Assembly: GCF_003172915.1 (NCBI RefSeq)
Contig: NZ_QGKU01000003.1
Span: forward strand, 62,001-126,000
Length of the DNA: 64,000 bases
Reading direction: 5' to 3'
From: Meridianimarinicoccus roseus
GTDB taxonomy: Bacteria; Pseudomonadota; Alphaproteobacteria; Rhodobacterales; Rhodobacteraceae
Shown here: one piece after another, positions 1 to 64,000 of the stretch
Layout of the letters: every line of letters begins with the position of its first letter
How positions within the stretch are numbered: the first letter of the stretch is position 1
Notes under the pieces: model-generated
The model's input: the letters and a program-made list of their open reading frames with translations, nothing else
Databases searched by the model: none
What the model was told of the DNA's origin: nothing
Made by a program: the position numbers and the translations under genes

Positions 1-1023
1 CACGCGCACTGCCACGTCGTCATAGCTGGCCCAGGCATCGTAGATCGCCGTGTGCACCATTGCGTAGGCGCGGGATGCGACGGTGGGTCCGTTTGGGCCG
101 ACATTCTCGATGATCATCTGCTGCACGGTTCGGTCCCAGATCACGCTGACCGTGGGATCGGTGTCGTTGACTGTAACCGTCTGCGTGCCGCCACCCACGC
201 GGATAACAGGTACCTCCGGATCGGCATAGATCGCCGCAAGTTCATCAATGCTGAGGTCCGCGTCGGCGAAGCTCACGTTCTCGAACCCCTTTGCGGTGAA
301 CACCTCGCCCGAGAACCGCCCCGTAAAGCTGACCTCATGCCCACTGATGGCGATGTCGTAGCTGCCCAGGTGCCCGGTCAGAACCAGCGTGTCGGTTCCG
401 GTGCCACCGAAGGCCGCGCCCGCGCTGCCATCGGTGGTCAGCCGGTCGTCGCCGCCGCCGAGCCGGACAAGACCCGCGCCTGCCTCCAGAGTAACGTCGT
501 CGTCGCCCGACCCTGCATCCACCGTTGCGACATGCGCCTGCGCCAGTAGCATGTCGTCGCCCGAGCCCAGCCGGATTTTCCCGCCGCCGCCGTCCAAGGT
601 GACGGTGTCATCACCCGACCCCGCGTTCAGATCTTCGACAGTCCCGGCCGCGTCCAGCCGGTCGTCGCCCGACCCGAGCGAGACCCGCCTGGCCCCGTCC
701 TGAAGAGTGATATCGTCGTCGCCCGACCCGGCGCGCAACTGGTCGACCCGCCCTTCGGCCAAAAGCGTGTCGTCACCGCGCCCAAGATCAACCCATCGTG
801 CGCCTTGCATCATCGTTGCGGTGTCGTCGCCGTTTCCGGCGCGAAGGCTCTTCAGCGCGCCAAGCGCCGTCACCGTGTCGTTGCCGTCGCGCAGCAGTGA
901 CGAGATTACTCCAGTGCCCAACGTGACGGTGTCATCGCCTTTCGTGCCGAAATGCAGACGATCGTTGACCACCTGTGGTGCGAAAAAGCCCGGCGTGGCA
1001 GCGGGAGTGCGGTCTCGTCTCAT
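1..1023 (-). CDS. RTX repeat protein fused to a vanadium haloperoxidase-like domain (partial, C-terminus beyond left edge)
   Basis: The reading frame runs from ATG at 1023 to the left edge without a stop, giving 341 residues. Residues ~25-210 hold about ten calcium-binding repeats of the form L-x-x-G-x-G-D-D-x-x-x-L (GSGDDTV, GRGDDTL, GGGDDRL and so on), typical of type I-secreted RTX proteins. A linker follows, then from about residue 290 a helix-rich stretch containing WDRTVQQMI and ASRAYAMVHTAIYDAWASYD. That resembles the N-terminus of vanadium-dependent haloperoxidases of the PAP2 superfamily; this assignment is from memory and the catalytic His/Arg residues lie outside the window. An AAAGGA ribosome site precedes the ATG. 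RTX blocks usually sit at the C-terminus, so an N-terminal block is unusual. The DUF6851 family is an alternative name for the second part. Confidence 0.72.
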   Translation of the reverse strand, partial: MRRDRTPAATPGFFAPQVVNDRLHFGTKGDDTVTLGTGVISSLLRDGNDTVTALGALKSLRAGNGDDTATMMQGARWVDLGRGDDTLLAEGRVDQLRAGSGDDDITLQDGARRVSLGSGDDRLDAAGTVEDLNAGSGDDTVTLDGGGGKIRLGSGDDMLLAQAHVATVDAGSGDDDVTLEAGAGLVRLGGGDDRLTTDGSAGAAFGGTGTDTLVLTGHLGSYDIAISGHEVSFTGRFSGEVFTAKGFENVSFADADLSIDELAAIYADPEVPVIRVGGGTQTVTVNDTDPTVSVIWDRTVQQMIIENVGPNGPTVASRAYAMVHTAIYDAWASYDDVAVRV

Positions 1024-1453
1024 CGAAAATATCCTTTCGGACGCTTAATCGCGCTGGGTCGTCCCGATCTTCCAGCCTGATCATGCTGCCGGGAGCAACC
1101 TGAAGTGCAGGATCACATACGCGTTGCAGGCTAGTGCCTCCGCTTGAGGATATCAAAGGAGCGAAAGAGTATAGGATGCGGCAATTTCGAGAGTCGTACC
1201 TCTACTTTAGAACGTCTGAGCATCAAAGGAGTGGGGCCGCGGTCACGGCCATGCGACTTCCAGTTGGGGGAAGGAAAGCGGTTTGCCGCGCGCCACGGGG
1301 CGGGGCAAGTGCAGCCAAGACCTTGTTTCAGTTGGTTGCCCGGCACCTTGGCTCGCGCGACGGTGCGTCGTTCCGGCCACCGCGGGTGCCGCCGGTGGGA
1401 AATGGACCTGCCAGCTGCAATCGTGCGTGTCTGCGGAGCGTGCGCGCCGCCTG
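1024..1453. other. Non-coding stretch between RTX gene and mct
   Basis: About 430 bases hold the promoter side of the RTX gene and the downstream end of the mct operon. Several short open frames cross it, but none has a recognisable product or a good ribosome site. Apart from the hairpin at 1444-1464 I see nothing. Confidence 0.5.
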
Positions 1454-1464
1454 TCAGGCGGCGC
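1444..1464 (-). terminator. Hairpin over the mct stop codon
   Basis: A perfect 9-bp inverted repeat (GCGCCGCCT and AGGCGGCGC, 3-nt loop) spans the stop codon of mct at the end of the six-gene operon. It has no following T tract, so it may be a 3' stabiliser or a Rho-assisted end rather than a classical intrinsic terminator. Confidence 0.45.
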
Positions 1465-2695
1465 TGTGCAGTTTCGCGCCGTCCGGTCCGCGCACGATGC
1501 CACGGTCGAAAAGCCGCGCGATCTCGGTGTCGTCCAAGCCGGTCACGTCGCTCAAAATCTCCTCGGTATGGGCACCCAACACCGGTGCCGCGCGCGGCGG
1601 ATCGCGCTCCAGCGCCGAGAAACTGGCGGCGTGTCCGGGCACCGGGAAGCGGCCTAGCTGTTCTTGCGCGAGGTCTGTGAAGATCGGGTTGTCGGGCCCT
1701 AGATCAGGGTCTTGCGTCACCGCCTCGTGGACGGTGCGGAATTGTGACCAGGTCAACTTCGCCTCGTCGAACAAATCGGCAACAACCTTGGACGGACGGG
1801 CGGCGAACCACGGGCGCAGGATTGCGGTGATCTGCGCGCGCAGTTCCCAGCGCGCGCCCTCGTCGGCCAGATCGCGGCCCGTGCGGCGGGCCAGCCGGTC
1901 CATCTCGGCCTCGGTCCCCGTAACCTGTACAAGCCCTGTCCATTGCCGCGCGGTCAGGCCGATCACCATGACCCGCTGCCCGTCGGCACACACAAAGTCC
2001 TGCCCGTAGGCGCCGTAAAGCGCATTCCCGGACTTTCCCCGTACAGCGCCGTTCAGGACCGCATCGCCGATCATACCGAGATGGCCCAGCGTGGCGGCGG
2101 CCACGTCCTTGAGCGTCAGCGTCACCTCCTGCCCCGCGCCGGTGCGCAGGCGGTGCCGTTCGGCGGCCAGCACCGACGATACACACATGTGCCCCGCCAC
2201 CAGATCCCAGGCCGGCAAGGCGTTGGCGACCGGCCCGTCATGGTCTTCGGGGCCGGTGATATCGGGAATGCCGAGCGCGGGATTCACCGTGTAGTCCACT
2301 TGCGGGCGACCCTGCCGGTCGCCCAGCAGCGTCACCATCACAAGGTCTTTGCGGTGGCAACTCAGGGTTTCGTAGTCCATCCAGCCGCGCACGCGCAGGT
2401 TGGTCAGGAAAACGCCGGCATCCTTTCCAGGCGCCGTGATTGTGCGGGTAATCAACTCGCGGCCCTCTGGATGGCTCATGTCCACGGCGATGGACCGCTT
2501 GCCCTTGTTCAAGCCGGCCCAGAACAGACTGCGGCCAGATGGTGCCAGCGGCCAGCGACCGGCATCTAGCCCGCCTTGAAGACGGTCGAAGCGGATCACG
2601 TCGGCGCCCATCTGCGCCAGCGTCATCCCCGCCAGCGGCACTGCCACGAAGGCGGACCCCTCGACCACCCGCATTCCTTGAAGAATTCCGGTCAT
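1454..2695 (-). CDS. mct: CaiB/BaiF-type CoA transferase, probable mesaconyl-CoA C1-C4 CoA transferase (2-methylfumaryl-CoA isomerase)
   Basis: This 413-residue family III CoA transferase starts with a region (RVVEGSAFVAVPLAGMTLAQ) close to what I recall of Chloroflexus Mct, which moves CoA within mesaconate from C1 to C4. The intramolecular reaction needs an active-site Asp, matched by Asp164 in LPAWDLVAG. Other matching blocks are LFWAGLNKGKRSIA and DYTVNPALG. The start at 2695 is chosen because the family begins there; an in-frame extension upstream overlaps meh. It is the last gene of the operon, 2 nt after meh. General CaiB transferases such as itaconate CoA-transferase are the alternative. 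The operon neighbour meh supplies the next enzyme of the Mct route, which strengthens the call. Confidence 0.82.
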   Translation of the reverse strand: MTGILQGMRVVEGSAFVAVPLAGMTLAQMGADVIRFDRLQGGLDAGRWPLAPSGRSLFWAGLNKGKRSIAVDMSHPEGRELITRTITAPGKDAGVFLTNLRVRGWMDYETLSCHRKDLVMVTLLGDRQGRPQVDYTVNPALGIPDITGPEDHDGPVANALPAWDLVAGHMCVSSVLAAERHRLRTGAGQEVTLTLKDVAAATLGHLGMIGDAVLNGAVRGKSGNALYGAYGQDFVCADGQRVMVIGLTARQWTGLVQVTGTEAEMDRLARRTGRDLADEGARWELRAQITAILRPWFAARPSKVVADLFDEAKLTWSQFRTVHEAVTQDPDLGPDNPIFTDLAQEQLGRFPVPGHAASFSALERDPPRAAPVLGAHTEEILSDVTGLDDTEIARLFDRGIVRGPDGAKLHSAA

Positions 2696-2697
2696 TC

Positions 2698-3591
2698 TCA
2701 GTCCTCCCAATCCGCTGTTGCCGTCATGCCCATGTGCCCCGCCGCGGCGACGGTGCACATGTCAAGGCTGCCGCCGGCCCCGTGCGTCGCGCAGAGGCGC
2801 AGGTCGCTGTCGTGAAACATCGGGTGGACGCCGCGGAAGCTGAAGCTGTCCGGACGGCGGCCCTTCCAACGCATGGCCTGCGCGATCAGCAGGTTTGCCT
2901 GCAACGGTCCGTGCACCACGAGACCGGGATAGTGTTCTACATCGCGCGCGTAGGGCAGATCGTAGTGGATGCGGTGCGCGTTGAAGGTGATCGCCGAATA
3001 GCGGAACAGCAGTGCGGTGGAGACGGGTTGATGCCGGTCGATGACAAGGTTTTCCGTCGGCGCTGGTCTTTTCGGGGGCGGCTTGAATGTCGGTGCGAAC
3101 GGAAGGTACACGATCGACTGCGTTTCGCGCACGGCGAGTCCCGCGGCGCCGCGCAGTTCGTGTTCGACCACGACGAAGACCATCGGCCCGGCGGCACCGG
3201 ACTTTTCCTCGACAGCGGTGATGGTGGACGATTTGTCCATCCGCTCTCCGACGCGCAGGTCGGCGTAGAATTCCAGCTGCCCGGACGCCCACATCCGGCG
3301 CGAGCGCGGCACCGGGGGAAGGAAGCCGCCGAGGCGCGGATGCCCGTCTTCCGCGAGGCCGTCCATCGGCACGGCGGGAGGGAATGCATACCAGTGCCAC
3401 AAGGGCGGAAGCGCCTCACCCTCTACCGGGGCCGCGTCGTCCGACTGGCCCAGGGTCGCGTGTATGGTGCCCGCGACAGAGGGCGGCACGCAGCCCTGCA
3501 TGCTTTCCTGCCGTCCGATCCAGTCGGACAGGCGCAGTCCGGTGTCGGCGGGGGGTGCCGACACCGGTGCAGAGGCGCGCGCGACACTCAT
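2698..3591 (-). CDS. meh: MaoC/HTD2-type hydratase, probable mesaconyl-C4-CoA hydratase
   Basis: A 297-residue double hot-dog protein of the FAS1-dehydratase/HTD2 type. The N-terminal half (LSDWIGRQESMQG, PLWHWYAFPP) and C-terminal half (AITFNAHRIHYDLPYA, GLVVHGPLQANLLI) match that family; the R-I-H-Y-D box carries the catalytic His/Asp. In the 3-hydroxypropionate bicycle Meh hydrates mesaconyl-C4-CoA to (S)-citramalyl-CoA, which malyl-CoA lyase then splits to acetyl-CoA and pyruvate. Position between mtkB and mct supports that role. The related itaconyl-CoA hydratase cannot be excluded. The start at 3591 is chosen over a far upstream in-frame start because it falls just after the mtkB stop and the protein begins close to the conserved domain. 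Confidence 0.78.
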   Translation of the reverse strand: MSVARASAPVSAPPADTGLRLSDWIGRQESMQGCVPPSVAGTIHATLGQSDDAAPVEGEALPPLWHWYAFPPAVPMDGLAEDGHPRLGGFLPPVPRSRRMWASGQLEFYADLRVGERMDKSSTITAVEEKSGAAGPMVFVVVEHELRGAAGLAVRETQSIVYLPFAPTFKPPPKRPAPTENLVIDRHQPVSTALLFRYSAITFNAHRIHYDLPYARDVEHYPGLVVHGPLQANLLIAQAMRWKGRRPDSFSFRGVHPMFHDSDLRLCATHGAGGSLDMCTVAAAGHMGMTATADWED

Positions 3592-3598
3592 TTCAGCG

Positions 3599-4498
3599 TC
3601 ACGCCGCGCTGCGCGTGGGCGCCAGCAAACGCGCCACTGTTTCGCCCATCGCCGACGGGTTCGGCGCGACCTCGATGCCGCAGGCGCTGAGCAGGGCAAC
3701 CTTCTCTTGCGCGCTTTCGCCGAAGGCCGAGATGATCGCGCCTGCATGGCCCATCTGGCGGCCCTTCGGCGCGGCAAGGCCGGCAATGTATGCGGCGACC
3801 GGCTTGGTCATATGATCGCGCACATAGGCCGCGGCCTCGGCTTCTTGCGGACCGCCGATCTCGCCGATCATGATCACCGCGTCGGTCTCCGGGTCGGCTT
3901 CGAACAATTCCAGGATGTCGCGGAAGGACGAGCCGTTGATCGGATCGCCTCCGATCCCGATGGAAGAAGACACACCGATGCCGAGCGCCTGCATCTGCGA
4001 GGCGGCTTCATAGCCCAGCGTGCCGGATCGGCCCACGATGCCCACGCGGCCGGGGGTATAGATCGCCGGTGGCATGATCCCCATGAATCCCTTCCCAGGA
4101 CTGATGATCCCGGCGCAGTTCGGACCGATCAGGCGCATCTTTCGATCACGCGGAAAGCGGCGCAGGAAGCGCTTCACGCGCATCATGTCCTGTGCCGGGA
4201 TGCCATCGGTCACGCAGACTGCGGTGCGGATCCCGGCATCGGCAGCTTCCATCATCGCGTCCGCCGCAGCGGGCGGCGGCACAAACAGAAGGCTCGCATC
4301 GGCGCCGGTGGCCTCCACGGCTTCGCGCACGGTATTGAAAACGGGTCGGTTCAGAACGGTGGTTCCGCCCTTGCCCGGCGTCACGCCGGCGACCACGCGT
4401 GTGCCGTGCTCGATCATCTCTTGGGCATGGAACTGCCCGATCCGGCCGGAAAGGCCTTGGACGACGACGCGGGTCTCTTCAGTGATGAGAATGGCCAT
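3599..4498 (-). CDS. mtkB: Malate--CoA ligase alpha subunit (succinyl-CoA synthetase alpha-like)
   Basis: A 299-residue CoA-binding/ligase-CoA protein. It shows the CoA-binding Rossmann start (RVVVQGLSGRIGQFHAQ), the GRSGTLGYEAASQM box and the phospho-histidine box GHAGAI. Sequence and length fit either succinyl-CoA ligase or malate thiokinase; the neighbours mcl and sgaA favour malate + ATP + CoA giving malyl-CoA, as in serine-cycle gene clusters. It lies 12 nt after mtkA, with which it forms the heteromeric enzyme in the cytoplasm. A citramalate-, itaconate- or mesaconate-activating role is possible given meh and mct downstream. Confidence 0.82.
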   Translation of the reverse strand: MAILITEETRVVVQGLSGRIGQFHAQEMIEHGTRVVAGVTPGKGGTTVLNRPVFNTVREAVEATGADASLLFVPPPAAADAMMEAADAGIRTAVCVTDGIPAQDMMRVKRFLRRFPRDRKMRLIGPNCAGIISPGKGFMGIMPPAIYTPGRVGIVGRSGTLGYEAASQMQALGIGVSSSIGIGGDPINGSSFRDILELFEADPETDAVIMIGEIGGPQEAEAAAYVRDHMTKPVAAYIAGLAAPKGRQMGHAGAIISAFGESAQEKVALLSACGIEVAPNPSAMGETVARLLAPTRSAA

Positions 4499-4510
4499 AT
4501 CCGTGCCCTT

Positions 4511-5689
4511 TCATTCGGCTGCAATTGTGTGCGGACGGGCGGCGACCGCGGCATGCGCAGCTTCCGAAAGGGTGTCCGCCCCGATGATCGGCAGACCGCT
4601 GTCGCGGATGATCCTGCGCCCCGCTTCCACGTTGGTGCCGGACAGGCGGACCACGACGGGGATCTCGATTCCGACCTCCTTGTAGGCCTGTATCACTCCG
4701 TTCGCGATCCAGTCGCAGCGGTTGATCCCTGCGAAAATGTTCACGAGGATCACGCTGACGTTGGGATCGGACAGCACCGTGCGGAACGCTTGGCAGACAC
4801 GTTCCGGGCTGGCGCCGCCGCCGATGTCGAGGAAATTCGCGGGCGCACCGCCGGCCAGTTGGATCATGTCCATCGAGGCCATGGCAAGCCCGGCGCCGTT
4901 GATGATGCATCCGATGTCGCCATCGAGGCCGACATAGGCCAGTCCGTGGTCGTGGGCGAAGCTCTCGCGCGGGTCTTCCTGGCCCGGATCGCGCAGTGAG
5001 GCGACTTCTTCCCGGCGGAACAACGCATTGGTGTCGAAAGACATCTTGGCATCAAGCGCCACGATGCTGCCGTCGTCGCACACGACCAGCGGATTGATCT
5101 CCACCATCATGGCGTCGAGGTCACGATAGGCGCGGTAGCAGGCCCGCAGCGCAGTGACCATCTGGCCCACCTGCTGGCCCGATAGGCCAAGCCGGAATGC
5201 AAGCTCGCGCGCCTGGTAATCCGCGAGTCCGACAGCCGGGTCGATCACCATGCGGATCAGGCTCTCGGGATCCTCTTCGGCCAGGTCCTCGATTTCCATC
5301 CCGCCATGCCCGGAGGCAACGATCATGATGCGTTCGGACTTCCGGTCCAGCACGAACCCCAGATAGAGTTCCCGCGCAATGTTCGAGGCTTCCTCGATCC
5401 ACAACCGGTCGATGCGTTTGCCTGCGGCGCCGGTCTGCTTCGTGACCAGCGTTGTGCCCAGAAGTCCGGATGCGAACTCTCGCACTTCGGCGTCGGACCG
5501 GCAGAGCTTTACTCCGCCAGCCTCGCCGCGCCCGCCCGAATGGACCTGCGCCTTGACCACGCAGACCTCGCCGCCGAGGGTGCGAAAGAGATGAGCGGCC
5601 TGTTCGGGTGTGAAAGCCACCCCGCCGCGCGGCACCGGCACGCCGAAGCGGGCGAGAATGGCCTTTGCCTGGTGTTCGTGAATATCCAT
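4511..5689 (-). CDS. mtkA: Malate--CoA ligase beta subunit (ATP-grasp, SucC-like)
   Basis: A 392-residue ATP-grasp subunit starting [20 protein letters not shown], the usual SucC/MtkA N-terminus. [17 protein letters not shown] is the nucleotide-binding loop, VEINPLVV the metal/nucleotide box, and the C-terminal part carries [15 protein letters not shown] and [12 protein letters not shown], the region facing the alpha subunit. With MtkB it would activate malate to malyl-CoA for cleavage by the next gene upstream, mcl. The start is well set by the protein family. SucC proper is the alternative; a housekeeping sucCD would be expected next to other TCA genes, not here. Confidence 0.83.
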
Positions 5690-5712
5690 GACGAGTCCTC
5701 CGGATGTGGCGC

Positions 5713-6666
5713 CTATTCGGCGGCGACCGCCTTGGCGGCGATCGCGTTGGCGGTGTCGATGACGTTTCGCGCCATCTTTTCGCTGGCCGCGTCGATCATC
5801 TTTCCGTCAAGGCTGGCCGCCCCCTTGCCGGCGGCTTCGGCCGCGCGCAGTTCGGCGATGATGCGCTGCGCGCGCGATACCTCGGCATGGGGCGGGCTGA
5901 ACACTTCGTTGGCCATGTCGATCTGGCTGGGATGGATCGCCCACTTGCCTTCGCAGCCCAGTGCCGCTGCGCGGCGCGCGCCGGCCATGTAGCCATCAGG
6001 GTCGCTGAAATCGCCGAATGGTCCGTCGATGGCGCGCAGCCCGTAGGCGCGGCAGGCGATGACCATGCGGGTGATGGATGCGTGCCACTGGTCGCCCGGA
6101 TAGTCGGGGTTCAGCCCGCCGATGTTCACGGTCCGGGCGCGCATGCTGGCCGCGTAGTCGGCCACACCGAAATGCAGCGCCTCCAGCCGTCCGCCGAACT
6201 GGGCGATTGCCTCCACGTTGGCCATGCCAAGCGCTGTTTCGATCAGCGCTTCAAGCCCGACGCGGGTTTCGAGCCCGGCGCCCTGTTCGATCTGGTTCAC
6301 CATCGCCTCGACCATGTAAAGGTCGGACGGCACGCCGACCTTGGGAACGAGCAGCGTGTGCACCCGGTCGCCGGCCTGCTCCATCACATCGACGACGTCA
6401 CGATACATGTAATGGGTGTCAAGCCCGTTGATCCGCACCGATACCGTCTTGCCCTTGGCTGCCCAGTCGATGTCGTTCAGTGCCTGGATCGCGTTCTTGC
6501 GCGCCTGCACCTTCTCAGGAGGTGCGACCGCGTCTTCCAGATCAAGGAACACGAAATCGGCGGCGCTGTCGGCGGCCTTCTCGATCATCGTAGGATTGGA
6601 GGCCGGGACAGCCAGTTCGGACCGGTGAAGGCGCTGTTTGCGCAAGGGATGCAGCGTATGGGACAT
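5713..6666 (-). CDS. mcl: L-malyl-CoA / beta-methylmalyl-CoA lyase
   Basis: A 317-residue HpcH/HpaI aldolase of the length known for Rhodobacter Mcl1 (about 318). Conserved blocks are the start ([20 protein letters not shown]), [12 protein letters not shown] with the Mg-binding acidic residues, [17 protein letters not shown], and [10 protein letters not shown] near the CoA site. The enzyme reversibly cleaves malyl-CoA to acetyl-CoA + glyoxylate and beta-methylmalyl-CoA to propionyl-CoA + glyoxylate; in Chloroflexus the homologue also splits citramalyl-CoA. The start at 6666 is preferred because the conserved domain begins there; an upstream in-frame extension is composed of low-quality sequence. 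It lies 58 nt downstream of sgaA. Confidence 0.9.
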
Positions 6667-6724
6667 GTGTGGGATTCCGGATGCTTCGGGGGCGGATGAA
6701 GGGCGGGCCTCAGCGGCCCGCCAG

Positions 6725-7927
6725 TTATTCTGCGGCGACCTGCAGCATCGGGCGCTTGGCGGCCTGCGCCGCGTACCACGCCTGCGCGGCGCCGACGCCC
6801 GCGCCCAGTTGCAGCTTAACACCCGCGCGGTAGAGCGCCATTTCGGCGACCGACAGCGCGGTCAGGCACATCGCCTCGTTCAGATCCCCGAGATGGCCGA
6901 TGCGGAACACCTTGCCTGCGAGCGGACCAAGTCCGCTGCCGAATGAGGTGTTGAAATCTTCATAGGCGATGCGCAGCACGTCGCGTGCATCCACTTCCGC
7001 TGGCACGCGGATCGCCGACACAGTGTCGGAGTACAGCGTGTGATGTTCCGCCACGAGCGACAGGCCCCAGGCTGATATGCCTCGGCGCACGCCCTCGGCC
7101 AGCCGGTGATGCCGGGCAATGACCTTGTCCAGCCCTTCCTGTTCGATCCGGGCCAGCGAGCGGCGCAGCCCGTGAAACAGCTGGGTTGGCGGCGTGTATG
7201 GGAAGTAGCCGTCCGCGTTCATCTTCAGCATGTCGGCGAATTCGAAATAGGCCCGGCGCATTGTCGCGTGGCGGGACGCCTCCAGCGCCTTTTCGCTGAT
7301 CCCGAGAATGCCGAGGCCGGCCGGAAGCATAAGACCCTTCTGGCTTCCGGTGACGACCAGATCGACCTCCCACTCGTCCATCCGGAAGTCGAGAGACGCG
7401 ACCGAGGACACGCCATCGACGAACAGCAGGGCGTCGTGGAAGTTCTCGTCCAGCGCGCGGCGCACCGCGGCGACGTTTGATGCGACCCCCGTTGCGGTCT
7501 CGTTCTGGGTGACGAAGACGGCCTTGATCTTGTCATCGCGATCGGCGGCAAGGCGGCGGGCGAATTCCTTCACGGGTGTACCCGCGCCCCACGGCAGGTC
7601 CACCACTTCCACGTCGAGACCGAGCCTCTGGGCCATCTCGACCCACAGGCCCGAGAACTGGCCGTGGCGCGCCATCAGCACCTTGTCGCCGGGATTGAGC
7701 GTGTTCGTGATCGCGGCTTCCCACGCGCCGGTGCCGGAGCCGGGGAAGAACATGACGGTGCCTGTCGTAGTGCGCAGGACCGATTTCATGCCCGCGAACA
7801 GGCCGAGTGTCAGCTCGCCGAAATCGGCGGCGCGCATGTCCTGCATGGGCACGTTCATGGCCTGACGGACCGTTTCGGGTACGTTGGTGGGGCCTGGGAT
7901 GAAAAGATGTGTTTGACCGGTGCGCAT
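6725..7927 (-). CDS. sgaA: Serine--glyoxylate aminotransferase
   Basis: A 400-residue class V aminotransferase, first gene of the operon. FIPGPTNVPETVRQAM is the family N-terminus, and the PLP lysine lies in TGSQKGLMLPAG. It transfers the amino group of serine to glyoxylate, giving hydroxypyruvate and glycine; glyoxylate would come from malyl-CoA lyase. The start at 7927 has a strong AGGAGG site six bases upstream, which rules out the long in-frame extension. The nested palindrome at 8010-8047 lies in the shared upstream region with the divergent regulator, so both are probably controlled by it. A related alanine- or aspartate-glyoxylate transaminase is less likely. Confidence 0.9.
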   Translation of the reverse strand: MRTGQTHLFIPGPTNVPETVRQAMNVPMQDMRAADFGELTLGLFAGMKSVLRTTTGTVMFFPGSGTGAWEAAITNTLNPGDKVLMARHGQFSGLWVEMAQRLGLDVEVVDLPWGAGTPVKEFARRLAADRDDKIKAVFVTQNETATGVASNVAAVRRALDENFHDALLFVDGVSSVASLDFRMDEWEVDLVVTGSQKGLMLPAGLGILGISEKALEASRHATMRRAYFEFADMLKMNADGYFPYTPPTQLFHGLRRSLARIEQEGLDKVIARHHRLAEGVRRGISAWGLSLVAEHHTLYSDTVSAIRVPAEVDARDVLRIAYEDFNTSFGSGLGPLAGKVFRIGHLGDLNEAMCLTALSVAEMALYRAGVKLQLGAGVGAAQAWYAAQAAKRPMLQVAAE

Positions 7928-8009
7928 GGGATGTCCTCCTGAACTGGACCCTGCGTAAGCCGGTGTGACCCGATGCTGCAAAGGCAAACGGGTCGCGCTG
8001 TGTGCGCAC

Positions 8010-8047
8010 AAGTTCACAAAAATCACAATTTGTGATGTTGTGAACTT
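8010..8047. promoter_or_regulatory. Nested palindromic operator between sgaA operon and the ScfR-type regulator
   Basis: An outer 10-bp perfect inverted repeat (AAGTTCACAA at 8010-8019, TTGTGAACTT at 8038-8047) encloses an inner one (ATCACAA 8022-8028, TTGTGAT 8030-8036). The hexamer TCACAA therefore occurs four times, twice per strand, around one centre. It lies 18 bp before the regulator start and 83 bp before sgaA. It is the obvious binding site for the adjacent regulator and could serve both autoregulation and operon control; binding itself is inferred. Confidence 0.7.
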
Positions 8048-8064
8048 CGTGCTACACGAAACCC

Positions 8065-9468
8065 ATGAAGACCTTCATCGGACCGCGCCTGCGACGTCTT
8101 CGCCGCAATGCCCAGCAGACCCAGGCGGAAATGGCCAAGGTTCTCGGGATCAGCAATTCCTATGTCAACATGCTGGAAAAGAACGAACGCAGCGTATCGG
8201 TCCCGGTGCTGCTGCGCCTGTTCGAAGCCTATGGCGTCGACTGGCGCGACATCGCGGACGAAGACGACGCCGCGACGCTGGGCAGCTTGCGCAGCGCCTT
8301 CCAGGACCCGCTGTTCGACGACCACAAGCCAGACATGCCGCAGCTTCGCGCGCTGCTGTCCCATGCGCCGGATGTCGCGCACAGCTTCCTGCAACTGCAT
8401 CACGCCTATCGCGCGGCGACTGACCAGCTGCTGCTGTTGTCCAATGCAAGCGAATCCGACCTGAACATTCTGCGCGCCTCGCCAGAAGCGGTCGTGCACG
8501 ACTTTTTCCGGGACAACCGAAACCATTTCCCAGAACTGGAGGCCGCCGCCGCGTCGTTCTGGGGCGGCGTGCCGGTCGAGCCGGACGAAACCTACGCCAT
8601 GCTCAAGCAGCGCCTGCGCGAGCGGCAGAGGCTGCGCACCCGCGTGGTGCCTGTCTCCGAGATGCCGGACGCGCTGCGCGAGTACGACGAGGACCGTCGC
8701 GAGGTGCGCCTGTCCGAAGGGCTGGACCATCCCAACCGCGTGTTCCAGTTGGCCCATGTGACCGGCCTGATCGAACAGCGTGACGTGATCGACGGCATCC
8801 TGTCACGGCTGAACATCGACGAACCGGCCGGTTTGAACCGCTGCCGCGTCGAACTGGCAAACTATTTCGCCGCGTCGGTGCTGATGCCCTACGACGCCTT
8901 CCTGACCGAAGCGTTGGCCTGCAAGTACGATTTCGCCCACCTGTCGCTGCGCTTCGGCGTGAGCTTCGAGCAGGCCTGCCACCGCGCCACGACGCTGCAG
9001 CGCGAGGGTGCGGAAGGCGTGCCGTTCTTCTTCCTGCGCATCGACAAGGCGGGCAATGTCACCAAGCGGTTCAACTCTACCGGCTTCCACCTTGCGGAAT
9101 ACGGCGGGGCCTGTGCGCGGCTGGACGTGCATACCAGTTTCCGCAGCCCCGGCAGCATCGTGCCGCAATTCGTCGAAATGCCGGACGGGGCGCGGTTCTT
9201 CGTCTTCGCGCGCACAGTAAACCGGCCGCGCTTCACAAGGCATACCCAGGACAAGCGGCTCGCCATCGCGATGGGCTGCAGCATCGAGCATCTCGAGGCG
9301 ATCGGCTACGCCGAGGATTTCCGCAAGACCGACGCGAGGATCACCGAGGTCGGCATCAACTGCCGGATCTGCCCGCGCGCCAATTGCGACCAGCGCGCCC
9401 ACAACGCCATGATCCTGAACGAACCGGTGGATATCAGGCGGCGCGGCACCACGCGCTACGCGACCTGA
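8065..9468 (+). CDS. XRE-family short-chain acyl-CoA responsive regulator (ScfR/PccR/RamB type)
   Basis: A 467-residue protein. Residues 3-60 are an XRE helix-turn-helix (RLRRLRRNAQQTQAEMAKVLG, split here: RLRRLRRN then QTQAEMAKVLGIS). A central ImmA/IrrE-like segment (RVFQLAHVTG) lacks the metallopeptidase HExxH, as in PrpR/RamB-type sensors. The C-terminal DUF2083 part has NCRICPRANCDQRA, the Cys cluster of this family that in mycobacterial PrpR relates to an Fe-S centre. Known relatives sense propionyl-CoA, acetyl-CoA or other short acyl-CoAs. Divergent position and the palindrome at 8010-8047 indicate control of the sgaA-mct operon, whose lyase makes or uses acetyl- and propionyl-CoA. Confidence 0.85.
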   Translation: MKTFIGPRLRRLRRNAQQTQAEMAKVLGISNSYVNMLEKNERSVSVPVLLRLFEAYGVDWRDIADEDDAATLGSLRSAFQDPLFDDHKPDMPQLRALLSHAPDVAHSFLQLHHAYRAATDQLLLLSNASESDLNILRASPEAVVHDFFRDNRNHFPELEAAAASFWGGVPVEPDETYAMLKQRLRERQRLRTRVVPVSEMPDALREYDEDRREVRLSEGLDHPNRVFQLAHVTGLIEQRDVIDGILSRLNIDEPAGLNRCRVELANYFAASVLMPYDAFLTEALACKYDFAHLSLRFGVSFEQACHRATTLQREGAEGVPFFFLRIDKAGNVTKRFNSTGFHLAEYGGACARLDVHTSFRSPGSIVPQFVEMPDGARFFVFARTVNRPRFTRHTQDKRLAIAMGCSIEHLEAIGYAEDFRKTDARITEVGINCRICPRANCDQRAHNAMILNEPVDIRRRGTTRYAT

Positions 9469-9534
9469 GTGGTCCCCTGACCATCTTGGCTACCCCGTTT
9501 TCCGAGCTCCTGCCCGGTGCCAATTCCCGCTCTC

Positions 9535-10374
9535 TCACGGGCCCGTCACACCGTCCGTCTTCAGCTGCCGCGCCATCCGGCTGAGCGTATCGTAAAGCGG
9601 CCCGGCATCGGCACGCCATTCCGCGACCGACGCGCGCTGGCGTTGCAGCACGTTCTGGTCGCCCCGCGCGGCCGGTCCGGTCAAGGCTTCCGCCGGGCCG
9701 AGCCGTGCCACGCTTTCCGCCGCTCCGGCGAGCAGCGAATTGCCAAGGCGCGCGGCGATGTCCGGCGCCACGCCGGCCTCCGCCCAAGCTTCCTGCGCCA
9801 ATGCCTGAAGCACTGTTGCGAAGTTGTTCGAGAAGACCGCCGCCGCGTGATAAAGCGCCTTGCGTTCCGGATCGACCGCGAAGGGCAAGCCGCCCAGGGC
9901 GGTCACCAGGCCTTCGGCGCACCGTGCCGCTGCCGGGTCGCCTTCCACCGCGCAAAGCGTGCCGGGGAACCGTGCGGCAGCGAGGTGCGGGTCGGCGAAT
10001 CCGAGAACGGGATGGCAGCTTGCCACCGACCATCCGAGCGCACGCAATGGGGTCAGCACGTCCGAAGACAGGAATCCGCTGCAATGGATGACCGAGGCGG
10101 TTTGCGTGGTGGATCGGCGATCGAGGCGTTCGGCAAGCTCGGCGGCCAGTGGCTCGATCCGGTCATCGGGCACCGACAGCACCCACAGCTCGGCGGGCCG
10201 CAAGTCGCCGATCCCGGTCACCCCGCGCCCGGCTCCGACCGCCGCCGTGGCGTTGGACCCGTCCAGCGGCTTCCGGCCAAGCACATCGCCAAGCTCCAGT
10301 TCCGGCGCAGCGGCGACAAGGGTCATCAGCGTGCGCCCGACCTTGCCCGCCCCGATGATGTTGACGCGCTGCAT
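9535..10374 (-). CDS. Rossmann-like / DUF2520 domain protein
   Basis: A 279-residue protein with an N-terminal NAD(P)-binding fold (VNIIGAGKVGRTLM, residues 3-16) and a C-terminal helical domain (HCSGFLSSDVL, SCHPVLGFADP, FSNNFATVLQALAQEA) of the DUF2520 type, distantly like ketopantoate reductase or pyrroline-5-carboxylate reductase. The biochemical role is unknown to me. An AAGGAA site lies before ATG 10374. It converges on the ScfR-type gene with 66 bp between the ends and has no obvious operon partner. Confidence 0.75.
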   Translation of the reverse strand: MQRVNIIGAGKVGRTLMTLVAAAPELELGDVLGRKPLDGSNATAAVGAGRGVTGIGDLRPAELWVLSVPDDRIEPLAAELAERLDRRSTTQTASVIHCSGFLSSDVLTPLRALGWSVASCHPVLGFADPHLAAARFPGTLCAVEGDPAAARCAEGLVTALGGLPFAVDPERKALYHAAAVFSNNFATVLQALAQEAWAEAGVAPDIAARLGNSLLAGAAESVARLGPAEALTGPAARGDQNVLQRQRASVAEWRADAGPLYDTLSRMARQLKTDGVTGP

Positions 10375-10878
10375 GTCCTGTTCCTTTCGAGCATGTAGCC
10401 TGGAGATGATCGCTTGCTCGCAAGCAGCCTCGGCAGGTGCCTGATGGCGAGGCCGGGCCTGCAACCCAGACAAGCGCACCACAGGGCTGCAATGACGCTG
10501 GGTTTATGTTGCGCAAATCGGATGGAGCCCGGACCACCTCTGTCCCCGAACGCATTTATCCAACAGACGCAGTGACGCGTACCTGAAATCGACCCTCGAA
10601 GCCATCGCCGCCAAAGGCCGCAGCGTCCTATCCCCATAGACACCACCCGACCTCCGCTCCTTCAAGCTTGGGAGGATTTCCAACGCGGGCCGACCGAGCG
10701 CCAGGCCGCACTAGCACTGCGCGTCCCGAAGCGAAAATCTTCCACCACAAATGCGCATTGAGCGAGGTCATTGAATCCTGGACCCGCAGCCTGCATTGCC
10801 GACATTCACCGCCTTCGTGACACGAGAAGATCTGCGGACGTGCGGGTTTGTAGGTCGTTGGTGATCTCGCGCCCGCAT
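10375..10878. other. Non-coding stretch, possible degraded sequence
   Basis: About 500 bases between the DUF2520 gene and the first AraC gene. Short frames on both strands lack recognisable products. One plus-strand stretch near 10580-10640 reads DAYLKSTLEAIAAKGRSV before a stop and is faintly transposase-like, but too short to call. It may be a scar at the left border of the accessory block. Confidence 0.35.
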
Positions 10879-11880
10879 CTACGGACGACCTGAGCGTAAT
10901 GCTTGGGGACTCTTTCCCGTCCATTTCCGGAAGGCGCGCTGAAACGCGTTCGGGTCGCGGTAGCCTACGAGGTGCGCGATCTGCTGGTTGTTCAGGTCGC
11001 TCTTGACGAGATAGCGGATTGCCAGTTCTTTCCGCGTCTCGTCCAGCAGTGACTGAAAGGTTGCTCCCTCGTTTGCCAGGCGCCGCATGAGGGTGCTCCG
11101 GCTCAATCCCAGGCGTGTGCAGACATGGGCGATCGTGGGGTTGGTCACCGAGAATGCCTCCAGCATCGTCGCACGGACCCGCTCTGACAGGGAAAGGCCA
11201 TTGGACTGGATCATCGCTTGGGCCTGCAGATCCGCTTCCGTGGCCTCCCAGAGCTCGGGATTGTCTGAAATGAAGGGAACGCACGCATCTGTGCGGGCAT
11301 AGATCAGCGTTGCCTCACCTTCGTCCGGGACCTGTTCGAAAACGTCGGCAAGTCTTTCGCGTTCGCCCCGTGGCAGAGGCAGGCACACCTGCAGGGGCCG
11401 GATCGCCTGGCGCGCCAGGGCGCTTGCCTGCGCGTGAAGATAGATGATCTGGGGGCTGCTGAAGGATCCCGGCAGGGACAGATCCGCGCGATCCGGGGCG
11501 ACGCTGACGCTGAAGTTCGATAACGTACGGGTCACGACGAAGCGCATCGGTCCGAACAGGCTCTTGAACCTGGACATGCGGTCGATGCCGGTCTCGAAAT
11601 CGGGCGCCGTCGACAGTGCGAAGAGAACCGGGATCGCGGGCCCGCTCGCCATTCGTACCCCGAGAAGCTTCGAGACGTCCTGCTGCTGCGACAGGTCCAT
11701 CATCGAGGCCCAGAGCGCCAGGTATTCGTCGGCAGAGACCAGGAAGGCCCGGTCGTTGCGCCCGGTCGCGTTGATGCCCGCATGGGCCAGAACCTCGTAC
11801 CAGCCGACCCCTAGCATCCCGCAAATCGGGCCGGACAGAACGGCCGACGTATAGAGCGGCGATTTTTCCGGATCCTGCAT
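10879..11880 (-). CDS. AraC-family transcriptional regulator (OruR/ArgR-like) 1
   Basis: A 333-residue regulator with an N-terminal arabinose-binding-like domain (DUF4880-independent type; PAIPVLFALSTAPDFETG marks the conserved ligand domain) and a C-terminal AraC helix-turn-helix pair: VCTRLGLSRSTLMRRLANEG, and HLVGYRDPNAFQRAFRKWTG. The start at 11880 has an AAAGGG site. It is divergent from the SDR/membrane-protein operon, which it probably controls. It aligns end to end with the AraC protein at 14356-15357 and has the same length, so the two are paralogues. Confidence 0.88.
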   Translation of the reverse strand: MQDPEKSPLYTSAVLSGPICGMLGVGWYEVLAHAGINATGRNDRAFLVSADEYLALWASMMDLSQQQDVSKLLGVRMASGPAIPVLFALSTAPDFETGIDRMSRFKSLFGPMRFVVTRTLSNFSVSVAPDRADLSLPGSFSSPQIIYLHAQASALARQAIRPLQVCLPLPRGERERLADVFEQVPDEGEATLIYARTDACVPFISDNPELWEATEADLQAQAMIQSNGLSLSERVRATMLEAFSVTNPTIAHVCTRLGLSRSTLMRRLANEGATFQSLLDETRKELAIRYLVKSDLNNQQIAHLVGYRDPNAFQRAFRKWTGKSPQALRSGRP

Positions 11881-12049
11881 CAGATACCCTTTCGCGCGAG
11901 ACCGACCCGTTTCACCAGAAACGCTTTCCGCTCCGCTCGCAACTTGCCTGAGATGATCTGCAAGTCGATGGGCCGATCTGCACGTCCCAGACTGTAGATG
12001 GTCGCTGCGCCCAAGAGCTAACCTGAAAGCGAAATCTGTGCTTGGAGTT

Positions 12050-12805
12050 GTGAGCTTGGACCTGACATCGAAGATCATCCTGGTCACCGGCGGCGGCTCG
12101 GGCATCGGGTTCGAGTTCACCCGGCAACTCGCGGCGCTCGGCAACACCGTCATCATCTGTGGACGGGACGCGGGCAAGCTTGCCGAGGCCGCTCGGGTGA
12201 CCGGGGCGCAGGCCATCGTGGGCGATGTGATCAGCGCTGACGATCAGGACCGCATCCTCTCGGACATTCGAGCAAAGCATGGACGGCTCGATCTTCTGAT
12301 CAACAATGCAGGCATATTCCTACCCTACGACTTCGCGGCAGATCCGGACGTACTACAAAAGATCGAGAGCGAGATCGCGATCAACGCCACCGCACCTTTG
12401 ACCCTGACGCGGCGCGCGCTGCCACTCTTGCACATGAGCGCCCAGCCGGGGGTTCTGTTCATCGGATCCGCCGTCGCGTTTGTCGCGTCGCCGGGAACGC
12501 CGGTCTATTCCGGAACCAAGGCGTTGATCCATCACTGCGCACAAACCCTGCGCCACCAACTGCGGCCACACGGCATCACAGTCTTCGAAGCCCTGCCGCC
12601 GGTCGTTGATACCGACATGGCAACGGTTCTGAAATCCAAAAATTTCAAGAAGATGAAGCCAGCGGATCTGGTGCGCGCCATCATCGATGGGCTGCGCCGA
12701 AACCAGACCGAGATGCTGCTGGGGCAGTCCCGGCAGATCAGGTTGCTGAGCAGGATCGCGCCCGCGTTCCTGTTCCGACAGTTCGCGAAGACCGAGTTTC
12801 ACTGA
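12050..12805 (+). CDS. Short-chain dehydrogenase/reductase (DltE-like)
   Basis: A classical SDR of about 251 residues: nucleotide-binding TGGGSGIG near the N-terminus, LLINNAGIF, and the YSGTK catalytic Tyr/Lys with a Ser upstream in FIGSAVAF. The substrate is unknown. The start is uncertain: GTG at 12038, GTG at 12050 and TTG at 12056 are all in frame after a GGAG at 12044-12047, and the last has the best spacing. It leads an operon with three small membrane proteins starting 4 bp after its stop and is divergent from an AraC regulator. Confidence 0.8.
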   Translation: MSLDLTSKIILVTGGGSGIGFEFTRQLAALGNTVIICGRDAGKLAEAARVTGAQAIVGDVISADDQDRILSDIRAKHGRLDLLINNAGIFLPYDFAADPDVLQKIESEIAINATAPLTLTRRALPLLHMSAQPGVLFIGSAVAFVASPGTPVYSGTKALIHHCAQTLRHQLRPHGITVFEALPPVVDTDMATVLKSKNFKKMKPADLVRAIIDGLRRNQTEMLLGQSRQIRLLSRIAPAFLFRQFAKTEFH

Positions 12806-12809
12806 CCCC

Positions 12810-13358
12810 ATGAACGAGGCCACTGGCATGCTCCCCGATATCTACCGCGGCCGCCTCAATGCGCTGGCGATCTTCAGCTCCGCCGCCTTCTTCGGTGCCA
12901 ATCTGTTCATCGGCTTGTCGATGGGGATCTACTGGCTGAGCCTGCCTCCAACTGAATTTGTGGCACAGTTCTTCCCCCAGTTCAGCAGATTCCTCTACAC
13001 CATCATGCCGCTGTTCCTTCTTATGCCGCTCGGGGTGATCCTGTCGGCACGGTTCGATTGGCACATCGTCCCGGTGCGGCGGAACTGGGTGATCGCGCTA
13101 TGGCTCTATCTGGCCATCTCGCTGATCACTCTCTTCTTTCACATGCCGCTCAACGTGCGCCTTGCGGCGGCGATCGGATCGCCCGTGGGGGATACGCTGG
13201 ATTTCTACAAGGCAATCGCCCTCGTCGGCCCGGTGTCCGAGGAGAACGCGGCCTCGATCCGATCGATCTGGCTTCTGGGCCACATCCCACGCGTCCTGAT
13301 CACTCTTGCCATTCCATTTTATGTGCTGCGCGCGCTCTTCGCCAGAACCGCGCTCTAA
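12810..13358 (+). CDS. Small four-helix membrane protein, unknown function
   Basis: A 182-residue protein with four predicted hydrophobic helices, around residues 18-44, 62-80, 92-112 and 155-178. The loop after helix 2 carries SARFDWH. It begins 4 bp after the SDR stop. It is clearly homologous to the next gene product (shared pattern of helices, SARFDW versus SVRLDW, and conserved spacing). I do not recognise a named family with certainty; a DUF1772-like fold is one possibility. Confidence 0.7.
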   Translation: MNEATGMLPDIYRGRLNALAIFSSAAFFGANLFIGLSMGIYWLSLPPTEFVAQFFPQFSRFLYTIMPLFLLMPLGVILSARFDWHIVPVRRNWVIALWLYLAISLITLFFHMPLNVRLAAAIGSPVGDTLDFYKAIALVGPVSEENAASIRSIWLLGHIPRVLITLAIPFYVLRALFARTAL

Positions 13359-13393
13359 GGCGGCTAGGCCCGCAGCCAGGAAATTTGTCCACG

Positions 13394-13876
13394 ATGACAC
13401 CCGAAACCTACCGAAAGACGGTCAACCTCACCACCGTCATCGCATCCGCAGCCTTTGCGGGCGGCGGCCTGCTTATCCTCGTTTCCTACGGTATCCGGTG
13501 GCTCGGGATGGATTCGCTGGTCTGGAGGGCAGGCTTCTGGGACGAGTTCCTGAATTTCGCCCTCACGATCATTCCGCTCAACTTGGTCACGCTTGTCGGG
13601 CTGGTGCTTTCGGTGCGGCTCGATTGGCAGAACCGCGCGGCGCGCAGGCTCTGGATGTGGGCGGTCCGGCTCTATTTCGCCAATGCCCTTTTCACGCTGG
13701 GCTATTTCATCCCGCAGAACATCCTGTTGATCTTGGACAGTTATACAGCCTCCGAGGCATCGACCGTTCGGGCGACCTGGCTTGGGCTGCATGTCATTCG
13801 GGTGGCGATCGCTTTGGCCGTTCCGGTCTTCGCGCTGCTGGCAGTTTTCGAACGGTCTGAAAGGGCCGCGACATGA
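13394..13876 (+). CDS. Small four-helix membrane protein, paralogue of the preceding gene
   Basis: A 160-residue protein with four hydrophobic helices. It is parallel to its upstream neighbour: SAAFAGGGLLILVSYGIRWL, then IIPLNLVTLVGLVLSVRLDW, then a third helix and a final one. The start at 13394 is chosen because an upstream in-frame extension would overlap the previous gene by hundreds of bases in a different frame. It overlaps the following gene by 4 nt (ATGA), so the two are translationally coupled. Function unknown. Confidence 0.7.
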   Translation: MTPETYRKTVNLTTVIASAAFAGGGLLILVSYGIRWLGMDSLVWRAGFWDEFLNFALTIIPLNLVTLVGLVLSVRLDWQNRAARRLWMWAVRLYFANALFTLGYFIPQNILLILDSYTASEASTVRATWLGLHVIRVAIALAVPVFALLAVFERSERAAT

Positions 13877-14307
13877 CACGGACGACCAAATGGGCCATCG
13901 CTCTCTTGATGGGCGCCACGATATTTCGGGCGCAAACCATTCTGTTTCTGCCCGAAGTGCAAATGTTCGGCGGGCCCGCGCCAGATGGTTGGTTCGGCCC
14001 ATGGCTGAGCGACACGATCATCGGCTTGGCGGTGCCGGTTATGCTCTACCTGTTCTGGACCCGGCGCAGCGTGGCGGTCTGGGGTGCGCTTGTCGCCTAC
14101 AACGCCGTGGGGGCCTTCGACTATTCCCAAGGCCTGATCACGCAGGCGATCAGCCCCATGCCGGTCGAAATGGCTTCGGCCGCGACAGTCTACCTGGGGA
14201 TCGGCCTGTTCATGGTCGCCCAGCTGGTGGCTCTTGGGTTGCTGTTCCGCCGGGATGTTATCGCGGACTTCAGTGGAGCGGATGTGCGATCAGCGCCTCC
14301 CGCTTGA
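13873..14307 (+). CDS. Small membrane protein of unknown function
   Basis: A 144-residue protein with four likely membrane segments (residues ~5-20, 45-62, 66-85, 105-128). It is the last gene of the SDR operon, with a 4-nt overlap with the upstream membrane protein. It is not an obvious paralogue of the other two. The three together suggest a membrane complex or transporter accessory set tied to the SDR, but the sequence does not say which. Confidence 0.65.
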   Translation: MTRTTKWAIALLMGATIFRAQTILFLPEVQMFGGPAPDGWFGPWLSDTIIGLAVPVMLYLFWTRRSVAVWGALVAYNAVGAFDYSQGLITQAISPMPVEMASAATVYLGIGLFMVAQLVALGLLFRRDVIADFSGADVRSAPPA

Positions 14308-14355
14308 TCACTCGCCATGATGACCCGCTACCTACCCGGTCTTCGAGTACTGCGA

Positions 14356-15357
14356 TTACGAATGCGTCAGCGCCTGACGAAAAGACGATGGCGCCTGACC
14401 GGTCCACCTTCTGAAGCTTCTCGAAAAGCTGTTGGCGTCGCGGTAGGCGAGAACGCTCGCGATCTCGTCGGCGCGCAGATCGGTTTTGGTGAGATACCGG
14501 ATCGCCATGTCGCGCCGCGTGGCGTCGAGAACTGCCTGATACGATGTCCCTGCATCGCGCAAGCGTCGCTGCAACGTGCTGCGGCTGATCCCAAGGGCAA
14601 GGGCCACGTCCTCGGCGCCCGTGCGCCCGGTGGGCATCAGATCGACCAAGGCTCCGCGCACCCGGTCCGCGATGGGCCAGCGGCCGTTCTGGGCGGCCAA
14701 TTGAAGCCTGAGGTCAGCCTCAATGTCTGCCCAGAGCGCCGGGTTTTCGGAAATGAACCGGCGTTTCGCATCCTCGGGAGCAAACGCCACGTAGGCGGCG
14801 TGCGAATGCTCCGGCATGATGCCCAGATGACCGGCGATCATGCGCCGTTCCTCCTGCGATCCGTCGAAGCCCGCCGCAACCGGGCAGACGTGTTGAGCGG
14901 CTGCGCCGCGAATGTTCTCGACCGCGACCACGAGTTGCAGGGCGCCAAGGCTTGGCGGCATGGGCACGCGGGCATCGACGCTGTCGAATTCCAATCTGAG
15001 CAGTTCGCCCTCCCAGAACACCCGTATGAGCGTCGGACCGAGCAGCGTCTTGAACTGCGCTAGACGCATCAGCCCGGTTTCCATGTCCGGAGCGCAGGAC
15101 AGCGTGAAAAAGACCGGGATGACCGGTCCGCGCGAGATCGCGATTCCAAGGTGGGGCACATAATCGGGGCGCGGCGACAGCACCTCCATCGTGTTCCAGC
15201 AGTCGAAATACTGCTGCGCTGTGACGCGCGACTCGGTCCGGCCATGGGCGAGCGCGCCAAGCCCCGCGGTCTCCAGCATCAGCACCGGATCGACGCCGAG
15301 GATGCGGCAGGCCACGTCGGTCGCCATGAAGAGGGAATAGGTCGGTTCTGTGTCCAT
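14356..15357 (-). CDS. AraC-family transcriptional regulator 2
   Basis: A 333-residue paralogue of the AraC protein at 10879-11880. PVIPVFFTLSCAPDMETG matches the ligand domain of the other copy, and the C-terminal helix-turn-helix includes LALGISRSTLQRRLRDAG and SVLAYRDANSFSRSFRRWTG. The start at 15357 is chosen because it makes the N-termini of the two paralogues align and gives identical length; an ATG at 15429 is also in frame. Divergent from iorAB, so probably its regulator. The 3' end converges on the membrane-protein operon with 48 bp between. Confidence 0.87.
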   Translation of the reverse strand: MDTEPTYSLFMATDVACRILGVDPVLMLETAGLGALAHGRTESRVTAQQYFDCWNTMEVLSPRPDYVPHLGIAISRGPVIPVFFTLSCAPDMETGLMRLAQFKTLLGPTLIRVFWEGELLRLEFDSVDARVPMPPSLGALQLVVAVENIRGAAAQHVCPVAAGFDGSQEERRMIAGHLGIMPEHSHAAYVAFAPEDAKRRFISENPALWADIEADLRLQLAAQNGRWPIADRVRGALVDLMPTGRTGAEDVALALGISRSTLQRRLRDAGTSYQAVLDATRRDMAIRYLTKTDLRADEIASVLAYRDANSFSRSFRRWTGQAPSSFRQALTHS

Positions 15358-15543
15358 GGCCTCGGTCTTTGATCTGTCCGGGCCTGCATGCCACGGGCCG
15401 CGGATTGTCGCCAGATGCCTGTCGGTCATTGACCGGATTTGCTTGTCCCTGACCGTATCTGCATATCGCTGCCTTGTGAAAGCGGGCTTAAGCTGAAATC
15501 AACGACGCGTCACGCGTCCATCACAGCCCGGCCGGAGACCGCA

Positions 15544-16002
15544 ATGGACCTCACGATAAACGGCACTTCCCACACGGTGGATCTGCCAGATGACATGCCT
15601 CTGCTCTGGGCACTTCGGGACGGTCTGAACATCACCAGCGTCAAATACGGCTGCGGGATCGCGCAATGTGGTGCCTGCACTGTGCATATCGACGGCGAGG
15701 CGGTGCGGTCGTGCCAGGTGGCGCTTGCCGATGTCTGGGGCGAGATCACGACAATCGAGGGGCTGGGCACGCCTGACGCCCTGCACGTGATTCAAGCGGC
15801 CTGGATCGAACACCAGGTGGCGCAATGCGGCTACTGCCAATCCGGCCAGATGATGCAAGCCGCCGACCTTCTGGAGCGCAACCCGGAACCATCCGACGAA
15901 GATATCGACGCTGCGATGTCCGGCAACCTGTGCCGCTGCGGGACCTATCCCCGCATCCGCGCCGCCGTCCACGCTGCGGCCAGCGCGATGCGGGAGGCGT
16001 GA
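15544..16002 (+). CDS. iorA: Isoquinoline 1-oxidoreductase-type small subunit, [2Fe-2S]
   Basis: A 152-residue two-cluster ferredoxin subunit of the xanthine oxidase superfamily. The plant-type cluster ligands are in [14 protein letters not shown] and a later Cys (RSCQV); the second cluster in CGYCQSGQM and [10 protein letters not shown]. It passes electrons from the molybdenum subunit encoded 3 nt downstream. The pair IorA/IorB lacks the FAD subunit of three-subunit hydroxylases. The start at 15544 gives the family's normal N-terminus ([10 protein letters not shown]). Confidence 0.9.
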
Positions 16003-16005
16003 GCC

Positions 16006-18249
16006 ATGGGACGCGCAAGAACCATCGCCCGCCGCAGCTTTCTGATCGGATCGGCCGCGATCGCCGGCGGGGTCGCGTTCGGGGCCTATTTCGTCACGCG
16101 CCCGACACCAAATCCCCTGCTTGATGGTCTGGCCGAGGGCGAGGCCGCACTTACCCCATTCGTCAAGATCACGCCGGACGGGATCACGCTGATCGTACCG
16201 CGCGCGGATGTGGGCCAGGGCATCGCTTCGACCCAGGCCATGCTCATCGCCGAGGAGCTCGATATCGACCCGGGCATGGCGACGCTCGACCCGGGCCAGC
16301 CGCATCGGGCCTATTTCAACGGCACCGTCGCCGCTGATGGGCTGTCGTTTCCGGGATGGGATAAGGGATTCGTCGCTGAGACGGTGCGCGACCTTATGAT
16401 GAATGTCGCCCGGCTGTCGGGTTCGCAGTTCACCGGCGGGTCCTCCTCAACCGCCGATCTGCACGAGACCCTGCGCCGCGCGGGTGCCACCGCGCGCGAA
16501 ACGCTGAAGGCCGCCGCTGCGGCGCGCACGCGGCTGCCGATATCTGACCTGCGGACCGAAGAGGGGCACGTTGTCCTGCCCGACGGTGGCCGCATCGCCT
16601 ATACCGATCTCGCGGCAGATGCGGCGGTTATCGCACCTGTGACCGACGTGGCCCTTCGTCCGGCTTCCGAGTGGACGCGGCTTGGCAAGCCCTATCAGCG
16701 GCTCGACATCGTGGCGAAATCGACCGGTACACAAGCGTACGGCATCGACGTTGTCTTGCCCGGCATGCTCTACGCCACCGTCCGCGCCAATCCGGGACGC
16801 GGTGGCGGCTTGGCGGACTACTCGGCGGATGCCGCTCTGGCGATGCAGGGCGTGCAGTCGGTCGTCGAGGTGAACGAAGGCCTTGCGGTCATTGCGAACA
16901 ACACCTGGTTCGCGTTCCAGGCGGCGCAGGCGCTGGAGATCGACTGGCTCCCACCCGACTACCCGGCCAGCAGTGCCGAGATGTGGCAGGCGCTCTCGGA
17001 TGCGCACGCGGATGAGTTCCGCAACAGCCGGTTGCGCGACGAAGGCGATGTGGAAAGGGCGCTGAACAGGGCCACCAAGATCGAGTCGGAGTACCGAACG
17101 CCCTTCCTTGCCCATGCGGCGCTCGAGCCGCTCAGCGCAACGGTGCTGGTCGAAAAGAACCGCGTGACGATCTGGACCGCGACGCAAGTCCCTCACGTGG
17201 TGCGGGATGCGGCCGCCGAGGTGACAGGCATCGACGCGGCCAATGTCATTCTTCATGCCCTTCCAGCCGGGGGCAGTTTCGGCCGCAGGCTCGACCACGA
17301 TTATGTCGTGCAGGCGATCCAGATCGCCGCATCCATGCCCGGCACGCCCATCAAGACCACCTGGAGCCGCGAAGAGGACATGAGCCACGATTTTCCCCGG
17401 CCGTTGCACATGGCTCGCGGGCGGGGGACAGTGGAAGATGGCCGCGTGGTGGCCTTTGATCTCGACACGATCAGCCCGTCGCTGGTCGCCTCTTGGTTCG
17501 GGCGCGTCTTCATTGTGCCGCCGGGACCGGATGCTATGCTTGTCTGGGGCGCCTTCGACCAGCCTTATGCCATCCCGAACTATCGGGTGACGGGCTATGC
17601 CGCGCCGCCGCTGGTGCCGGTCGGGTCGTGGCGCTCGCCCGGAGCCTGTTCCAACAGCTTTTTCCACGAAAGCTTCCTGTCCGAGCTGATACACGCCGCG
17701 GGGGCAGACCCGCTCGAGGAACGCCTGCGCCTGATCGACCATGCCGACTCGCGCCGGGTTCTGGAGGCCGTGGGCGAGATGGCGAGCTGGTCAGGCGCCG
17801 ACATCGGACCGAGGCGCGGGCGCGGCGTCGCATTCGCCTATACCCACGGCGTACCGGTCGCCGAGGTCATCGACGTGACCCTGACCGAGCAGGGTATACG
17901 CATCGACGAGGTCTGGATCGCCGCAGATTGCGGCACTGTCTTCGACCCGGTCAACGCCGAGGCGCAGCTGACCGGCGCTGCGGTCTACGGCTTAGGCCAC
18001 GCGATGAATTGCGAGCTGACCTACGAGAACCACGCCGTGCAGCAAACCAATTTTGATGCCTTCGAGGGGATGCGTCTGCACCACACACCGCGGTTCCATA
18101 CGCAACTGCTTGGCCTCGCCGAACGGGTCCGGGGCATTGGAGAACCCGCGACAGCCCCCGCGGCACCGGCCCTTGCCGACGCGATCTTCGCCGCGACGGG
18201 TCGGCGCCTGCGCGAGATGCCATTCAACAAGTTCGTGGATTTCGCGTGA
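16006..18249 (+). CDS. iorB: Isoquinoline 1-oxidoreductase-type molybdenum subunit, Tat-exported
   Basis: A 747-residue molybdopterin cytosine dinucleotide-type hydroxylase subunit. Residues 5-30 form a Tat signal (ARRSFLIGSAAIAGG), so it should act at the periplasmic face. Cofactor blocks include GGSFGRRLDHD, VGSWRSPGACSN and, near the C-terminus, RGIGEPATAPAAPALADAI containing the catalytic Glu. Members oxidise aldehydes or N-heteroaromatics; the substrate here cannot be read. No XdhC-type chaperone is adjacent. It follows iorA by 3 nt and precedes an isochorismatase-type hydrolase by 165 bp. Confidence 0.9.
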   Translation: MGRARTIARRSFLIGSAAIAGGVAFGAYFVTRPTPNPLLDGLAEGEAALTPFVKITPDGITLIVPRADVGQGIASTQAMLIAEELDIDPGMATLDPGQPHRAYFNGTVAADGLSFPGWDKGFVAETVRDLMMNVARLSGSQFTGGSSSTADLHETLRRAGATARETLKAAAAARTRLPISDLRTEEGHVVLPDGGRIAYTDLAADAAVIAPVTDVALRPASEWTRLGKPYQRLDIVAKSTGTQAYGIDVVLPGMLYATVRANPGRGGGLADYSADAALAMQGVQSVVEVNEGLAVIANNTWFAFQAAQALEIDWLPPDYPASSAEMWQALSDAHADEFRNSRLRDEGDVERALNRATKIESEYRTPFLAHAALEPLSATVLVEKNRVTIWTATQVPHVVRDAAAEVTGIDAANVILHALPAGGSFGRRLDHDYVVQAIQIAASMPGTPIKTTWSREEDMSHDFPRPLHMARGRGTVEDGRVVAFDLDTISPSLVASWFGRVFIVPPGPDAMLVWGAFDQPYAIPNYRVTGYAAPPLVPVGSWRSPGACSNSFFHESFLSELIHAAGADPLEERLRLIDHADSRRVLEAVGEMASWSGADIGPRRGRGVAFAYTHGVPVAEVIDVTLTEQGIRIDEVWIAADCGTVFDPVNAEAQLTGAAVYGLGHAMNCELTYENHAVQQTNFDAFEGMRLHHTPRFHTQLLGLAERVRGIGEPATAPAAPALADAIFAATGRRLREMPFNKFVDFA

Positions 18250-18414
18250 GACATGCCGCGCGCCTGTCCCTGACATCCGCGGCCAGTGTCATGACAGGAC
18301 CGCCTGCGCCCGGGCAACGTCGCAGCACCAGACCACCCGACGTCGAACGAACGCGATGGCACGCCTAGGACCGCGAACGCCGGTTTCACGACACTCCACC
18401 GAAAGGAACGACCT

Positions 18415-19050
18415 GTGGCAAATACCGATTATCCCCGCAGCAGCACCGCGCTTCTTTGCGTCGATCCCTATAATGATTTCCTGGCCGAGGACGGCAAGAT
18501 GTGGCCCGCGCTCAGCGAAGTCTCGGTATCGGTTGATCTCCATGCCAACCTGGCCAAGCTCCGTGCCGCCGCGCGGGAGGCCGGACTCGCGATCTTCATC
18601 CTGCCCCATCACCGACACCGCGCCGACGACTTCGAGGGGTGGGCGCATCTGACGCCGTTCCAAGCCGCGGCCCATGAACACGAGATGTTCGCCGAAGGCA
18701 GCAAGGGCGGTGACTGGTACGAGGGGTTCGGCCCGGACCATGGCGACATCGTCGTCAAGGAACACTGGGGCGCATCCAGCTTCGCCAATACCGACCTTGA
18801 TTTGCAGTTGCGCCAACGCGGCATAACCCATGTCATCTTCGTAGGCGCGATCGCCAATACCTGCACCGAAGCCTCCGCTCGCTATGCGGCCGAGCTTGGC
18901 TATCATGTGACCCTCGTTCGTGATGCCACTGCGGCCTTCTCCGCCGAAGCGTTGCACGCCGCGCACGAGATCAACGGCCCGACATATGCCCACGCGATCC
19001 TCACCACGGCCGAGGTGGTTGGGTCTCTTGGCAGCGAAAAGGCCGCATGA
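18415..19050 (+). CDS. Isochorismatase-family cysteine hydrolase
   Basis: A 211-residue hydrolase with the catalytic triad visible as Asp17 (CVDPYNDFL), a Lys in VVKEHWGASSF and Cys in GAIANTCTEASAR. Relatives hydrolyse isochorismate, nicotinamide, N-carbamoyl compounds or maleamate. Starts with GTG at 18415, preceded by AAAGGA at good spacing. Following a heteroaromatic-type hydroxylase, an amide hydrolase role is a reasonable inference but unproven. Confidence 0.85.
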   Translation: MANTDYPRSSTALLCVDPYNDFLAEDGKMWPALSEVSVSVDLHANLAKLRAAAREAGLAIFILPHHRHRADDFEGWAHLTPFQAAAHEHEMFAEGSKGGDWYEGFGPDHGDIVVKEHWGASSFANTDLDLQLRQRGITHVIFVGAIANTCTEASARYAAELGYHVTLVRDATAAFSAEALHAAHEINGPTYAHAILTTAEVVGSLGSEKAA

Positions 19051-19135
19051 TCCCGGCGCCGAGCGGTCGATTGCGCGCGATCATCGGGCCGCCCCATTCG
19101 GCCATCGCGGCGCTTCAGCACGTAAGGAGCGTCTA

Positions 19136-19540
19136 ATGACCAACTCCGACGCGGACAGAGGCGGCCACGATCACCAAGTCCCAGCCGCCCTGATCGCATG
19201 GCGGCGCATCTTTCTTCACCGTGACTGGAACGCGCTGCCGGAGCTTCTGGCGGACGACGTGACGTTGCACACCCCTGCGGACGCGGCCCCACTGCATGGC
19301 AAAGAGGCATTTGTTGCCAGCTTGCGGCAGTCGTTCGGCCTCTTCGAGTCCTTCGGATACGGGAGGGACTTCGTCGGTGACGAGGGCCATGCGCTGGAGT
19401 TTCGCGGCACCGTCGGCAGTGCTGCCTTCACCGGCATGGACATCATCCGCTTGGATAAAGCAGGCAAGGTGACGGAGCTTGTCGTCATGATACGCCCGAT
19501 ATCAGCCATGATGGCGCGCGGGGAAGCGCAAGTCCGCTGA
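19136..19540 (+). CDS. NTF2-like (SnoaL-type) protein
   Basis: A 134-residue protein of cone-shaped NTF2-like fold (AALIAWRRIFLHRDWNALPE, ending VTELVVMIRPISAMM). Such proteins are small hydrolases, isomerases or ligand binders; no function can be assigned. AAGGAG lies just upstream of ATG 19136. It probably belongs to the iorAB transcript, 85 bp after the isochorismatase gene. Confidence 0.72.
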   Translation: MTNSDADRGGHDHQVPAALIAWRRIFLHRDWNALPELLADDVTLHTPADAAPLHGKEAFVASLRQSFGLFESFGYGRDFVGDEGHALEFRGTVGSAAFTGMDIIRLDKAGKVTELVVMIRPISAMMARGEAQVR

Positions 19541-19838
19541 TCCTCGGACACGCGGCCACGACACTGGTTGCGAAAGGCGCTACGCCGGACATGCCCTGAG
19601 CGGCTGCTGGTCAGCGCCCTTCTGATCGAAATTGCGATGTACATCTTCGGGGCGCCTGGCATCGAGACCATGGCCCCGACAGGCACGGACGGCCCTGCTA
19701 TTCGCTTTTATGGTGATCTGGCATAACGCCTCGGATAGTTAAGTGTGATAGCGGCGAACGACCCGAGTGCCGGAGCTGGAGGCTCGGCCCAACACCGTAA
19801 AGTGAGGCGGTTCCGTCAGACCCCAACCTGGAGGCCGC

Positions 19839-21233
19839 ATGGCCGAAGCGCGCGCCGTTTTTCTCGAGGGAAACCTCTTTCGCCATATCACTGTGATGTC
19901 GCTGACCTCGTCGGTGGGGCTGATGGCGGTCTTCGCGGTCGATTTCATCGATATGGTCTTCATCGCGATGCTCGGCAACGCGGAACTGGCTGCGGCGGTG
20001 GGATACGCGGGCGCGATCCTGTTCTTCACCACCTCCTTCGGCATCGGCATGGCCATCGCCGCGGGCGCCTTGGTGGCCCGGGCCTTGGGTAAGGGCGACG
20101 CGGAGCTGGCCCGCGCGCAGGCGGCGGCTGCGCTCGTCTGGGGTGTGGTCTTCGGCGCGGTCTTCGCAGCGGCAGTCTGGCTGAACCTCGAGACATTGGC
20201 TTCGTTGATGGGGGCCTCGGGCGAGACGTTGGATCTCACGGTTCTCTACCTAAAGATAATCGTGCCGAGCCTGCCCTTCTTGATCGTCGGCATGGTTGGC
20301 GGAGCGATACTGCGGGCCCATGGCGATGCCCGCCGCGCGATGATGGCGACGATCTGGGGGGCGCTCATCAACGCGGTGCTCGATCCGATCCTGATCTTCG
20401 GACTGGGGCTCGACCTGACTGGCGCGGCGCTAGCGAGCGTGGCGGCGCGGCTGGTGATCGCGGGCACCGCGCTGATCCCGATCTTTCGCCATCACGGCGG
20501 GCTGGTGCGGCCCGGTGTTCCTGAACTTTACGTCTCGCTGTCGCCTATTTTGACCATCGCTGCCCCGGCGATCCTGACCCAACTGGCCACGCCCCTCGGA
20601 CAGGCTTTTGTCACCCGCACCATGGCCAACTACGGCGAAGCGGCGGTGGCAGGCATGGCCATCGTTGGTCGGCTGACGCCACTGGCCTTCGGCGTGATCT
20701 TCGCGCTGTCGGGGGCAATCGGGCCGGTGATCGGCCAGAACTTCGGCGCGGGGCACATGGACAGGGTCCGGCAGGCGTGGCGCGACGGGCTGTTGTTCTG
20801 CGGGCTCTTCACCGTGGCCATGACCGCGATCCTCTTTGCTCTGCGCGGCCCGATCATCGCACTGTTCGGGGCCGAAGGGGTGACGCGCGACCTGATCGTG
20901 CTCTTCTGCGGCCCGCTGGCGCTGGCCTTCTTTTTCAACGGGGTGATCTTCGTCGCGAACGCGGCCTTCAACAACATGGGCTATCCGTTCCGCTCCACCT
21001 GGATCAACTGGGGGCGGCACACGCTGGGCACGGTGCCCTTCGTGCTGGTGGGCGGCGCGCTGTTTGGCGCGTTGGGTGTGCTGATCGGGCAGGCGGTCGG
21101 CGGCGTGATCTTTGCCGCCGTGGCCGCCATGATGGTGCGGCGAATAATGGATGGAGAGGCCGGGGCGCTCACAGCGGAAGAACCTTTCGACCGCCAGGCG
21201 CGGCTCATGAGCCTGATGCACCGCCGCCGCTGA
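19839..21233 (+). CDS. MATE-family multidrug/Na+ antiporter
   Basis: A 464-residue protein with about twelve membrane helices in two similar halves, typical of MATE exporters. GAIGPVIGQNFGAGHMDRVR in the second half is the conserved MATE motif (GxxxPxxxQNxGA). The start has TGGAGG seven bases upstream. It follows the NTF2-like gene by 298 bp. It would export cationic compounds across the inner membrane, and might serve the adjacent catabolic genes or simply be passenger cargo. Confidence 0.88.
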   Translation: MAEARAVFLEGNLFRHITVMSLTSSVGLMAVFAVDFIDMVFIAMLGNAELAAAVGYAGAILFFTTSFGIGMAIAAGALVARALGKGDAELARAQAAAALVWGVVFGAVFAAAVWLNLETLASLMGASGETLDLTVLYLKIIVPSLPFLIVGMVGGAILRAHGDARRAMMATIWGALINAVLDPILIFGLGLDLTGAALASVAARLVIAGTALIPIFRHHGGLVRPGVPELYVSLSPILTIAAPAILTQLATPLGQAFVTRTMANYGEAAVAGMAIVGRLTPLAFGVIFALSGAIGPVIGQNFGAGHMDRVRQAWRDGLLFCGLFTVAMTAILFALRGPIIALFGAEGVTRDLIVLFCGPLALAFFFNGVIFVANAAFNNMGYPFRSTWINWGRHTLGTVPFVLVGGALFGALGVLIGQAVGGVIFAAVAAMMVRRIMDGEAGALTAEEPFDRQARLMSLMHRRR

Positions 21234-21351
21234 CCGGCGTTGTGGCTGGACCAGTACGTGATGCGATGGCGGGCGGGAATGGTCATGCTCTCAAGAAGCG
21301 TCTTACGGCATGAATTCACGAAGTGAATCTTTCGCCATCAGACGAATGGAA

Positions 21352-21496
21352 CTACGCCCGGTCGATGCGATATTTGAAGCGCCATGACTTTGCGCCGCTG
21401 TTTCTTGCCAGCGCGAAGAATTTGCCAACGTCGCTGACCTTGTAGGGCCTGTCCTTGATCTTGAAGTTTCAAGATCTGGACGTCACTCAGAGGCAT
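21352..21496 (-). pseudogene. Frameshifted N-terminal remnant of a P4-type tyrosine integrase
   Basis: From ATG 21496 the minus strand reads MPLSDVQILKL. After a one-base shift it continues as IKDRPYKVSDVGKFF, ALARNSGAKSWRFKYRI, then a stop at 21352. Joined, this is the Arm-DNA-binding domain (DUF4102) that begins P4-like integrases. The catalytic domain is absent. It lies 168 bp beyond the 3' end of tRNA-Thr, the usual place for such integrases. A T7-G8 homopolymer run lies upstream of it at about 21546-21561. Confidence 0.75.
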
Positions 21497-21663
21497 TGCG
21501 GGGTACGCTCGCTCCTTGTCTTGAGCCGCACCCCGATACGCACCTCTTTTTTTGGGGGGGGTACGCCATCGTATCAAGAGAGACTTCATCGAACGTACGA
21601 CGTCGTTAAACCCCTTGCACACAGGGGTAGTCTGATGTCACTGGAGTTCTCGCGATGATATGG

Positions 21664-21739
21664 TGGTGCCCCCACACGGACTCGAACCGCGGACCTACTG
21701 ATTACAAATCAGTTGCTCTACCAGCTGAGCTATAGGGGC
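21664..21739 (-). tRNA. tRNA-Thr (anticodon TGT)
   Basis: The minus strand folds as a cloverleaf: acceptor GCCCCTA pairing with TGGGGGC, D-arm AGCTCAGCTGGTAGAGC, anticodon stem CTGAT/ATCAG around TTGTAAT, T-arm with GGTTCGAACCC, and an encoded CCA. The anticodon TGT reads ACA. Without CCA the gene is 21667-21739. Confidence 0.96.
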
Positions 21740-21794
21740 ACTGCGCGAGGTCTTTAAACATCGCCGGGGCAAAGCGCAATGCCTTCTGGCAGTG

Positions 21795-22400
21795 TCAGGC
21801 GCTTCGAGCGATCAAAGCCTCTTCCAGGAAATCGAGCCGATCCTGCCCCCAGTAGCGGGTTCTGTCCAGAACGAAGGTGGGTGAGCCGAACACTCCCTCG
21901 TCGATGGCCGCCTTGGTGCAGGCATCGGCCTGGTCCGCGATGTCGGGAGACGCGGCCCTGTCGAGGATCGCGGTTCCGTCCAGCCCCGCCGCGTCAAGCG
22001 CCGCGGTCAGTTGCACCGGATCGGCGATGTCACGGTCCTCGGCCCAGACGCCGCGCAGACAGGCGAAGCTGGCAGCGTCCTGATCCTGCCCCAGCGCCCC
22101 TGCGGCAAGAATCGCGCGGCAGGCAAGGCCCGGCGGTGTCGGCCAATGCGCAGGCTGCGGGGACATCTCAAGGCCCTGCCGTGCCGCAAGCCGGGCTTGG
22201 TCCTCCACCCGGTAGCTGCGACGCACCGGGTTCTGCGCGAACGGCGGTGTCGTGTCGGCGGCGGCGAACACGCGCGCGATTTCGACAGGGCGGAACCGCA
22301 CGCGCGCCCCGCAGCGCCCGGCAAGCGCCATCAGGGGCCGGTGGCCGAGATAGGCATATCCGGAGATCGGCGCAAAATAGTAGTCGATGGTCCGGGCCAT
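21795..22400 (-). CDS. DsbA-like 2-hydroxychromene-2-carboxylate isomerase family protein
   Basis: A 201-residue thioredoxin-fold protein of the HCCA-isomerase/GST-kappa type: start IDYYFAPISGYAYLGHRPL, and the conserved GVFGSPTFVLDRTRYWGQDR near the C-terminus. The Ser in FAPISGYAY replaces the DsbA Cys pair, as expected for a glutathione-dependent isomerase. AAGGAG precedes ATG 22400. Acts in naphthalene-type ring catabolism in relatives, but most genomic copies have unknown substrates. Confidence 0.83.
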   Translation of the reverse strand: MARTIDYYFAPISGYAYLGHRPLMALAGRCGARVRFRPVEIARVFAAADTTPPFAQNPVRRSYRVEDQARLAARQGLEMSPQPAHWPTPPGLACRAILAAGALGQDQDAASFACLRGVWAEDRDIADPVQLTAALDAAGLDGTAILDRAASPDIADQADACTKAAIDEGVFGSPTFVLDRTRYWGQDRLDFLEEALIARSA

Positions 22401-22563
22401 GCGGCGTGCTCCTTGAGAGGTCGGCGGTGCGGTTGCGCGACTTCCAAAGACGCACTGCCCAAACCCAAGCTAACCCGGAGAGTTTGTCAATTGCCCGGGC
22501 TTGGCGCAGCGAAGTGGAGCCTGCGCCGGGGTCGGTCTGCCTGAAAAAGAAGCAAGCGCCGGG

Positions 22564-23424
22564 TCAGCCTTCCTGCGCTGGGGTGTCGAGGTCGGCCGCG
22601 TCGTGCCGTTCGCGCAATTGCTCTTCCGCCTCGCCCCAGGTTCGGTTTACCCGCCGCCCGCGCTGCACGGCCGGGCGCGCTGCGATGTCAGTCGCCCACC
22701 TCTGGACGTTGGGATAGTCCTGCGTCGAAAGGAACCGCGCGGCATCGTAGACTGCGCCGGTTGCCACACCGCCATACCAGGGGTAGATCGCGATGTCGGC
22801 AATGGTGTAGGTGTCGCCGGCGACGAAGCGCCGGTTCGCCAGGCAGCGGTCCAGCACATCGAGCTGACGCTTTGACTCCATCGTGAAGCGGTTGATGGCG
22901 TATTCGAACTTCTCGGGCGCGTAGACATAGAAGTGCCCAAATCCCCCACCCAGATACGGGGCGGACCCCATCTGCCAGAACAGCCAGTTCAGGGTTTCGG
23001 TGCGTCCGGCCGGATCGTCAGGCAGGAAGGCGCCGAACTTTTCGGCCAGATAGAGCAGAATAGATCCGCTTTCGAATACTCGGGTAGGAGTATCCTTGGA
23101 CCGGTCCAGAAGCGCCGGGATCTTCGAGTTCGGGTTGATGCCCACGAAGCCGCTGCCGAACTGGTCGCCTTCGCCGATGTCGATCAGCCAGGCGTCGTAC
23201 TCGGCCCCGACATGCCCCAGTGCCAAAAGCTCCTCCAGCAGGATCGTGACCTTCACCCCGTTCGGCGTTGCGAGGGAATACAGCTGAAGCGGATGGGTGC
23301 CGACCGGAAGCGCCTTGTCATGCGTGGCCCCTGCCACGGGGCGGTTGATGCTGGCGAACTTGCCGCCGCTGGCCTGGTCCCATGTCCAGACCTCGGGGGG
23401 CGTATAGCTGCTGTTTTCGCTCAT
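22564..23424 (-). CDS. yghU: YghU-type glutathione S-transferase / disulfide-bond oxidoreductase
   Basis: A 286-residue GST of the nu class: N-terminal extension with PPEVWTWDQASGGKFASINR, thioredoxin domain with LYSLATPNGVKVTILLEEL, and GSILLYLAEKFG, then the all-helical domain ending in a YPNVQRWATDIAARPAV box. E. coli YghU has glutathione-linked disulfide reductase activity. AAAGGGA lies before ATG 23424. It is 163 bp from the HCCA-isomerase-like gene; both use glutathione chemistry. Confidence 0.88.
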   Translation of the reverse strand: MSENSSYTPPEVWTWDQASGGKFASINRPVAGATHDKALPVGTHPLQLYSLATPNGVKVTILLEELLALGHVGAEYDAWLIDIGEGDQFGSGFVGINPNSKIPALLDRSKDTPTRVFESGSILLYLAEKFGAFLPDDPAGRTETLNWLFWQMGSAPYLGGGFGHFYVYAPEKFEYAINRFTMESKRQLDVLDRCLANRRFVAGDTYTIADIAIYPWYGGVATGAVYDAARFLSTQDYPNVQRWATDIAARPAVQRGRRVNRTWGEAEEQLRERHDAADLDTPAQEG

Positions 23425-23522
23425 TGGTGTTCCCTTTCCCTGCCGCGCTTCCGAACCTTGCGGTCAGGCGGGATATATCGCGGCACGCGCGCAGACACAG
23501 CCCCCTTGCGCCTCTTCTTGCG

Positions 23523-23909
23523 TCAGACCAACCGGATCGCGCCGGGATAGCGGGCAACCTTGGTGTCGGCCGTGATCAGCGTCATGCCCTCGGCTTGGCT
23601 TTGCGCCACCAGCAGGCGGTCGAATGGATCGGCATGAAGGGGCGGCAGGCTGGCCAGCGGCAGGCAGTGGCGCCCGTCTACCGCCAATTCGCCATAGCCG
23701 TTGCCCAGCAGTCCGGCGCGCAGCACGCCTGGGTCTGTGCGGAAGTCGGGCCGGTCGAGGCCGCGCTTGATGGCCACTTCCCAGATGCTTGCGGCGCTGA
23801 ACCAAAGCGCATTGGCCGGGTCCAGCAGAAGAGCACGGGTCTGAGCGGTCAGTCGCTCGTCACCGGCTGCCGCCCAGAGAAGGATATGCGTGTCCAACAG
23901 CAGGTTCAC
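23523..23909 (-). CDS. PIN-domain toxin (VapC-like)
   Basis: A 128-residue PIN nuclease: LLLDTHILLWAAAGD gives the first acidic residue, ASIWEVAIK the second, and HADPFDRLLVAQSQ and LITADTKV the remaining metal ligands. It overlaps the upstream antitoxin gene by 4 nt, the standard toxin-antitoxin layout. The toxin likely cleaves RNA when the antitoxin is degraded. Confidence 0.9.
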   Translation of the reverse strand: MNLLLDTHILLWAAAGDERLTAQTRALLLDPANALWFSAASIWEVAIKRGLDRPDFRTDPGVLRAGLLGNGYGELAVDGRHCLPLASLPPLHADPFDRLLVAQSQAEGMTLITADTKVARYPGAIRLV

Positions 23910-24151
23910 GGATCGGGATCGGCTCCGCTGAACAGCGCGGCAATGCTGTCCGCGCCCATGTCGTCGAAATCATCTGGCGCATCGATCTGCCCTGCCAGAA
24001 AACCGATGCGGCGCGGTGGCGCATCTTCGATCACCTGCACCTTGACCAGCGGCTTGCCTGCCCGCGCGATGATGAACGGCTCGCCGGCGACTGCGGCGTC
24101 GATCAGGCGCGACAAGTGCGTCTTGGCTTCGTGGATATTCACGGTCTTCAT
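23906..24151 (-). CDS. Phd/YefM-type antitoxin
   Basis: An 81-residue antitoxin starting MKTVNIHEAKTHLSRLIDAA, the Phd/YefM DNA-binding fold, with a C-terminal tail (DDFDDMGADSIAALF) that should wrap the PIN toxin. It probably represses its own promoter through the imperfect inverted repeat at 24164-24182. Confidence 0.9.
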   Translation of the reverse strand: MKTVNIHEAKTHLSRLIDAAVAGEPFIIARAGKPLVKVQVIEDAPPRRIGFLAGQIDAPDDFDDMGADSIAALFSGADPDP

Positions 24152-24163
24152 GGCGACCTCAAA

Positions 24164-24182
24164 CTTAGTTCACTCAACCTAG
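24164..24182. promoter_or_regulatory. Imperfect inverted repeat upstream of toxin-antitoxin pair
   Basis: CTTAGTT and AACCTAG flank a 5-bp centre 12 bp before the antitoxin start. The sequence is AT-rich compared with its surroundings. A candidate operator for the antitoxin, overlapping the expected promoter. Confidence 0.4.
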
Positions 24183-24240
24183 TCCACTTGCGCGGGGTCT
24201 GCAAGTCCCGGGGCACCCTGATGCGCCCCGTGGGTGCCGG

Positions 24241-24801
24241 TCAATCCAGCGCCAGTTCCCGGCAGCCGGTTTCCAACAGCGCCAGCACATGCGGCGCGAA
24301 TGACCGCCAGACATCGAGCCGAAATTCCTGCGCCGCGTCGCGCCACAGGATCACGCTCACACCGTCGAATACCGTGCGGCGCCCCTGCCCCGCAATCAGC
24401 GCGTCAAGGTCGCGCGGGCAGCCCAGGGTCAGCAATTCGGCTGCTTTCGGCCCCTCGATGCGCACGGATACTTCGCGGTCCGGCAGCGCGACAAGGCTGT
24501 GCGGCGCGTCGCAATAGGCATCGCCGCATGCAGCCTCAATCGCAGGGCCTGCGCCATCGGGCGCGACCAGAATCCATTCGTCAGGACCGACGCACAGCGC
24601 CTCTGTTCCGTCCGGCGCGGTCCCGCGGGCGCGTTGCCCGATGGTCACGGGCAGTTCCAGCGTCAGCGCCGCCGAAAGCCGAGCGCGGTCTTCCGGCCAG
24701 ACCCGGAGCGAAAAACGCGCGGTCGGCGCCAGCAGCGTCACCGTTGCCGCCGCGCTTGTGGCCAGCGGTTCGGGCACGAAATTGGTGGGAAGCACAGTCA
24801 T
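24241..24801 (-). CDS. soxG: Sarcosine oxidase gamma subunit
   Basis: A 186-residue protein at the end of the sox operon, 15 nt after soxA. Conserved parts include LGPDEWILVAP (seen as VGPDEWILVAPDG), ALPDREVSVRIEGPKA, LTLGCPRDL and VILWRDAAQEFRLDVWRSFA. The gamma subunit completes the heterotetramer that oxidises sarcosine to glycine, formaldehyde (or methylene-THF) and hydrogen peroxide. The call is firm because of both sequence and position. Confidence 0.9.
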   Translation of the reverse strand: MTVLPTNFVPEPLATSAAATVTLLAPTARFSLRVWPEDRARLSAALTLELPVTIGQRARGTAPDGTEALCVGPDEWILVAPDGAGPAIEAACGDAYCDAPHSLVALPDREVSVRIEGPKAAELLTLGCPRDLDALIAGQGRRTVFDGVSVILWRDAAQEFRLDVWRSFAPHVLALLETGCRELALD

Positions 24802-24816
24802 CGCGATGTCCTCGGG

Positions 24817-27810
24817 TCAAAGTTTCAGGCGTGCGCCCTCAGGGTCGTGGAACACGGTACCGGTCACGGTCGCGGCGACCACGCCGTGCGGCATCGGGAT
24901 GTGCACCGTCTCGCCCATGCGGGCGTGGCCGCCCTCCAGAAGGGCAAGCGCGATGGGCCGTCCCGCCGCAACGCTGCGGTAGGACGATGTGACATGTCCG
25001 ACCATCTTCATCGGCACCGGCTGTTTCGGATCGAGCACGATTTGCGCTCCTTCCTCCAGCCGGGTTGCGCCATCTGCGGTCAGCAGCCCGACCAGTTGCT
25101 TGCGGCCCTCGGCCACGAGGTCTGGCCTCTGCAATGCGCGCTTGCCGACGAAATCCGGCTTGGCCTTTCCAATGGCCCAGCCGATGCCCGCGTCCTGCGG
25201 CGTGACCGTGCCGTCCGTGTCCTGCCCGACGATGATATAGCCCTTCTCGGCGCGTAGCACGTGCATCGTTTCGGTGCCGTAGGTGCAGATATCGAATGCC
25301 TGGCCTGCGGCAAACAGCGTTTCCCAAAGAGCGCGGCCGTGGCGCGCGGGAATGTTGACCTCGAACCCGAGTTCGCCGGTGAAGCTGACGCGGAAAAGGC
25401 GTGCCGGGATCCCTGCGACGGTGCATTCGCCCACCGCCATATGCGGGAACGCCTCGGGCGAGATGTCCAGTCCCTCGACGAACGGCTCCAGCAGCTTGCG
25501 CGCGTTCGGCCCGTTCAGCGCGATCGTGGCCCATTGCTCGGTGGTGGAGGTCAGCCAGACCTTCAGATCGGGCCACTCGGTCTGGAGGTAGTCCTCCATC
25601 ATGTTCAGCACCCGTGCGGCGCCGCCCGTGGTGGTGGTGACGTGGAACCGGTCGTCCGACAAGCGCCCGATGACGCCGTCGTCGCGAATGAACCCGTCAT
25701 CGCCCAGCAACAGCCCGTAGCGCGCGCGTCCGGGCTGAAGCTTGGTCCAGGGGTTGGTGTACATGCGGTTCATGAACTCCACCGCGTCCGGGCCGACCAC
25801 CTCGATCTTGCCCAGCGTCGATGCGTCGAACATCCCAACGCTTTCGCGCGTCGTGCGGCACTCGCGCAGCACCGCGTCGTCCATGCTTTCGCCCTTGCGG
25901 GGGAAGTACCACGCACGCCGCCACTGGCTCACGGGTTCGAACACCGCACCGTTCTCCTCGGCCCAGCCGTCGATCGGGGTCTTCCGCGTCGCCTCGAAAT
26001 GCGTGCCGCGATGGTAGCCCGCGAAGGCGCCGAACGTGGTCGGTGTGTAGGGCGGGCGGAAAGTCGTCAGGCCAACCTGCGGCGCGGGCTTGCCAAGCGC
26101 ATCGGCCGCGATGTTCAGCCCGTTGATGTTGGACATCTTTCCCTGGTCGGTCGCCATCCCGTTGGTGGTGTAGCGCTTGACGTGCTCGATCGATCGCATC
26201 CCTTCGCGCACGGCGAGGCGAAGGTCCTTCGCGGTCACGTCGTTCTGGAAGTCAACGAAAGCGCGCGCGCGCGCGGCACTGCGGTCGGTGGGCAGTTCGG
26301 TGTGACTGGTGCCAGTGCCGGGGCGGTCGTTGCCGACGTCGGTCGTTCCCACCTCGGCCTCGCGCCCCAGCGCCCGCGCCGCGGCTGCGCCCATTGCGGC
26401 CCCGTCGTTCAGTGCGGCGCCGATGCCCCAAAGCCCGCGCCCGGCGCCGGCGATCTGGCATGCCTCGGTCACGTGGTCGGGCAAGAAGGTGTTCTGCGTC
26501 TCGTTCCACTTCAAGCTGCCCTTGGTGTGCGAGAAAAGGTGCAGCGATGGGGTCCAGCCGCCGGACATCAGCAGGCAGTCGCAGTCGATCTGTCGGCCGA
26601 AGCCTACCGTGCCGCCGCTCACGCGGTTCACGCGCACAGATTTTACCCGCAACCGACCCGCCGTGCCGCTGACCGTGTGCCCGGCCAGCACCTTGATGCG
26701 CCGCGCGGCAGCCTCGGCCATAAGGTCGGGGCGCGGTTCCACACGGGTGTCCACGATGGCCGCGATCCTTGTGCCCGCGTCCGCAAGGTCGAAAGCCGCG
26801 TACCATGCACTGTCATGGCTCGTCACAACGACAGCCCGGTCGCCGACGCGCACACCATAGCGGTTCAGGAAGGTCTGTGCCGATCCGGCCAGCATCACAC
26901 CGGGACGGTCGTTGCCGTCGAACACCAGCGGCTTTTCCAGCGCGCCCTGCGCCAGCACAACCTGCGACGCGCGTACGCGCCAAAGCCGTTCGCGCGGCAT
27001 GTCCGGGTTCGGGGTTTCCAGGTGGTCCGTCAGCTTCTGGCACAGGCCGACCATGTTCTGATGGTAGTAGCCAATGGCAGTGGTGCGGGTCATGACCCGC
27101 ACGCCGAGCGCTTCGAGAGCCGCCAGTTCGGCCGCGACCCAGTCCCAGGCGGCCTGTCCGCCGATCATGGCTTGCGGCTCGCTCAGGAGCGTACCGCCGA
27201 CTTCAGCGTTCTCGTCCACCAGCGTCACCCTCAGCCCGGCCTCGGCCGCGGTGCGGGCGGCGGCCAGACCGGCCGGGCCGGCCCCCACCACAAGCACGTC
27301 GGTGTGCAGGTTTCGCGAGGCGTAGTGGTCCGGATCTACCTTGTCGGGCGACACGCCAAGACCGGCGGCAGCACGAATGAAGGGTTCGTATACCCGGTCC
27401 CAGAACGACCGGGGCCACATGAAGGTCTTGTAATAGAACCCGGCCGAGAACAGCATGTAGGCCCGGTCGTTGACGGCGCCAATGTCAAACTTCAGACTGG
27501 GATACTTGTTCTGGCTGGTTGCCTTCAGGCCGGGGAAGATCTCCTGCACGGTGGCGCGGGTGTTCGGCTCGAAGCGGCCACGGCCGCGCGAGGTGCCGAT
27601 AAGAGCGTTGGGTTCTTCGGATCCGGCGGCCACCGGGCCGCGCGGGCGATGGTATTTGAACGACCGGCCCATCAGGTGGCGCCCCTGCGCCAACAGCGCG
27701 GAGGCGACCGTGTCACCCGATAGTCCGTGGATCGTCTCGCCGTCGAAGCGGAACTTCACCGGGCGGTCGTGATCGACGCGGCCACGGCCCGGAACGCGGA
27801 AATCGGTCAT
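24817..27810 (-). CDS. soxA: Sarcosine oxidase alpha subunit
   Basis: A 997-residue subunit. Residues ~1-100 are the ferredoxin-like domain (FRFDGETIHGLSGDTVASAL), then a NAD(P)/FAD-type domain with VLVVGAGPAGLAAARTAAEA, and from about residue 600 an aminomethyltransferase (GcvT-like) domain that binds tetrahydrofolate (FDASTLGKIEVVGPDAVEFM; LRAEKGYIIVGQDTDG). It starts at 27810, overlapping soxD by 4 nt; a long in-frame extension upstream belongs to soxD sequence in another frame. Length matches the family (~1000). Confidence 0.95.
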   Translation of the reverse strand: MTDFRVPGRGRVDHDRPVKFRFDGETIHGLSGDTVASALLAQGRHLMGRSFKYHRPRGPVAAGSEEPNALIGTSRGRGRFEPNTRATVQEIFPGLKATSQNKYPSLKFDIGAVNDRAYMLFSAGFYYKTFMWPRSFWDRVYEPFIRAAAGLGVSPDKVDPDHYASRNLHTDVLVVGAGPAGLAAARTAAEAGLRVTLVDENAEVGGTLLSEPQAMIGGQAAWDWVAAELAALEALGVRVMTRTTAIGYYHQNMVGLCQKLTDHLETPNPDMPRERLWRVRASQVVLAQGALEKPLVFDGNDRPGVMLAGSAQTFLNRYGVRVGDRAVVVTSHDSAWYAAFDLADAGTRIAAIVDTRVEPRPDLMAEAAARRIKVLAGHTVSGTAGRLRVKSVRVNRVSGGTVGFGRQIDCDCLLMSGGWTPSLHLFSHTKGSLKWNETQNTFLPDHVTEACQIAGAGRGLWGIGAALNDGAAMGAAAARALGREAEVGTTDVGNDRPGTGTSHTELPTDRSAARARAFVDFQNDVTAKDLRLAVREGMRSIEHVKRYTTNGMATDQGKMSNINGLNIAADALGKPAPQVGLTTFRPPYTPTTFGAFAGYHRGTHFEATRKTPIDGWAEENGAVFEPVSQWRRAWYFPRKGESMDDAVLRECRTTRESVGMFDASTLGKIEVVGPDAVEFMNRMYTNPWTKLQPGRARYGLLLGDDGFIRDDGVIGRLSDDRFHVTTTTGGAARVLNMMEDYLQTEWPDLKVWLTSTTEQWATIALNGPNARKLLEPFVEGLDISPEAFPHMAVGECTVAGIPARLFRVSFTGELGFEVNIPARHGRALWETLFAAGQAFDICTYGTETMHVLRAEKGYIIVGQDTDGTVTPQDAGIGWAIGKAKPDFVGKRALQRPDLVAEGRKQLVGLLTADGATRLEEGAQIVLDPKQPVPMKMVGHVTSSYRSVAAGRPIALALLEGGHARMGETVHIPMPHGVVAATVTGTVFHDPEGARLKL

Positions 27811-28109
27811 TCTGCGGCGTCCTTCAAAGCGGTGAGGTCGGGGCGCGGCGCGCCCGCCTTGTAGGTGGTCAGGAAACGGTCGCTCACGGTGTCGCGCACC
27901 GCGTTGAAGAAGCGCCCGCACCCATGCGCGTGACGCCAGCGTTCGAAATGGTCGCCCTTCACGTTCGACCGGATGAAAAGGAAGTCGCGCCATTCCTCGT
28001 CGCTTGTGGAGGACGGATCGAGCGGGCGGGCGACATGCGCTTCTCCGGCATAGGCGAATTCCGCCTCGGGAAGGGTTTCGTCGCAATAGGGGCAATGGAT
28101 CAGGAGCAT
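27807..28109 (-). CDS. soxD: Sarcosine oxidase delta subunit
   Basis: A 100-residue subunit starting MLLIHCPYCDETLPEAEF. The CPYC pair plus downstream His and Cys (HAHGCGRFFNAVRDT) bind zinc in the family. It begins 53 nt after soxB and overlaps soxA by 4 nt. SoxD is diagnostic for the heterotetrameric enzyme and separates it from the monomeric type. Confidence 0.93.
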   Translation of the reverse strand: MLLIHCPYCDETLPEAEFAYAGEAHVARPLDPSSTSDEEWRDFLFIRSNVKGDHFERWRHAHGCGRFFNAVRDTVSDRFLTTYKAGAPRPDLTALKDAAE

Positions 28110-28162
28110 CTCGGTGTCCTCTCTGGGCAGGGTGAGTTTTTCAACCCACCGTCCCTGTCTGT

Positions 28163-29416
28163 TCAGTGCGCAACGGCCGCGGCGGCCGCTTCGTCGATCA
28201 GGCGGCCGGTGGTGAACCGCTCCAGCGTGAAGGGCGCGTTGATCGGGTGCGGCTCGTCCCGTGCCACAGTGTGCGCCAGTACATGCGCCGCGCCCGGTGT
28301 CGCCTTGAACCCGCCCGTACCCCAGCCGCAGTTCACGTAAAGCCCCGGAACCGGGGTCTTGCCAAGGATGGCGGACCGGTCGGGCGTGACGTCTACGATA
28401 CCGCCCCATTTTCGCAGCATCCGCATCCGGTTGAAGATCGGGAACACCTCGCAGATCGCTGCCACCGTGTGTTCGATAAGCGGTAGCCCGCCCCGCTGGG
28501 AGTAGCTGGTATACTGATCGGTGCCCGACCCGATCACCAGTTCGCCCTTGTCGGACTGGCTGATATACGCGTGCACCGTGTTCGACATCACCACGCACGG
28601 CATCACCGGCTTGACGGGTTCCGACACCAACGCCTGCAGCGGAAAGCTTTCCAGGGGCATCCGCACGCCGGCGCTGTCCATTAGCACGCTGGTATGCCCA
28701 GCGGCCGACACGGCGACTTTCTTCGCCTTTATGAAACCTTTTGCGGTGTCCACGCCCTGCACCGCGCCGTCGGGGCCGCGCCGGATCGCGATGACCGGGC
28801 AGTTCTGGATGATGTCGACGCCCCGCGCCGCCGCGCCGCGCGCATAGCCCCAGGCGACCGCATCGTGCCGCGCAGTGCCAGCGCGCATCTGCAGCGCCGC
28901 GCCCATTACCGGATAACGCGCGTCGGGCGCGATGTTCAGCGGCGGGCAGAACGCCTTGGCCTCTTTCGCGGTCAGCCAGCGGTTGTCCACCCCGTTCAGA
29001 CGGTTGGCGTGGATGTGACGCTGGAAGCTTTGGACATCATGCACGTTGTGCGCCAGCATCATCACCCCGCGGCGCGAGAACATGACGTTGTAGTTCAGTT
29101 CCTGGCTCAGGCCCTCCCACAGGTCGAGCGCGTGATCGTAGAGCCGCGCGCTTTCGTCGTAGAGGTAGTTTGACCGGATGATGGTGGTGTTGCGGCCCGT
29201 GTTGCCGCCCCCCAGCCAGCCCTTGTCGATCACGGCGACATTCGTGATACCGTGCTCCTTGGCCAGGTAATAGGCCGCGCCGAGCCCGTGACCGCCCGCG
29301 CCGACGATGACCACGTCGTACTCGTCTTTCGGCTGGCTGTCGGGCCATTGCTCGGTCCAGCCCTTGTGGCCGGTCACCGCGTTCCTGAGAAGCGAGAGTG
29401 CGGAAAATCTGGTCAT
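28163..29416 (-). CDS. soxB: Sarcosine oxidase beta subunit
   Basis: A 417-residue flavoprotein of normal length, first gene of sox[24 protein letters not shown] binds [18 protein letters not shown] contains the His that in SoxB carries covalent FMN; the C-terminal [15 protein letters not shown] box closes the FAD site. The start at 29416 follows an AAAGGG site; a GTG six codons upstream is also in frame. It is divergent from the GlxA-type regulator across 97 bp. Confidence 0.95.
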
Positions 29417-29513
29417 CGGCGAGCGCCCTTTCACAACCGGAGTTGATCGGCGCTATCATGTTATCGGCCTCCGGCGCTGGATCATTGCGCCGCTTTTGTT
29501 GTAGGATTGCGTC

Positions 29514-30626
29514 ATGACAGCACCGACTCCCGCGTCCCCCCGCGCCGCCGCGACCCGGCTCGTTCCTGTCGGGCCAGCCCGAAAGCGGCTCAGCGTGGCG
29601 TTCCTGCTGGCGGACCGTTTCACCCTGTCGGCCTTCGCCAATTTCGTCGATGTTCTGCGCCTTGCAGCCGACGAGGCGGACCGCTCGCGCCCGATCATGT
29701 GCGAATGGACAGTGCTGTCGGCGGACATGAGTCCGGTCCGGTCGTCCTGCGGGGTCAAGGTCGCGCCCGACCGGCGGCTGCGCAATGCGGCCCGCTACGA
29801 CTATGTCGTGGTGGTGGGCGGGTTGATGGGCGAGGCGCGGGCCCTCGACCCGGCGGTGCTGGCATACCTGCGGGACTGCGCGGCGCGGGGCGTGCCTATC
29901 GCGGGCCTGTGCACCGGGGTGTTTCTGCTGCACGAAGCCGGTCTGCTGGACGGCTACCGCGCCTGTGTGAGCTGGTTCCACCATCAGGACTTCCTTGACC
30001 GGTTCGAGGGTGCGACGCCGGTGTCTGACCAGATCTTCGTGGTGGACCGCGACCGGCTGACCTGTTCGGGCGGGCACAGCGCAGCGCATCTCGCGGCCTT
30101 TCTGGTGGAGCGCCATGTCGGGCAGTCGGCCGCGACCAAGAGCCTGAACATCATGATCATCGACAGCCCGCTGAGCGCTGACAAGCCACAGCCCGGCGCG
30201 CCGGGAACGCCGGGGGCGCGCGATCCGCTGGTGCGGCGCGCGCTGTTGCGGATGCAGCAGCGGATGGACACACCCGACAGCGTGGCGGCGCTTGCCGCGG
30301 CGCTGAAGGTCAGCAGGCGGCAACTTGAGCGGCGGTTCCGTGAGGATCTAGGCACCACGCCGCAGCGCGCGGGGCTTCGGCTGAGGCTTGATCGGGCGTG
30401 TGCGCTGCTGACCGAAACCGACCGGACGGTCACGCAGGTAGCGATGGCGACCGGGTTCTGCGATGCGCCGCACCTGATCCGCAGTTTCAAGGGGGATCTG
30501 GGGCTGACCCCGGCTGAATACCGCGCGCGCCATGTTGCTCATCGGTGCGCGCCCGGTGTGTCCAGTGCTTCCGGTGCGTTGGCCGCACCACTGCCACCGC
30601 CCACACCGACCTCGGCAGGCCGTTGA
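29514..30626 (+). CDS. GlxA/GbdR-type regulator (DJ-1/PfpI + AraC domains)
   Basis: A 370-residue regulator. Residues ~20-190 form a class I amidotransferase-like domain with Cys in AGLCTGVFLLHEAGLL; residues ~235-335 hold the AraC double helix-turn-helix (LAAALKVSRRQLERRFRED and VAMATGFCDAPHLIRSFKGD). Relatives such as GbdR control choline, betaine, dimethylglycine and sarcosine catabolism. Divergent from soxB and upstream of kynU, so it may control either operon or both; the sarcosine link is the stronger inference. Confidence 0.88.
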   Translation: MTAPTPASPRAAATRLVPVGPARKRLSVAFLLADRFTLSAFANFVDVLRLAADEADRSRPIMCEWTVLSADMSPVRSSCGVKVAPDRRLRNAARYDYVVVVGGLMGEARALDPAVLAYLRDCAARGVPIAGLCTGVFLLHEAGLLDGYRACVSWFHHQDFLDRFEGATPVSDQIFVVDRDRLTCSGGHSAAHLAAFLVERHVGQSAATKSLNIMIIDSPLSADKPQPGAPGTPGARDPLVRRALLRMQQRMDTPDSVAALAAALKVSRRQLERRFREDLGTTPQRAGLRLRLDRACALLTETDRTVTQVAMATGFCDAPHLIRSFKGDLGLTPAEYRARHVAHRCAPGVSSASGALAAPLPPPTPTSAGR

Positions 30627-30681
30627 TGCCGCCGATGCGCCGTGGCAGGAAGGGGCCACACCTCGCAAAAGGCCCGCGCCG

Positions 30682-31872
30682 ATGATCGACCTGCCCCGCA
30701 AGACCCTTTTCGACCTGCCGGACGGGGTGATCTATCTCGATGGCAACTCGCTCGGGCCACTGCCGAGAGGAGCCGCATCGCGTGCGGCGCAGGTCATCAC
30801 GGATGAATGGGGCCGCTCGCTGATCCGGGCCTGGAACAGCGCGGGCTGGATGGATTTGCCCGCCCGGGTGGGTGACCGTATCGCGGCGCTTATCGGGGCG
30901 CAGCCCGGGTCCGTCGCCACAGGCGACACGCTGTCCGTAAAGGTTTTCCAGGCGCTGGACGCGGCCTTGAAGATGCGCCCGGACCGTCGGGTGATCCTAT
31001 CGGATGCGGGCAACTTTCCGAGCGATCTCTACATGGCGCAGGGGCTTGCGCGCAGCCTTGGGCAGGAGCACGAGCTGCGCACGCCAGCGCCGCAGGACGT
31101 GGCGGACGCGATAACCGAGGACGTGGCCGCCGTGATGCTGACCCATGTGGATTACCGCACCGGGCGGCTCCACGACATGGCGGACATCACCGCCCGCGCT
31201 CATGCAGCCGGTGCCGTGATGATCTGGGATCTGGCGCATAGCGCAGGCGCCGTACCCTTGGAAATCGGCGCCGTCGCGCCCGAGTTCGCCGTTGGATGCA
31301 CGTACAAATTCCTGAACGGTGGCCCCGGATCGCCCGCATTCATCCATGTCCGTCCCGATATCGTGGAGGACATCGCGCCCGTTCTGGCCGGCTGGATGGG
31401 GCACGCTGCGCCCTTCGCGATGGAACCGGGGTACCGTCCGGCCCCCGCAACAGAGCGTATGCGCGTCGGCACCCCGCCGGTCGTGCAATTGTCGCTCCTC
31501 GATGCCGCACTGGATGTCTGGGACGGCGTGTCGATGGAGGTTGTCCGCGCCGCCGCGCTGCGCCTGTCGGACCTGTTCATCGCCGAAGTGGAGGCGCGTT
31601 GCCCGGACCTCGCGCTCGCCTCGCCGCGCGACGGGGCCGCGCGCGGCAGCCAGGTGTCGTTCCGGTTCCCCGGCGGCTACGCCGCGATCCAGGCTCTGAT
31701 CGACCGGGGCGTGATCGGGGATTTCCGCCAGCCCGATATCATGCGCTTCGGCATCACGCCACTCTACCTTGACGCGGACGACATACGCGCCGCCGCCGCG
31801 GCGATCGGCGAGGTGATCGGGTCCGGCGCTTGGCACGACCCGAAGTACCAGATCCGCGCACGCGTCACATGA
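30682..31872 (+). CDS. kynU: Kynureninase
   Basis: A 396-residue PLP enzyme. YLDGNSLGPLPRGA is the conserved N-terminal block, DLAHSAGAVPLEI holds the cofactor-binding Asp, and CTYKFLNGGPGSPAF carries the PLP lysine. The C-terminal RFGITPLYL block is also typical. It cleaves L-kynurenine to anthranilate and alanine in tryptophan catabolism. The start at 30682 is chosen because the frame upstream runs through the end of the regulator gene. It lies 14 bp before the aminotransferase gene. Confidence 0.92.
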   Translation: MIDLPRKTLFDLPDGVIYLDGNSLGPLPRGAASRAAQVITDEWGRSLIRAWNSAGWMDLPARVGDRIAALIGAQPGSVATGDTLSVKVFQALDAALKMRPDRRVILSDAGNFPSDLYMAQGLARSLGQEHELRTPAPQDVADAITEDVAAVMLTHVDYRTGRLHDMADITARAHAAGAVMIWDLAHSAGAVPLEIGAVAPEFAVGCTYKFLNGGPGSPAFIHVRPDIVEDIAPVLAGWMGHAAPFAMEPGYRPAPATERMRVGTPPVVQLSLLDAALDVWDGVSMEVVRAAALRLSDLFIAEVEARCPDLALASPRDGAARGSQVSFRFPGGYAAIQALIDRGVIGDFRQPDIMRFGITPLYLDADDIRAAAAAIGEVIGSGAWHDPKYQIRARVT

Positions 31873-31886
31873 TCGGAGCCTAGCCG

Positions 31887-33071
31887 ATGTTCTCAGCCCT
31901 GCCCGACCTGCCCGAAGATGCGATTCTACGGCTGATGGCGCTGTACCGCGACGATCCGCGCCCGGCCAAGCTGGATCTGGGCGTCGGGGTCTACCGCGAC
32001 GCGGACGGGCGCACCCCAGTCATGGGCGCGATCAAGGCGGCCGAACAGCGGTTGTGCGACACGCAGGACACCAAGTCCTATGTCGGCCTTCTGGGCGCGC
32101 CCGACTTCGCCGCCGCGATCACTTCGCTCGTGCTGGGTGATGACATGGCCGCGCGCACGGCATGCGCCGCGACACCGGGCGGCACGGGCGCGCTGCACCT
32201 TGCAGCCGAACTGGTGGCGATGGCCGCGCCTGGCGCCGCGGTCTGGCTGCCCGACCCGACCTGGCCCAATCACGCCGGGATCCTGGCCCATTGCGGCCGG
32301 TCTGTTCGTCACTATCGCCATGCCGCGCCGGACGGGCGTTTCGATGCCAAGGGGATGGCCGAGGATCTGCGCGCCGCGGCACCAGGCGATGTGGTGCTGC
32401 TGCATGGCTGCTGCCACAATCCCACCGGCATAGACCCGGACGCCGATGAGTGGGCGGCGCTGGCGGCGGGCCTTGCCGAGCGCGGTTTGCTTCCCCTGGT
32501 GGACCTCGCCTATCTCGGTTTCGGGGCCGGGCTGGCGGCGGATGCCGCACCGCTACGGGTGCTGGCGGCACATTGCCCGGAGATGTTGATCGCGGTGAGC
32601 TGTTCCAAGACCTTTGGGGTCTATCGGGACCGTGTCGGCGCATTGCTGGCGGTCGCGCCGCAGCCCGCGACGCGGGAGCGTACGGCAGCGGCGCTGGCGC
32701 ATCTCAACCGGCTCAACTTCTCGTTTCCGCCTGATCACGGTGCGCGCGCGGTCACTCTTGTGCTGGAAGACGACGGGCTGCGGGTGCAGTGGCACGACGA
32801 ACTGGAGGCCATGCGCCGCCGCATCGCCGGATTGCGCGCCGCTCTGGCCGCCGGGCTGCGGCAGGCCGCCCAGACCGACCAGTTCGACGGGATCGCGGCG
32901 CAGCGGGGCATGTTCTCGCGGCTGGGGCTGAAGCCGGAACACATCCGTGAATTGCGCGACCGCCACGCGGTCTACCTTGTCGGGGACGGGCGGATCAACA
33001 TTGCCGGTCTGACCGACGACGTGATACCCACCTTGTGCCGACAGGTCGCCGATGTGCTGCACCGCGCCTGA
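31887..33071 (+). CDS. Aspartate/aromatic aminotransferase (class I, AspC/TyrB-like)
   Basis: A 394-residue class I aminotransferase: LDLGVGVYRDADGRTPVM at the N-terminus, HGCCHNPTGIDP with the cofactor-binding Asn, and CSKTFGVYRDRVGAL with the PLP lysine. Enzymes of this subgroup act on aspartate and on aromatic amino acids; next to kynureninase, a role with kynurenine or aromatic amino acids is plausible, but general aspartate transamination is equally possible. Probably co-transcribed with kynU. Confidence 0.87.
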   Translation: MFSALPDLPEDAILRLMALYRDDPRPAKLDLGVGVYRDADGRTPVMGAIKAAEQRLCDTQDTKSYVGLLGAPDFAAAITSLVLGDDMAARTACAATPGGTGALHLAAELVAMAAPGAAVWLPDPTWPNHAGILAHCGRSVRHYRHAAPDGRFDAKGMAEDLRAAAPGDVVLLHGCCHNPTGIDPDADEWAALAAGLAERGLLPLVDLAYLGFGAGLAADAAPLRVLAAHCPEMLIAVSCSKTFGVYRDRVGALLAVAPQPATRERTAAALAHLNRLNFSFPPDHGARAVTLVLEDDGLRVQWHDELEAMRRRIAGLRAALAAGLRQAAQTDQFDGIAAQRGMFSRLGLKPEHIRELRDRHAVYLVGDGRINIAGLTDDVIPTLCRQVADVLHRA

Positions 33072-33143
33072 AGGTCGCCGCCCGCCCTGTCCGCCCCGTG
33101 CCGCGTCCACCCCGCGACCGGAGCCAACCTGCCGGAGAAAGCC

Positions 33144-34352
33144 ATGAACATGATGCAAAAGGACGCCCCCAGCCTGTCGGCCTTCGACTGGGCCGATGCG
33201 CTGCGGCTTAACGATCAGCTGACCGAGGACGAGCGGATGATGCAGGCCGCCGCCCGCGCCTTCGCGCAGGAAAAGCTTCAGCCCCGCGTGATCGACGCCT
33301 ACCGCGACGAGGTGACGGACCCTGACATCTTCCGAGAAATGGGCGCGATGGGCCTGCTGGGCATGACCGTGCCCGAAGCCTATGGCGGGCTTGGCGCATC
33401 CTATGTCAGCTACGGGCTTGTGGCGCGCGAGGTGGAGCGCGTGGACAGCGGCTACCGGTCGATGATGTCGGTGCAGTCCTCGCTGGTGATGTACCCGATC
33501 CACGCCTACGGGTCGGAGGAGCAGAAGCGCCGCTACCTGCCGAAACTCGCTTCGGGCGACTGGATCGGCTGTTTCGGGCTGACCGAACCGGACGCCGGTT
33601 CCGACCCGGCGGGCATGAAGACCACCGCGCGCCGGTCGGGTGACGGCTACGTGCTGAACGGCAGCAAGACCTGGATTTCGAACAGCCCGATCGCCGACGT
33701 GTTCATCGTCTGGGCGAAATCCGAAGAACATGGCGGCAAGATCCGGGGCTTCGTTTTGGACAAGGGCACGCCGGGTCTGAGCGCGCCGAAGATTGGCGGC
33801 AAGCTGTCTCTGCGCGCGTCGATCACAGGGCAGATCGTGATGGAGGACGTCGCGGTCGGCGCTGACGCGCTGCTGCCGGGCGTGGAAGGGCTGAAGGGCC
33901 CCTTCGGCTGCCTGAACCGGGCACGCTACGGGATCAGCTGGGGCGTACTGGGCGCGGCCGAGTTCTGCTGGCACGCCGCGCGCAACTACGGGCTGGACCG
34001 CGTTCAGTTCGGCCGCCCGCTGGCACAGACCCAACTTTACCAGAAGAAGCTGGCGGACATGCTGACCGAAATCGCGCTTGGCCAGCAAGCCAGCCTGCGG
34101 GTCGGCCGCTTGATGGACGAGGCGCGCGCCGCGCCCGAAATGATCAGCCTGGTTAAGCGCAACAACTGCGGGAAGGCGCTCGAGATCGCGAGGACGGCGC
34201 GCGACATGCACGGCGGCAACGGCATTTCCGAGGAATACCAGGTCATGCGCCACGCGCAGAACCTTGAGACGGTCAACACCTACGAGGGCACTCATGACGT
34301 GCATGCGCTGATTCTCGGGCGCGCGATTACCGGTCTGCAGGCGTTCTTCTGA
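33144..34352 (+). CDS. gcdH: Glutaryl-CoA dehydrogenase
   Basis: A 402-residue acyl-CoA dehydrogenase close to Gcd[56 protein letters not shown] and the catalytic Glu in [19 protein letters not shown]. It converts glutaryl-CoA to crotonyl-CoA with loss of CO2 in lysine and tryptophan breakdown. It starts 72 bp after the aminotransferase; a ribosome site GGAGAAAG is visible before ATG 33144. Co-location with kynU suggests an aromatic amino acid catabolic operon. Confidence 0.9.
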
Positions 34353-34553
34353 CAGTGCCGGTTGGCGCCTCGCTAAAATGTCATTCTATCTGACCTTTTT
34401 TCTCCTTCGGCGACTTTACTTGCGCGTCAATCAGGACTAGGCAAGCCGACGTCGCGACTCGCCTTAGCGGCGATCTGCCAGATTCAGGGCCGCACCGGCC
34501 AGACTGGCTGACCATTCCTCAGAACCGTGCGAGCGGAACAACCGGAGCAGACC

Positions 34554-36290
34554 ATGCCCAGGGACTTCACCGATGACGCCTTGCGCGTCGCGGCGGGACA
34601 GTATTCGTATTCGCACATGGTGCATCCTGCTCGGGATGCCTGTGCGATCCGCCGTCCCGACGAAGCCTTGCTGGCGTCGCGCGGCGCCGTCGCCGTTGTT
34701 GCAACGTGCCGCGGTGCGGCTTGCGCCGAGGAGTCTGGGGCCGGCCTGGACGCGGCGGGCGAAGGGCGCGCAGCTTCCGACGCCGCGACCATGTTCCTTG
34801 CCGCCTACTACGCGACACCGGTTTCCGTGTCGGTTCCGGCAGCGGCGCGCAGCGCCATCGAAATGGTGCGGGACAGGCTGGCGACGCAGCACCGCGCGAT
34901 GTCGGCAGGATGTCGCGCACCGCATCTCGGTGTCATGATGATCGCCGGAGCGACCGCGCATGTGCTGACCTGCGGCATCTGCCAGGTGTACCGCCTGACT
35001 GCGCAGGGCCAGCTCGAGCCGCTCACTGGTCATGTCGATGCGGAAACCGGGCTTCCGCTCTCCTCTATGCCCTCCGCGACGGGTGTGATCGGACAGCGGC
35101 GCACTAGCGTAGCGCCCAATGACATTTTCGTGCTGACCTCGCGTCCGGTCGACCACTGGATCGACGGTGAGACCGTCAACGAGGAGGTGCAAAAGGGCAG
35201 CCTGAACTCCGCCGCGCGTGCGCTTGCACTTCGGGCCGAGACCGCCGGCCTTGTCGGTCCGCTTGCGATCCAGATCGTGCGCATAGACGCGTTGTCCGCG
35301 TCGGACCCGGCGAGCATGTTCGATCTTGCGGCGCTGCCGGTGCCCGTGCTGCCCGGCGAAGGTGCGCTGCTGGATGGTTTCCGGATCCTGCGCAGGCTGC
35401 ACGCATCGGCCTATGCGCATGTCTTTCTCGCCGCTGCGCCGGACGGGCGCAGGGTCGCGCTGAAACTGCCCGGACCCGAGACGGCGGCTACGCCCGCGCG
35501 GCTGCGGCGCTTTGCGTTGGAAGCGTGGGTCACGCGGCGGGTCGATAGCCCGCACGTGCTGCGTGGGCTTCACATGCGCCAACGCCAAGAGCAACTTTAC
35601 ATCGCGACGAACTACCTCTCAGGACCGACCCTGCGCGGTTGGATGGACGAGCATCGGGCGCCCGACCCGGAGCAGGTGGTGAGAATCGTTTCGCAGATCG
35701 CCGTCGGTTTGCGGGCCCTGCACCGGCGCGACCTGCTGCATCGCGATCTGCGACCGGAAAACGTGATGTTCGACACAGACGGAACGGTCCGGATCATCGG
35801 ATTTGGCGCCGCTGCCGTGCCCGGCGCAGACGCGACAGCACCGCTATGGCGTGGCCCGGTTCCAGGGGCGCTGGCGTATGCCGCCCCCGAGGTTCTGGCT
35901 GGCCGTCTGGTCAGTTGGCGAACCGACCAGTACGCGCTTGCGACGATCGCCTACGAGATGTTCACCGGCCATCTGCCCTACGGACCTGAATCGGCTATGA
36001 TCGCCTCAGCCCGCGCCCGCCGAAGGCTGACCTACCGACCCGCGCGGGCCCAAGTCGGACAGGTGCCGGACTGGATCGACGCGGCCCTGCGCCGCGCGAC
36101 CCACCCGGACCCGGCGCGCCGCTATGACCGGCTTTCGCATTTCCTGGCCGATCTGCAACATCCCGCCCAGGATTGGACCCCGGCGCGCGGGCTGCCATTG
36201 TCGCAACGCAATCCGCTTGCATTCTGGCAGGGCCTTGCGGCGGTACTTGCCACGGTCTGCGCTGTGCTGTTTGCTCGGATGGGCGGCTAG
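34554..36290 (+). CDS. PP2C phosphatase-Ser/Thr kinase fusion with degenerate active sites, tail-anchored
   Basis: A 578-residue protein: PP2C-like residues 1-250, kinase-like 275-540, one membrane helix 556-574 at the extreme C-terminus. It belongs to the bifunctional type often found beside nas/nir genes. The kinase half keeps VALK (Lys304), a Glu (323) and HRDLRPEN (396-403), but the DFG Asp is Gly (GFG, 416-418). The PP2C half has lost its metal ligands: the usual GDSR is GICQ (141-144) and the TDG box is SRP (196-198); the N-terminal acidic boxes are also missing. GGAG six bases before ATG 34554 fixes the start. It ends overlapping cysG tail to tail. Confidence 0.82.
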   Translation: MPRDFTDDALRVAAGQYSYSHMVHPARDACAIRRPDEALLASRGAVAVVATCRGAACAEESGAGLDAAGEGRAASDAATMFLAAYYATPVSVSVPAAARSAIEMVRDRLATQHRAMSAGCRAPHLGVMMIAGATAHVLTCGICQVYRLTAQGQLEPLTGHVDAETGLPLSSMPSATGVIGQRRTSVAPNDIFVLTSRPVDHWIDGETVNEEVQKGSLNSAARALALRAETAGLVGPLAIQIVRIDALSASDPASMFDLAALPVPVLPGEGALLDGFRILRRLHASAYAHVFLAAAPDGRRVALKLPGPETAATPARLRRFALEAWVTRRVDSPHVLRGLHMRQRQEQLYIATNYLSGPTLRGWMDEHRAPDPEQVVRIVSQIAVGLRALHRRDLLHRDLRPENVMFDTDGTVRIIGFGAAAVPGADATAPLWRGPVPGALAYAAPEVLAGRLVSWRTDQYALATIAYEMFTGHLPYGPESAMIASARARRRLTYRPARAQVGQVPDWIDAALRRATHPDPARRYDRLSHFLADLQHPAQDWTPARGLPLSQRNPLAFWQGLAAVLATVCAVLFARMGG

Positions 36291-37759
36291 CCGCAGGCCC
36301 CCCGCCGCTGGGCGGTGCCGCCCGCTCGGAACTCTTCCGCAACCGTCTCCGTCTCTGACACAGCCACAACCGCGGCAAGCGGCGCCTCTGTCGCCGTTTC
36401 CCCGACACGAGGCCAAGTGACGAGGATCGTGGCGCAGCCAGTGACACCGTGGCGTGCCAGCAGATCCGGTAGCGTTGAGACCGGGCCGCGCAACGTCCGC
36501 GCACCGGGCTTGCTGACATCGACCGCGACGGTTACCGGCGTTTGAGGCGGCAGGCCGCGCGCCACCAGCCCGGATGCGATCCGCCCTGCCTGCGCCACGG
36601 CCATGTAGAAGGCCAACGATGTACCGGGGCCCGCGTGGCGCAGCGCATCGGGCAGCGGGTCGCCCGCCCGCGCCATGCCCGTGCTCAGCACCAGTGTGTC
36701 GCTTACTCCGCGTTCGGTCAGCGCCGTCCCCGCCGACGCCGCTGCCGCACAGGCAGCGGTGACGCCCGGAACCATTTCCACCGGGATGCCGGCGGTGCGG
36801 GCGGCGGCCAGCTCCTCGGCTGCGCGGCCGAACACGCCCGGATCGCCGGACTTAAGACGCACGACGCGACGGCCCTTGCGCGCCTCTGCCACGATCAGCG
36901 CATTGATCCGGTCCTGCGGCCAGGCATGGGCACCGACCTGCTTGCCGACGAAGACCCGTTCGGCATCGCGGCGGGCCAATTCCAGAACGTCGGCATCGAC
37001 CAGCCGGTCGTGGAAGATCACGTCGGCCTCCTGAAGCCGCGCGACGGCGCGCAGGGTCAGCAGGTCGGGCGCGCCCGGCCCCGCTCCGACCAGCGCGATG
37101 CTGCCCGTTTGCGGCGCGGCGTCCGGCACGCCGCCCGCCGTGATCGCGGACTTCACCAGTTGCGCTGCATCGCGCTGCGCGCCCCGGTCCCAGGCCTGGC
37201 GCGGCGCACCGCCGAACACCCAGGCCCAGAAGGCGCGGCGCTGTGCGCGCGGCACACGGCCCGCCACGGCGGCGCGCATCCGCCCGGCGAAGGCGGCGAG
37301 CCCGCCAAGGTCCGGGGCCAGCATCTGTTCGACTCCGGTCTTGATTTGTCGCGCCAGCACCGGGGCCGTGCCTTCGGTGCCGATGGCGACAACCACTGGG
37401 TCGCGGTCCACCAGCGACGGCGTGGTCAGGTCGCACAGGGCCGGCTGGTCCACCACATTGACCGGGCAGCCCACCGCGCGCGCCAGCGCATGAAGGCACG
37501 CATCGGTTCCCGGACAGCCCGTCGCCACGAAACCCATCGCCGCGCCGGCAAACAGGGCGGGCGTGACCGGTCCGTTGTGCCACGCCGCGCGCCCCGAGGC
37601 GACCAGCGCGGCGAGTTCCGCGTCGAGCGCGGGCGCGGCCAGCACCAGCGCTGCGTCTGTCTTGAGGATCAGTCGCGCCTTTTGGGCGGCCTGTTCGCCC
37701 CCGCCGGCAATCACCACGTGGCGGCCGGTGGTGCGGATGAACATCGGAAAGCTCTTCAT
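36287..37759 (-). CDS. cysG: Siroheme synthase (uroporphyrinogen III methyltransferase / dehydrogenase / ferrochelatase)
   Basis: A 490-residue CysG with an N-terminal NAD-dependent dehydrogenase/chelatase part (VVIAGGGEQAAQKARLIL) and a C-terminal tetrapyrrole methylase (ALVGAGPGAPDLLTLRAV, VFVGKQVG, VRLKSGDPGVFGRAAEEL, VPGVTAA). It makes siroheme for nitrite reductase NirB. The start at 37759 gives the family N-terminus (MKSFPMFIRTTGRHV). It is the last gene of the nas operon, 34 nt after the TrpD2-like gene. Confidence 0.93.
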   Translation of the reverse strand: MKSFPMFIRTTGRHVVIAGGGEQAAQKARLILKTDAALVLAAPALDAELAALVASGRAAWHNGPVTPALFAGAAMGFVATGCPGTDACLHALARAVGCPVNVVDQPALCDLTTPSLVDRDPVVVAIGTEGTAPVLARQIKTGVEQMLAPDLGGLAAFAGRMRAAVAGRVPRAQRRAFWAWVFGGAPRQAWDRGAQRDAAQLVKSAITAGGVPDAAPQTGSIALVGAGPGAPDLLTLRAVARLQEADVIFHDRLVDADVLELARRDAERVFVGKQVGAHAWPQDRINALIVAEARKGRRVVRLKSGDPGVFGRAAEELAAARTAGIPVEMVPGVTAACAAAASAGTALTERGVSDTLVLSTGMARAGDPLPDALRHAGPGTSLAFYMAVAQAGRIASGLVARGLPPQTPVTVAVDVSKPGARTLRGPVSTLPDLLARHGVTGCATILVTWPRVGETATEAPLAAVVAVSETETVAEEFRAGGTAQRRGACG

Positions 37760-37793
37760 GGCGGTCTCCTGCCGATTGGCTGTCTGGCGTGCG

Positions 37794-38777
37794 TCAGGCG
37801 GCACGACAACGGGGGCGATCGTCCCAAAGATCGCGCGCAGCGGCCCGCGGGTCGGCTACGCCGAGCGTATCGAGCGCAAGCGCCGCGGTGCCCACGATCA
37901 CCGCCTCGGCGAAAGGGTCGCGCAGGCAGCCCTGCCATAGCGCGCGCAGCATTTCCGGCGCGGGCGCAGCACTGCCGGCGCCGGGTGCGCCGTTCGACAG
38001 GCGCCGGGGCGGCATGTCCAGCAGCGGCGGCAGAACAGTTTCCCACGCCCCGCCGCCGCGCAGCCCGAAGACCGGCGCGGGCTTGCCTGGATGGCGTTCG
38101 AACTCGCCGCCGCCGCCCTTGATCACGCTCAGCGCCTGCCAGCCCAGGAGTGCGGCCGCATCCGCCTGAAGCAGCCGGTAGGACGGGTGAAAAACACCCT
38201 GTACGCTTGCAGCCGCGCCCGCGGGGTTCAGCATCCGGCACACGGTGTTGATGCAGGACCGCAGCCCCAGAACGCTGCGCAAGCCGAGCAGCGCGAAGAG
38301 TGGCGGGCAAAGCGTTTCAAGCGGCAGATAGACTGGTCGCCCCTCCGCCATCCGCGCCCGCGCAGCGGCAGCGTTTGGGGCGATGCCGATGCAGGCGGCG
38401 TGCAGTCCGGCGCGCACCGCGCCATCCGGCCCGTTCCAGCCATGCAGCAGCACGCGGTGCCCGGCCATCGCGACAAGCCGCGCCGAAAGCAGGAAAAGCG
38501 GCAGCCCCCGGGTCCGCCCCGCAGCATAGCACGGCCAGTCGAGATCGGCCTGCGGCAGCGTGGGCAACGCGCTGCGCGCGGCCTCGGCCAGCCCGGCGAT
38601 CTCGGGCGCGGTTTCGCCCTTCATGCGCAGCAGCATCAGCAGCGCGCCCACCGCCTCGGGCGCAGCGCCGGGTGCCAGCATCAGGCGCATCGCGTCCGCC
38701 GCCTCGTGCCGGTCCATCGACCGCGCGCGTCCGGGCCCGCGGCCCAGCGTGCGCACGTGATCCGCCAACGAGGTCAT
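37794..38777 (-). CDS. TrpD2/YbiB-like protein (anthranilate phosphoribosyltransferase fold)
   Basis: A 327-residue protein with the nucleoside phosphorylase/phosphoribosyltransferase fold seen in TrpD2/YbiB (ADAMRLMLAPGAAPEAVGALLMLLRMKGET at the N-terminal helical part, split here as ALLMLLRMKGET; later VLGLRSCINTVCRMLNP and VIKGGGGEFERHP). The PRPP-binding motif of true TrpD is not evident. YbiB-like proteins bind nucleic acid in vitro. It overlaps nasA by 4 nt, so it is coupled to nitrate reductase synthesis, but its role is unknown. Confidence 0.78.
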   Translation of the reverse strand: MTSLADHVRTLGRGPGRARSMDRHEAADAMRLMLAPGAAPEAVGALLMLLRMKGETAPEIAGLAEAARSALPTLPQADLDWPCYAAGRTRGLPLFLLSARLVAMAGHRVLLHGWNGPDGAVRAGLHAACIGIAPNAAAARARMAEGRPVYLPLETLCPPLFALLGLRSVLGLRSCINTVCRMLNPAGAAASVQGVFHPSYRLLQADAAALLGWQALSVIKGGGGEFERHPGKPAPVFGLRGGGAWETVLPPLLDMPPRRLSNGAPGAGSAAPAPEMLRALWQGCLRDPFAEAVIVGTAALALDTLGVADPRAAARDLWDDRPRCRAA

Positions 38778-41413
38778 TGCGCAGCTTCAGGCGCGCGGGC
38801 CATTGCCAGCAGCGCCGCGATCTCGGACCGGCACGAGCCGCAATTGGTGCCCGCCCGCAGCGCCGCGCCCACCGAGTCCACACTGGAAAGTCCATCCGAA
38901 GCGATCGCACCGAGGATGGTATTCACCCCGACCGAGAAACAGGCGCACAGCACCGGTCCGGGGTCGGGCTGGTCGCCTGGACGCAGTCCGCTCAGCGCGT
39001 TCTGTGCTGCGCTTCCCGGAAGCCCGGCAAGGTAGTCGCGCATCACAGCGACCGGGCTTGCCGCCACGAACAACGCCGCGCGCAATCGTCCGTCGTTACG
39101 GAAGGCAAGGCGGGCGATCCCGCGAGCCTCGTCCCGGACCATCTGCACTTCGGCATCGGGCAGGCGGAACAGCGCGCGGGCGGTGCCTTCCCAGTCATCG
39201 ACCGGGTCGAGCCCGGCCAGTTCCGCGCGGCACCCCCGAGCGGTGCGGGCCAGCGCCCAGTAGTCGGATTGCGGGTACAGCGCCCCGTCGCTCACGGCGA
39301 ACCCGTACCATGCGGCCGGAAACCGCGACAGAGCGACCACGGCGGCCTTGCTCTCGGGCTGGCCCGACACTGGGTCGGTGACGGCGGCGACCAGCGCGTC
39401 GATCCGCGCGCTTGGCGCGGTCTCGCCGGTCCAGTGCATCGGCGCGAAGACCTGCCCGCGCGCAACGCTGTCGGTAATCCGGGCGCGCAGGATCGCCTGC
39501 CCGTCCCGCGACGTCACGCGCACGAGGTCGGCGCGCCCGATCCCAAGATCGGCCGCGTCCGCCGGGTGCAGGTCCAGAAAGGGCTCGGCCAGGTGCGCAG
39601 ACAGGCGCGGTGAAAGCCCTGTGCGGGTCATCGTGTGCCACTGGTCGCGCACGCGCCCCGTATTCAACCGGAACGGATAGCGCGGACCGGTGCGCGCGGC
39701 GGGCGGGCGGTGGTGCAGCGGCAGCATCCGCGCCTTGCCGCCGTCGTGGAAGAAACCGCCCTGCGCAAAGAACCGCCCGCCCTTCGCCGCCGCGGCGTTG
39801 TCGGACACCGGCCAGCGGGTCGGCGGCAGCGCGTCATATGCAACATCGCCCAGATCGCGCAGTGCGGAGATGTCGAAGTCCCGACCCAGCTTCGCGGCGA
39901 TGCCCGACAGTGCGGCGTGTTCGCGAAAGATCTCTGCCGGGGACTCGTAGTCGAAGGCGTCGGACCAGCCCATGCGCTGCCCGACCTGCGCGAGGATCTG
40001 CCAGTCGGGGCGCGCCTGCCCCGGGGCAGGCAGCACTGCGCGCTGGCGCGAAATCGTGCGGTCAGAATTCGTGACAGTGCCGTCCTTCTCGGCCCAGGCG
40101 GTGGCCGGCAGCAGCACGTCCGCCAGCCGCGCGGTGTCGGTCGCGGCGGTAATGTCGCTGACGACGGTGAAATCGCAGCGCGCGATGGCGCCGCGCACCG
40201 CGTCCGCGTCGGGCATGCTGACCGCCGGATTGGTGTGAATGATCCACAGTGCCTTGATCCTGCCCGCCGCGACGGCGCGGAACATTTCCACCGCCTTCAG
40301 TCCCGGGGCCTGCGGCATGGCGGGCGCGGCCCAGAACGCCTGCACAGCCGCGCGGTGATCGGCGCGTTCGATGTCGAGATGGCAGGCCAGCATGTTGGCA
40401 AGGCCGCCAACCTCTCGCCCGCCCATGGCATTGGGCTGCCCGGTTACCGAGAATGGCCCGCAGCCCGGCGTGCCAATGCGGCCCGCGGCAAGGTGGCAGT
40501 TCAGGATCGCGTTCACCTTGTCCGACCCGGAGGAAGACTGGTTCACGCCCTGGCTGAAGACAGTGACGACTTTCGCGGTCCCGATCCACAGCGCGCAAAA
40601 GTGGGTGATGTCCGCCTCAAGCAGCCCGGTCGCCGCACCGCTTTCGTCGCGCGCGGCGGCCATTGCGGCATCGAACCCATCCACGTGGCGCAGGAAATCC
40701 GCATCGATCGCGCCGGCGTCCTGGATCGCCGTCAAAAGCCGGTTGAACAGCGCCACATCGCTGCCCGGCATCAGCGGCAGATGCAGGTCGGCGGCTTCGC
40801 AACTGGCGGTGCGACGCGGGTCCACCACGACGATCCGGGTGCCGCGCGCCTTGCGTGCCGCCAGCACCCGCTGGTAGAGAACCGGGTGACACCACGCCAT
40901 GTTGGACCCGACGAGAACGACGAGGTCGGCATCGTCCAGATCCTCATAGGTGCCGGGCACGGTGTCGGTGCCGAAGGCGCGGCGATGGCCCGCCACGGTA
41001 GAGGCCATGCAAAGCCGGGAATTTGTGTCTATATTGGCCGACCCGATGAAGCCCTTCATCAGCTTGTTTGCGACGTAGTAATCTTCGGTCAATAGTTGGC
41101 CCGAAACGTAGAAGGCGGCAGCGTCCGGCCCGTGTTCGGCTATCACCGCGCTGAACCGGTCCGCCACCTGTTGCAGCGCGCTGTCCCAGTCCGTCTCCAA
41201 CCCGTCCACGCGCGGGGCGAGCAGCCGACCCTCCAGCCCGACGGTTTCGCCAAGCGCCGAGCCCTTGGAACACAACCGCCCGAAATTCGCCGGGTGGTCC
41301 GGGTCGCCCCGCACCGCGAGCCCACCCCGCCCGTCCGGGCGCAGCAGAACCCCGCAGCCAACGCCGCAATAGGGGCAGGTGGACCGGGTTTCGGGCAGGC
41401 CCGCGCCGTCCAT
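38774..41413 (-). CDS. nasA: Assimilatory nitrate reductase catalytic subunit
   Basis: An 879-residue molybdopterin enzyme. TCPYCGVGCGVLL and GRLCSKGSAL near the N-terminus bind a [4Fe-4S] cluster; the Mo-bisMGD domains follow (NQSSSGSDKVNAILN, NAMGGREVGG, WHTMTRTGLSPRL). A BFD-like [2Fe-2S] domain ends the protein (CACFSVGVN ... GTNCGSC). It reduces nitrate to nitrite in the cytoplasm. The first base of its ATG is shared with the last of the nirD stop (TGATG). Confidence 0.95.
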   Translation of the reverse strand: MDGAGLPETRSTCPYCGVGCGVLLRPDGRGGLAVRGDPDHPANFGRLCSKGSALGETVGLEGRLLAPRVDGLETDWDSALQQVADRFSAVIAEHGPDAAAFYVSGQLLTEDYYVANKLMKGFIGSANIDTNSRLCMASTVAGHRRAFGTDTVPGTYEDLDDADLVVLVGSNMAWCHPVLYQRVLAARKARGTRIVVVDPRRTASCEAADLHLPLMPGSDVALFNRLLTAIQDAGAIDADFLRHVDGFDAAMAAARDESGAATGLLEADITHFCALWIGTAKVVTVFSQGVNQSSSGSDKVNAILNCHLAAGRIGTPGCGPFSVTGQPNAMGGREVGGLANMLACHLDIERADHRAAVQAFWAAPAMPQAPGLKAVEMFRAVAAGRIKALWIIHTNPAVSMPDADAVRGAIARCDFTVVSDITAATDTARLADVLLPATAWAEKDGTVTNSDRTISRQRAVLPAPGQARPDWQILAQVGQRMGWSDAFDYESPAEIFREHAALSGIAAKLGRDFDISALRDLGDVAYDALPPTRWPVSDNAAAAKGGRFFAQGGFFHDGGKARMLPLHHRPPAARTGPRYPFRLNTGRVRDQWHTMTRTGLSPRLSAHLAEPFLDLHPADAADLGIGRADLVRVTSRDGQAILRARITDSVARGQVFAPMHWTGETAPSARIDALVAAVTDPVSGQPESKAAVVALSRFPAAWYGFAVSDGALYPQSDYWALARTARGCRAELAGLDPVDDWEGTARALFRLPDAEVQMVRDEARGIARLAFRNDGRLRAALFVAASPVAVMRDYLAGLPGSAAQNALSGLRPGDQPDPGPVLCACFSVGVNTILGAIASDGLSSVDSVGAALRAGTNCGSCRSEIAALLAMARAPEAAQ

Positions 41414-41748
41414 CAGGCCGCGCTCCGTTTCCCGAGCGCGTCCGCATCGATCAGGATGCGCCCCGCCACATCAAGCCTCACCGGGTAGGTCGCGATCCTC
41501 CCCTCGTCCGCGCCCATTGCCTCGCCGGTTTCCAGCGAGAATACCCAGTTGTGAAGCGGGCAAGTCACCTTGCGGCCATGCACGATCCCTTCGGACAGGG
41601 GGCCGCCTTTGTGCGGGCAGGCGTTGGACGTGGCGAAAACCTCCGCCTCGGCGGTGCGGAACAGGCCGACGCAGCCCAGCCGTGTGCGCACGAGCCGGGC
41701 GCCGCGCAGCGGAATGTCGTCGATATGTCCGATGTCGAGCCAGCTCAT
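41413..41748 (-). CDS. nirD: Nitrite reductase small subunit (Rieske-type)
   Basis: A 111-residue Rieske ferredoxin-like subunit starting MSWLDIGHIDDIPLRGA. It keeps CPHKGGPLSEG and CPLHNWVF, the two Rieske Cys/His boxes. The start at 41748 overlaps the nirB stop by 4 nt; an in-frame extension far upstream lies inside nirB. It pairs with NirB in NADH-dependent nitrite reduction to ammonium. Confidence 0.94.
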   Translation of the reverse strand: MSWLDIGHIDDIPLRGARLVRTRLGCVGLFRTAEAEVFATSNACPHKGGPLSEGIVHGRKVTCPLHNWVFSLETGEAMGADEGRIATYPVRLDVAGRILIDADALGKRSAA

Positions 41749-44180
41749 TCCGCGGCCTCCAGTGTGAGATCGGCCAGCGGGGCGAACCGCGGAGCATCGG
41801 CGGCGTGTTCGGCCCAAGGGTCTTTGCGATAGACGGTTTGTGAAACTTCGAACCTGGCCACGAGCGCGCGGCGATTGTCCGCATCCGCGACGACATGGTT
41901 TTTGACCCAGTCCAGCCCGACCTTGGCCACCCATTTGTAGGGCCGATCCAGATACTTGGCATTCTCGCGGTAGAGTTGAATAAAGGCGACGGTCATCTCG
42001 ATCGCCTCTGCCTCGGTCGCCACATCCGCCAACCGCTCGGTTTCCTTTAAGTCCATGCCCGCCGCGCCCGCGACACCGACCTGATAGCCGCTGTCCACAC
42101 AGACGATGCCCACGTCCTTGCAGGTCGCCTCTGCGCAATTGCGCGGGCAGCCCGACACCGCCAGCTTGACCTTGTGCGGCGTCCACGACCCCCACAGGAT
42201 CTGCTCCAGTTTGATCCCTAGTCCGGTGCTGTCCTGCGTGCCGAAACGGCAATGGTCGGTTCCGACGCAGGTCTTAACAGTCCGCAGACCTTTGGAATAT
42301 GCATGGCCCGAGACCAGCCCCGCCCGGTTCAGATCGGCCCATATGTGCGGCAGATCCTCACCCTTGACGCCCAGCAGGTCGATCCGCTGCCCTCCTGTCA
42401 CCTTCACCGTAGGCACATCGTATTTCTCGGCCGCGTCGGCGATCGCGCGCAACTCGGCCGCGTTGGTGATCCCACCCCACATGCGCGGCACGACCGAGAA
42501 CGTGCCGTCCTTCTGGATGTTGGCGTGCTTGCGTTCGTTCACGAAACGGCTTTGCGGATCATCCCGGTATTCCACCGGCCAGTCGGCCAGCAGGTAGAAG
42601 TTGATCGCCGGGCGGCAAACGTGGCAGCCGTTTGGCGTGGACCAGCCAAGTTCCTGCCAGACGGCGGGCTGGCTTTTCAGCTCCTGCGCCTTGATCAGGC
42701 GGCGCACGTCTTCGTGGGTCAGCCCTGTGCAGCCGCACACAGGTTGCGCGGCGGGCGCGGCATAGTCGTCACCCAGCGTGACCTGAAGCAGCTGTTCTAC
42801 AAGCCCGGTGCAGGTGCCGCAGGACGCGCTGGCCTTGGTCGCAGCGCGCACAGCGCCCAGATCAGCAGCGCCGCCATCGATCGCCTGCACGATGGTGCTC
42901 TTGCAAACGCCGTTGCAGCCACAGATTTCCGCCTCAGGCGGCAAGGCTGCAACGGCTGACAGAGGGTCCGCGGAGGCGCCCCCTTGGAACGCCGGACCGA
43001 AGATCAGTGTCTCTCGCATCTCGTCGATCTCGGTGCCGTCGCGGATCAGACCGAAGAACCAGTTGCCGTCCGCCGTGTCGCCATACATCACCGCGCCAAC
43101 CAGCCGGTCGCCTTCGATCACCAAGCGCTTATAGACGCCGCGTGCTGGGTCGCGGAAAACGATATCCTCCCGGCCCGGTCCGTCAGCGAAATCCCCGGCG
43201 CTGAAAAGATCACATCCGGTGACCTTCAGCTTGGTCGCGGTGTCGCGGACGGTAAAGGCGTCGGGCCTGTCCAGAAGGCCATGCGCAACAACCTTCGCCT
43301 GATCGTAGAGCGGCGCGACCAGCCCGAAGAGATGCCCGTCGAATTCCACGCATTCGCCCACGGCGAAGACGTCGGGGTCCGAAAGGCTTTGCATCTGGGC
43401 GTTGACCGCGATGCCGCGCACGACCTCAAGCCCGGCATCGTTGGCCAGCCGCGTTTCGGGCCGAATGCCCACCGCCATGACCACCAGATCCGCCTCGAGC
43501 GCGGTGTCGTCGGCCAGCAAGACGCCTTCGACCCGGTTGGCGCCAAGGATTGCGGTGGTGGAGGCGCCTGTTAGCACCGTGATTCCGCGCTTTTCAAGGT
43601 CGCGGCGCAGCAGATACCCTGCCGCCTCGTCCAGTTGCCGCTCCATCAGGTGACCCATAAGGTGCACGACGGTCACGTCCATGCCGCGCTCGGCCAGTCC
43701 GGCTGCGGCTTCGAGGCCCAGCAGGCCGCCGCCGATCACGACCGCCTTGCGCCCCGGCCGCGCCGCAGCGATCATCGCGTTCGTGTCATCGAGATCGCGA
43801 TAGGTGATCACGCCCTCAAGGTCGCGCCCATCCACTGGGATGATGAAGGGCGCCGAGCCGGTTGCGATCAGCAGTTTGTCATAAGGCACGTCGCCCTTGG
43901 CGCCATGCACGATCTTCCGGGTCCGGTCGATCCGCGTCACCGTCTCGCCAAAGCGGCAGGTTATGGCGTGCTCCGCGTAGAACGCATCGTCATGGGTGAC
44001 GATGTCGTCATAGGTTTTCTCACCGGACAGCACGGGAGAGAGCATGATGCGGTTGTAGTTTCCGCGCGGCTCGGCGTTGAAAAGCGTAATGTCGTAGGCA
44101 GCCGGGTCCAGTGCCGCCAGATGTTCGATAACGCGGCCCGACGCCATGCCCGCGCCGATGATGACGAGTTTCTGAGTCAT
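41745..44180 (-). CDS. nirB: NADH-dependent nitrite reductase large subunit
   Basis: An 811-residue protein: N-terminal FAD/NAD domain (LVIIGAGMASGRVIEHL), two BFD-like [2Fe-2S] segments (CGCNGVCKSTI, VCGCTGLTHEDV), and a C-terminal sulfite/nitrite reductase hemoprotein part with siroheme/[4Fe-4S] ligands in TCVGTDHCRFG and SGCPRNCAEA. ATG 44180 is preferred; GTG 44189 is in frame and overlaps the upstream ATPase stop. Reduces nitrite to ammonium with electrons from NADH. Confidence 0.95.
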   Translation of the reverse strand: MTQKLVIIGAGMASGRVIEHLAALDPAAYDITLFNAEPRGNYNRIMLSPVLSGEKTYDDIVTHDDAFYAEHAITCRFGETVTRIDRTRKIVHGAKGDVPYDKLLIATGSAPFIIPVDGRDLEGVITYRDLDDTNAMIAAARPGRKAVVIGGGLLGLEAAAGLAERGMDVTVVHLMGHLMERQLDEAAGYLLRRDLEKRGITVLTGASTTAILGANRVEGVLLADDTALEADLVVMAVGIRPETRLANDAGLEVVRGIAVNAQMQSLSDPDVFAVGECVEFDGHLFGLVAPLYDQAKVVAHGLLDRPDAFTVRDTATKLKVTGCDLFSAGDFADGPGREDIVFRDPARGVYKRLVIEGDRLVGAVMYGDTADGNWFFGLIRDGTEIDEMRETLIFGPAFQGGASADPLSAVAALPPEAEICGCNGVCKSTIVQAIDGGAADLGAVRAATKASASCGTCTGLVEQLLQVTLGDDYAAPAAQPVCGCTGLTHEDVRRLIKAQELKSQPAVWQELGWSTPNGCHVCRPAINFYLLADWPVEYRDDPQSRFVNERKHANIQKDGTFSVVPRMWGGITNAAELRAIADAAEKYDVPTVKVTGGQRIDLLGVKGEDLPHIWADLNRAGLVSGHAYSKGLRTVKTCVGTDHCRFGTQDSTGLGIKLEQILWGSWTPHKVKLAVSGCPRNCAEATCKDVGIVCVDSGYQVGVAGAAGMDLKETERLADVATEAEAIEMTVAFIQLYRENAKYLDRPYKWVAKVGLDWVKNHVVADADNRRALVARFEVSQTVYRKDPWAEHAADAPRFAPLADLTLEAAE

Positions 44181-44185
44181 TCGGG

Positions 44186-45874
44186 TCACTCCGCTGCGAG
44201 GGCTTTTGTCGGCGAGGCGGCTGACGGCTTCGGTTTTGCGCCGTGTTCATATTCCTCAAGGAAATCTAATACTTCCTGCCGGTAGTTATAGTAATCGGGA
44301 TGCTCCAGAAGCGCCTTGCGGGTGCGCGGGCGCGGCAGGTTCACGTCGGTGATCTTGCCGATAGTGGCATGCGGACCATTGGTCATCATGACCACGCGGT
44401 CAGCCAGCAGGATCGCCTCGTCGACGTCATGGGTCACGCAGATCGCGGTGACCTTGGTGCGCGACCAGACCTCCATCAGGACTTCCTGCAATTCCCAGCG
44501 CGTCAGGCTGTCGAGCATCCCGAACGGTTCGTCCAGAAGCAGCAACTTGGGGCTGAGCGCAAAGGCCCGCGCGATGCCGACGCGCTGCTTCATGCCGTTG
44601 GACAGATCGGCCGCGGCCTTGTCCATGCTGTCGGCCAGCCCCACCCGTTCGAGATAGTATTCCACCACGTCTTGCCGTTCGGCCTGCGACGCACGGGGAT
44701 AGACCTTCTCCACGCCGATCGCGACGTTTTGCTTGGCACTGAGCCAGGGAAACAGCGACGGCGACTGGAACACCACGGCGCGTTCTGGATCGGCGCCTTC
44801 CACGTGGCGCCCATCCAGCTTGATTGCGCCCTTCGAGATGGCATTGAGCCCTGCGGCCATCGTCAGCACGGTGGACTTGCCGCATCCGGAATGGCCGATC
44901 AAGCTGATGAATTCGCCCCGGTTCACCTTGAGGTCGAAATCCTCCACCACCGTGAGAGGACCTTTGGGTGTCGGGTAGATCTTGTGGAGTTGCGAGAAGT
45001 CCAAGAAACGATCCTCGATCATGCCCTGGGTGGTGTCTTGCACCGCCGCGGGCACCCCGTGGATCGGCGTGACCTTCGGCAGGGTCCGGTTGCCCTCGGC
45101 CTTCGCCTCGACCCCGGCATCCATCAGGTAGGTGGTCACCGCCGCCCGTAGGTCCTTGAAGCCGTCATGATGGTTCATCTCGGTCCGGTCGCGGGGGCGC
45201 GGGATGTCCACCCGGAACTCGCGGCCCAATGTTCCATCCGGGTTCAGCGCGATGATCCGGTCGGCCAGCACTATCGCTTCGTCCACGTCGTTCGTGATCA
45301 GCACACAGGTTTTCTTCTCCTGCTCCCAGATCGCCTCGATCTCGTCCGCAAGGTTGGCGCGCGTCAGCGCATCTAGAGCTGACAGCGGTTCATCCAGCAA
45401 AAGTACTTCAGGATCCATCGCCAAGGCACGGGCAACATTCACTCTTTGCCGCATCCCGCCGGACAGTTCCGCCGGACGGCGTGTGGCGGCGTGGCCAAGG
45501 CCCACCATCCGGACGTAGTGCGCGACCTTGGCGGCGCGGTCGGCCTTCGGCATGGACGGGAAGATCGTATCAACGGCAAGGGCGACATTGCCGCTGACCG
45601 TCAGCCAAGGCATCAGCGAATAGCTTTGGAAGATCACGCCGCGTTCCGGGCCGGGGCCTGTGACCGGCTTGCCGCGAAAGGTCACGTTGCCGGAACTGGG
45701 CATTTCCAGCCCCGCCAGAAGATTGATCAGCGTCGTCTTGCCGGTACCGGAAAAGCCAAGCAAAACAAGAAACTCACCCTCCTTTACGTCTAGGTCTATG
45801 TTCCGCAGAACGTCGCTGCGCTGCGTGCCTTCTCCGAAGCTTTTGGAAACGTTGTCGAGGTGCAGGACACTCAT
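44186..45874 (-). CDS. Tandem ATPase of nitrate ABC transporter (NrtC/NrtD-type fusion)
   Basis: A 562-residue chain with two complete ABC ATPase domains. The first has Walker A GFSGTGKTT, signature LSGGMRQR and Walker B VLLLDEP; the second has GHSGCGKST, LSNGMKQR and LLLLDEP. A ~45-residue linker joins them. In the first domain the switch His is Asn (LITNDVDEA), while the second keeps it (VTHDVDEA). In cyanobacteria NrtC and NrtD are separate and NrtC carries a solute-binding domain, which is absent here. ATG 45874 is chosen, 5 nt after the nrtB stop; GTG 45883 is the alternative. Confidence 0.92.
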   Translation of the reverse strand: MSVLHLDNVSKSFGEGTQRSDVLRNIDLDVKEGEFLVLLGFSGTGKTTLINLLAGLEMPSSGNVTFRGKPVTGPGPERGVIFQSYSLMPWLTVSGNVALAVDTIFPSMPKADRAAKVAHYVRMVGLGHAATRRPAELSGGMRQRVNVARALAMDPEVLLLDEPLSALDALTRANLADEIEAIWEQEKKTCVLITNDVDEAIVLADRIIALNPDGTLGREFRVDIPRPRDRTEMNHHDGFKDLRAAVTTYLMDAGVEAKAEGNRTLPKVTPIHGVPAAVQDTTQGMIEDRFLDFSQLHKIYPTPKGPLTVVEDFDLKVNRGEFISLIGHSGCGKSTVLTMAAGLNAISKGAIKLDGRHVEGADPERAVVFQSPSLFPWLSAKQNVAIGVEKVYPRASQAERQDVVEYYLERVGLADSMDKAAADLSNGMKQRVGIARAFALSPKLLLLDEPFGMLDSLTRWELQEVLMEVWSRTKVTAICVTHDVDEAILLADRVVMMTNGPHATIGKITDVNLPRPRTRKALLEHPDYYNYRQEVLDFLEEYEHGAKPKPSAASPTKALAAE

Positions 45875-45879
45875 GGCGG

Positions 45880-46965
45880 TCACCGATTGTTCGTGAAGGT
45901 GAAGAGCGACTGCAGCGCATACATCACACGATCGAGCAGAAACCCAATGATTCCAATGGTGAACACGGCGACCATGATCTTGGCGAGGCTGCTGGACGAG
46001 CCGTTCTGGAACTCGTCCCAGACGAACTTTCCAAGGCCCGGGTTCTGGGCCAGCATCTCGGCGGCGATCAGCACCATCCAGCCAACCCCCAGCGACAGGC
46101 GCAGCCCGGTGAAGATCAGCGGCAACGCGGAAGGCAGCACCAGCTTGGTGATCTTTGTCCAGGTGTTCATCTTCAGCACCTTCGACACGTTCACCAGGTC
46201 ACGGTCGATGGATGCGACACCAAGAGCCGTATTGATCAGCGTAGGCCAAAGTGAACAAAGGGTTACAGTAATTGCTGAAACTAGGAACGACTTGGAAAAC
46301 AGCCCGTCATTGGTGGTGTAAACGGCCGAAACGACCATGGTGACGATGGGCAGCCATGCGAGCGGTGAGACCGGCTTGAATATCTGGATCAGCGGGTTCA
46401 GCGCGGCGTTGGCGGTTGCCGACAGGCCCGCCGCGATGCCCAGCGGAACGGCGATGATCGTGGCGATCAGAAAACCGAAGAACACCGTGTTGATGGAGGT
46501 CCAGATCTGCTGATAGTAACTGGGCGCACCTGTATAAGCGACTGTTTTGACATCGTCATCGCGTCCCTGTTCGATCAGGCGCTGGTTACGCTTCTCGACC
46601 ATCGCCTCGAACTTGGCGCGCTTTTCGCCGGTGGCCTGTGCGTCTTCGTGCAAATTCACCGCCTCGGTCCAGACCTGCGCCGGGCCGGGAATGGCACCGA
46701 GCGACGTCTGAACCTGCGGCGCGAGGGTGCCCCAGAGCAGCAGGAAGGCCGCGATCGCCAACAGAGGCACGAACAGAAGCCGCCATATTTCGGACAATTG
46801 CGCGCGGGGATTGTCGCCTGCCGCTGCCTTGAGCATGGGTGTCAGCCACGACAGGCCGATGACCTGGAACCATTTGTCGGCGGCGTTGATGCGGGTGAAC
46901 AGGCGCTCGCGGCGCGCGGCGTGGGCGGGGTCTGCGGCGATGAAACCGGGATCTGTGGCGGTCAT
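45880..46965 (-). CDS. nrtB: Nitrate ABC transporter permease
   Basis: A 361-residue permease. A cytoplasmic N-terminus of ~70 residues is followed by one helix, a ~70-residue non-membrane stretch (GEKRAKFEAMVEKRNQRL), then five or six helices with the ABC permease EAA-type loop (ALPLIFTGLRLSLGVGWM). It is longer than cyanobacterial NrtB (~280) because of the N-terminal part, a layout common in proteobacterial nas operons. It follows nrtA by 172 bp containing a hairpin. Confidence 0.93.
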   Translation of the reverse strand: MTATDPGFIAADPAHAARRERLFTRINAADKWFQVIGLSWLTPMLKAAAGDNPRAQLSEIWRLLFVPLLAIAAFLLLWGTLAPQVQTSLGAIPGPAQVWTEAVNLHEDAQATGEKRAKFEAMVEKRNQRLIEQGRDDDVKTVAYTGAPSYYQQIWTSINTVFFGFLIATIIAVPLGIAAGLSATANAALNPLIQIFKPVSPLAWLPIVTMVVSAVYTTNDGLFSKSFLVSAITVTLCSLWPTLINTALGVASIDRDLVNVSKVLKMNTWTKITKLVLPSALPLIFTGLRLSLGVGWMVLIAAEMLAQNPGLGKFVWDEFQNGSSSSLAKIMVAVFTIGIIGFLLDRVMYALQSLFTFTNNR

Positions 46966-47101
46966 GGCGAGGCTCCTTGGCGGGGCTGGCGTCAGCTGAG
47001 GGGCGAAGAACGGGTTTGGGACTGTGCTGGAGTCTTGTAAGCGTCTCTTGGGAGTCCACGCGGGGCGCTGGTTGGGCGCGCGACCTGTGCAATGCCCGCC
47101 C

Positions 47102-47124
47102 GCCGCGCTCCCGTGAGGCGCGGC
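47102..47124 (-). other. Hairpin between nrtA and nrtB
   Basis: A 7-bp GC-only inverted repeat (GCCGCGC and GCGCGGC, 9-nt loop) lies just after the nrtA stop and has no T tract. Such hairpins often raise the level of the upstream mRNA, here the abundant binding protein, relative to downstream genes; that role is inferred. Confidence 0.45.
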
Positions 47125-47137
47125 AGGCAGGCCGGGA

Positions 47138-48514
47138 TCAGCCTTCGACGCCCGCGCCGGTAACGCGCTGGTCGCCCTTCAGGCCAATCGGAAGGCTGTC
47201 GAGATAGGCGTTCGGTGTGCGGCCGTCATAGGCGATGCCGTCGATGATGTCGGAGGCGGGGGTCGGCGCCTTGTAGCCGTCGCTATCCCAAGGGAAGTCG
47301 GCGGCGTCGGCCAGCCCCTCATCGACCAGAAGCTGCGCGGCAGCCAGGTAGATCTCGGGCTTGTAGACCGACTTCGCGACCTCGTCATACCAGCTGTCGG
47401 GCTTGGCTTCGGCGATCTGGCCCCAACGGCGCATCTGGGTCAGGTACCAGACCGCGTCGGAGTAGAACGGGTAGGTCGCATTGTAGCGGAAGAACACGTT
47501 GAAGTCGGGTACCTCGCGCACATCGCCCTTCTCGTATTCGAACGTGCCGGTCATGGAATTTGCGATCACCTCGGCGTCGGCGCCGACATACTGGGACTGG
47601 GCCAGCATCTCCACCGCCTCCATGCGGTTGGCGTTGTCGTTCTCGTCAAGCCAGATTGCGGCGCGGATCAGCGCCTTGACCACGGCGAGGGTCGTGTTCG
47701 GGTTCTCCTCGGCAAACTCGGCGGTGATTCCGAACACTTTCTCAGGATTGTTCTTCCACAGCTCGTAATCGGTTATGACCGGCACGCCGATGCCCTTGAA
47801 CACCGCCTGCTGGTTCCACGGCTCACCCACGCAATAGCCGTAGATCGTGCCCGCCTCGAGGGTGGAGGGCATCTGTGGCGGCGGCGTCACCGACAGGAAC
47901 ACGTCGGCGGCGATCTGGCCGGTCACGTTCTCGGGGGAGTAATAGCCGGGGTGCAGCCCGCCGGCGGCGAGCCAGTAGCGCAATTCGTAATTGTGGGTCG
48001 ACACCGGGAACACCATGCCCATGTTGAACGGCTTGCCTTCGGCGCGATACTTCTCGACCACAGGAGCGAGCGCGCTGGCGCTGATCGGGTGCTGCGGGCG
48101 GCCGTCATCCATGGCGGGGATGTTTGGCTTCATCTCGGCCCAGACCTCGTTGCTGACCGTGATGCCGTTGCCGTTCAGATCCATCGAGAAGGGCGTGATG
48201 ATATGCGCCTCGGTCCCGTAGCCGATGGTCGCGGCGAGCGGCTGGCCCGCCAGCATGTGCGCGCCGTCGAGTTGACCGCCGATCACGCCGTCCAGCAGCA
48301 CTTTCCAGTTGGCCTGCGCTTCGAGCGTCACGAACAGGCCTTCATCGAGGAAATAGCCGTTCTCGTAGGCCACGGCGAGCGGCGCCATGTCTGTCAGCTT
48401 GATGAAGCCGAACGTCAGTTCGTCCTTTTCCAGTTCGAGTGACTGCGCCAGCGCCGGGGACACCAGCGCGGTCGTGGCTGCAAGGCCGAGAAGAAGGGTT
48501 TTCAGGGTCGTCAT
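47138..48514 (-). CDS. nrtA: Nitrate ABC transporter substrate-binding protein
   Basis: A 458-residue NrtA/CmpA-family binding protein. Residues 1-22 are a Sec signal ending in ALA with no lipobox Cys, so it is probably soluble in the periplasm. Conserved parts include [37 protein letters not shown] and [22 protein letters not shown] before ATG 48514 fixes the start. It is the first gene after the antitermination leader and so the first controlled by NasT. Confidence 0.94.
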
Positions 48515-48551
48515 GGTGTGGTCCTTTCCTTGACCCGGCGCACCGGGAACG

Positions 48552-48599
48552 AAAAAAGCCGCCGACAGCACCGCCGGAAGGGGCGGAGTGTCGAGCGGC
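48552..48599 (-). terminator. Intrinsic terminator (attenuator) in the nrtA leader
   Basis: The transcript can form a long GC-rich stem: GCCGC, CGACA and CCGCC on the 5' side pair with GGCGG, TGTCG and GCGGC on the 3' side, followed directly by six T residues. It ends 38 bases before the nrtA start, so transcription would stop before the operon unless the stem is disrupted. It overlaps hairpin P2 of the ANTAR-type element, giving a mutually exclusive switch. Confidence 0.85.
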
Positions 48600-48628
48600 T
48601 TTGCTCATGCAATCCCGGTCATTCGGGA
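48593..48628 (-). promoter_or_regulatory. ANTAR-type dual hexaloop antitermination element (NasT target)
   Basis: Two small hairpins lie in tandem in the leader RNA. P1 (48628-48613) has stem TCCCG/CGGGA and loop AATGAC; P2 (48606-48593) has stem GAGC/GCTC and loop AAAGCC. Both loops are six bases with A at position 1 and G at position 4, the known signature of ANTAR-protein targets. P2 uses the same bases (48595-48599) as the 5' arm of the terminator, so NasT binding would free the nas operon from termination. Confidence 0.85.
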
Positions 48629-48770
48629 GGAATTAGGTGAAGCGGCGTCGTTGCCGGATCTTCCCCTTCATCACGCGGTGGGCGCGGGGCGTCCATTGAA
48701 ACGCGCGGTGCGCGCCGGATTTGTCGCAGGTGCGGCGTGGCACGTGCTGCGGCTGCACAATTCTTGCGCG

Positions 48771-49946
48771 TCAGTCCGGCGCGGGCTCAAAAATGCGGCC
48801 ATCGAAGAACGCGTCGCGGCGGAGAATCAGCTTGCCCGCAGCCGAAGCGACGGCAGTGTCGGCCTGCACCGCCCCTTCGATCTTGACCGACGCGCCGGGC
48901 AGGTCGGCCGAGGTGCCGTGCAGCGCGGCGCGGTGCAGGTCGCTGCGGTAGACCGAGCGCGCGGCGCGGGCGGCGGCGTCCGGGTCGCGCCCGGTGCGGG
49001 CGGCAAGGCGGCGGCCTATCCATTCGGCTTGGCTCCGCCACGGGAAGCTTGCCGCACCGCGGTGGAATTCCACGAAACCGGGCACCTGCCGTTCCTCGCC
49101 CGCCGCCGAAATCACAAGCCGCCCCGACAGCGCGCGTTCGATCACCTCGGGCGCGAGATCGAGAAAGCCGGGCCGGGCCAGCAATTCACCCGCCAGAAGG
49201 CGCGAGGACGGATCATCGAGCCAGCGGCCCGCGCGCCAGACCGCGCGGATCAGCCGCCCGGTCAGCGAGGTTTCGGTTTCGGCCCAGTCCTCGCGCACGG
49301 CGAGCACCTTTTCCGGCGCGAAGGCCCAGATCGCGCAGCAAGGCAGCAGCAGAGCGCCGACCCCGTCATCGACCGTCATCGATCCCCACGGCTCGCCCAC
49401 GCAGAAGGCGTCGATTTCGCCGGCGGCGATGGCACGGGCCATCAGCGCCGGCGGCACGGTGCGGATTTCGACACGGGGAGCGGCATCGGGAGCCAGCGCT
49501 TCCAGCCAGTAGTGTACAAGTTCAGCGTGCATCGAGAACGGGAACGGCACGCCGATACGCAGTGGCGCGCCTGCTGCGGCCAGCAGCGCGCGACCGGCGG
49601 CGTAGGGATCGTTGAAGGCGAAGTCGTGTCCGGCGTCTCGCAGTCGGGTTTCCAGTGCGCGGCTGACACCGATCACGTTGCCGTTGACCGACAGCACCGA
49701 CACTGCGGCGAGTGGCGCGCCCGCTCCGCCCAGCCCCATCGCGGCGGCGACCGGCACCGGAGCGAGCATGTGGGCGGCGTCCACCTGCCCGAAGCGCAAC
49801 ATGTCGCGCAAGCTGGACCAAGACGGCGCGCGGCGCAGGTCGAGCGCGATGCCTTCCTCCTCGGCGAAACCCATCTCCTGTGCCACGATCAGCGGCGCGG
49901 CGTCCACCAGGGGGATGTAGCCGACGCTGAGTTCGGTGGCCTTCAT
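48771..49946 (-). CDS. nasS: Nitrate/nitrite sensor NasS
   Basis: A 391-residue NrtA-like protein without signal peptide (start MKATELSVGYIPLVDAAPL), so cytoplasmic. It shares blocks with the nrtA product (FGQVDAAHMLAPVPVA, FCVGEPWGSMTV). In other proteobacteria NasS holds NasT inactive without nitrate or nitrite and releases it when ligand binds. It overlaps nasT by 4 nt and ends 257 bp before the nrtA start, the interval that holds the leader. Confidence 0.93.
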   Translation of the reverse strand: MKATELSVGYIPLVDAAPLIVAQEMGFAEEEGIALDLRRAPSWSSLRDMLRFGQVDAAHMLAPVPVAAAMGLGGAGAPLAAVSVLSVNGNVIGVSRALETRLRDAGHDFAFNDPYAAGRALLAAAGAPLRIGVPFPFSMHAELVHYWLEALAPDAAPRVEIRTVPPALMARAIAAGEIDAFCVGEPWGSMTVDDGVGALLLPCCAIWAFAPEKVLAVREDWAETETSLTGRLIRAVWRAGRWLDDPSSRLLAGELLARPGFLDLAPEVIERALSGRLVISAAGEERQVPGFVEFHRGAASFPWRSQAEWIGRRLAARTGRDPDAAARAARSVYRSDLHRAALHGTSADLPGASVKIEGAVQADTAVASAAGKLILRRDAFFDGRIFEPAPD

Positions 49947-50527
49947 GACAACAGCCCCGCGGCGGTGACCAACGCGGCGGCGACATCGGCCAGCCGCTTG
50001 CCCTGGTCCATCGCGGCCTTGCGCAGGATCGCGTAGGCCTCGTCCTCGTCCACGCCGCGGGCCTTGATAATGATGCCCTTGGCGCGGTCGATGAGCTTGC
50101 GTTCCTCCAGCGCGCGCTTGGTTTCGGCAAGTTCGGTCCGCATTCGCTGGAACATTCGGAAGCGGGCGATAGCGGCATCGAGGATCGGCTTGAGCCGGGC
50201 GGACTGCATCCCGTCCACAACGTAGGCGGACACTCCGGCCTCGATCGCGGCGGCGGTCATGCCGTCGTCGGACCGGTCCACGAACATCGCCACGGGGCGG
50301 TCCATCGGTCCCGACGCAAGCGCGAGTTCCTCGAGCATGTCGCGGGAAGGGTTCTCGATGTCGATCAGCACCACGTCGGGCTGGCGGGCCTGGATCTGCC
50401 GCGCAAGGCCGGTGGGGTCGGCGATGACGTGGATCTCGTAGTCGCCCGCGGCGCGCAGGCTGTCCACGATCTGCATGGCACGGCTGCGGTCGGCTTCGAC
50501 GACGATGACGGAAAGTGCATTCGGCAT
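49943..50527 (-). CDS. nasT: ANTAR-domain antiterminator NasT
   Basis: A 194-residue response-regulator-like protein: receiver residues 1-120 (VVEADRSRAMQIVDSL, VVLIDIENPSRDM) and C-terminal ANTAR RNA-binding domain (LIDRAKGIIIKARGVDEDEAY). It binds the dual-hairpin leader upstream of nrtA and permits read-through. Co-encoded with its inhibitor NasS. No phospho-signal is needed in known systems. Confidence 0.94.
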   Translation of the reverse strand: MPNALSVIVVEADRSRAMQIVDSLRAAGDYEIHVIADPTGLARQIQARQPDVVLIDIENPSRDMLEELALASGPMDRPVAMFVDRSDDGMTAAAIEAGVSAYVVDGMQSARLKPILDAAIARFRMFQRMRTELAETKRALEERKLIDRAKGIIIKARGVDEDEAYAILRKAAMDQGKRLADVAAALVTAAGLLS

Positions 50528-50653
50528 GGCCGGAGCATCAGCAGCCGCCGCCGACAGAGTAAAGCGCCATTGCGGTGCGGATGCCGATGATGCGCGACTT
50601 TCGCGGCCCGGCTGCCCGAAAAACAGGCAGCCGCAGGACGTTGCGGGCGCCGA

Positions 50654-52096
50654 TCAGATCGCCAGCGGGTCGGACGGCCCGGAATGTTCCAGCACCCAGA
50701 CCGCCGACCACGCCCCGTCGCTGCGCGCCAGCGTCAGGTAGTTGCGCTCGGCGGCGTAGCGGCCGGGTTGGCCAGGAATGCGGTGGATGCGGATCGGGTG
50801 GCCTTTCAGCGGCGCCTCGCCCAGCAGCGCGATGCTACCGAGGATGCGCGCCCAGGCCTTCGGCGGGGCACGGTGCGCGATGCCCGACGCGACCAGCTGG
50901 TGCAGCACGTGACCCGGCGCGACGTCCATCGTGGCTCGTGTGGCGAGGTGGATCTCGCCCGACAGCGCGGTGATGTCCTGCCCTTCGGTCTGCGCGATGT
51001 TGCAGACCAGCCGTAGCATCCGCTGCCACGACGCCCGATGCGCGCGGCTTTGCCACTGGTCACGAAGGTCGTCCTCATAGTGCTGCATCTTGGGTATAAC
51101 CAGCATCAGGCTTTCCAGCAGCGACAGTCGAGGCCCCAGCAGCGGCACGCTGGACATCAGCAGCGTTCGGCCTGGCGCCGCGCGCCGCGCTTCGGTGTCC
51201 ATCATCGCCCAGCCAGCCGACCCCATCACCTGACGGCGCGTGCGTTCCGATCGCAGGTCCGGTGCCAGCAGCCGCAGCCCCGGCGCCTGTACCGACCAGC
51301 CGAGGCTGCCACCCGCGCGATCATGGAAGCGCGGCGGCAGCGCTCCGTCCTGCGCCCCATGCTGAAACACGAGGAAGGCCTCGCGCGCGATGGAAAAGAG
51401 CGTCTGCCCCACCGCCGATCGGGTCGCACCCTCTGCCAGTGAGCCCCATCCGTCGCAGATGTCGTGGTCGTCCCATTGCATCAGCGAGGGCACCCGAGCG
51501 GCCAGCCACGCAAATTCCGGCGCCGCGTAAAGCGCGGCATAGCGCGCCAGAAACTTTTCCCGGAGATGCTTGCGCAGCCCGGCGACCTCCGTCCCTGTGG
51601 GCGTGGTCGGCAAGCGCCCGGGCCAGCCGTCCGACAGCGGGTGGCCATGCGTCGCTTCGTCGGCATAGACTTGGTCGCCGCCATGCAGCAGCAGCGCGAA
51701 AGGCGCACGCCGGTGCTCCGCCCCGAGCCGCGCCCACATCGCGTTGCGTTCGGACCCTTCGCGGTCCAGATCTCCCGTCTCCTCGCCGTTGCAGGACACG
51801 AAGGCGAGCCGCAGGTCGCCGGAAAGATCGCCCGCCAGCGGGAACTCCTGCCCGTCCCATGCGTAGACGGAGCGTCGGGTTGCGGGCCGCGTGAAGCGCG
51901 CGACATGGACCGAGGCGCCGGGATAGTGGGCGATGCACTGCATCGGGGCCGCCTGCCCGTCCACCGTCAACGGGCCGGGCACCTGCCCGGCGGGAGCGAT
52001 GAACAGCGCGGCGAGGTGCAGGGCTCCGTCCCGGATGTCGTCGAGGATCAGAACGGGGCCGATGATGCCGGAGATGATGCTGGAACAGTTGGACAT
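50654..52096 (-). CDS. PhoD-like metallophosphatase
   Basis: A 480-residue alkaline phosphatase D-type protein. Metal-binding boxes are LAFVSCNGEE, LLLHGGDQVYADEA, MQWDDHDICDGWG and SGEIHLATRA. It lacks a Tat signal, so unlike secreted PhoD it may act inside the cell; the N-terminal ~90 residues look like a beta-rich domain. 126 bp lie between it and nasT. Substrate unknown, a phosphodiester or phosphomonoester. Confidence 0.85.
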   Translation of the reverse strand: MSNCSSIISGIIGPVLILDDIRDGALHLAALFIAPAGQVPGPLTVDGQAAPMQCIAHYPGASVHVARFTRPATRRSVYAWDGQEFPLAGDLSGDLRLAFVSCNGEETGDLDREGSERNAMWARLGAEHRRAPFALLLHGGDQVYADEATHGHPLSDGWPGRLPTTPTGTEVAGLRKHLREKFLARYAALYAAPEFAWLAARVPSLMQWDDHDICDGWGSLAEGATRSAVGQTLFSIAREAFLVFQHGAQDGALPPRFHDRAGGSLGWSVQAPGLRLLAPDLRSERTRRQVMGSAGWAMMDTEARRAAPGRTLLMSSVPLLGPRLSLLESLMLVIPKMQHYEDDLRDQWQSRAHRASWQRMLRLVCNIAQTEGQDITALSGEIHLATRATMDVAPGHVLHQLVASGIAHRAPPKAWARILGSIALLGEAPLKGHPIRIHRIPGQPGRYAAERNYLTLARSDGAWSAVWVLEHSGPSDPLAI

Positions 52097-52422
52097 GGCA
52101 GGCGGGGCGATGTGGCCCCTCGGGGTCCTTTTGGCTGGGTCGGTCGCTCAGGGGGCATATAGACCACCGCGCGCTGAGGACCGCCAGTGCTTGCAGGTGG
52201 CCGCGGTTCTCGGAACCGCTCGCCCGCGCAGGGCCATGACCGGCGCGCCGCACATCGGGCGGCGTGATGCGTCGGTGCACGCGTCGTCAATTCGCTCCTG
52301 CGCCTGCCCCGCCTCTGCCACCCCGTGCCAGCCCCCGTGCTCTCATGCGCTGCGTGTCATCTCTAGCGCAGCTCCTGCGCGCCCCGCGTGCGCCCTTGCA
52401 AGCAATAGGAAAGGAAGCCGAT
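52097..52422. other. Divergent intergenic region phoD-like / nhaC
   Basis: About 325 bases between two divergent genes. The frame of nhaC extends upstream through much of it with low-quality sequence. No RNA gene or clear operator is visible; it should hold both promoters. Confidence 0.5.
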
Positions 52423-53943
52423 TTGACTGAACCTGAAACACCGCCGCGCAAGCCGTCACTGGGTCTTGCGCTTGTTCCCGTGGTGCTGACGCTGGCCACG
52501 CTGGGCCTGCAGCTGTTCTATTTCGGGGATTTCACCCCGCATATCCCGCTGGCGATCGGCCTTGCCATAACCGGCCTTGTCGGCCTTTCGCTGGGGCACA
52601 CCTGGCCCAGCCTCGAGGACGGGGTGTTCCGTGTCATCAACGTGTCGCTGCCATCGGTGTCGGTGCTGATCGTCGTGGGCATGCTGATCGGCGTGTGGAT
52701 CGCCAGCGGCACGGTGCCGACGCTGATCTACTACGGTCTGATCATCCTGTCGCCGCAGATCTTCCTTGCGGCCGCGATGGTCATGTGCGCCGTCGTCTCG
52801 GTGTCGCTTGGCACCAGCTGGGGCACGGTCGGCACGATCGGGCTGGCGCTGATGGGCATCGGCGCAGGTTTCGACGTGCCGGTCTACTGGACCGCCGGCG
52901 CCGTCGTGTCGGGCGCATTCTTCGGCGACAAGATCTCGCCCCTTTCGGACACGACCAACCTGTCACCGGCCGTGACCGGGCAGAACCTGTTCGCGCATAT
53001 CCGCAACATGATGCCGACGACTGTTCCTGCCATGCTCATCGCACTGGCGATCTATACTTGGGCGGGATTCTCGATGGTCGAGGCGGGCGGCACCTCGTTC
53101 GAGAGGATCGACAGCATCACCACCGCCCTGCAGGCGAATTTCCTGATATCGCCCTGGCTGCTGGCGCCCGCGCTTCTGGTGATCGGGCTGGCGGTGGCGC
53201 AGAAGCCGCCGATCCCTTCGCTGTTCGCGGGCGTGATCGCGGGCGGGCTAACGGCGATGCTGGCGCAGGGATCCGGGCTGCATGACCTTTTCGGCTATGC
53301 CAATGGCGGCTACAGCATCGACACCGGGGTGCGCGAGATCGACAGCCTGCTGAACCGGGGCGGGGTGCAGTCGATGATGTGGACCATCTCGCTCATCCTG
53401 ATCGCGTTGGGGTTTGGGGGCGCACTGGAGCGCACCGGCTGCCTAGAGACGATCATCCAGGCAATACTCGCGCGGGTCCACAGCTTCGCAGGGGTGCAGA
53501 CTGCTGCCATCGGTACGTCGGTGGCGACCAACCTCGTGGCGGGCGATCCCTACCTGTCGATCGCGCTGCCGGGCCGGATGTATGCGCCGGTCTATCGCGG
53601 CATGGGCTATTCCACGCTGAACCTGTCACGGGCCATCGAGGAGGGCGGCACGCTGATGTCGCCGCTGATCCCGTGGAACGCCGGCGGTGCCTTCGTGATC
53701 TCGGCGCTTGGTCTTGGCATCGCGCAGGGCGAGTTGGTGAACCTGATGTACATTCCGCTGGCCTTTGCCTGCTGGATCACGCCGATCATCGGCATCGTCT
53801 ATGCCTGGACGGGTCTGTTCTCGCCCCGCGCCTCCGAGGCGGAAATCGCAGACTGGCGCGCGCAGGATCGGGCGATCCTTGACATGAGCGCACATGGCTA
53901 CGGCCATCCGCTGGAGAACGGCCCCCGTCCGGCCACGGCCTGA
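52423..53943 (+). CDS. nhaC: NhaC-family Na+/H+ antiporter
   Basis: A 506-residue membrane protein with about twelve helices. VSLGTSWGTVGTIGLALMG and GDKISPLSDTTNLSPAVTG are the ion-binding signature of NhaC. The best start is TTG at 52423, preceded by AGGAAAGGAAG with proper spacing and followed by TEPETPPRKPS, a normal short cytoplasmic N-terminus; upstream in-frame ATG codons give an Arg/Pro-rich extension unlike the family. Exchanges sodium for protons, fitting a marine or salt-exposed host. Confidence 0.9.
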   Translation: MTEPETPPRKPSLGLALVPVVLTLATLGLQLFYFGDFTPHIPLAIGLAITGLVGLSLGHTWPSLEDGVFRVINVSLPSVSVLIVVGMLIGVWIASGTVPTLIYYGLIILSPQIFLAAAMVMCAVVSVSLGTSWGTVGTIGLALMGIGAGFDVPVYWTAGAVVSGAFFGDKISPLSDTTNLSPAVTGQNLFAHIRNMMPTTVPAMLIALAIYTWAGFSMVEAGGTSFERIDSITTALQANFLISPWLLAPALLVIGLAVAQKPPIPSLFAGVIAGGLTAMLAQGSGLHDLFGYANGGYSIDTGVREIDSLLNRGGVQSMMWTISLILIALGFGGALERTGCLETIIQAILARVHSFAGVQTAAIGTSVATNLVAGDPYLSIALPGRMYAPVYRGMGYSTLNLSRAIEEGGTLMSPLIPWNAGGAFVISALGLGIAQGELVNLMYIPLAFACWITPIIGIVYAWTGLFSPRASEAEIADWRAQDRAILDMSAHGYGHPLENGPRPATA

Positions 53944-53988
53944 CGCGTCCGGGCCGGTACCAGGCCGGTCCTGGGTCGTAACTGGACA

Positions 53989-54009
53989 GGGTGTTCTGGC
54001 AAAACACCC
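53989..54009 (+). terminator. Weak hairpin downstream of nhaC
   Basis: GGGTGTT and AACACCC form a 7-bp stem with a 7-nt loop, 46 bases after the nhaC stop. There is no T tract, so the terminator call is tentative. Confidence 0.35.
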
Positions 54010-54071
54010 CGCTCCGGCCTTGCCCCCGGTTCCCTGCCTTCGCATTGGCGGATGGCAGGCACGATCCGACC

Positions 54072-54272
54072 CTATCCGGACGACAGCGCCGGTTCCGGGG
54101 CGCGTGGAAGGGCCAGGTTCTGCCCGTCCTGCGCTCCGAACAGCGTATGAAGCGCCTCTTTCGCTGGCCAATGCAGCCAGTCGGCGGTGATCGGTGTGAC
54201 GTCGTGCAGCGGTGCCGCGCACCACCGAAGGCGAAAGGCGTCTTTGGACGCGTCGAGTTTTCGGGCGGTCAC
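54072..54272 (-). CDS. Possible small protein of unknown function
   Basis: A GTG-initiated frame of 66 codons with GGAG four bases upstream, in the 414-bp interval between nhaC and the acetamidase gene (53944-54357). The product (MTARKLDASKDAFRLRW at its start, later ITADWLHWPAKEALHTLFG) has a protein-like mix of residues and no membrane segment. I do not recognise it. Apart from this frame and the hairpin at 53989 the interval shows nothing. Confidence 0.3.
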   Translation of the reverse strand: MTARKLDASKDAFRLRWCAAPLHDVTPITADWLHWPAKEALHTLFGAQDGQNLALPRAPEPALSSG

Positions 54273-54357
54273 GGCGCTCCGTATTCGGGCGGGCTACACG
54301 TCGTCACCTCGCTGCCCGCGCGTCGCGCCGTGTCGCCGCACCGGTCCCGGCGCGGGC

Positions 54358-55680
54358 TCAGAGCCCGTATTGTTCGCGCGCGTAGTCGCCCAGCCCGACG
54401 GCGTCGAGCCGTGCCAGCGGGGCGAGGAAGGTCACCTGAATAACTCCGGGCGCGCGCCCGATCTCGATCGCGCCGTTGACCGTCGCACGGTTGCGTATTT
54501 CGGCCACCGACAGGCCGAGCAGCGCCGCGGCCCGCGCCAGCCCGTTCTCGATCGCGTCGTTTAAATTGGCGGCGGTACCGATAACCGAAACCGGGGCCAA
54601 CGGTTCGATCTCGCCCACCCCCCATTTCGCAGCCAGCCGCACGCCCTTGGCGATCTCGGCCTCGCTGAAGGGCCGGGCGAGCGGCGGTAGATCCTCGGCC
54701 AGCGGAAACAGGACCGGCCCGTCGATCGGGTAGCCTTTAACCACCTCGACCTGCAGCGTCACGCTCCCGGATACGTCCATCGTGTGCCCGGCGATCTCGC
54801 CATCGCCCTGCCCGGCGTGCATGTCGCCCATGTAGACCCCGGCGCCCGGCACCTTGACCGGCGCGACAAGGATCGCGCCGGCGCGCACCGCGTCGATGTC
54901 CATGTGCCCATCAGTCTTGTGTTCGGCCAGTTGTTCGGCGGTGATCCCGTAGTCATGCGGCGCCCCGACGAGGAAGGCGCCGAAATCGCCGGCATTATGG
55001 CTGTCGGGCATCGGCATCGACGGGCAGGTGCCGAGCTGGCCCATGAACGGGCGCATCCGCACCAGCGTACCGGGCATGTCGCTGGGTGCGTAGGTCAGGA
55101 TCGAATGTTGGCGGCTGGCATCTGGCAGCGCCGCGTAGTGGTCGGCTTGCCGGGCGATCGTTTCGGCGGCCTCGCGCGGGAGGGTCAGCCCGACGCTGCG
55201 GGTATCGTCGAACGTCACCGTGTAGCCGTGCACCACCGAGAACGGCGTGACCGCGTTGCCGCAGGCGTCGCATTTGACCGCGTCCTGCCCGATGCCTTCG
55301 ACATGGGTTTCCGGCCAGACGGTGTCACAGGCCGGGCAGCGCGCAGCGACGTAGGGATCGCCGAGGCAGAAACTCTCGGGCGAGCTGTCATGCCCGGACG
55401 CGGTGGCGATGGAGGTCACGGTGATGTCGCGGATGCGGATCGCGATGCCGTCGCCGACCTCTGCTCCGGCCACGAAGACCGGTTGCGTGACCTCGTGCCC
55501 GCCCCGCAGGCGCGGGGTGATCATCGGGCCCCAGCAGCCCGGCGCGGTGTTGGCGATGATCGTGCCGCCGTCCTCGACCGGACCCAGCATCGGCGCCCCG
55601 GGATCGAGCACGCTGTTCGTGAAGTCCTGCACCACCACGCTGCGCCGCGGGATCGCCCCGCCGGTGTTTCCGTCCGCCAT
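54358..55680 (-). CDS. Acetamidase/formamidase family protein
   Basis: A 440-residue FmdA/AmdA-family amidohydrolase. Typical blocks are [49 protein letters not shown] and [20 protein letters not shown] four-Cys zinc-ribbon insertion ([10 protein letters not shown] ... CDACGNAV) lies around residues 115-145. Releases ammonia from formamide or acetamide in the cytoplasm. GGGAGGATGGA before ATG 55680 supports the start. Neighbouring nitrate genes make nitrogen scavenging plausible. Confidence 0.88.
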
Positions 55681-55838
55681 TCCATCCTCCCGTTCATGCG
55701 GCCGCTGCGGGCCGATTGCTTCTGCGCCGTTGCGCCGTTTGCCACGTACCCCTTTTGCCGTGCGCGTTGCGCCGCGCCCCGGTGCGTGGCACCAAGGATA
55801 TCAGAGTGCGGGAGCGCGGCGGACACAAGGAAAAACAC

Positions 55839-56510
55839 ATGGACCTGAATTCGGATTTCACGCGGCCGGTGCGGGTGCAGGCCGGGCAGCTGCCGTGGAC
55901 GGCCTCGCCGTCGCCGGGTGTGGAACGGCGTATGCTCGACCGGATCGGCGGCGAGGTCGCCCGCGCCACCAGCATCGTGCGCTTCGCGCCGGGGCACAGC
56001 TTTTCGCCCCATACCCATGGCGGCGGCGAGGAATTCCTGGTGCTGGAAGGTGTGTTCCAGGACGAGCATGGCGACTACCCGGCGGGCACCTACGTGCGCA
56101 ATCCGCCGACCACGCGGCACACGCCGGGGTCGCGGGACGGATGCACGATCTTCGTCAAGCTTTGGCAGTTCGACCCGGACGACCGCACACAGTTCCACCG
56201 CCCGATCGTCGATGGGCTGGTCCCCGCCGGGCCGGGCGTGCGGCAGGCGGTGCTGCACCGAGACGCGCGCGAGACGGTCAGCCACATGGTGCTGGCGCCG
56301 GGCGCAGCGCTGAACCTCGACCCTGAGGGCGGCGCGGAACTTCTGGTTCTGTCGGGCAGCCTGTCGGATGGCGGCGGCGAGGTACTGGAGCCGCAGGGCT
56401 GGCTGCGGCTGCCGGTCGGGGCGCCGCTGCGCGCCCGCGCCGGGCAGGAGGGAGCGGCGCTCTGGATGAAGACGGGTCACCTGCGCTTCGTCGTTGCCCC
56501 TGATGTCTGA
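55839..56510 (+). CDS. ChrR-like double-cupin protein without the anti-sigma zinc domain
   Basis: A 223-residue cupin. The first cupin has the metal-ligand pattern HTHGGGEEF (His58, His60, Glu64/65) as in the C-terminal half of ChrR; the second (residues ~140-215) has lost it. The N-terminal anti-sigma zinc domain of ChrR is missing and no ECF sigma gene is adjacent, so it is a ChrR-cupin relative, not an anti-sigma factor. AAGGA precedes ATG 55839. It is followed 36 bp later by a flavoprotein gene. Confidence 0.78.
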
Positions 56511-56546
56511 GGCGGGCGGCCCTGCGGCGCCGCACGGCGAGCCGCG

Positions 56547-57647
56547 GTGAGCGCCCAGCCCCCGGCCGCCGCAGATGTGGCGATCGTCGGCGGCGGGCTG
56601 ACCGGGCTGGCGTTGGCCCGGCATTTCCACGCCGCCGGGTTGGACGTGCAACTGTTCGAGGCGCGTCCACGCTTCGGCGGCCGCATCGCGGTGCTGGACA
56701 CGGGTGACGGCGGGGCGGTGGACCTCGGGCCGTCGTGGCACTGGCCCGGTCAGCCGCGCATCGCGGCGCTGGCCCGCGCGCTCGGCTTACGGGTGTTCGC
56801 GCAGCACGATACCGGGCATTTCGTGCTGGAGGAGGCGGGCGGCGCCGTGCGGCTTTTGGACGGCATTTCGCCGATGGCGGGCACGCTGCGGGTGGAAGGC
56901 GGGATGGGTGCGCTGATCGCGGGGCTGCTGGCTGGGCTGCCGGCCACGTGCTGCCATGCGGGGCACGCGGTCACAGGTGTCGCACCTGACGGGCGGCTCA
57001 CGTTTCGGCAGGGCGGAGAATGCATGGCGCGCCGGGTGTTGCTGGCACTGCCTCCCCGGCTGGCGGCGGACCTTGCGGGCGGGCCGGAAGGGGGTGTGCT
57101 GGACGCCGCAGCGCTGCGCGCGGCGCGTTCGGTGCCGACCTGGATGGCGGGCCATGCCAAGCTGGTCGCGGTCTACGACCGGCCGTTCTGGCGCGATGCC
57201 GGCCTTTCGGGCAGCGCCCAAAGCCGACTTGGCCCGCTGGTCGAGATCCATGACGCCAGCGGGGCGGACGGACGTCCTGCGGCGCTGTTCGGCTTCGTCG
57301 GAGTGTCGGCCGCGCAGCGCGCGGGCAACGACGCCGCCCTAGTTGTGGCGGCGCTGGCGCAACTGGCGCGCCTGTTCGGCCCGCAGGCGGCGCATCCGCG
57401 CCTCCACGCGCTGCAGGACTGGGCGCAGGAACCGTTCACGGCCGTGCCCGCCGACCGCGACCCGCCACCTGGGCACCCGGTCTATGGTCCGGTCCCGGCG
57501 CTGGTGTGGTCAGGCGCGGGCCGGGTTCACATCGCGGCGAGCGAAACCGCGCCCGAGGCGGGCGGGCTGATGGAGGGTGCGCTGGCCGCGGCGGAAGACA
57601 TGGCCGCGCGGTTACTCGCGGGCCAAGCGCCGGAGGACCCGCGGTAG
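56547..57647 (+). CDS. Flavin amine oxidase-like protein
   Basis: A 366-residue FAD protein starting with GTG. VAIVGGGLTGLALARHF is the dinucleotide fold, FEARPRFGGRI the second FAD box, and the C-terminal part (RVHIAASETAPEAGGLMEGA) matches the end of the flavin monoamine oxidase family. Substrate unknown. Shorter than typical MAO (~450), so the substrate domain is reduced. Probably co-transcribed with the cupin gene. Confidence 0.8.
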   Translation: MSAQPPAAADVAIVGGGLTGLALARHFHAAGLDVQLFEARPRFGGRIAVLDTGDGGAVDLGPSWHWPGQPRIAALARALGLRVFAQHDTGHFVLEEAGGAVRLLDGISPMAGTLRVEGGMGALIAGLLAGLPATCCHAGHAVTGVAPDGRLTFRQGGECMARRVLLALPPRLAADLAGGPEGGVLDAAALRAARSVPTWMAGHAKLVAVYDRPFWRDAGLSGSAQSRLGPLVEIHDASGADGRPAALFGFVGVSAAQRAGNDAALVVAALAQLARLFGPQAAHPRLHALQDWAQEPFTAVPADRDPPPGHPVYGPVPALVWSGAGRVHIAASETAPEAGGLMEGALAAAEDMAARLLAGQAPEDPR

Positions 57648-57816
57648 CGCGTGTGCTGCCCCGCCCGGACCAGCACGCGCCATCGCCGCAGGAGAGCGGC
57701 CCGGAGCAGGCCCGGCGCTTGCCGCGAGGCGGCGGCACGCGGCATCGGCAAACCCGACCTTGACGCGGGCGGGTCGTGCTGCATGGTCATCGAGACCGCC
57801 GACTGGAGATCCCACC

Positions 57817-59349
57817 ATGCGCCGCGCCCTGCCGATCCTTCTTTTCCTGTGCGCCCTGCCCTGCCTTGCTGCGGCACAGGATCGCGTCGCGCTGCTGATC
57901 GGCAATGGCGGGTATGCCGACGATGCGCTTGGGCTGCGCAACCCCGCCAACGATGTGCGGGCGCTGGACACTGCGCTGACCGAACTCGGGTTCGAAGTCC
58001 GCGCCGAGGTGGACCTTGGCCGCCCGGCGATGAGAGAGGCGCTGGACTGGCTGCGCCGCGCGGCACAGGAGGCCGAGGTTGCGCTGGTGTTCTTCGCCGG
58101 GCATGCGGTTCAGGTCGGCAGCGAGAACCTGATGATCGGAGTCGATCTGCCCGAGTTGTCCGCCGCAGCGGTCGCCGGGTCCAGCGTCACGCTGACCGAG
58201 GTTCTGGATGCGGTCGAAAGCGCCGGGGCGGACCTTGCGCTGGTGGTACTGGACGCCTGCCGCGACAACCCGCTCGGCGCGGCGCAGGTCGGCCGGGCGG
58301 GCCTTTCGCCGGTGTCGGGCGGGCTCGGCACGCTGGTCGCCTACGCCACCGATCCGGGCAACGTGGCCACCGACGGGTTCGGCGACAACAGCACCTTCAC
58401 AGAGGCGCTGCTGGATCACGTCGCGACACCGGGCATCGACGTGCGGGTCATGTTCGGCCGGGTCCGCCAGCAGGTCGTGCGCGCGACGGGTGGACAGCAG
58501 GTGCCTTGGGTCGAGGAGGCCGTTCTGGGCGAGCATTACCTAGCCGCCGCGCCGCCGGAGCGTACGCCGGATGACGAGGTACGGATTTGGCGCGCCGCAG
58601 TCGCGGCACAGACGGTCGAGGGCTACAGCGATTATCTCGGCCGGTTTCCGGAGGGCATCTACCGGATCGTGGCTGGGCTGCGGATCGACGAGTTGCAGGG
58701 CGCCGCGCTGCCCGCCGCGCACGAGGTGCCGCTTACGGCCGAGCAACTCGCCGATGCACGCGCGGCGCTGGAAATGATCGGCTATGTCGTGCCGGGCGCG
58801 GTTGAGGTTGGCCCCGGGCGCATCCGGCAGGCCTTCGCGCTGTGGCGGTCGGTACAGCCAGGCGGAGCGGGCGATTTCTCCACCCTGATGCGCGAGGCGG
58901 CCCGCACGGCAACCTTCGTGGGCACCTATACTGCAGGCATTCTGCAGACCGACCTGCGCCGCTTCGCGTCGGTGGACGAGGGCTACCGGGCATCGGCGGA
59001 AAACCTTCGCATCGCCGAGGCTGATTTCGCGGACGATCCGGCGGCGCAGAACGCGCTGGAAACGATGCGCGCGGATCTCGGGCGGATCGGCCAGATCCGG
59101 CTGGAGGTCGCCGCCGATCTTGACCAAAGCCGAACCTATTACGGCGATCTCGTCACGCTGACGGTGCGGCACCTCGCCGATTGGATGACTGAAGCCGCGC
59201 AGCCGCGTTTCGCCTCCAGCCGGGGGATCACGCGTCTGTCTGACCGGGCACTGAGCGATGCCCGGATGTTCCACGATCACCTGCGGATGGCTCGCACGGC
59301 GCCCGATGGCTCGTATGCGTGGCTGGCCGCGATGCTGAAGGAGTTCTGA
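57817..59349 (+). CDS. Exported caspase-like (peptidase C14) protein
   Basis: A 510-residue protein with a signal peptide (residues 1-20, ending AAAQ) and a caspase-like domain over 21-250. RVALLIGNGGY starts the fold, His96 in FFAGHAV and Cys148 in VVLDACRDNP form the catalytic pair. A C-terminal ~240-residue region contains repeated helices (LRIAEADFADDPAAQNALE) and no family I recognise. GGAG upstream of ATG 57817 fixes the start. It would act in the periplasm and is coupled to the next lipoprotein gene, 3 nt away. Confidence 0.85.
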   Translation: MRRALPILLFLCALPCLAAAQDRVALLIGNGGYADDALGLRNPANDVRALDTALTELGFEVRAEVDLGRPAMREALDWLRRAAQEAEVALVFFAGHAVQVGSENLMIGVDLPELSAAAVAGSSVTLTEVLDAVESAGADLALVVLDACRDNPLGAAQVGRAGLSPVSGGLGTLVAYATDPGNVATDGFGDNSTFTEALLDHVATPGIDVRVMFGRVRQQVVRATGGQQVPWVEEAVLGEHYLAAAPPERTPDDEVRIWRAAVAAQTVEGYSDYLGRFPEGIYRIVAGLRIDELQGAALPAAHEVPLTAEQLADARAALEMIGYVVPGAVEVGPGRIRQAFALWRSVQPGGAGDFSTLMREAARTATFVGTYTAGILQTDLRRFASVDEGYRASAENLRIAEADFADDPAAQNALETMRADLGRIGQIRLEVAADLDQSRTYYGDLVTLTVRHLADWMTEAAQPRFASSRGITRLSDRALSDARMFHDHLRMARTAPDGSYAWLAAMLKEF

Positions 59350-59352
59350 ACG

Positions 59353-59796
59353 ATGACACGGGCGTGTGCGATCGTGCTTGCGGTGCTGGCGCTGCTGGGC
59401 GGATGTGGGTGGCCGGACTGGTCCGGCGGCGACGGCAACGCAAATACGGGATGGCGCTCAGGTTGGAGCGAGACGGCACCGGCCACGGAGCAGGCTCCGC
59501 GCACGGGCTGGCAGTCCCGGCCCGCCGAACCGTCCATTGCGGCGACGACGGCCATTCCCTCGGCCGAGGAAATGAGGCTTTGGGAAGAGCAATGGGCCCG
59601 GTCGCGCCGGGCGTTGGCCGACGCGCAAGCCGAAGCCGCTGCCGCAGGCCGGAACCTTGCGCCGGAGGTGAGCGCGGAGGTGACTGAGGTTGTCAACCGC
59701 GAGGTCACCGCCCCGGACGATGCCGCGCGGCTCGAGCGGCTGCAACGCTCGGTGTCCGATGCCCGCCGCCTTGCGGAGATCGTCGGCGCAGGGTGA
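59353..59796 (+). CDS. Small lipoprotein of unknown function
   Basis: A 147-residue protein with an N-terminal lipoprotein signal (LAVLALLGGC, Cys18). The middle is Gly/Ser/Pro rich, and the C-terminal ~70 residues are helical and possibly coiled-coil (LWEEQWARSRRALADAQAEA). It starts 3 nt after the caspase-like gene, so the two products likely work together at the membrane. No family recognised. Confidence 0.7.
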   Translation: MTRACAIVLAVLALLGGCGWPDWSGGDGNANTGWRSGWSETAPATEQAPRTGWQSRPAEPSIAATTAIPSAEEMRLWEEQWARSRRALADAQAEAAAAGRNLAPEVSAEVTEVVNREVTAPDDAARLERLQRSVSDARRLAEIVGAG

Positions 59797-60051
59797 TGAC
59801 CCCGACGTGACCTGCCGCCTGAGGTTGCGCCGCGCCCCGTTGCCGTCGCCTAGCATTGGGCCCAGAACAGTGGCGCATTGGCCGAACTGCATCACCTGCC
59901 GCCCCGCGGTCGGTTGCCGGTTGCCCTGTCTCTTCATCGCGGCGTATCTACACGAAAATATCCGCTCCCAGCTGCATCGGTGTTCGCGGCAGATGATCTT
60001 GCGTCTGCCCGAGGCAATGCCGTCCGAAGGGGCAACAGAATTGGAGTCATC

Positions 60052-61173
60052 ATGACCAAACGGGCGCTGATCACCGGGGTGACGGGACAGGACGGGTCGT
60101 ACCTTGCCGAATTCCTTTTGGCCAAGGGCTACGAGGTTCACGGAATCAAGCGCCGGTCCTCGCTGTTCAACACGCAGCGGATCGACCACATCTACCAGGA
60201 TCCGCACGAAAGCCACCAGCGGCTCAAACTGCATTACGGCGATCTGACCGACAGCTCCAATCTGACGCGCATCATTGAGCAGATCGAACCCGACGAGGTC
60301 TACAACCTTGGCGCACAGTCTCATGTCGCGGTAAGTTTCGAGGCGCCCGAATACACCGCCGATGTGGACGCGATCGGAACGCTTCGCCTGCTGGAGGCGA
60401 TCCGCTTCATCGGGCTCGAACGCAAGACTCGATTCTATCAGGCGTCGACCTCGGAACTTTATGGCCTTGTGCAGGAAACCCCGCAAAGCGAAACGACGCC
60501 ATTCCATCCGCGCAGCCCATATGCGGTGGCCAAGCTCTATGCATACTGGATCACGGTGAACTATCGTGAAGCCTATGGCATGCACGCCTCGAACGGCATC
60601 CTGTTCAACCACGAATCTCCCAGGCGCGGTGAGACCTTCGTGACCCGCAAGATCACGCGCGGCTTCTGCAACATCGCGCAGGGACTGGAGTCCTGCGTCT
60701 ACCTTGGCAATATCGATGCGCTGCGCGACTGGGGCCATGCGAAGGATTTTGTGCGGATGCAGTGGATGATGCTGCAGCAGGACGAGCCAGAGGACTACGT
60801 GATCGCGACCGGCGTGCAGTATTCCGTGCGCGAATTCATCGACTGGACGACCCGCGCGCTGGGAATCACCCTGCGGTTCGAGGGCACCGGGACCGACGAG
60901 ATCGGCATCGTTGAGAGCGTGACCGGCAGCGACGCGCCGGCGGTGAAGCCGGGCGACGTGATATTGCGCATAGACCCACGCTACTTCCGTCCTGCGGAGG
61001 TCGAGACGCTTTTGGGCGATCCGTCGAAGGCGCGCGAGAAACTGGGTTGGCAGCCCGAGATCACGGCACAGCAGATGTGCGCGGAAATGGTGGCGGAGGA
61101 TCTGCGATCGGCCCGCCGCCATGCGCTGATCCGCGAACACGGTCTGGAATTGCCGGTCGCCATCGAGGGCTAG
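60052..61173 (+). CDS. gmd: GDP-mannose 4,6-dehydratase
   Basis: A 373-residue extended [23 protein letters not shown] binds NADP, STSELYG and [11 protein letters not shown] contain the catalytic Thr/Glu and Tyr/Lys, and [17 protein letters not shown] binds the GDP-sugar. It converts GDP-mannose to GDP-4-keto-6-deoxymannose, the precursor of GDP-fucose, rhamnose or perosamine. GGAG before ATG 60052 fixes the start and rules out an upstream extension. First gene of a glycan locus. Confidence 0.95.
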
Positions 61174-61270
61174 GCGGACGGGGCAGTCCGCCACGGGGCA
61201 GATCGTCCATTCGGCTTGCCACCCGAAGCCCTTGGCCATATCGGAGGGCCACGTGCAGACCTTGGAGCAC

Positions 61271-61777
61271 ATGAAGATGTCACAAACCCAAGCGCCCTTT
61301 GCCCGCCTTTTGGACGCGCCCGTGACGCTGGGGGACGAGCGCGGCAGGATCCGCATCCTCTACGAGCAGGGGAATGTCGTGCTCAAACGGTCGAGTTCTG
61401 TCCAAGGCGTCTTTCGCGGCCTGCACCGGCAGGCAGCCCCCTCCTTGCAGGAAAAGATCATCCGAGTCTTATCCGGGCGGATTTACGACTTCGTGACCGA
61501 TCCCGACGATTCGGACGGCGTCATCTGGTATCGCGAGATCACACCGGAAACAGACTGGGTGCATATCAATGCGCGCTATGCTCATGGGTTCTACGCGCTG
61601 ACCGATGTCGAATTCGAATACTTCTGCGACGGGCGCTATGACGAGGCCGCCGAAGAAAGCTACAACGTGGCGGACACCTTGCGTGACGCGCTGAACCTGG
61701 GTGCCATCCAGTTGTCCGCCAAGGACAGTGCAGGCATTCCGATGTCGCGTCCCGTCCGGCGCGCGGGGGACAATTGA
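61271..61777 (+). CDS. dTDP-4-dehydrorhamnose 3,5-epimerase (RmlC)-like protein
   Basis: A protein of about 168 residues of the RmlC cupin family: GVFRGLHRQAAP contains the catalytic His, then HGFYALTDVEFEYFC with the conserved HGF and Tyr. The ends are divergent from true RmlC. Start uncertain: GTG 61253 (GGAGG upstream), ATG 61271 and ATG 61277 are all in frame. It may epimerise the 4-keto sugar made by Gmd or another nucleotide sugar. Followed by a glycosyltransferase starting 2 nt after its stop. Confidence 0.78.
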   Translation: MKMSQTQAPFARLLDAPVTLGDERGRIRILYEQGNVVLKRSSSVQGVFRGLHRQAAPSLQEKIIRVLSGRIYDFVTDPDDSDGVIWYREITPETDWVHINARYAHGFYALTDVEFEYFCDGRYDEAAEESYNVADTLRDALNLGAIQLSAKDSAGIPMSRPVRRAGDN

Positions 61778-61779
61778 CC

Positions 61780-62571
61780 ATGACCAGACTGACGCTTCTG
61801 ACCGCCTGCTACAACAGCGCCGCCACGGTGGCCGACACGATCCGGTCTGTTAATCTTCAGGATTATCCGGACATTGAGCATATCATCATCGACGGCGCAT
61901 CGCGCGACGACACGGTGGACATCTGCCGCGCGGAAGGCCGCCGCATCGAAAGCATCGTAAGCGAGCCGGACAAGGGAATTTACGACGCCTACAACAAGGG
62001 CCTGACCCATGCCACGGGAGAGGTCGTGGGCTTCATCAACTCGGACGACTACTATGCCTCGGCCTCTGTGGCCTCACGGGTGATGGAGGTGTTCGAAGAC
62101 CCCGCCGTGGACGCCTGCCATGCAGATCTGGTTTATGTGAACCCTGAGCGGACGGATCAGATCGAACGCCACTGGCATTCCAAGCCAATCACCAAGTCCG
62201 CGCTGCGCAGTGGGTTCATTCCCGCGCATCCGACCGTGTTCCTGCGGCGCAGCGTCTATGACCGCGTCGGAAATTTCGATCTGTCCTACCGGCTTGCGGC
62301 GGACTACGAATTTTTGCTTCGCACGTTCTACACGCACGAGGTGACGTCGGTTTACGTCCCCGAGATCTGGGTCCGGATGCGGTCCGGCGGGGCGACGGGC
62401 GGCAATATGTCCTCCATCCTCAAACAGAACCGCGAGATCCGAGCCGCGCAGTCCAAGCACGGAATCAGCTGTTCCCCGATCAGGTTCTACGGTCTGAAGA
62501 CCGCCGACCGGCTGATGCAGCGCGCGCGCGGTCGGTTCGTGAAGGCGCCCGACCTGATGGCAACGAGATAG
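61780..62571 (+). CDS. Glycosyltransferase family 2
   Basis: A 263-residue GT-A enzyme. LTACYNSAATVADTIRSV is the nucleotide-sugar binding start, HIIIDGASRDDTV and FINSDDYY contain the DxD-type metal site, and HPTVFLRRSVYDRVGNFD is the acceptor region. Likely adds a sugar to the surface polysaccharide. The start ATG 61780 follows the previous stop by 2 nt; TTG 61774 is in frame and would overlap the upstream gene. Confidence 0.88.
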   Translation: MTRLTLLTACYNSAATVADTIRSVNLQDYPDIEHIIIDGASRDDTVDICRAEGRRIESIVSEPDKGIYDAYNKGLTHATGEVVGFINSDDYYASASVASRVMEVFEDPAVDACHADLVYVNPERTDQIERHWHSKPITKSALRSGFIPAHPTVFLRRSVYDRVGNFDLSYRLAADYEFLLRTFYTHEVTSVYVPEIWVRMRSGGATGGNMSSILKQNREIRAAQSKHGISCSPIRFYGLKTADRLMQRARGRFVKAPDLMATR

Positions 62572-62573
62572 CG

Positions 62574-63317
62574 ATGATCGACGGCAAGCGCGTTCTGGCT
62601 CTGATCCCGGCCCGGGCCGGATCCAAGGGGTTGCCGGACAAGAACATCCGGCCCCTGCTGGGCAAGCCGCTGTTGGCCTGGCCGATCGAGGCCGCGCGCG
62701 GGTCCGCCCATGTGGACCGCGTGGTGCTGTCCACCGACTCGCCGCGTTATGCAGAGATCGGACAGGGCCACGGCGCCGAAGTCCCCTGCCTGCGTCCCGC
62801 CGAGCTGGCAACCGACACGGCTCCCAGTATCGCGTTCATCCTCCACATGCTCGATCACCTCGAGGCGGCTGGAGACCGGTTCGACATTTTGGTGTTGCTG
62901 GAGCCGACTTCGCCGATGACGGACAGCGGCGACATCGACGCGGCGCTTGCCGCGCTGGCGGCACAGCCCGCCATGTCGGCGGCGGTCGGGGTGACCGCGC
63001 TCGAAACACAACACCCGGCCTTCGCAGTGCGACGCGATTCGGCCACGGGGCGCATCTCGCCTCTGGGCGGCGGCGGGTTTGGGGCGCTTCCCAGACGGCA
63101 GGACCTGGATCCGGTCTTCGCGCTGGACGGAAGTTTCTACCTGTCCACGACAGAGGCAATTCGCCGCGAAGGCGGCTTTTGCCATGACGCCACGCTGGGA
63201 ATTCAGACAGACCGCATCAAGGCACTGGAAGTCGATGACCTTGTCGATTTCCTTTGTATCGAGGCCATCATGAGACACCGGGCGGACCAAGCCCTGTCCG
63301 AAGGAGACACGCCATGA
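62574..63317 (+). CDS. CMP-sugar synthetase (acylneuraminate cytidylyltransferase family)
   Basis: A 247-residue nucleotidyltransferase. ALIPARAGSKGLPDKNIRPL is the CTP-binding loop, LLEPTSPM and the C-terminal ALDGSFYLSTTEAI are typical of NeuA/PseF/LegF enzymes. It activates a nonulosonic acid (sialic, pseudaminic or legionaminic type) with CMP. Starts 2 nt after the GT2 stop and overlaps the following gene by 4 nt. Confidence 0.88.
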   Translation: MIDGKRVLALIPARAGSKGLPDKNIRPLLGKPLLAWPIEAARGSAHVDRVVLSTDSPRYAEIGQGHGAEVPCLRPAELATDTAPSIAFILHMLDHLEAAGDRFDILVLLEPTSPMTDSGDIDAALAALAAQPAMSAAVGVTALETQHPAFAVRRDSATGRISPLGGGGFGALPRRQDLDPVFALDGSFYLSTTEAIRREGGFCHDATLGIQTDRIKALEVDDLVDFLCIEAIMRHRADQALSEGDTP

Positions 63318-64000
63318 AGAGATGTACCCGCTGCCTGAACGTGGAGACCGTGGATACGCTGACCTTCGACGAGGACGGCGTCTGCAGCGTGTGTCGGCAG
63401 TCGGAATACAAGGCCGATGCGATCGATTGGGAGGACCGCCAGCGCCAGCTTGACGCCCTGATCGACGAATATGCCGGGAAGGGTGTCTACGACTGCATCG
63501 TGCCGTTCTCCGGCGGCAAGGACAGCGTGTTCCAGCTTTGGTACATCGTGCGCAAGCTGAAGCTGAAGCCGCTGGTCGTGCGCTTCAACCACTGGGGCTA
63601 CCGGCCCAAGGTGGAAGAGAACAACACGATGGTTTTCAAAAAGCTCGGCGTCGACGTGATCGAGTTCCAGCCGTCCTTCCACGTGGTCCGCGAGTTGATG
63701 CTGGAAAGCTTCAAGCGCAGGGGCGATTTCTGCTGGCACTGCCATACCGGCATCTATGCCGGCGTCATGCACATGGCCGTGCGGTTCGAGGTGCCCCTGT
63801 TGTTTTGGGGTGAAAGCACCGCTGAATACCACAGCTGGTACACCTTTGAGGAGATGGAGGAAGTCGACGAGAAGCGGTTTAACCGCCTGATGAACCAGGG
63901 CATCACGGCCGACGACATGTACGAGTTCCTCGGTGGCCGGGTCGAGATGCGGGACCTGTGGATGTTCAGCTATCCGAAGCGCAAGGACCTGATGCGTCTC
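63314..64000 (+). CDS. N-acetyl sugar amidotransferase (WbpG/PseA-like), partial
   Basis: The first 229 residues of an amidotransferase, cut by the right edge. CTRCLNVET and CSVCRQSEY form a zinc ribbon at the N-terminus, IVPFSGGKDSVFQLW is the PP-loop ATP pyrophosphatase motif, and WHCHTGIYAGVM and LLFWGESTAEY are family blocks. Relatives convert a C-5 or C-7 N-acetyl sugar group to an acetamidino group in LPS or flagellin glycans. An AAGGAG site precedes ATG 63314. Together with the CMP-sugar synthetase this suggests an amidated nonulosonic acid. Confidence 0.87.
   Translation, partial: MKRCTRCLNVETVDTLTFDEDGVCSVCRQSEYKADAIDWEDRQRQLDALIDEYAGKGVYDCIVPFSGGKDSVFQLWYIVRKLKLKPLVVRFNHWGYRPKVEENNTMVFKKLGVDVIEFQPSFHVVRELMLESFKRRGDFCWHCHTGIYAGVMHMAVRFEVPLLFWGESTAEYHSWYTFEEMEEVDEKRFNRLMNQGITADDMYEFLGGRVEMRDLWMFSYPKRKDLMRL

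What the first reader, a model, noticed from the sequence alone, without database searches (positions are those of the whole stretch)
8010..8047. Four-copy nested palindrome as operator of the ScfR-type regulator
The hexamer TCACAA occurs four times in two nested inverted repeats around almost one centre in the 137-bp divergent region. Such symmetry suggests a tetramer or two dimers stacked on the site, controlling both directions. I do not recall this exact motif as the published one for PrpR/RamB/PccR relatives, whose sites look like TTTGCAAA.
Basis: partly seen in the sequence, partly recalled or inferred. Interest (0 to 1): 0.6.

Follow-up and report, generated by a model that had tools for sequence, protein, structure and literature searches.

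The report
Operator of a serine-cycle-operon ScfR regulator

Summary
The repeat is there as described: TCACAA at 8014 and 8023, TTGTGA at 8030 and 8038, perfect 10-base outer arms, in a 137-base divergent region. It exceeds chance and is unique in the genome. In the window plus 80 orthologous loci, the outer-left (B, 8013-8018), inner-right (C, 8030-8035) and outer-right (D, 8038-8044) boxes are conserved. The inner-left copy (8023-8028) is not (full match in 2 of 81), and the perfect palindrome is private to the window. The B-C-D pattern (at most 1 mismatch) occurs in 12 of 121 genomes, in 11 of them directly upstream of this regulator. The regulator is an ScfR protein (PrpR/RamB relatives). 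The divergent operon looks like a serine-cycle/malyl-CoA module: glyoxylate aminotransferase, malyl-CoA lyase, malate-CoA ligase. Best reading: a tandem-box ScfR operator resembling Paracoccus class 2 RamB boxes rather than TTTGCAAA, probably autorepressing the regulator through C/D and controlling the operon in response to a CoA ester. Binding, sign and ligand are inferred, not shown. Verdict: solid operator, geometry partly misread, modest novelty.

The parts
8013..8018 (+). Box B, outer-left half-site TTCACA (consensus TTYACA)
   Evidence: TTYACA 6/6 in 79 of 81 rows, 5/6 in 2; columns 1.2-2.5 bits
8030..8035 (+). Box C, inner-right half-site TTGTGA (consensus TTGTRA); overlaps the putative -35 of the regulator promoter
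   Evidence: 6/6 in 37 and 5/6 in 39 of 81 rows; first T poorly kept, the remaining five columns 0.8-1.9 bits
8038..8044 (+). Box D, outer-right half-site TTGTGAA (consensus TTGTRAA); direct repeat of C, 8 bases on
   Evidence: TTGTRA 6/6 in 58 and 5/6 in 17 of 81 rows
7989..8009 (+). Block A, conserved CGGGTYNYGCTGTRAAYGCGA; partly degenerate in the window (TGTGTGCGCAC). Role open: further half-site, or core/start region of the operon promoter
   Evidence: Most columns above 1 bit; TGTRAA 6/6 in 69 of 81 rows, 4/6 in the window, the only row that low
8023..8028 (+).
   Evidence: TYACAA 6/6 in 2 of 81 rows (window, L077), 0.09 expected from shuffled spacers; columns 0.16-0.59 bit
8010..8047 (.).
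   Evidence: perfect 10/10 in 1 of 81 rows, 6 to 9 of 10 in 78
8053..8058 (+). Putative -10 (TACACG) of the regulator promoter, 17 nt after C and 6 nt before the ATG
   Evidence: Hexamer starting TA at spacer 17 in 9 of 11 and at spacer 16 in 2 of 11 rows of the window's clade; the strict consensus scan found no promoter
8065..9468 (+). ScfR-family regulator, 467 aa (HTH, IrrE-N-like and ScfRs domains)
   Evidence: PF09856 189.5 bits, PF06114 56 bits, PF01381 42.4 bits, each above its cut-off; MtPrpR structures E about 1e-61
6725..7927 (-). Divergent first gene, class V aminotransferase acting probably on glyoxylate
   Evidence: Best solved relative serine--glyoxylate aminotransferase 6pk1, 381 bits; NCBIfam BhcA 562 bits, below its cut-off of 650
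5713..6669 (-). Malyl-CoA/beta-methylmalyl-CoA lyase-like protein
   Evidence: 5ugr 399 bits, 4l9y 301 bits; no NCBIfam model over its cut-off
4511..5689 (-). Malate--CoA ligase beta subunit (MtkA/B partner)
   Evidence: PRK14046 679.5 bits, cut-off 604
3599..4498 (-). CoA ligase alpha subunit, partner of the above
   Evidence: Succinate--CoA ligase alpha model 423.5 bits, cut-off 336; malate specificity inferred from the partner
2698..3786 (-). FAS1-like dehydratase, possible mesaconyl-C4-CoA hydratase (accessory gene)
   Evidence: PF13452 40.2 bits, cut-off 22; no NCBIfam match; present in 16 of 66 orthologous loci
1454..2758 (-). CoA-transferase family III, 2-methylfumaryl-CoA isomerase-like (accessory gene)
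   Evidence: TIGR04253 487.5 bits, below its cut-off of 725; present in 16 of 60 orthologous loci

Best explanation
The element is the operator of the ScfR-family regulator encoded at 8065-9468. Its core is a tandem pair of half-sites C-D (TTGTRA-N2-TTGTRAA, 8-base spacing). An inverted half-site B (TTYACA) starts 17 bases upstream of C, and a conserved block A lies further upstream. Inferred mechanism: the regulator, an oligomer like PrpR and Paracoccus RamB, sits on B-C-D. C overlaps the -35 of the regulator's own promoter and D lies in that promoter's spacer, so binding represses its own, apparently leaderless, gene. From the same site it controls the divergent aminotransferase / malyl-CoA lyase / malate-CoA ligase operon, most likely as a ligand-dependent activator; the signal would be a CoA ester of malyl-, methylmalyl- or mesaconyl-CoA metabolism. 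Shown here: presence, conservation, uniqueness and association with this regulator. Inferred: binding, oligomer geometry, promoters, sign of regulation, ligand.
For: Conservation of B, C, D and block A against an unconserved spacer and inner-left copy in 81 rows, also in five representatives under 72% identical (B 0.90, C 0.88, D 0.80, block A 0.75 mean identity, spacer 0.38, downstream 0.28). Pattern found in 12 of 121 genomes, in 11 directly upstream of the regulator, in all 10 genomes with an ortholog of at least 62% identity; backward control 0. The operon partner is stable: aminotransferase in 76 of 79 loci with enough flank, lyase 69 of 77, mtkB 67 of 70, mtkA 63 of 66. All three half-sites carry the C/G variant in exactly the 11 rows whose recognition helix has Met at residue 36, and in none of the other 70. 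ScfR domains and MtPrpR match with all four aligned cysteines. The direct-repeat unit recalls Paracoccus RamB boxes (oligos in PMC10370305) and the 9-base unit spacing of MtPrpR (PMC6765138). Regulator promoter: TA hexamer 16-17 nt after C in 11 of 11 rows of the window's clade, 5-7 nt before the ATG. Host has Ccr, no isocitrate lyase.
Against: No binding or expression data. The Met36 rows are a single clade, so the joint change is one event. Registers were chosen by a score that contains the boxes. L076 and L080 have a one-base shorter B-C spacing. G044 has a pattern match that is not beside its listed ScfR match. G099 (59%) and four relatives at 51-54% lack the pattern. No second site in the own genome, so no independent regulon member. 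The strict promoter scan found nothing. Lack of a Shine-Dalgarno core is common here (only 12 of 81 rows have one), so it argues weakly for a leaderless mRNA. In Rhodobacter-type rows another pairing, TTTACA-17-TATTGT, fits a promoter better. Activation rather than repression of the operon is by analogy only.
Confidence: 0.8

Rival explanations
1. One reading: four equal TCACAA half-sites in a nested palindrome, bound by a symmetric tetramer or two stacked dimers.
For: The symmetry is exact in the window and beyond chance. MtPrpR is a tetramer in the crystal (PMC6765138). L077 also has an inner-left TTACAA in register. The inner-left register shows somewhat more partial matches than shuffled spacers (3 of 6 in 37 rows against 19 expected).
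Against: The inner-left copy is complete in 2 of 81 rows and its columns carry 0.16-0.59 bit; the outer arms are perfect in 1 of 81. Block A, outside the palindrome, is as conserved as B.
Confidence: 0.1
2. Part of the conservation is promoter sequence and not operator: B and C/D contain -35 and -10 elements of the regulator gene, and block A is the -10/start region of the operon, with the regulator needing only C-D.
For: TTGTGA-17-TAnnnn in the window's clade, TTTACA-17-TATTGT in Rhodobacter-type rows; in two relatives (L042, L046) the block A position reads TATAAC on the operon strand; block A's R position does not follow B as C and D do (G in 12 of 13 rows with TTC, but also in 40 of 67 with TTT).
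Against: B keeps TTYACA in 79 of 81 rows although the promoter pairing differs between clades; block A is kept over 21 bases, more than a core promoter usually is (established knowledge, recalled).
Confidence: 0.35
3. The site belongs to another regulator, such as a CRP/FNR-type protein.
For: TGTGA/TCACA words resemble CRP half-sites (recalled).
Against: C and D with B run TCACA...TGTGA, the reverse of a CRP site (recalled consensus TGTGA-N6-TCACA); block A with B has the right order but about 10 bases between in relatives; a single site in the genome, and in 11 of 12 genomes it is beside this regulator.
Confidence: 0.04

Closest known systems
Class 2 RamB of Paracoccus denitrificans and its glyoxylate-cycle operator (PMC10370305; sections 5, 7 and 11 read, other passages seen)
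   Same: ScfR regulator of Rhodobacterales divergent from its operon; boxes made of two TGTnA-like units 9 bases apart, readable from the printed oligos; tetramer-to-dimer change with CoA esters, strongest with beta-methylmalyl-CoA.
   Different: Paracoccus has two direct boxes with an 18-base spacer; here there is one C-D box with 8-base unit spacing, an inverted B and a block A at other distances. Target is aminotransferase / malyl-CoA lyase / malate-CoA ligase, not malate synthase / isocitrate lyase, and the host lacks isocitrate lyase. The proteins were not compared directly.
MtPrpR of Mycobacterium tuberculosis and its TTTGCAAA-N-TTTGCgAA site (PMC6765138; passages read)
   Same: Same domain set beyond the HTH, E about 1e-61, cluster cysteines aligned; tandem units 9 bases apart.
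   Different: TTTGCAAA is not in the window's intergenic region; half-site word TTYACA/TTGTRA; different operon.
PccR-like ScfR paralogs of the same bacterial family (PccR itself: recalled, and named in PMC12632250 passages)
   Same: Same protein family, same genomes.
   Different: 35-40% identical, recognition helix SLPYLNQME against SNSYVNMLE; TTTGCAAA within 250 nt upstream in 6 of 17 rows (15 distinct places), against 1 of 81 orthologs of our regulator. Which of these paralogs are PccR was not tested.

Membership tests
ScfR family (the regulator protein) | Cro/C1-type HTH, IrrE-N-like domain and C-terminal ScfRs domain | tested here: met
   PF01381, PF06114 and PF09856 each above the gathering score
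ScfR family (the regulator protein) | Cysteines of the [4Fe4S] cluster as in MtPrpR (C-X2-C-X4-C plus one cysteine in the GAF-like part) | tested here: met
   All four cysteines aligned with MtPrpR; presence of a cluster not testable
RamB, acetate regulator (NF038139) | Score over the curated cut-off | tested here: not met
   353.7 bits against 700
Class 2 RamB with Paracoccus-type operator | Gene beside a glyoxylate-cycle operon | tested here: not met
   Operon is aminotransferase / lyase / ligase; no isocitrate lyase in the genome
Class 2 RamB with Paracoccus-type operator | Two like-oriented boxes with an 18-base spacer | tested here: not met
   One C-D direct repeat plus inverted B and block A at other distances (against the oligos)
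Class 2 RamB with Paracoccus-type operator | Clusters with Paracoccus RamB in sequence | not tested
   The protein was not at hand; the oligo search meant to find the locus matched 0 of 394 genomes
TTTGCAAA sites (PrpR, class 1 RamB, PccR) | TTTGCAAA units in the operator | tested here: not met
   Absent from 7928-8064; 1 of 81 orthologs has one within 250 nt
ScfR operator | Bound by its ScfR protein and modulated by a CoA ester | not testable with these tools
   Needs protein and DNA

The most novel reading that the evidence does not exclude
A separate ScfR class runs serine-cycle/malyl-CoA metabolism in Rhodobacterales through a mixed-orientation operator. A tetramer clamps B and C-D (and perhaps A) and shuts both promoters; a malyl-type CoA ester turns it into a dimer that stays on C-D and activates the operon, while the regulator's leaderless mRNA is autorepressed. 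Half-site word and recognition-helix residue 36 shifted together in one clade.
Probability: 0.25. Interest if true: 0.55.

Novelty: new variant of a known kind. Interest (0 to 1): 0.4.

Why it matters
It gives a testable operator for an ScfR class with no described site in the papers I could read, links it to malyl-CoA/glyoxylate metabolism in Rhodobacterales, and offers a natural pair (TTCACA with Met36, TTTACA with Leu36) for testing how these regulators read DNA. The general principle, an ScfR regulator on tandem boxes beside a CoA-ester operon, is already known.

Tried and rejected
CRP-type site: wrong orientation or spacing. TTTGCAAA: absent from the window's intergenic region. Perfect nested palindrome as the functional unit: not conserved. 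Direct look at the Paracoccus locus: the 80-base oligo printed in PMC10370305 matched 0 of 394 family genomes; with no genome in which it is known to match, this shows nothing. Own-genome scan for further sites with up to 3 mismatches: besides the site, one 3-mismatch hit on C19 and one shifted overlap of the site itself, against 3 hits of the backward control. The 3-mismatch hits were not studied. Structure prediction was not run, as MtPrpR gives the fold by sequence beyond the HTH.

One search used 80 distinct segments of 81. L076 and L080 have a one-base shorter spacer; they were kept in register B, shifted (in one search L076 shifted; L080 was not printed there), and left out. The tree left out L031-L039. 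In one search, L019/L053 and L020/L054 are the same places.

Errors made and mended: the aminotransferase query was translated one base out of frame, so its identities there are wrong; one search replaces them. One search failed on a script index; one search is its repeat. In one search minus-strand loci were printed unturned; one search replaces it.

Full report
Observation. In 10,000 dinucleotide shuffles of the 137-base region, 10-base arms arose 37 times, four copies of this hexamer never, and any hexamer with two direct and two inverted copies 27 times. The site is unique in the genome.

Neighbours. The gene at 8065-9468 has the ScfR domain set and matches the MtPrpR structures at E about 1e-61 over residues 67-446, with four cysteines aligned. 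The divergent operon starts at 7927. It encodes an aminotransferase nearest among solved structures to serine--glyoxylate aminotransferase (the BhcA model scores 562 bits, below its cut-off of 650), a malyl-CoA/beta-methylmalyl-CoA lyase-like protein, a malate--CoA ligase beta subunit over its cut-off and a CoA ligase alpha subunit. Two accessory genes follow, a FAS1-like dehydratase and a 2-methylfumaryl-CoA isomerase-like CoA-transferase (below its cut-off); I recall these as the mesaconyl-CoA branch of the 3-hydroxypropionate bi-cycle. Across 80 orthologous loci the aminotransferase is present in 76 of 79 with enough flank, the lyase in 69 of 77, mtkB in 67 of 70, mtkA in 63 of 66, and the two accessory genes in 16 of 66 and 16 of 60. 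The host has a crotonyl-CoA carboxylase/reductase over the cut-off, no isocitrate lyase match (8 of 14 control genomes ring) and a second malyl-CoA lyase-like gene at 49% identity.

Footprint. I took the regions upstream of the regulator in 80 named loci (the best 80 of 166) plus the window, in the register with the best box score. Box matches: B TTYACA 6/6 in 79 of 81; C TTGTRA 6/6 in 37 and 5/6 in 39; D TTGTRA 6/6 in 58 and 5/6 in 17; TGTRAA of block A 6/6 in 69. The inner-left register matches TYACAA fully in 2 of 81 (window and L077), against 0.09 expected from shuffled spacers; its partial matches (3 of 6 in 37 rows, 19 expected) are somewhat above expectation, so a weak base preference there cannot be excluded. 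Column information is 0.16-0.59 bit at 8023-8028, against mostly above 1 bit in B, C, D and block A. Five representatives under 72% identical give the same picture. The outer palindrome is perfect in the window alone; 78 rows have 6 to 9 of 10.

Specificity. The pattern TTYACA-N12-TGTRA-N2-TTGTRAA with up to 1 mismatch was sought in 121 genomes. 12 genomes had it; in 11 the hit lies directly upstream of the regulator relative found. In G044 it does not lie beside the ScfR match that one search lists for that genome. The backward control gave 0. All 10 genomes with an ortholog of at least 62% identity have it. Of the more distant relatives, G060 (54%) has it; G099 (59%), G014, the second G041 copy, G069 and G007 (51-54%) do not. 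All six relatives at 47-54% show a C-D-like direct repeat and five of them lack a TTYACA-like B (the register was chosen by a score that includes these boxes). Near the G000 and G041 copies I recognised, by eye from the translations, tricarboxylate-type transporter proteins and no malyl-CoA operon. This suggests that the direct repeat is the core and B an addition of this clade.

Joint change. In the 11 rows with Met at residue 36 of the regulator, in the recognition helix, B, C and D all carry the C/G variant. None of the other 70 rows has all three; 69 of these were counted as Leu, the one with TTGACA was not in that count. The 11 rows are one clade, so this is one event: it fits one protein reading all three boxes but does not prove it. 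Block A does not follow B in the same way: G in 12 of 13 rows when B is TTC, but also in 40 of 67 when B is TTT.

Promoters. In the window's clade of 11 rows a TA hexamer lies 17 nt (9 rows) or 16 nt (2 rows) downstream of C and 5-7 nt before the regulator ATG. In the wider clade of 24 rows it is at 17 nt in 15. No row of the 11 has a Shine-Dalgarno core, but only 12 of all 81 have one. This predicts a leaderless mRNA and autorepression through C and D. Against it, the strict consensus scan found no promoter, and in Rhodobacter-type rows TTTACA-17-TATTGT fits better. The operon promoter is not settled; block A may be its -10/start region, since L042 and L046 read TATAAC there on the operon strand.

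Comparison. In Paracoccus class 2 RamB the two boxes can be read from the printed oligos (PMC10370305). Its text gives the 18-base spacer, loss of binding with both boxes mutated, loss of reporter expression with either mutated, and the tetramer-to-dimer change, strongest with beta-methylmalyl-CoA. Our C-D pair resembles one such box, but the whole operator does not have the Paracoccus layout and the operon differs, so I say 'works like', not 'is'. TTTGCAAA is found within 250 nt upstream of 6 of 17 paralog rows (15 distinct places), whose recognition helix differs, and of 1 of 81 orthologs. Seven searches (listings seen) brought no account of this class or site, but the founding ScfR paper is not held, so novelty is provisional.

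Verdict. A real and conserved operator.

Noticed in passing
window 1454-3786: A FAS1-like dehydratase and a 2-methylfumaryl-CoA isomerase-like CoA-transferase extend the operon in this genome and in a minority of relatives; with the lyase they could take mesaconyl-CoA to pyruvate and acetyl-CoA (pathway recalled). In L074 this pair appears to lie next to the regulator in place of the usual genes.
   Followed up: partly
L094 (record titled Oceanobacillus sp. HTM 045): A record named as a Bacillota genome carries this alphaproteobacterial locus; probably a mislabelled or contaminated assembly.
   Followed up: no
window 7999-8010: Block A is partly degenerate in the window, which instead holds the palindrome TGTGCGCACA at 8001-8010; its TGTRAA register matches 4 of 6, lowest of 81 rows.
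   Followed up: no
G000:C8:57741-59135 (L046) and G041:C1:1261797-1263191 (L042): Related ScfR regulators (47% and 54% identical) with a TGTAA-type direct repeat close to their start, near what look by eye like tricarboxylate-type transporter genes.
   Followed up: partly
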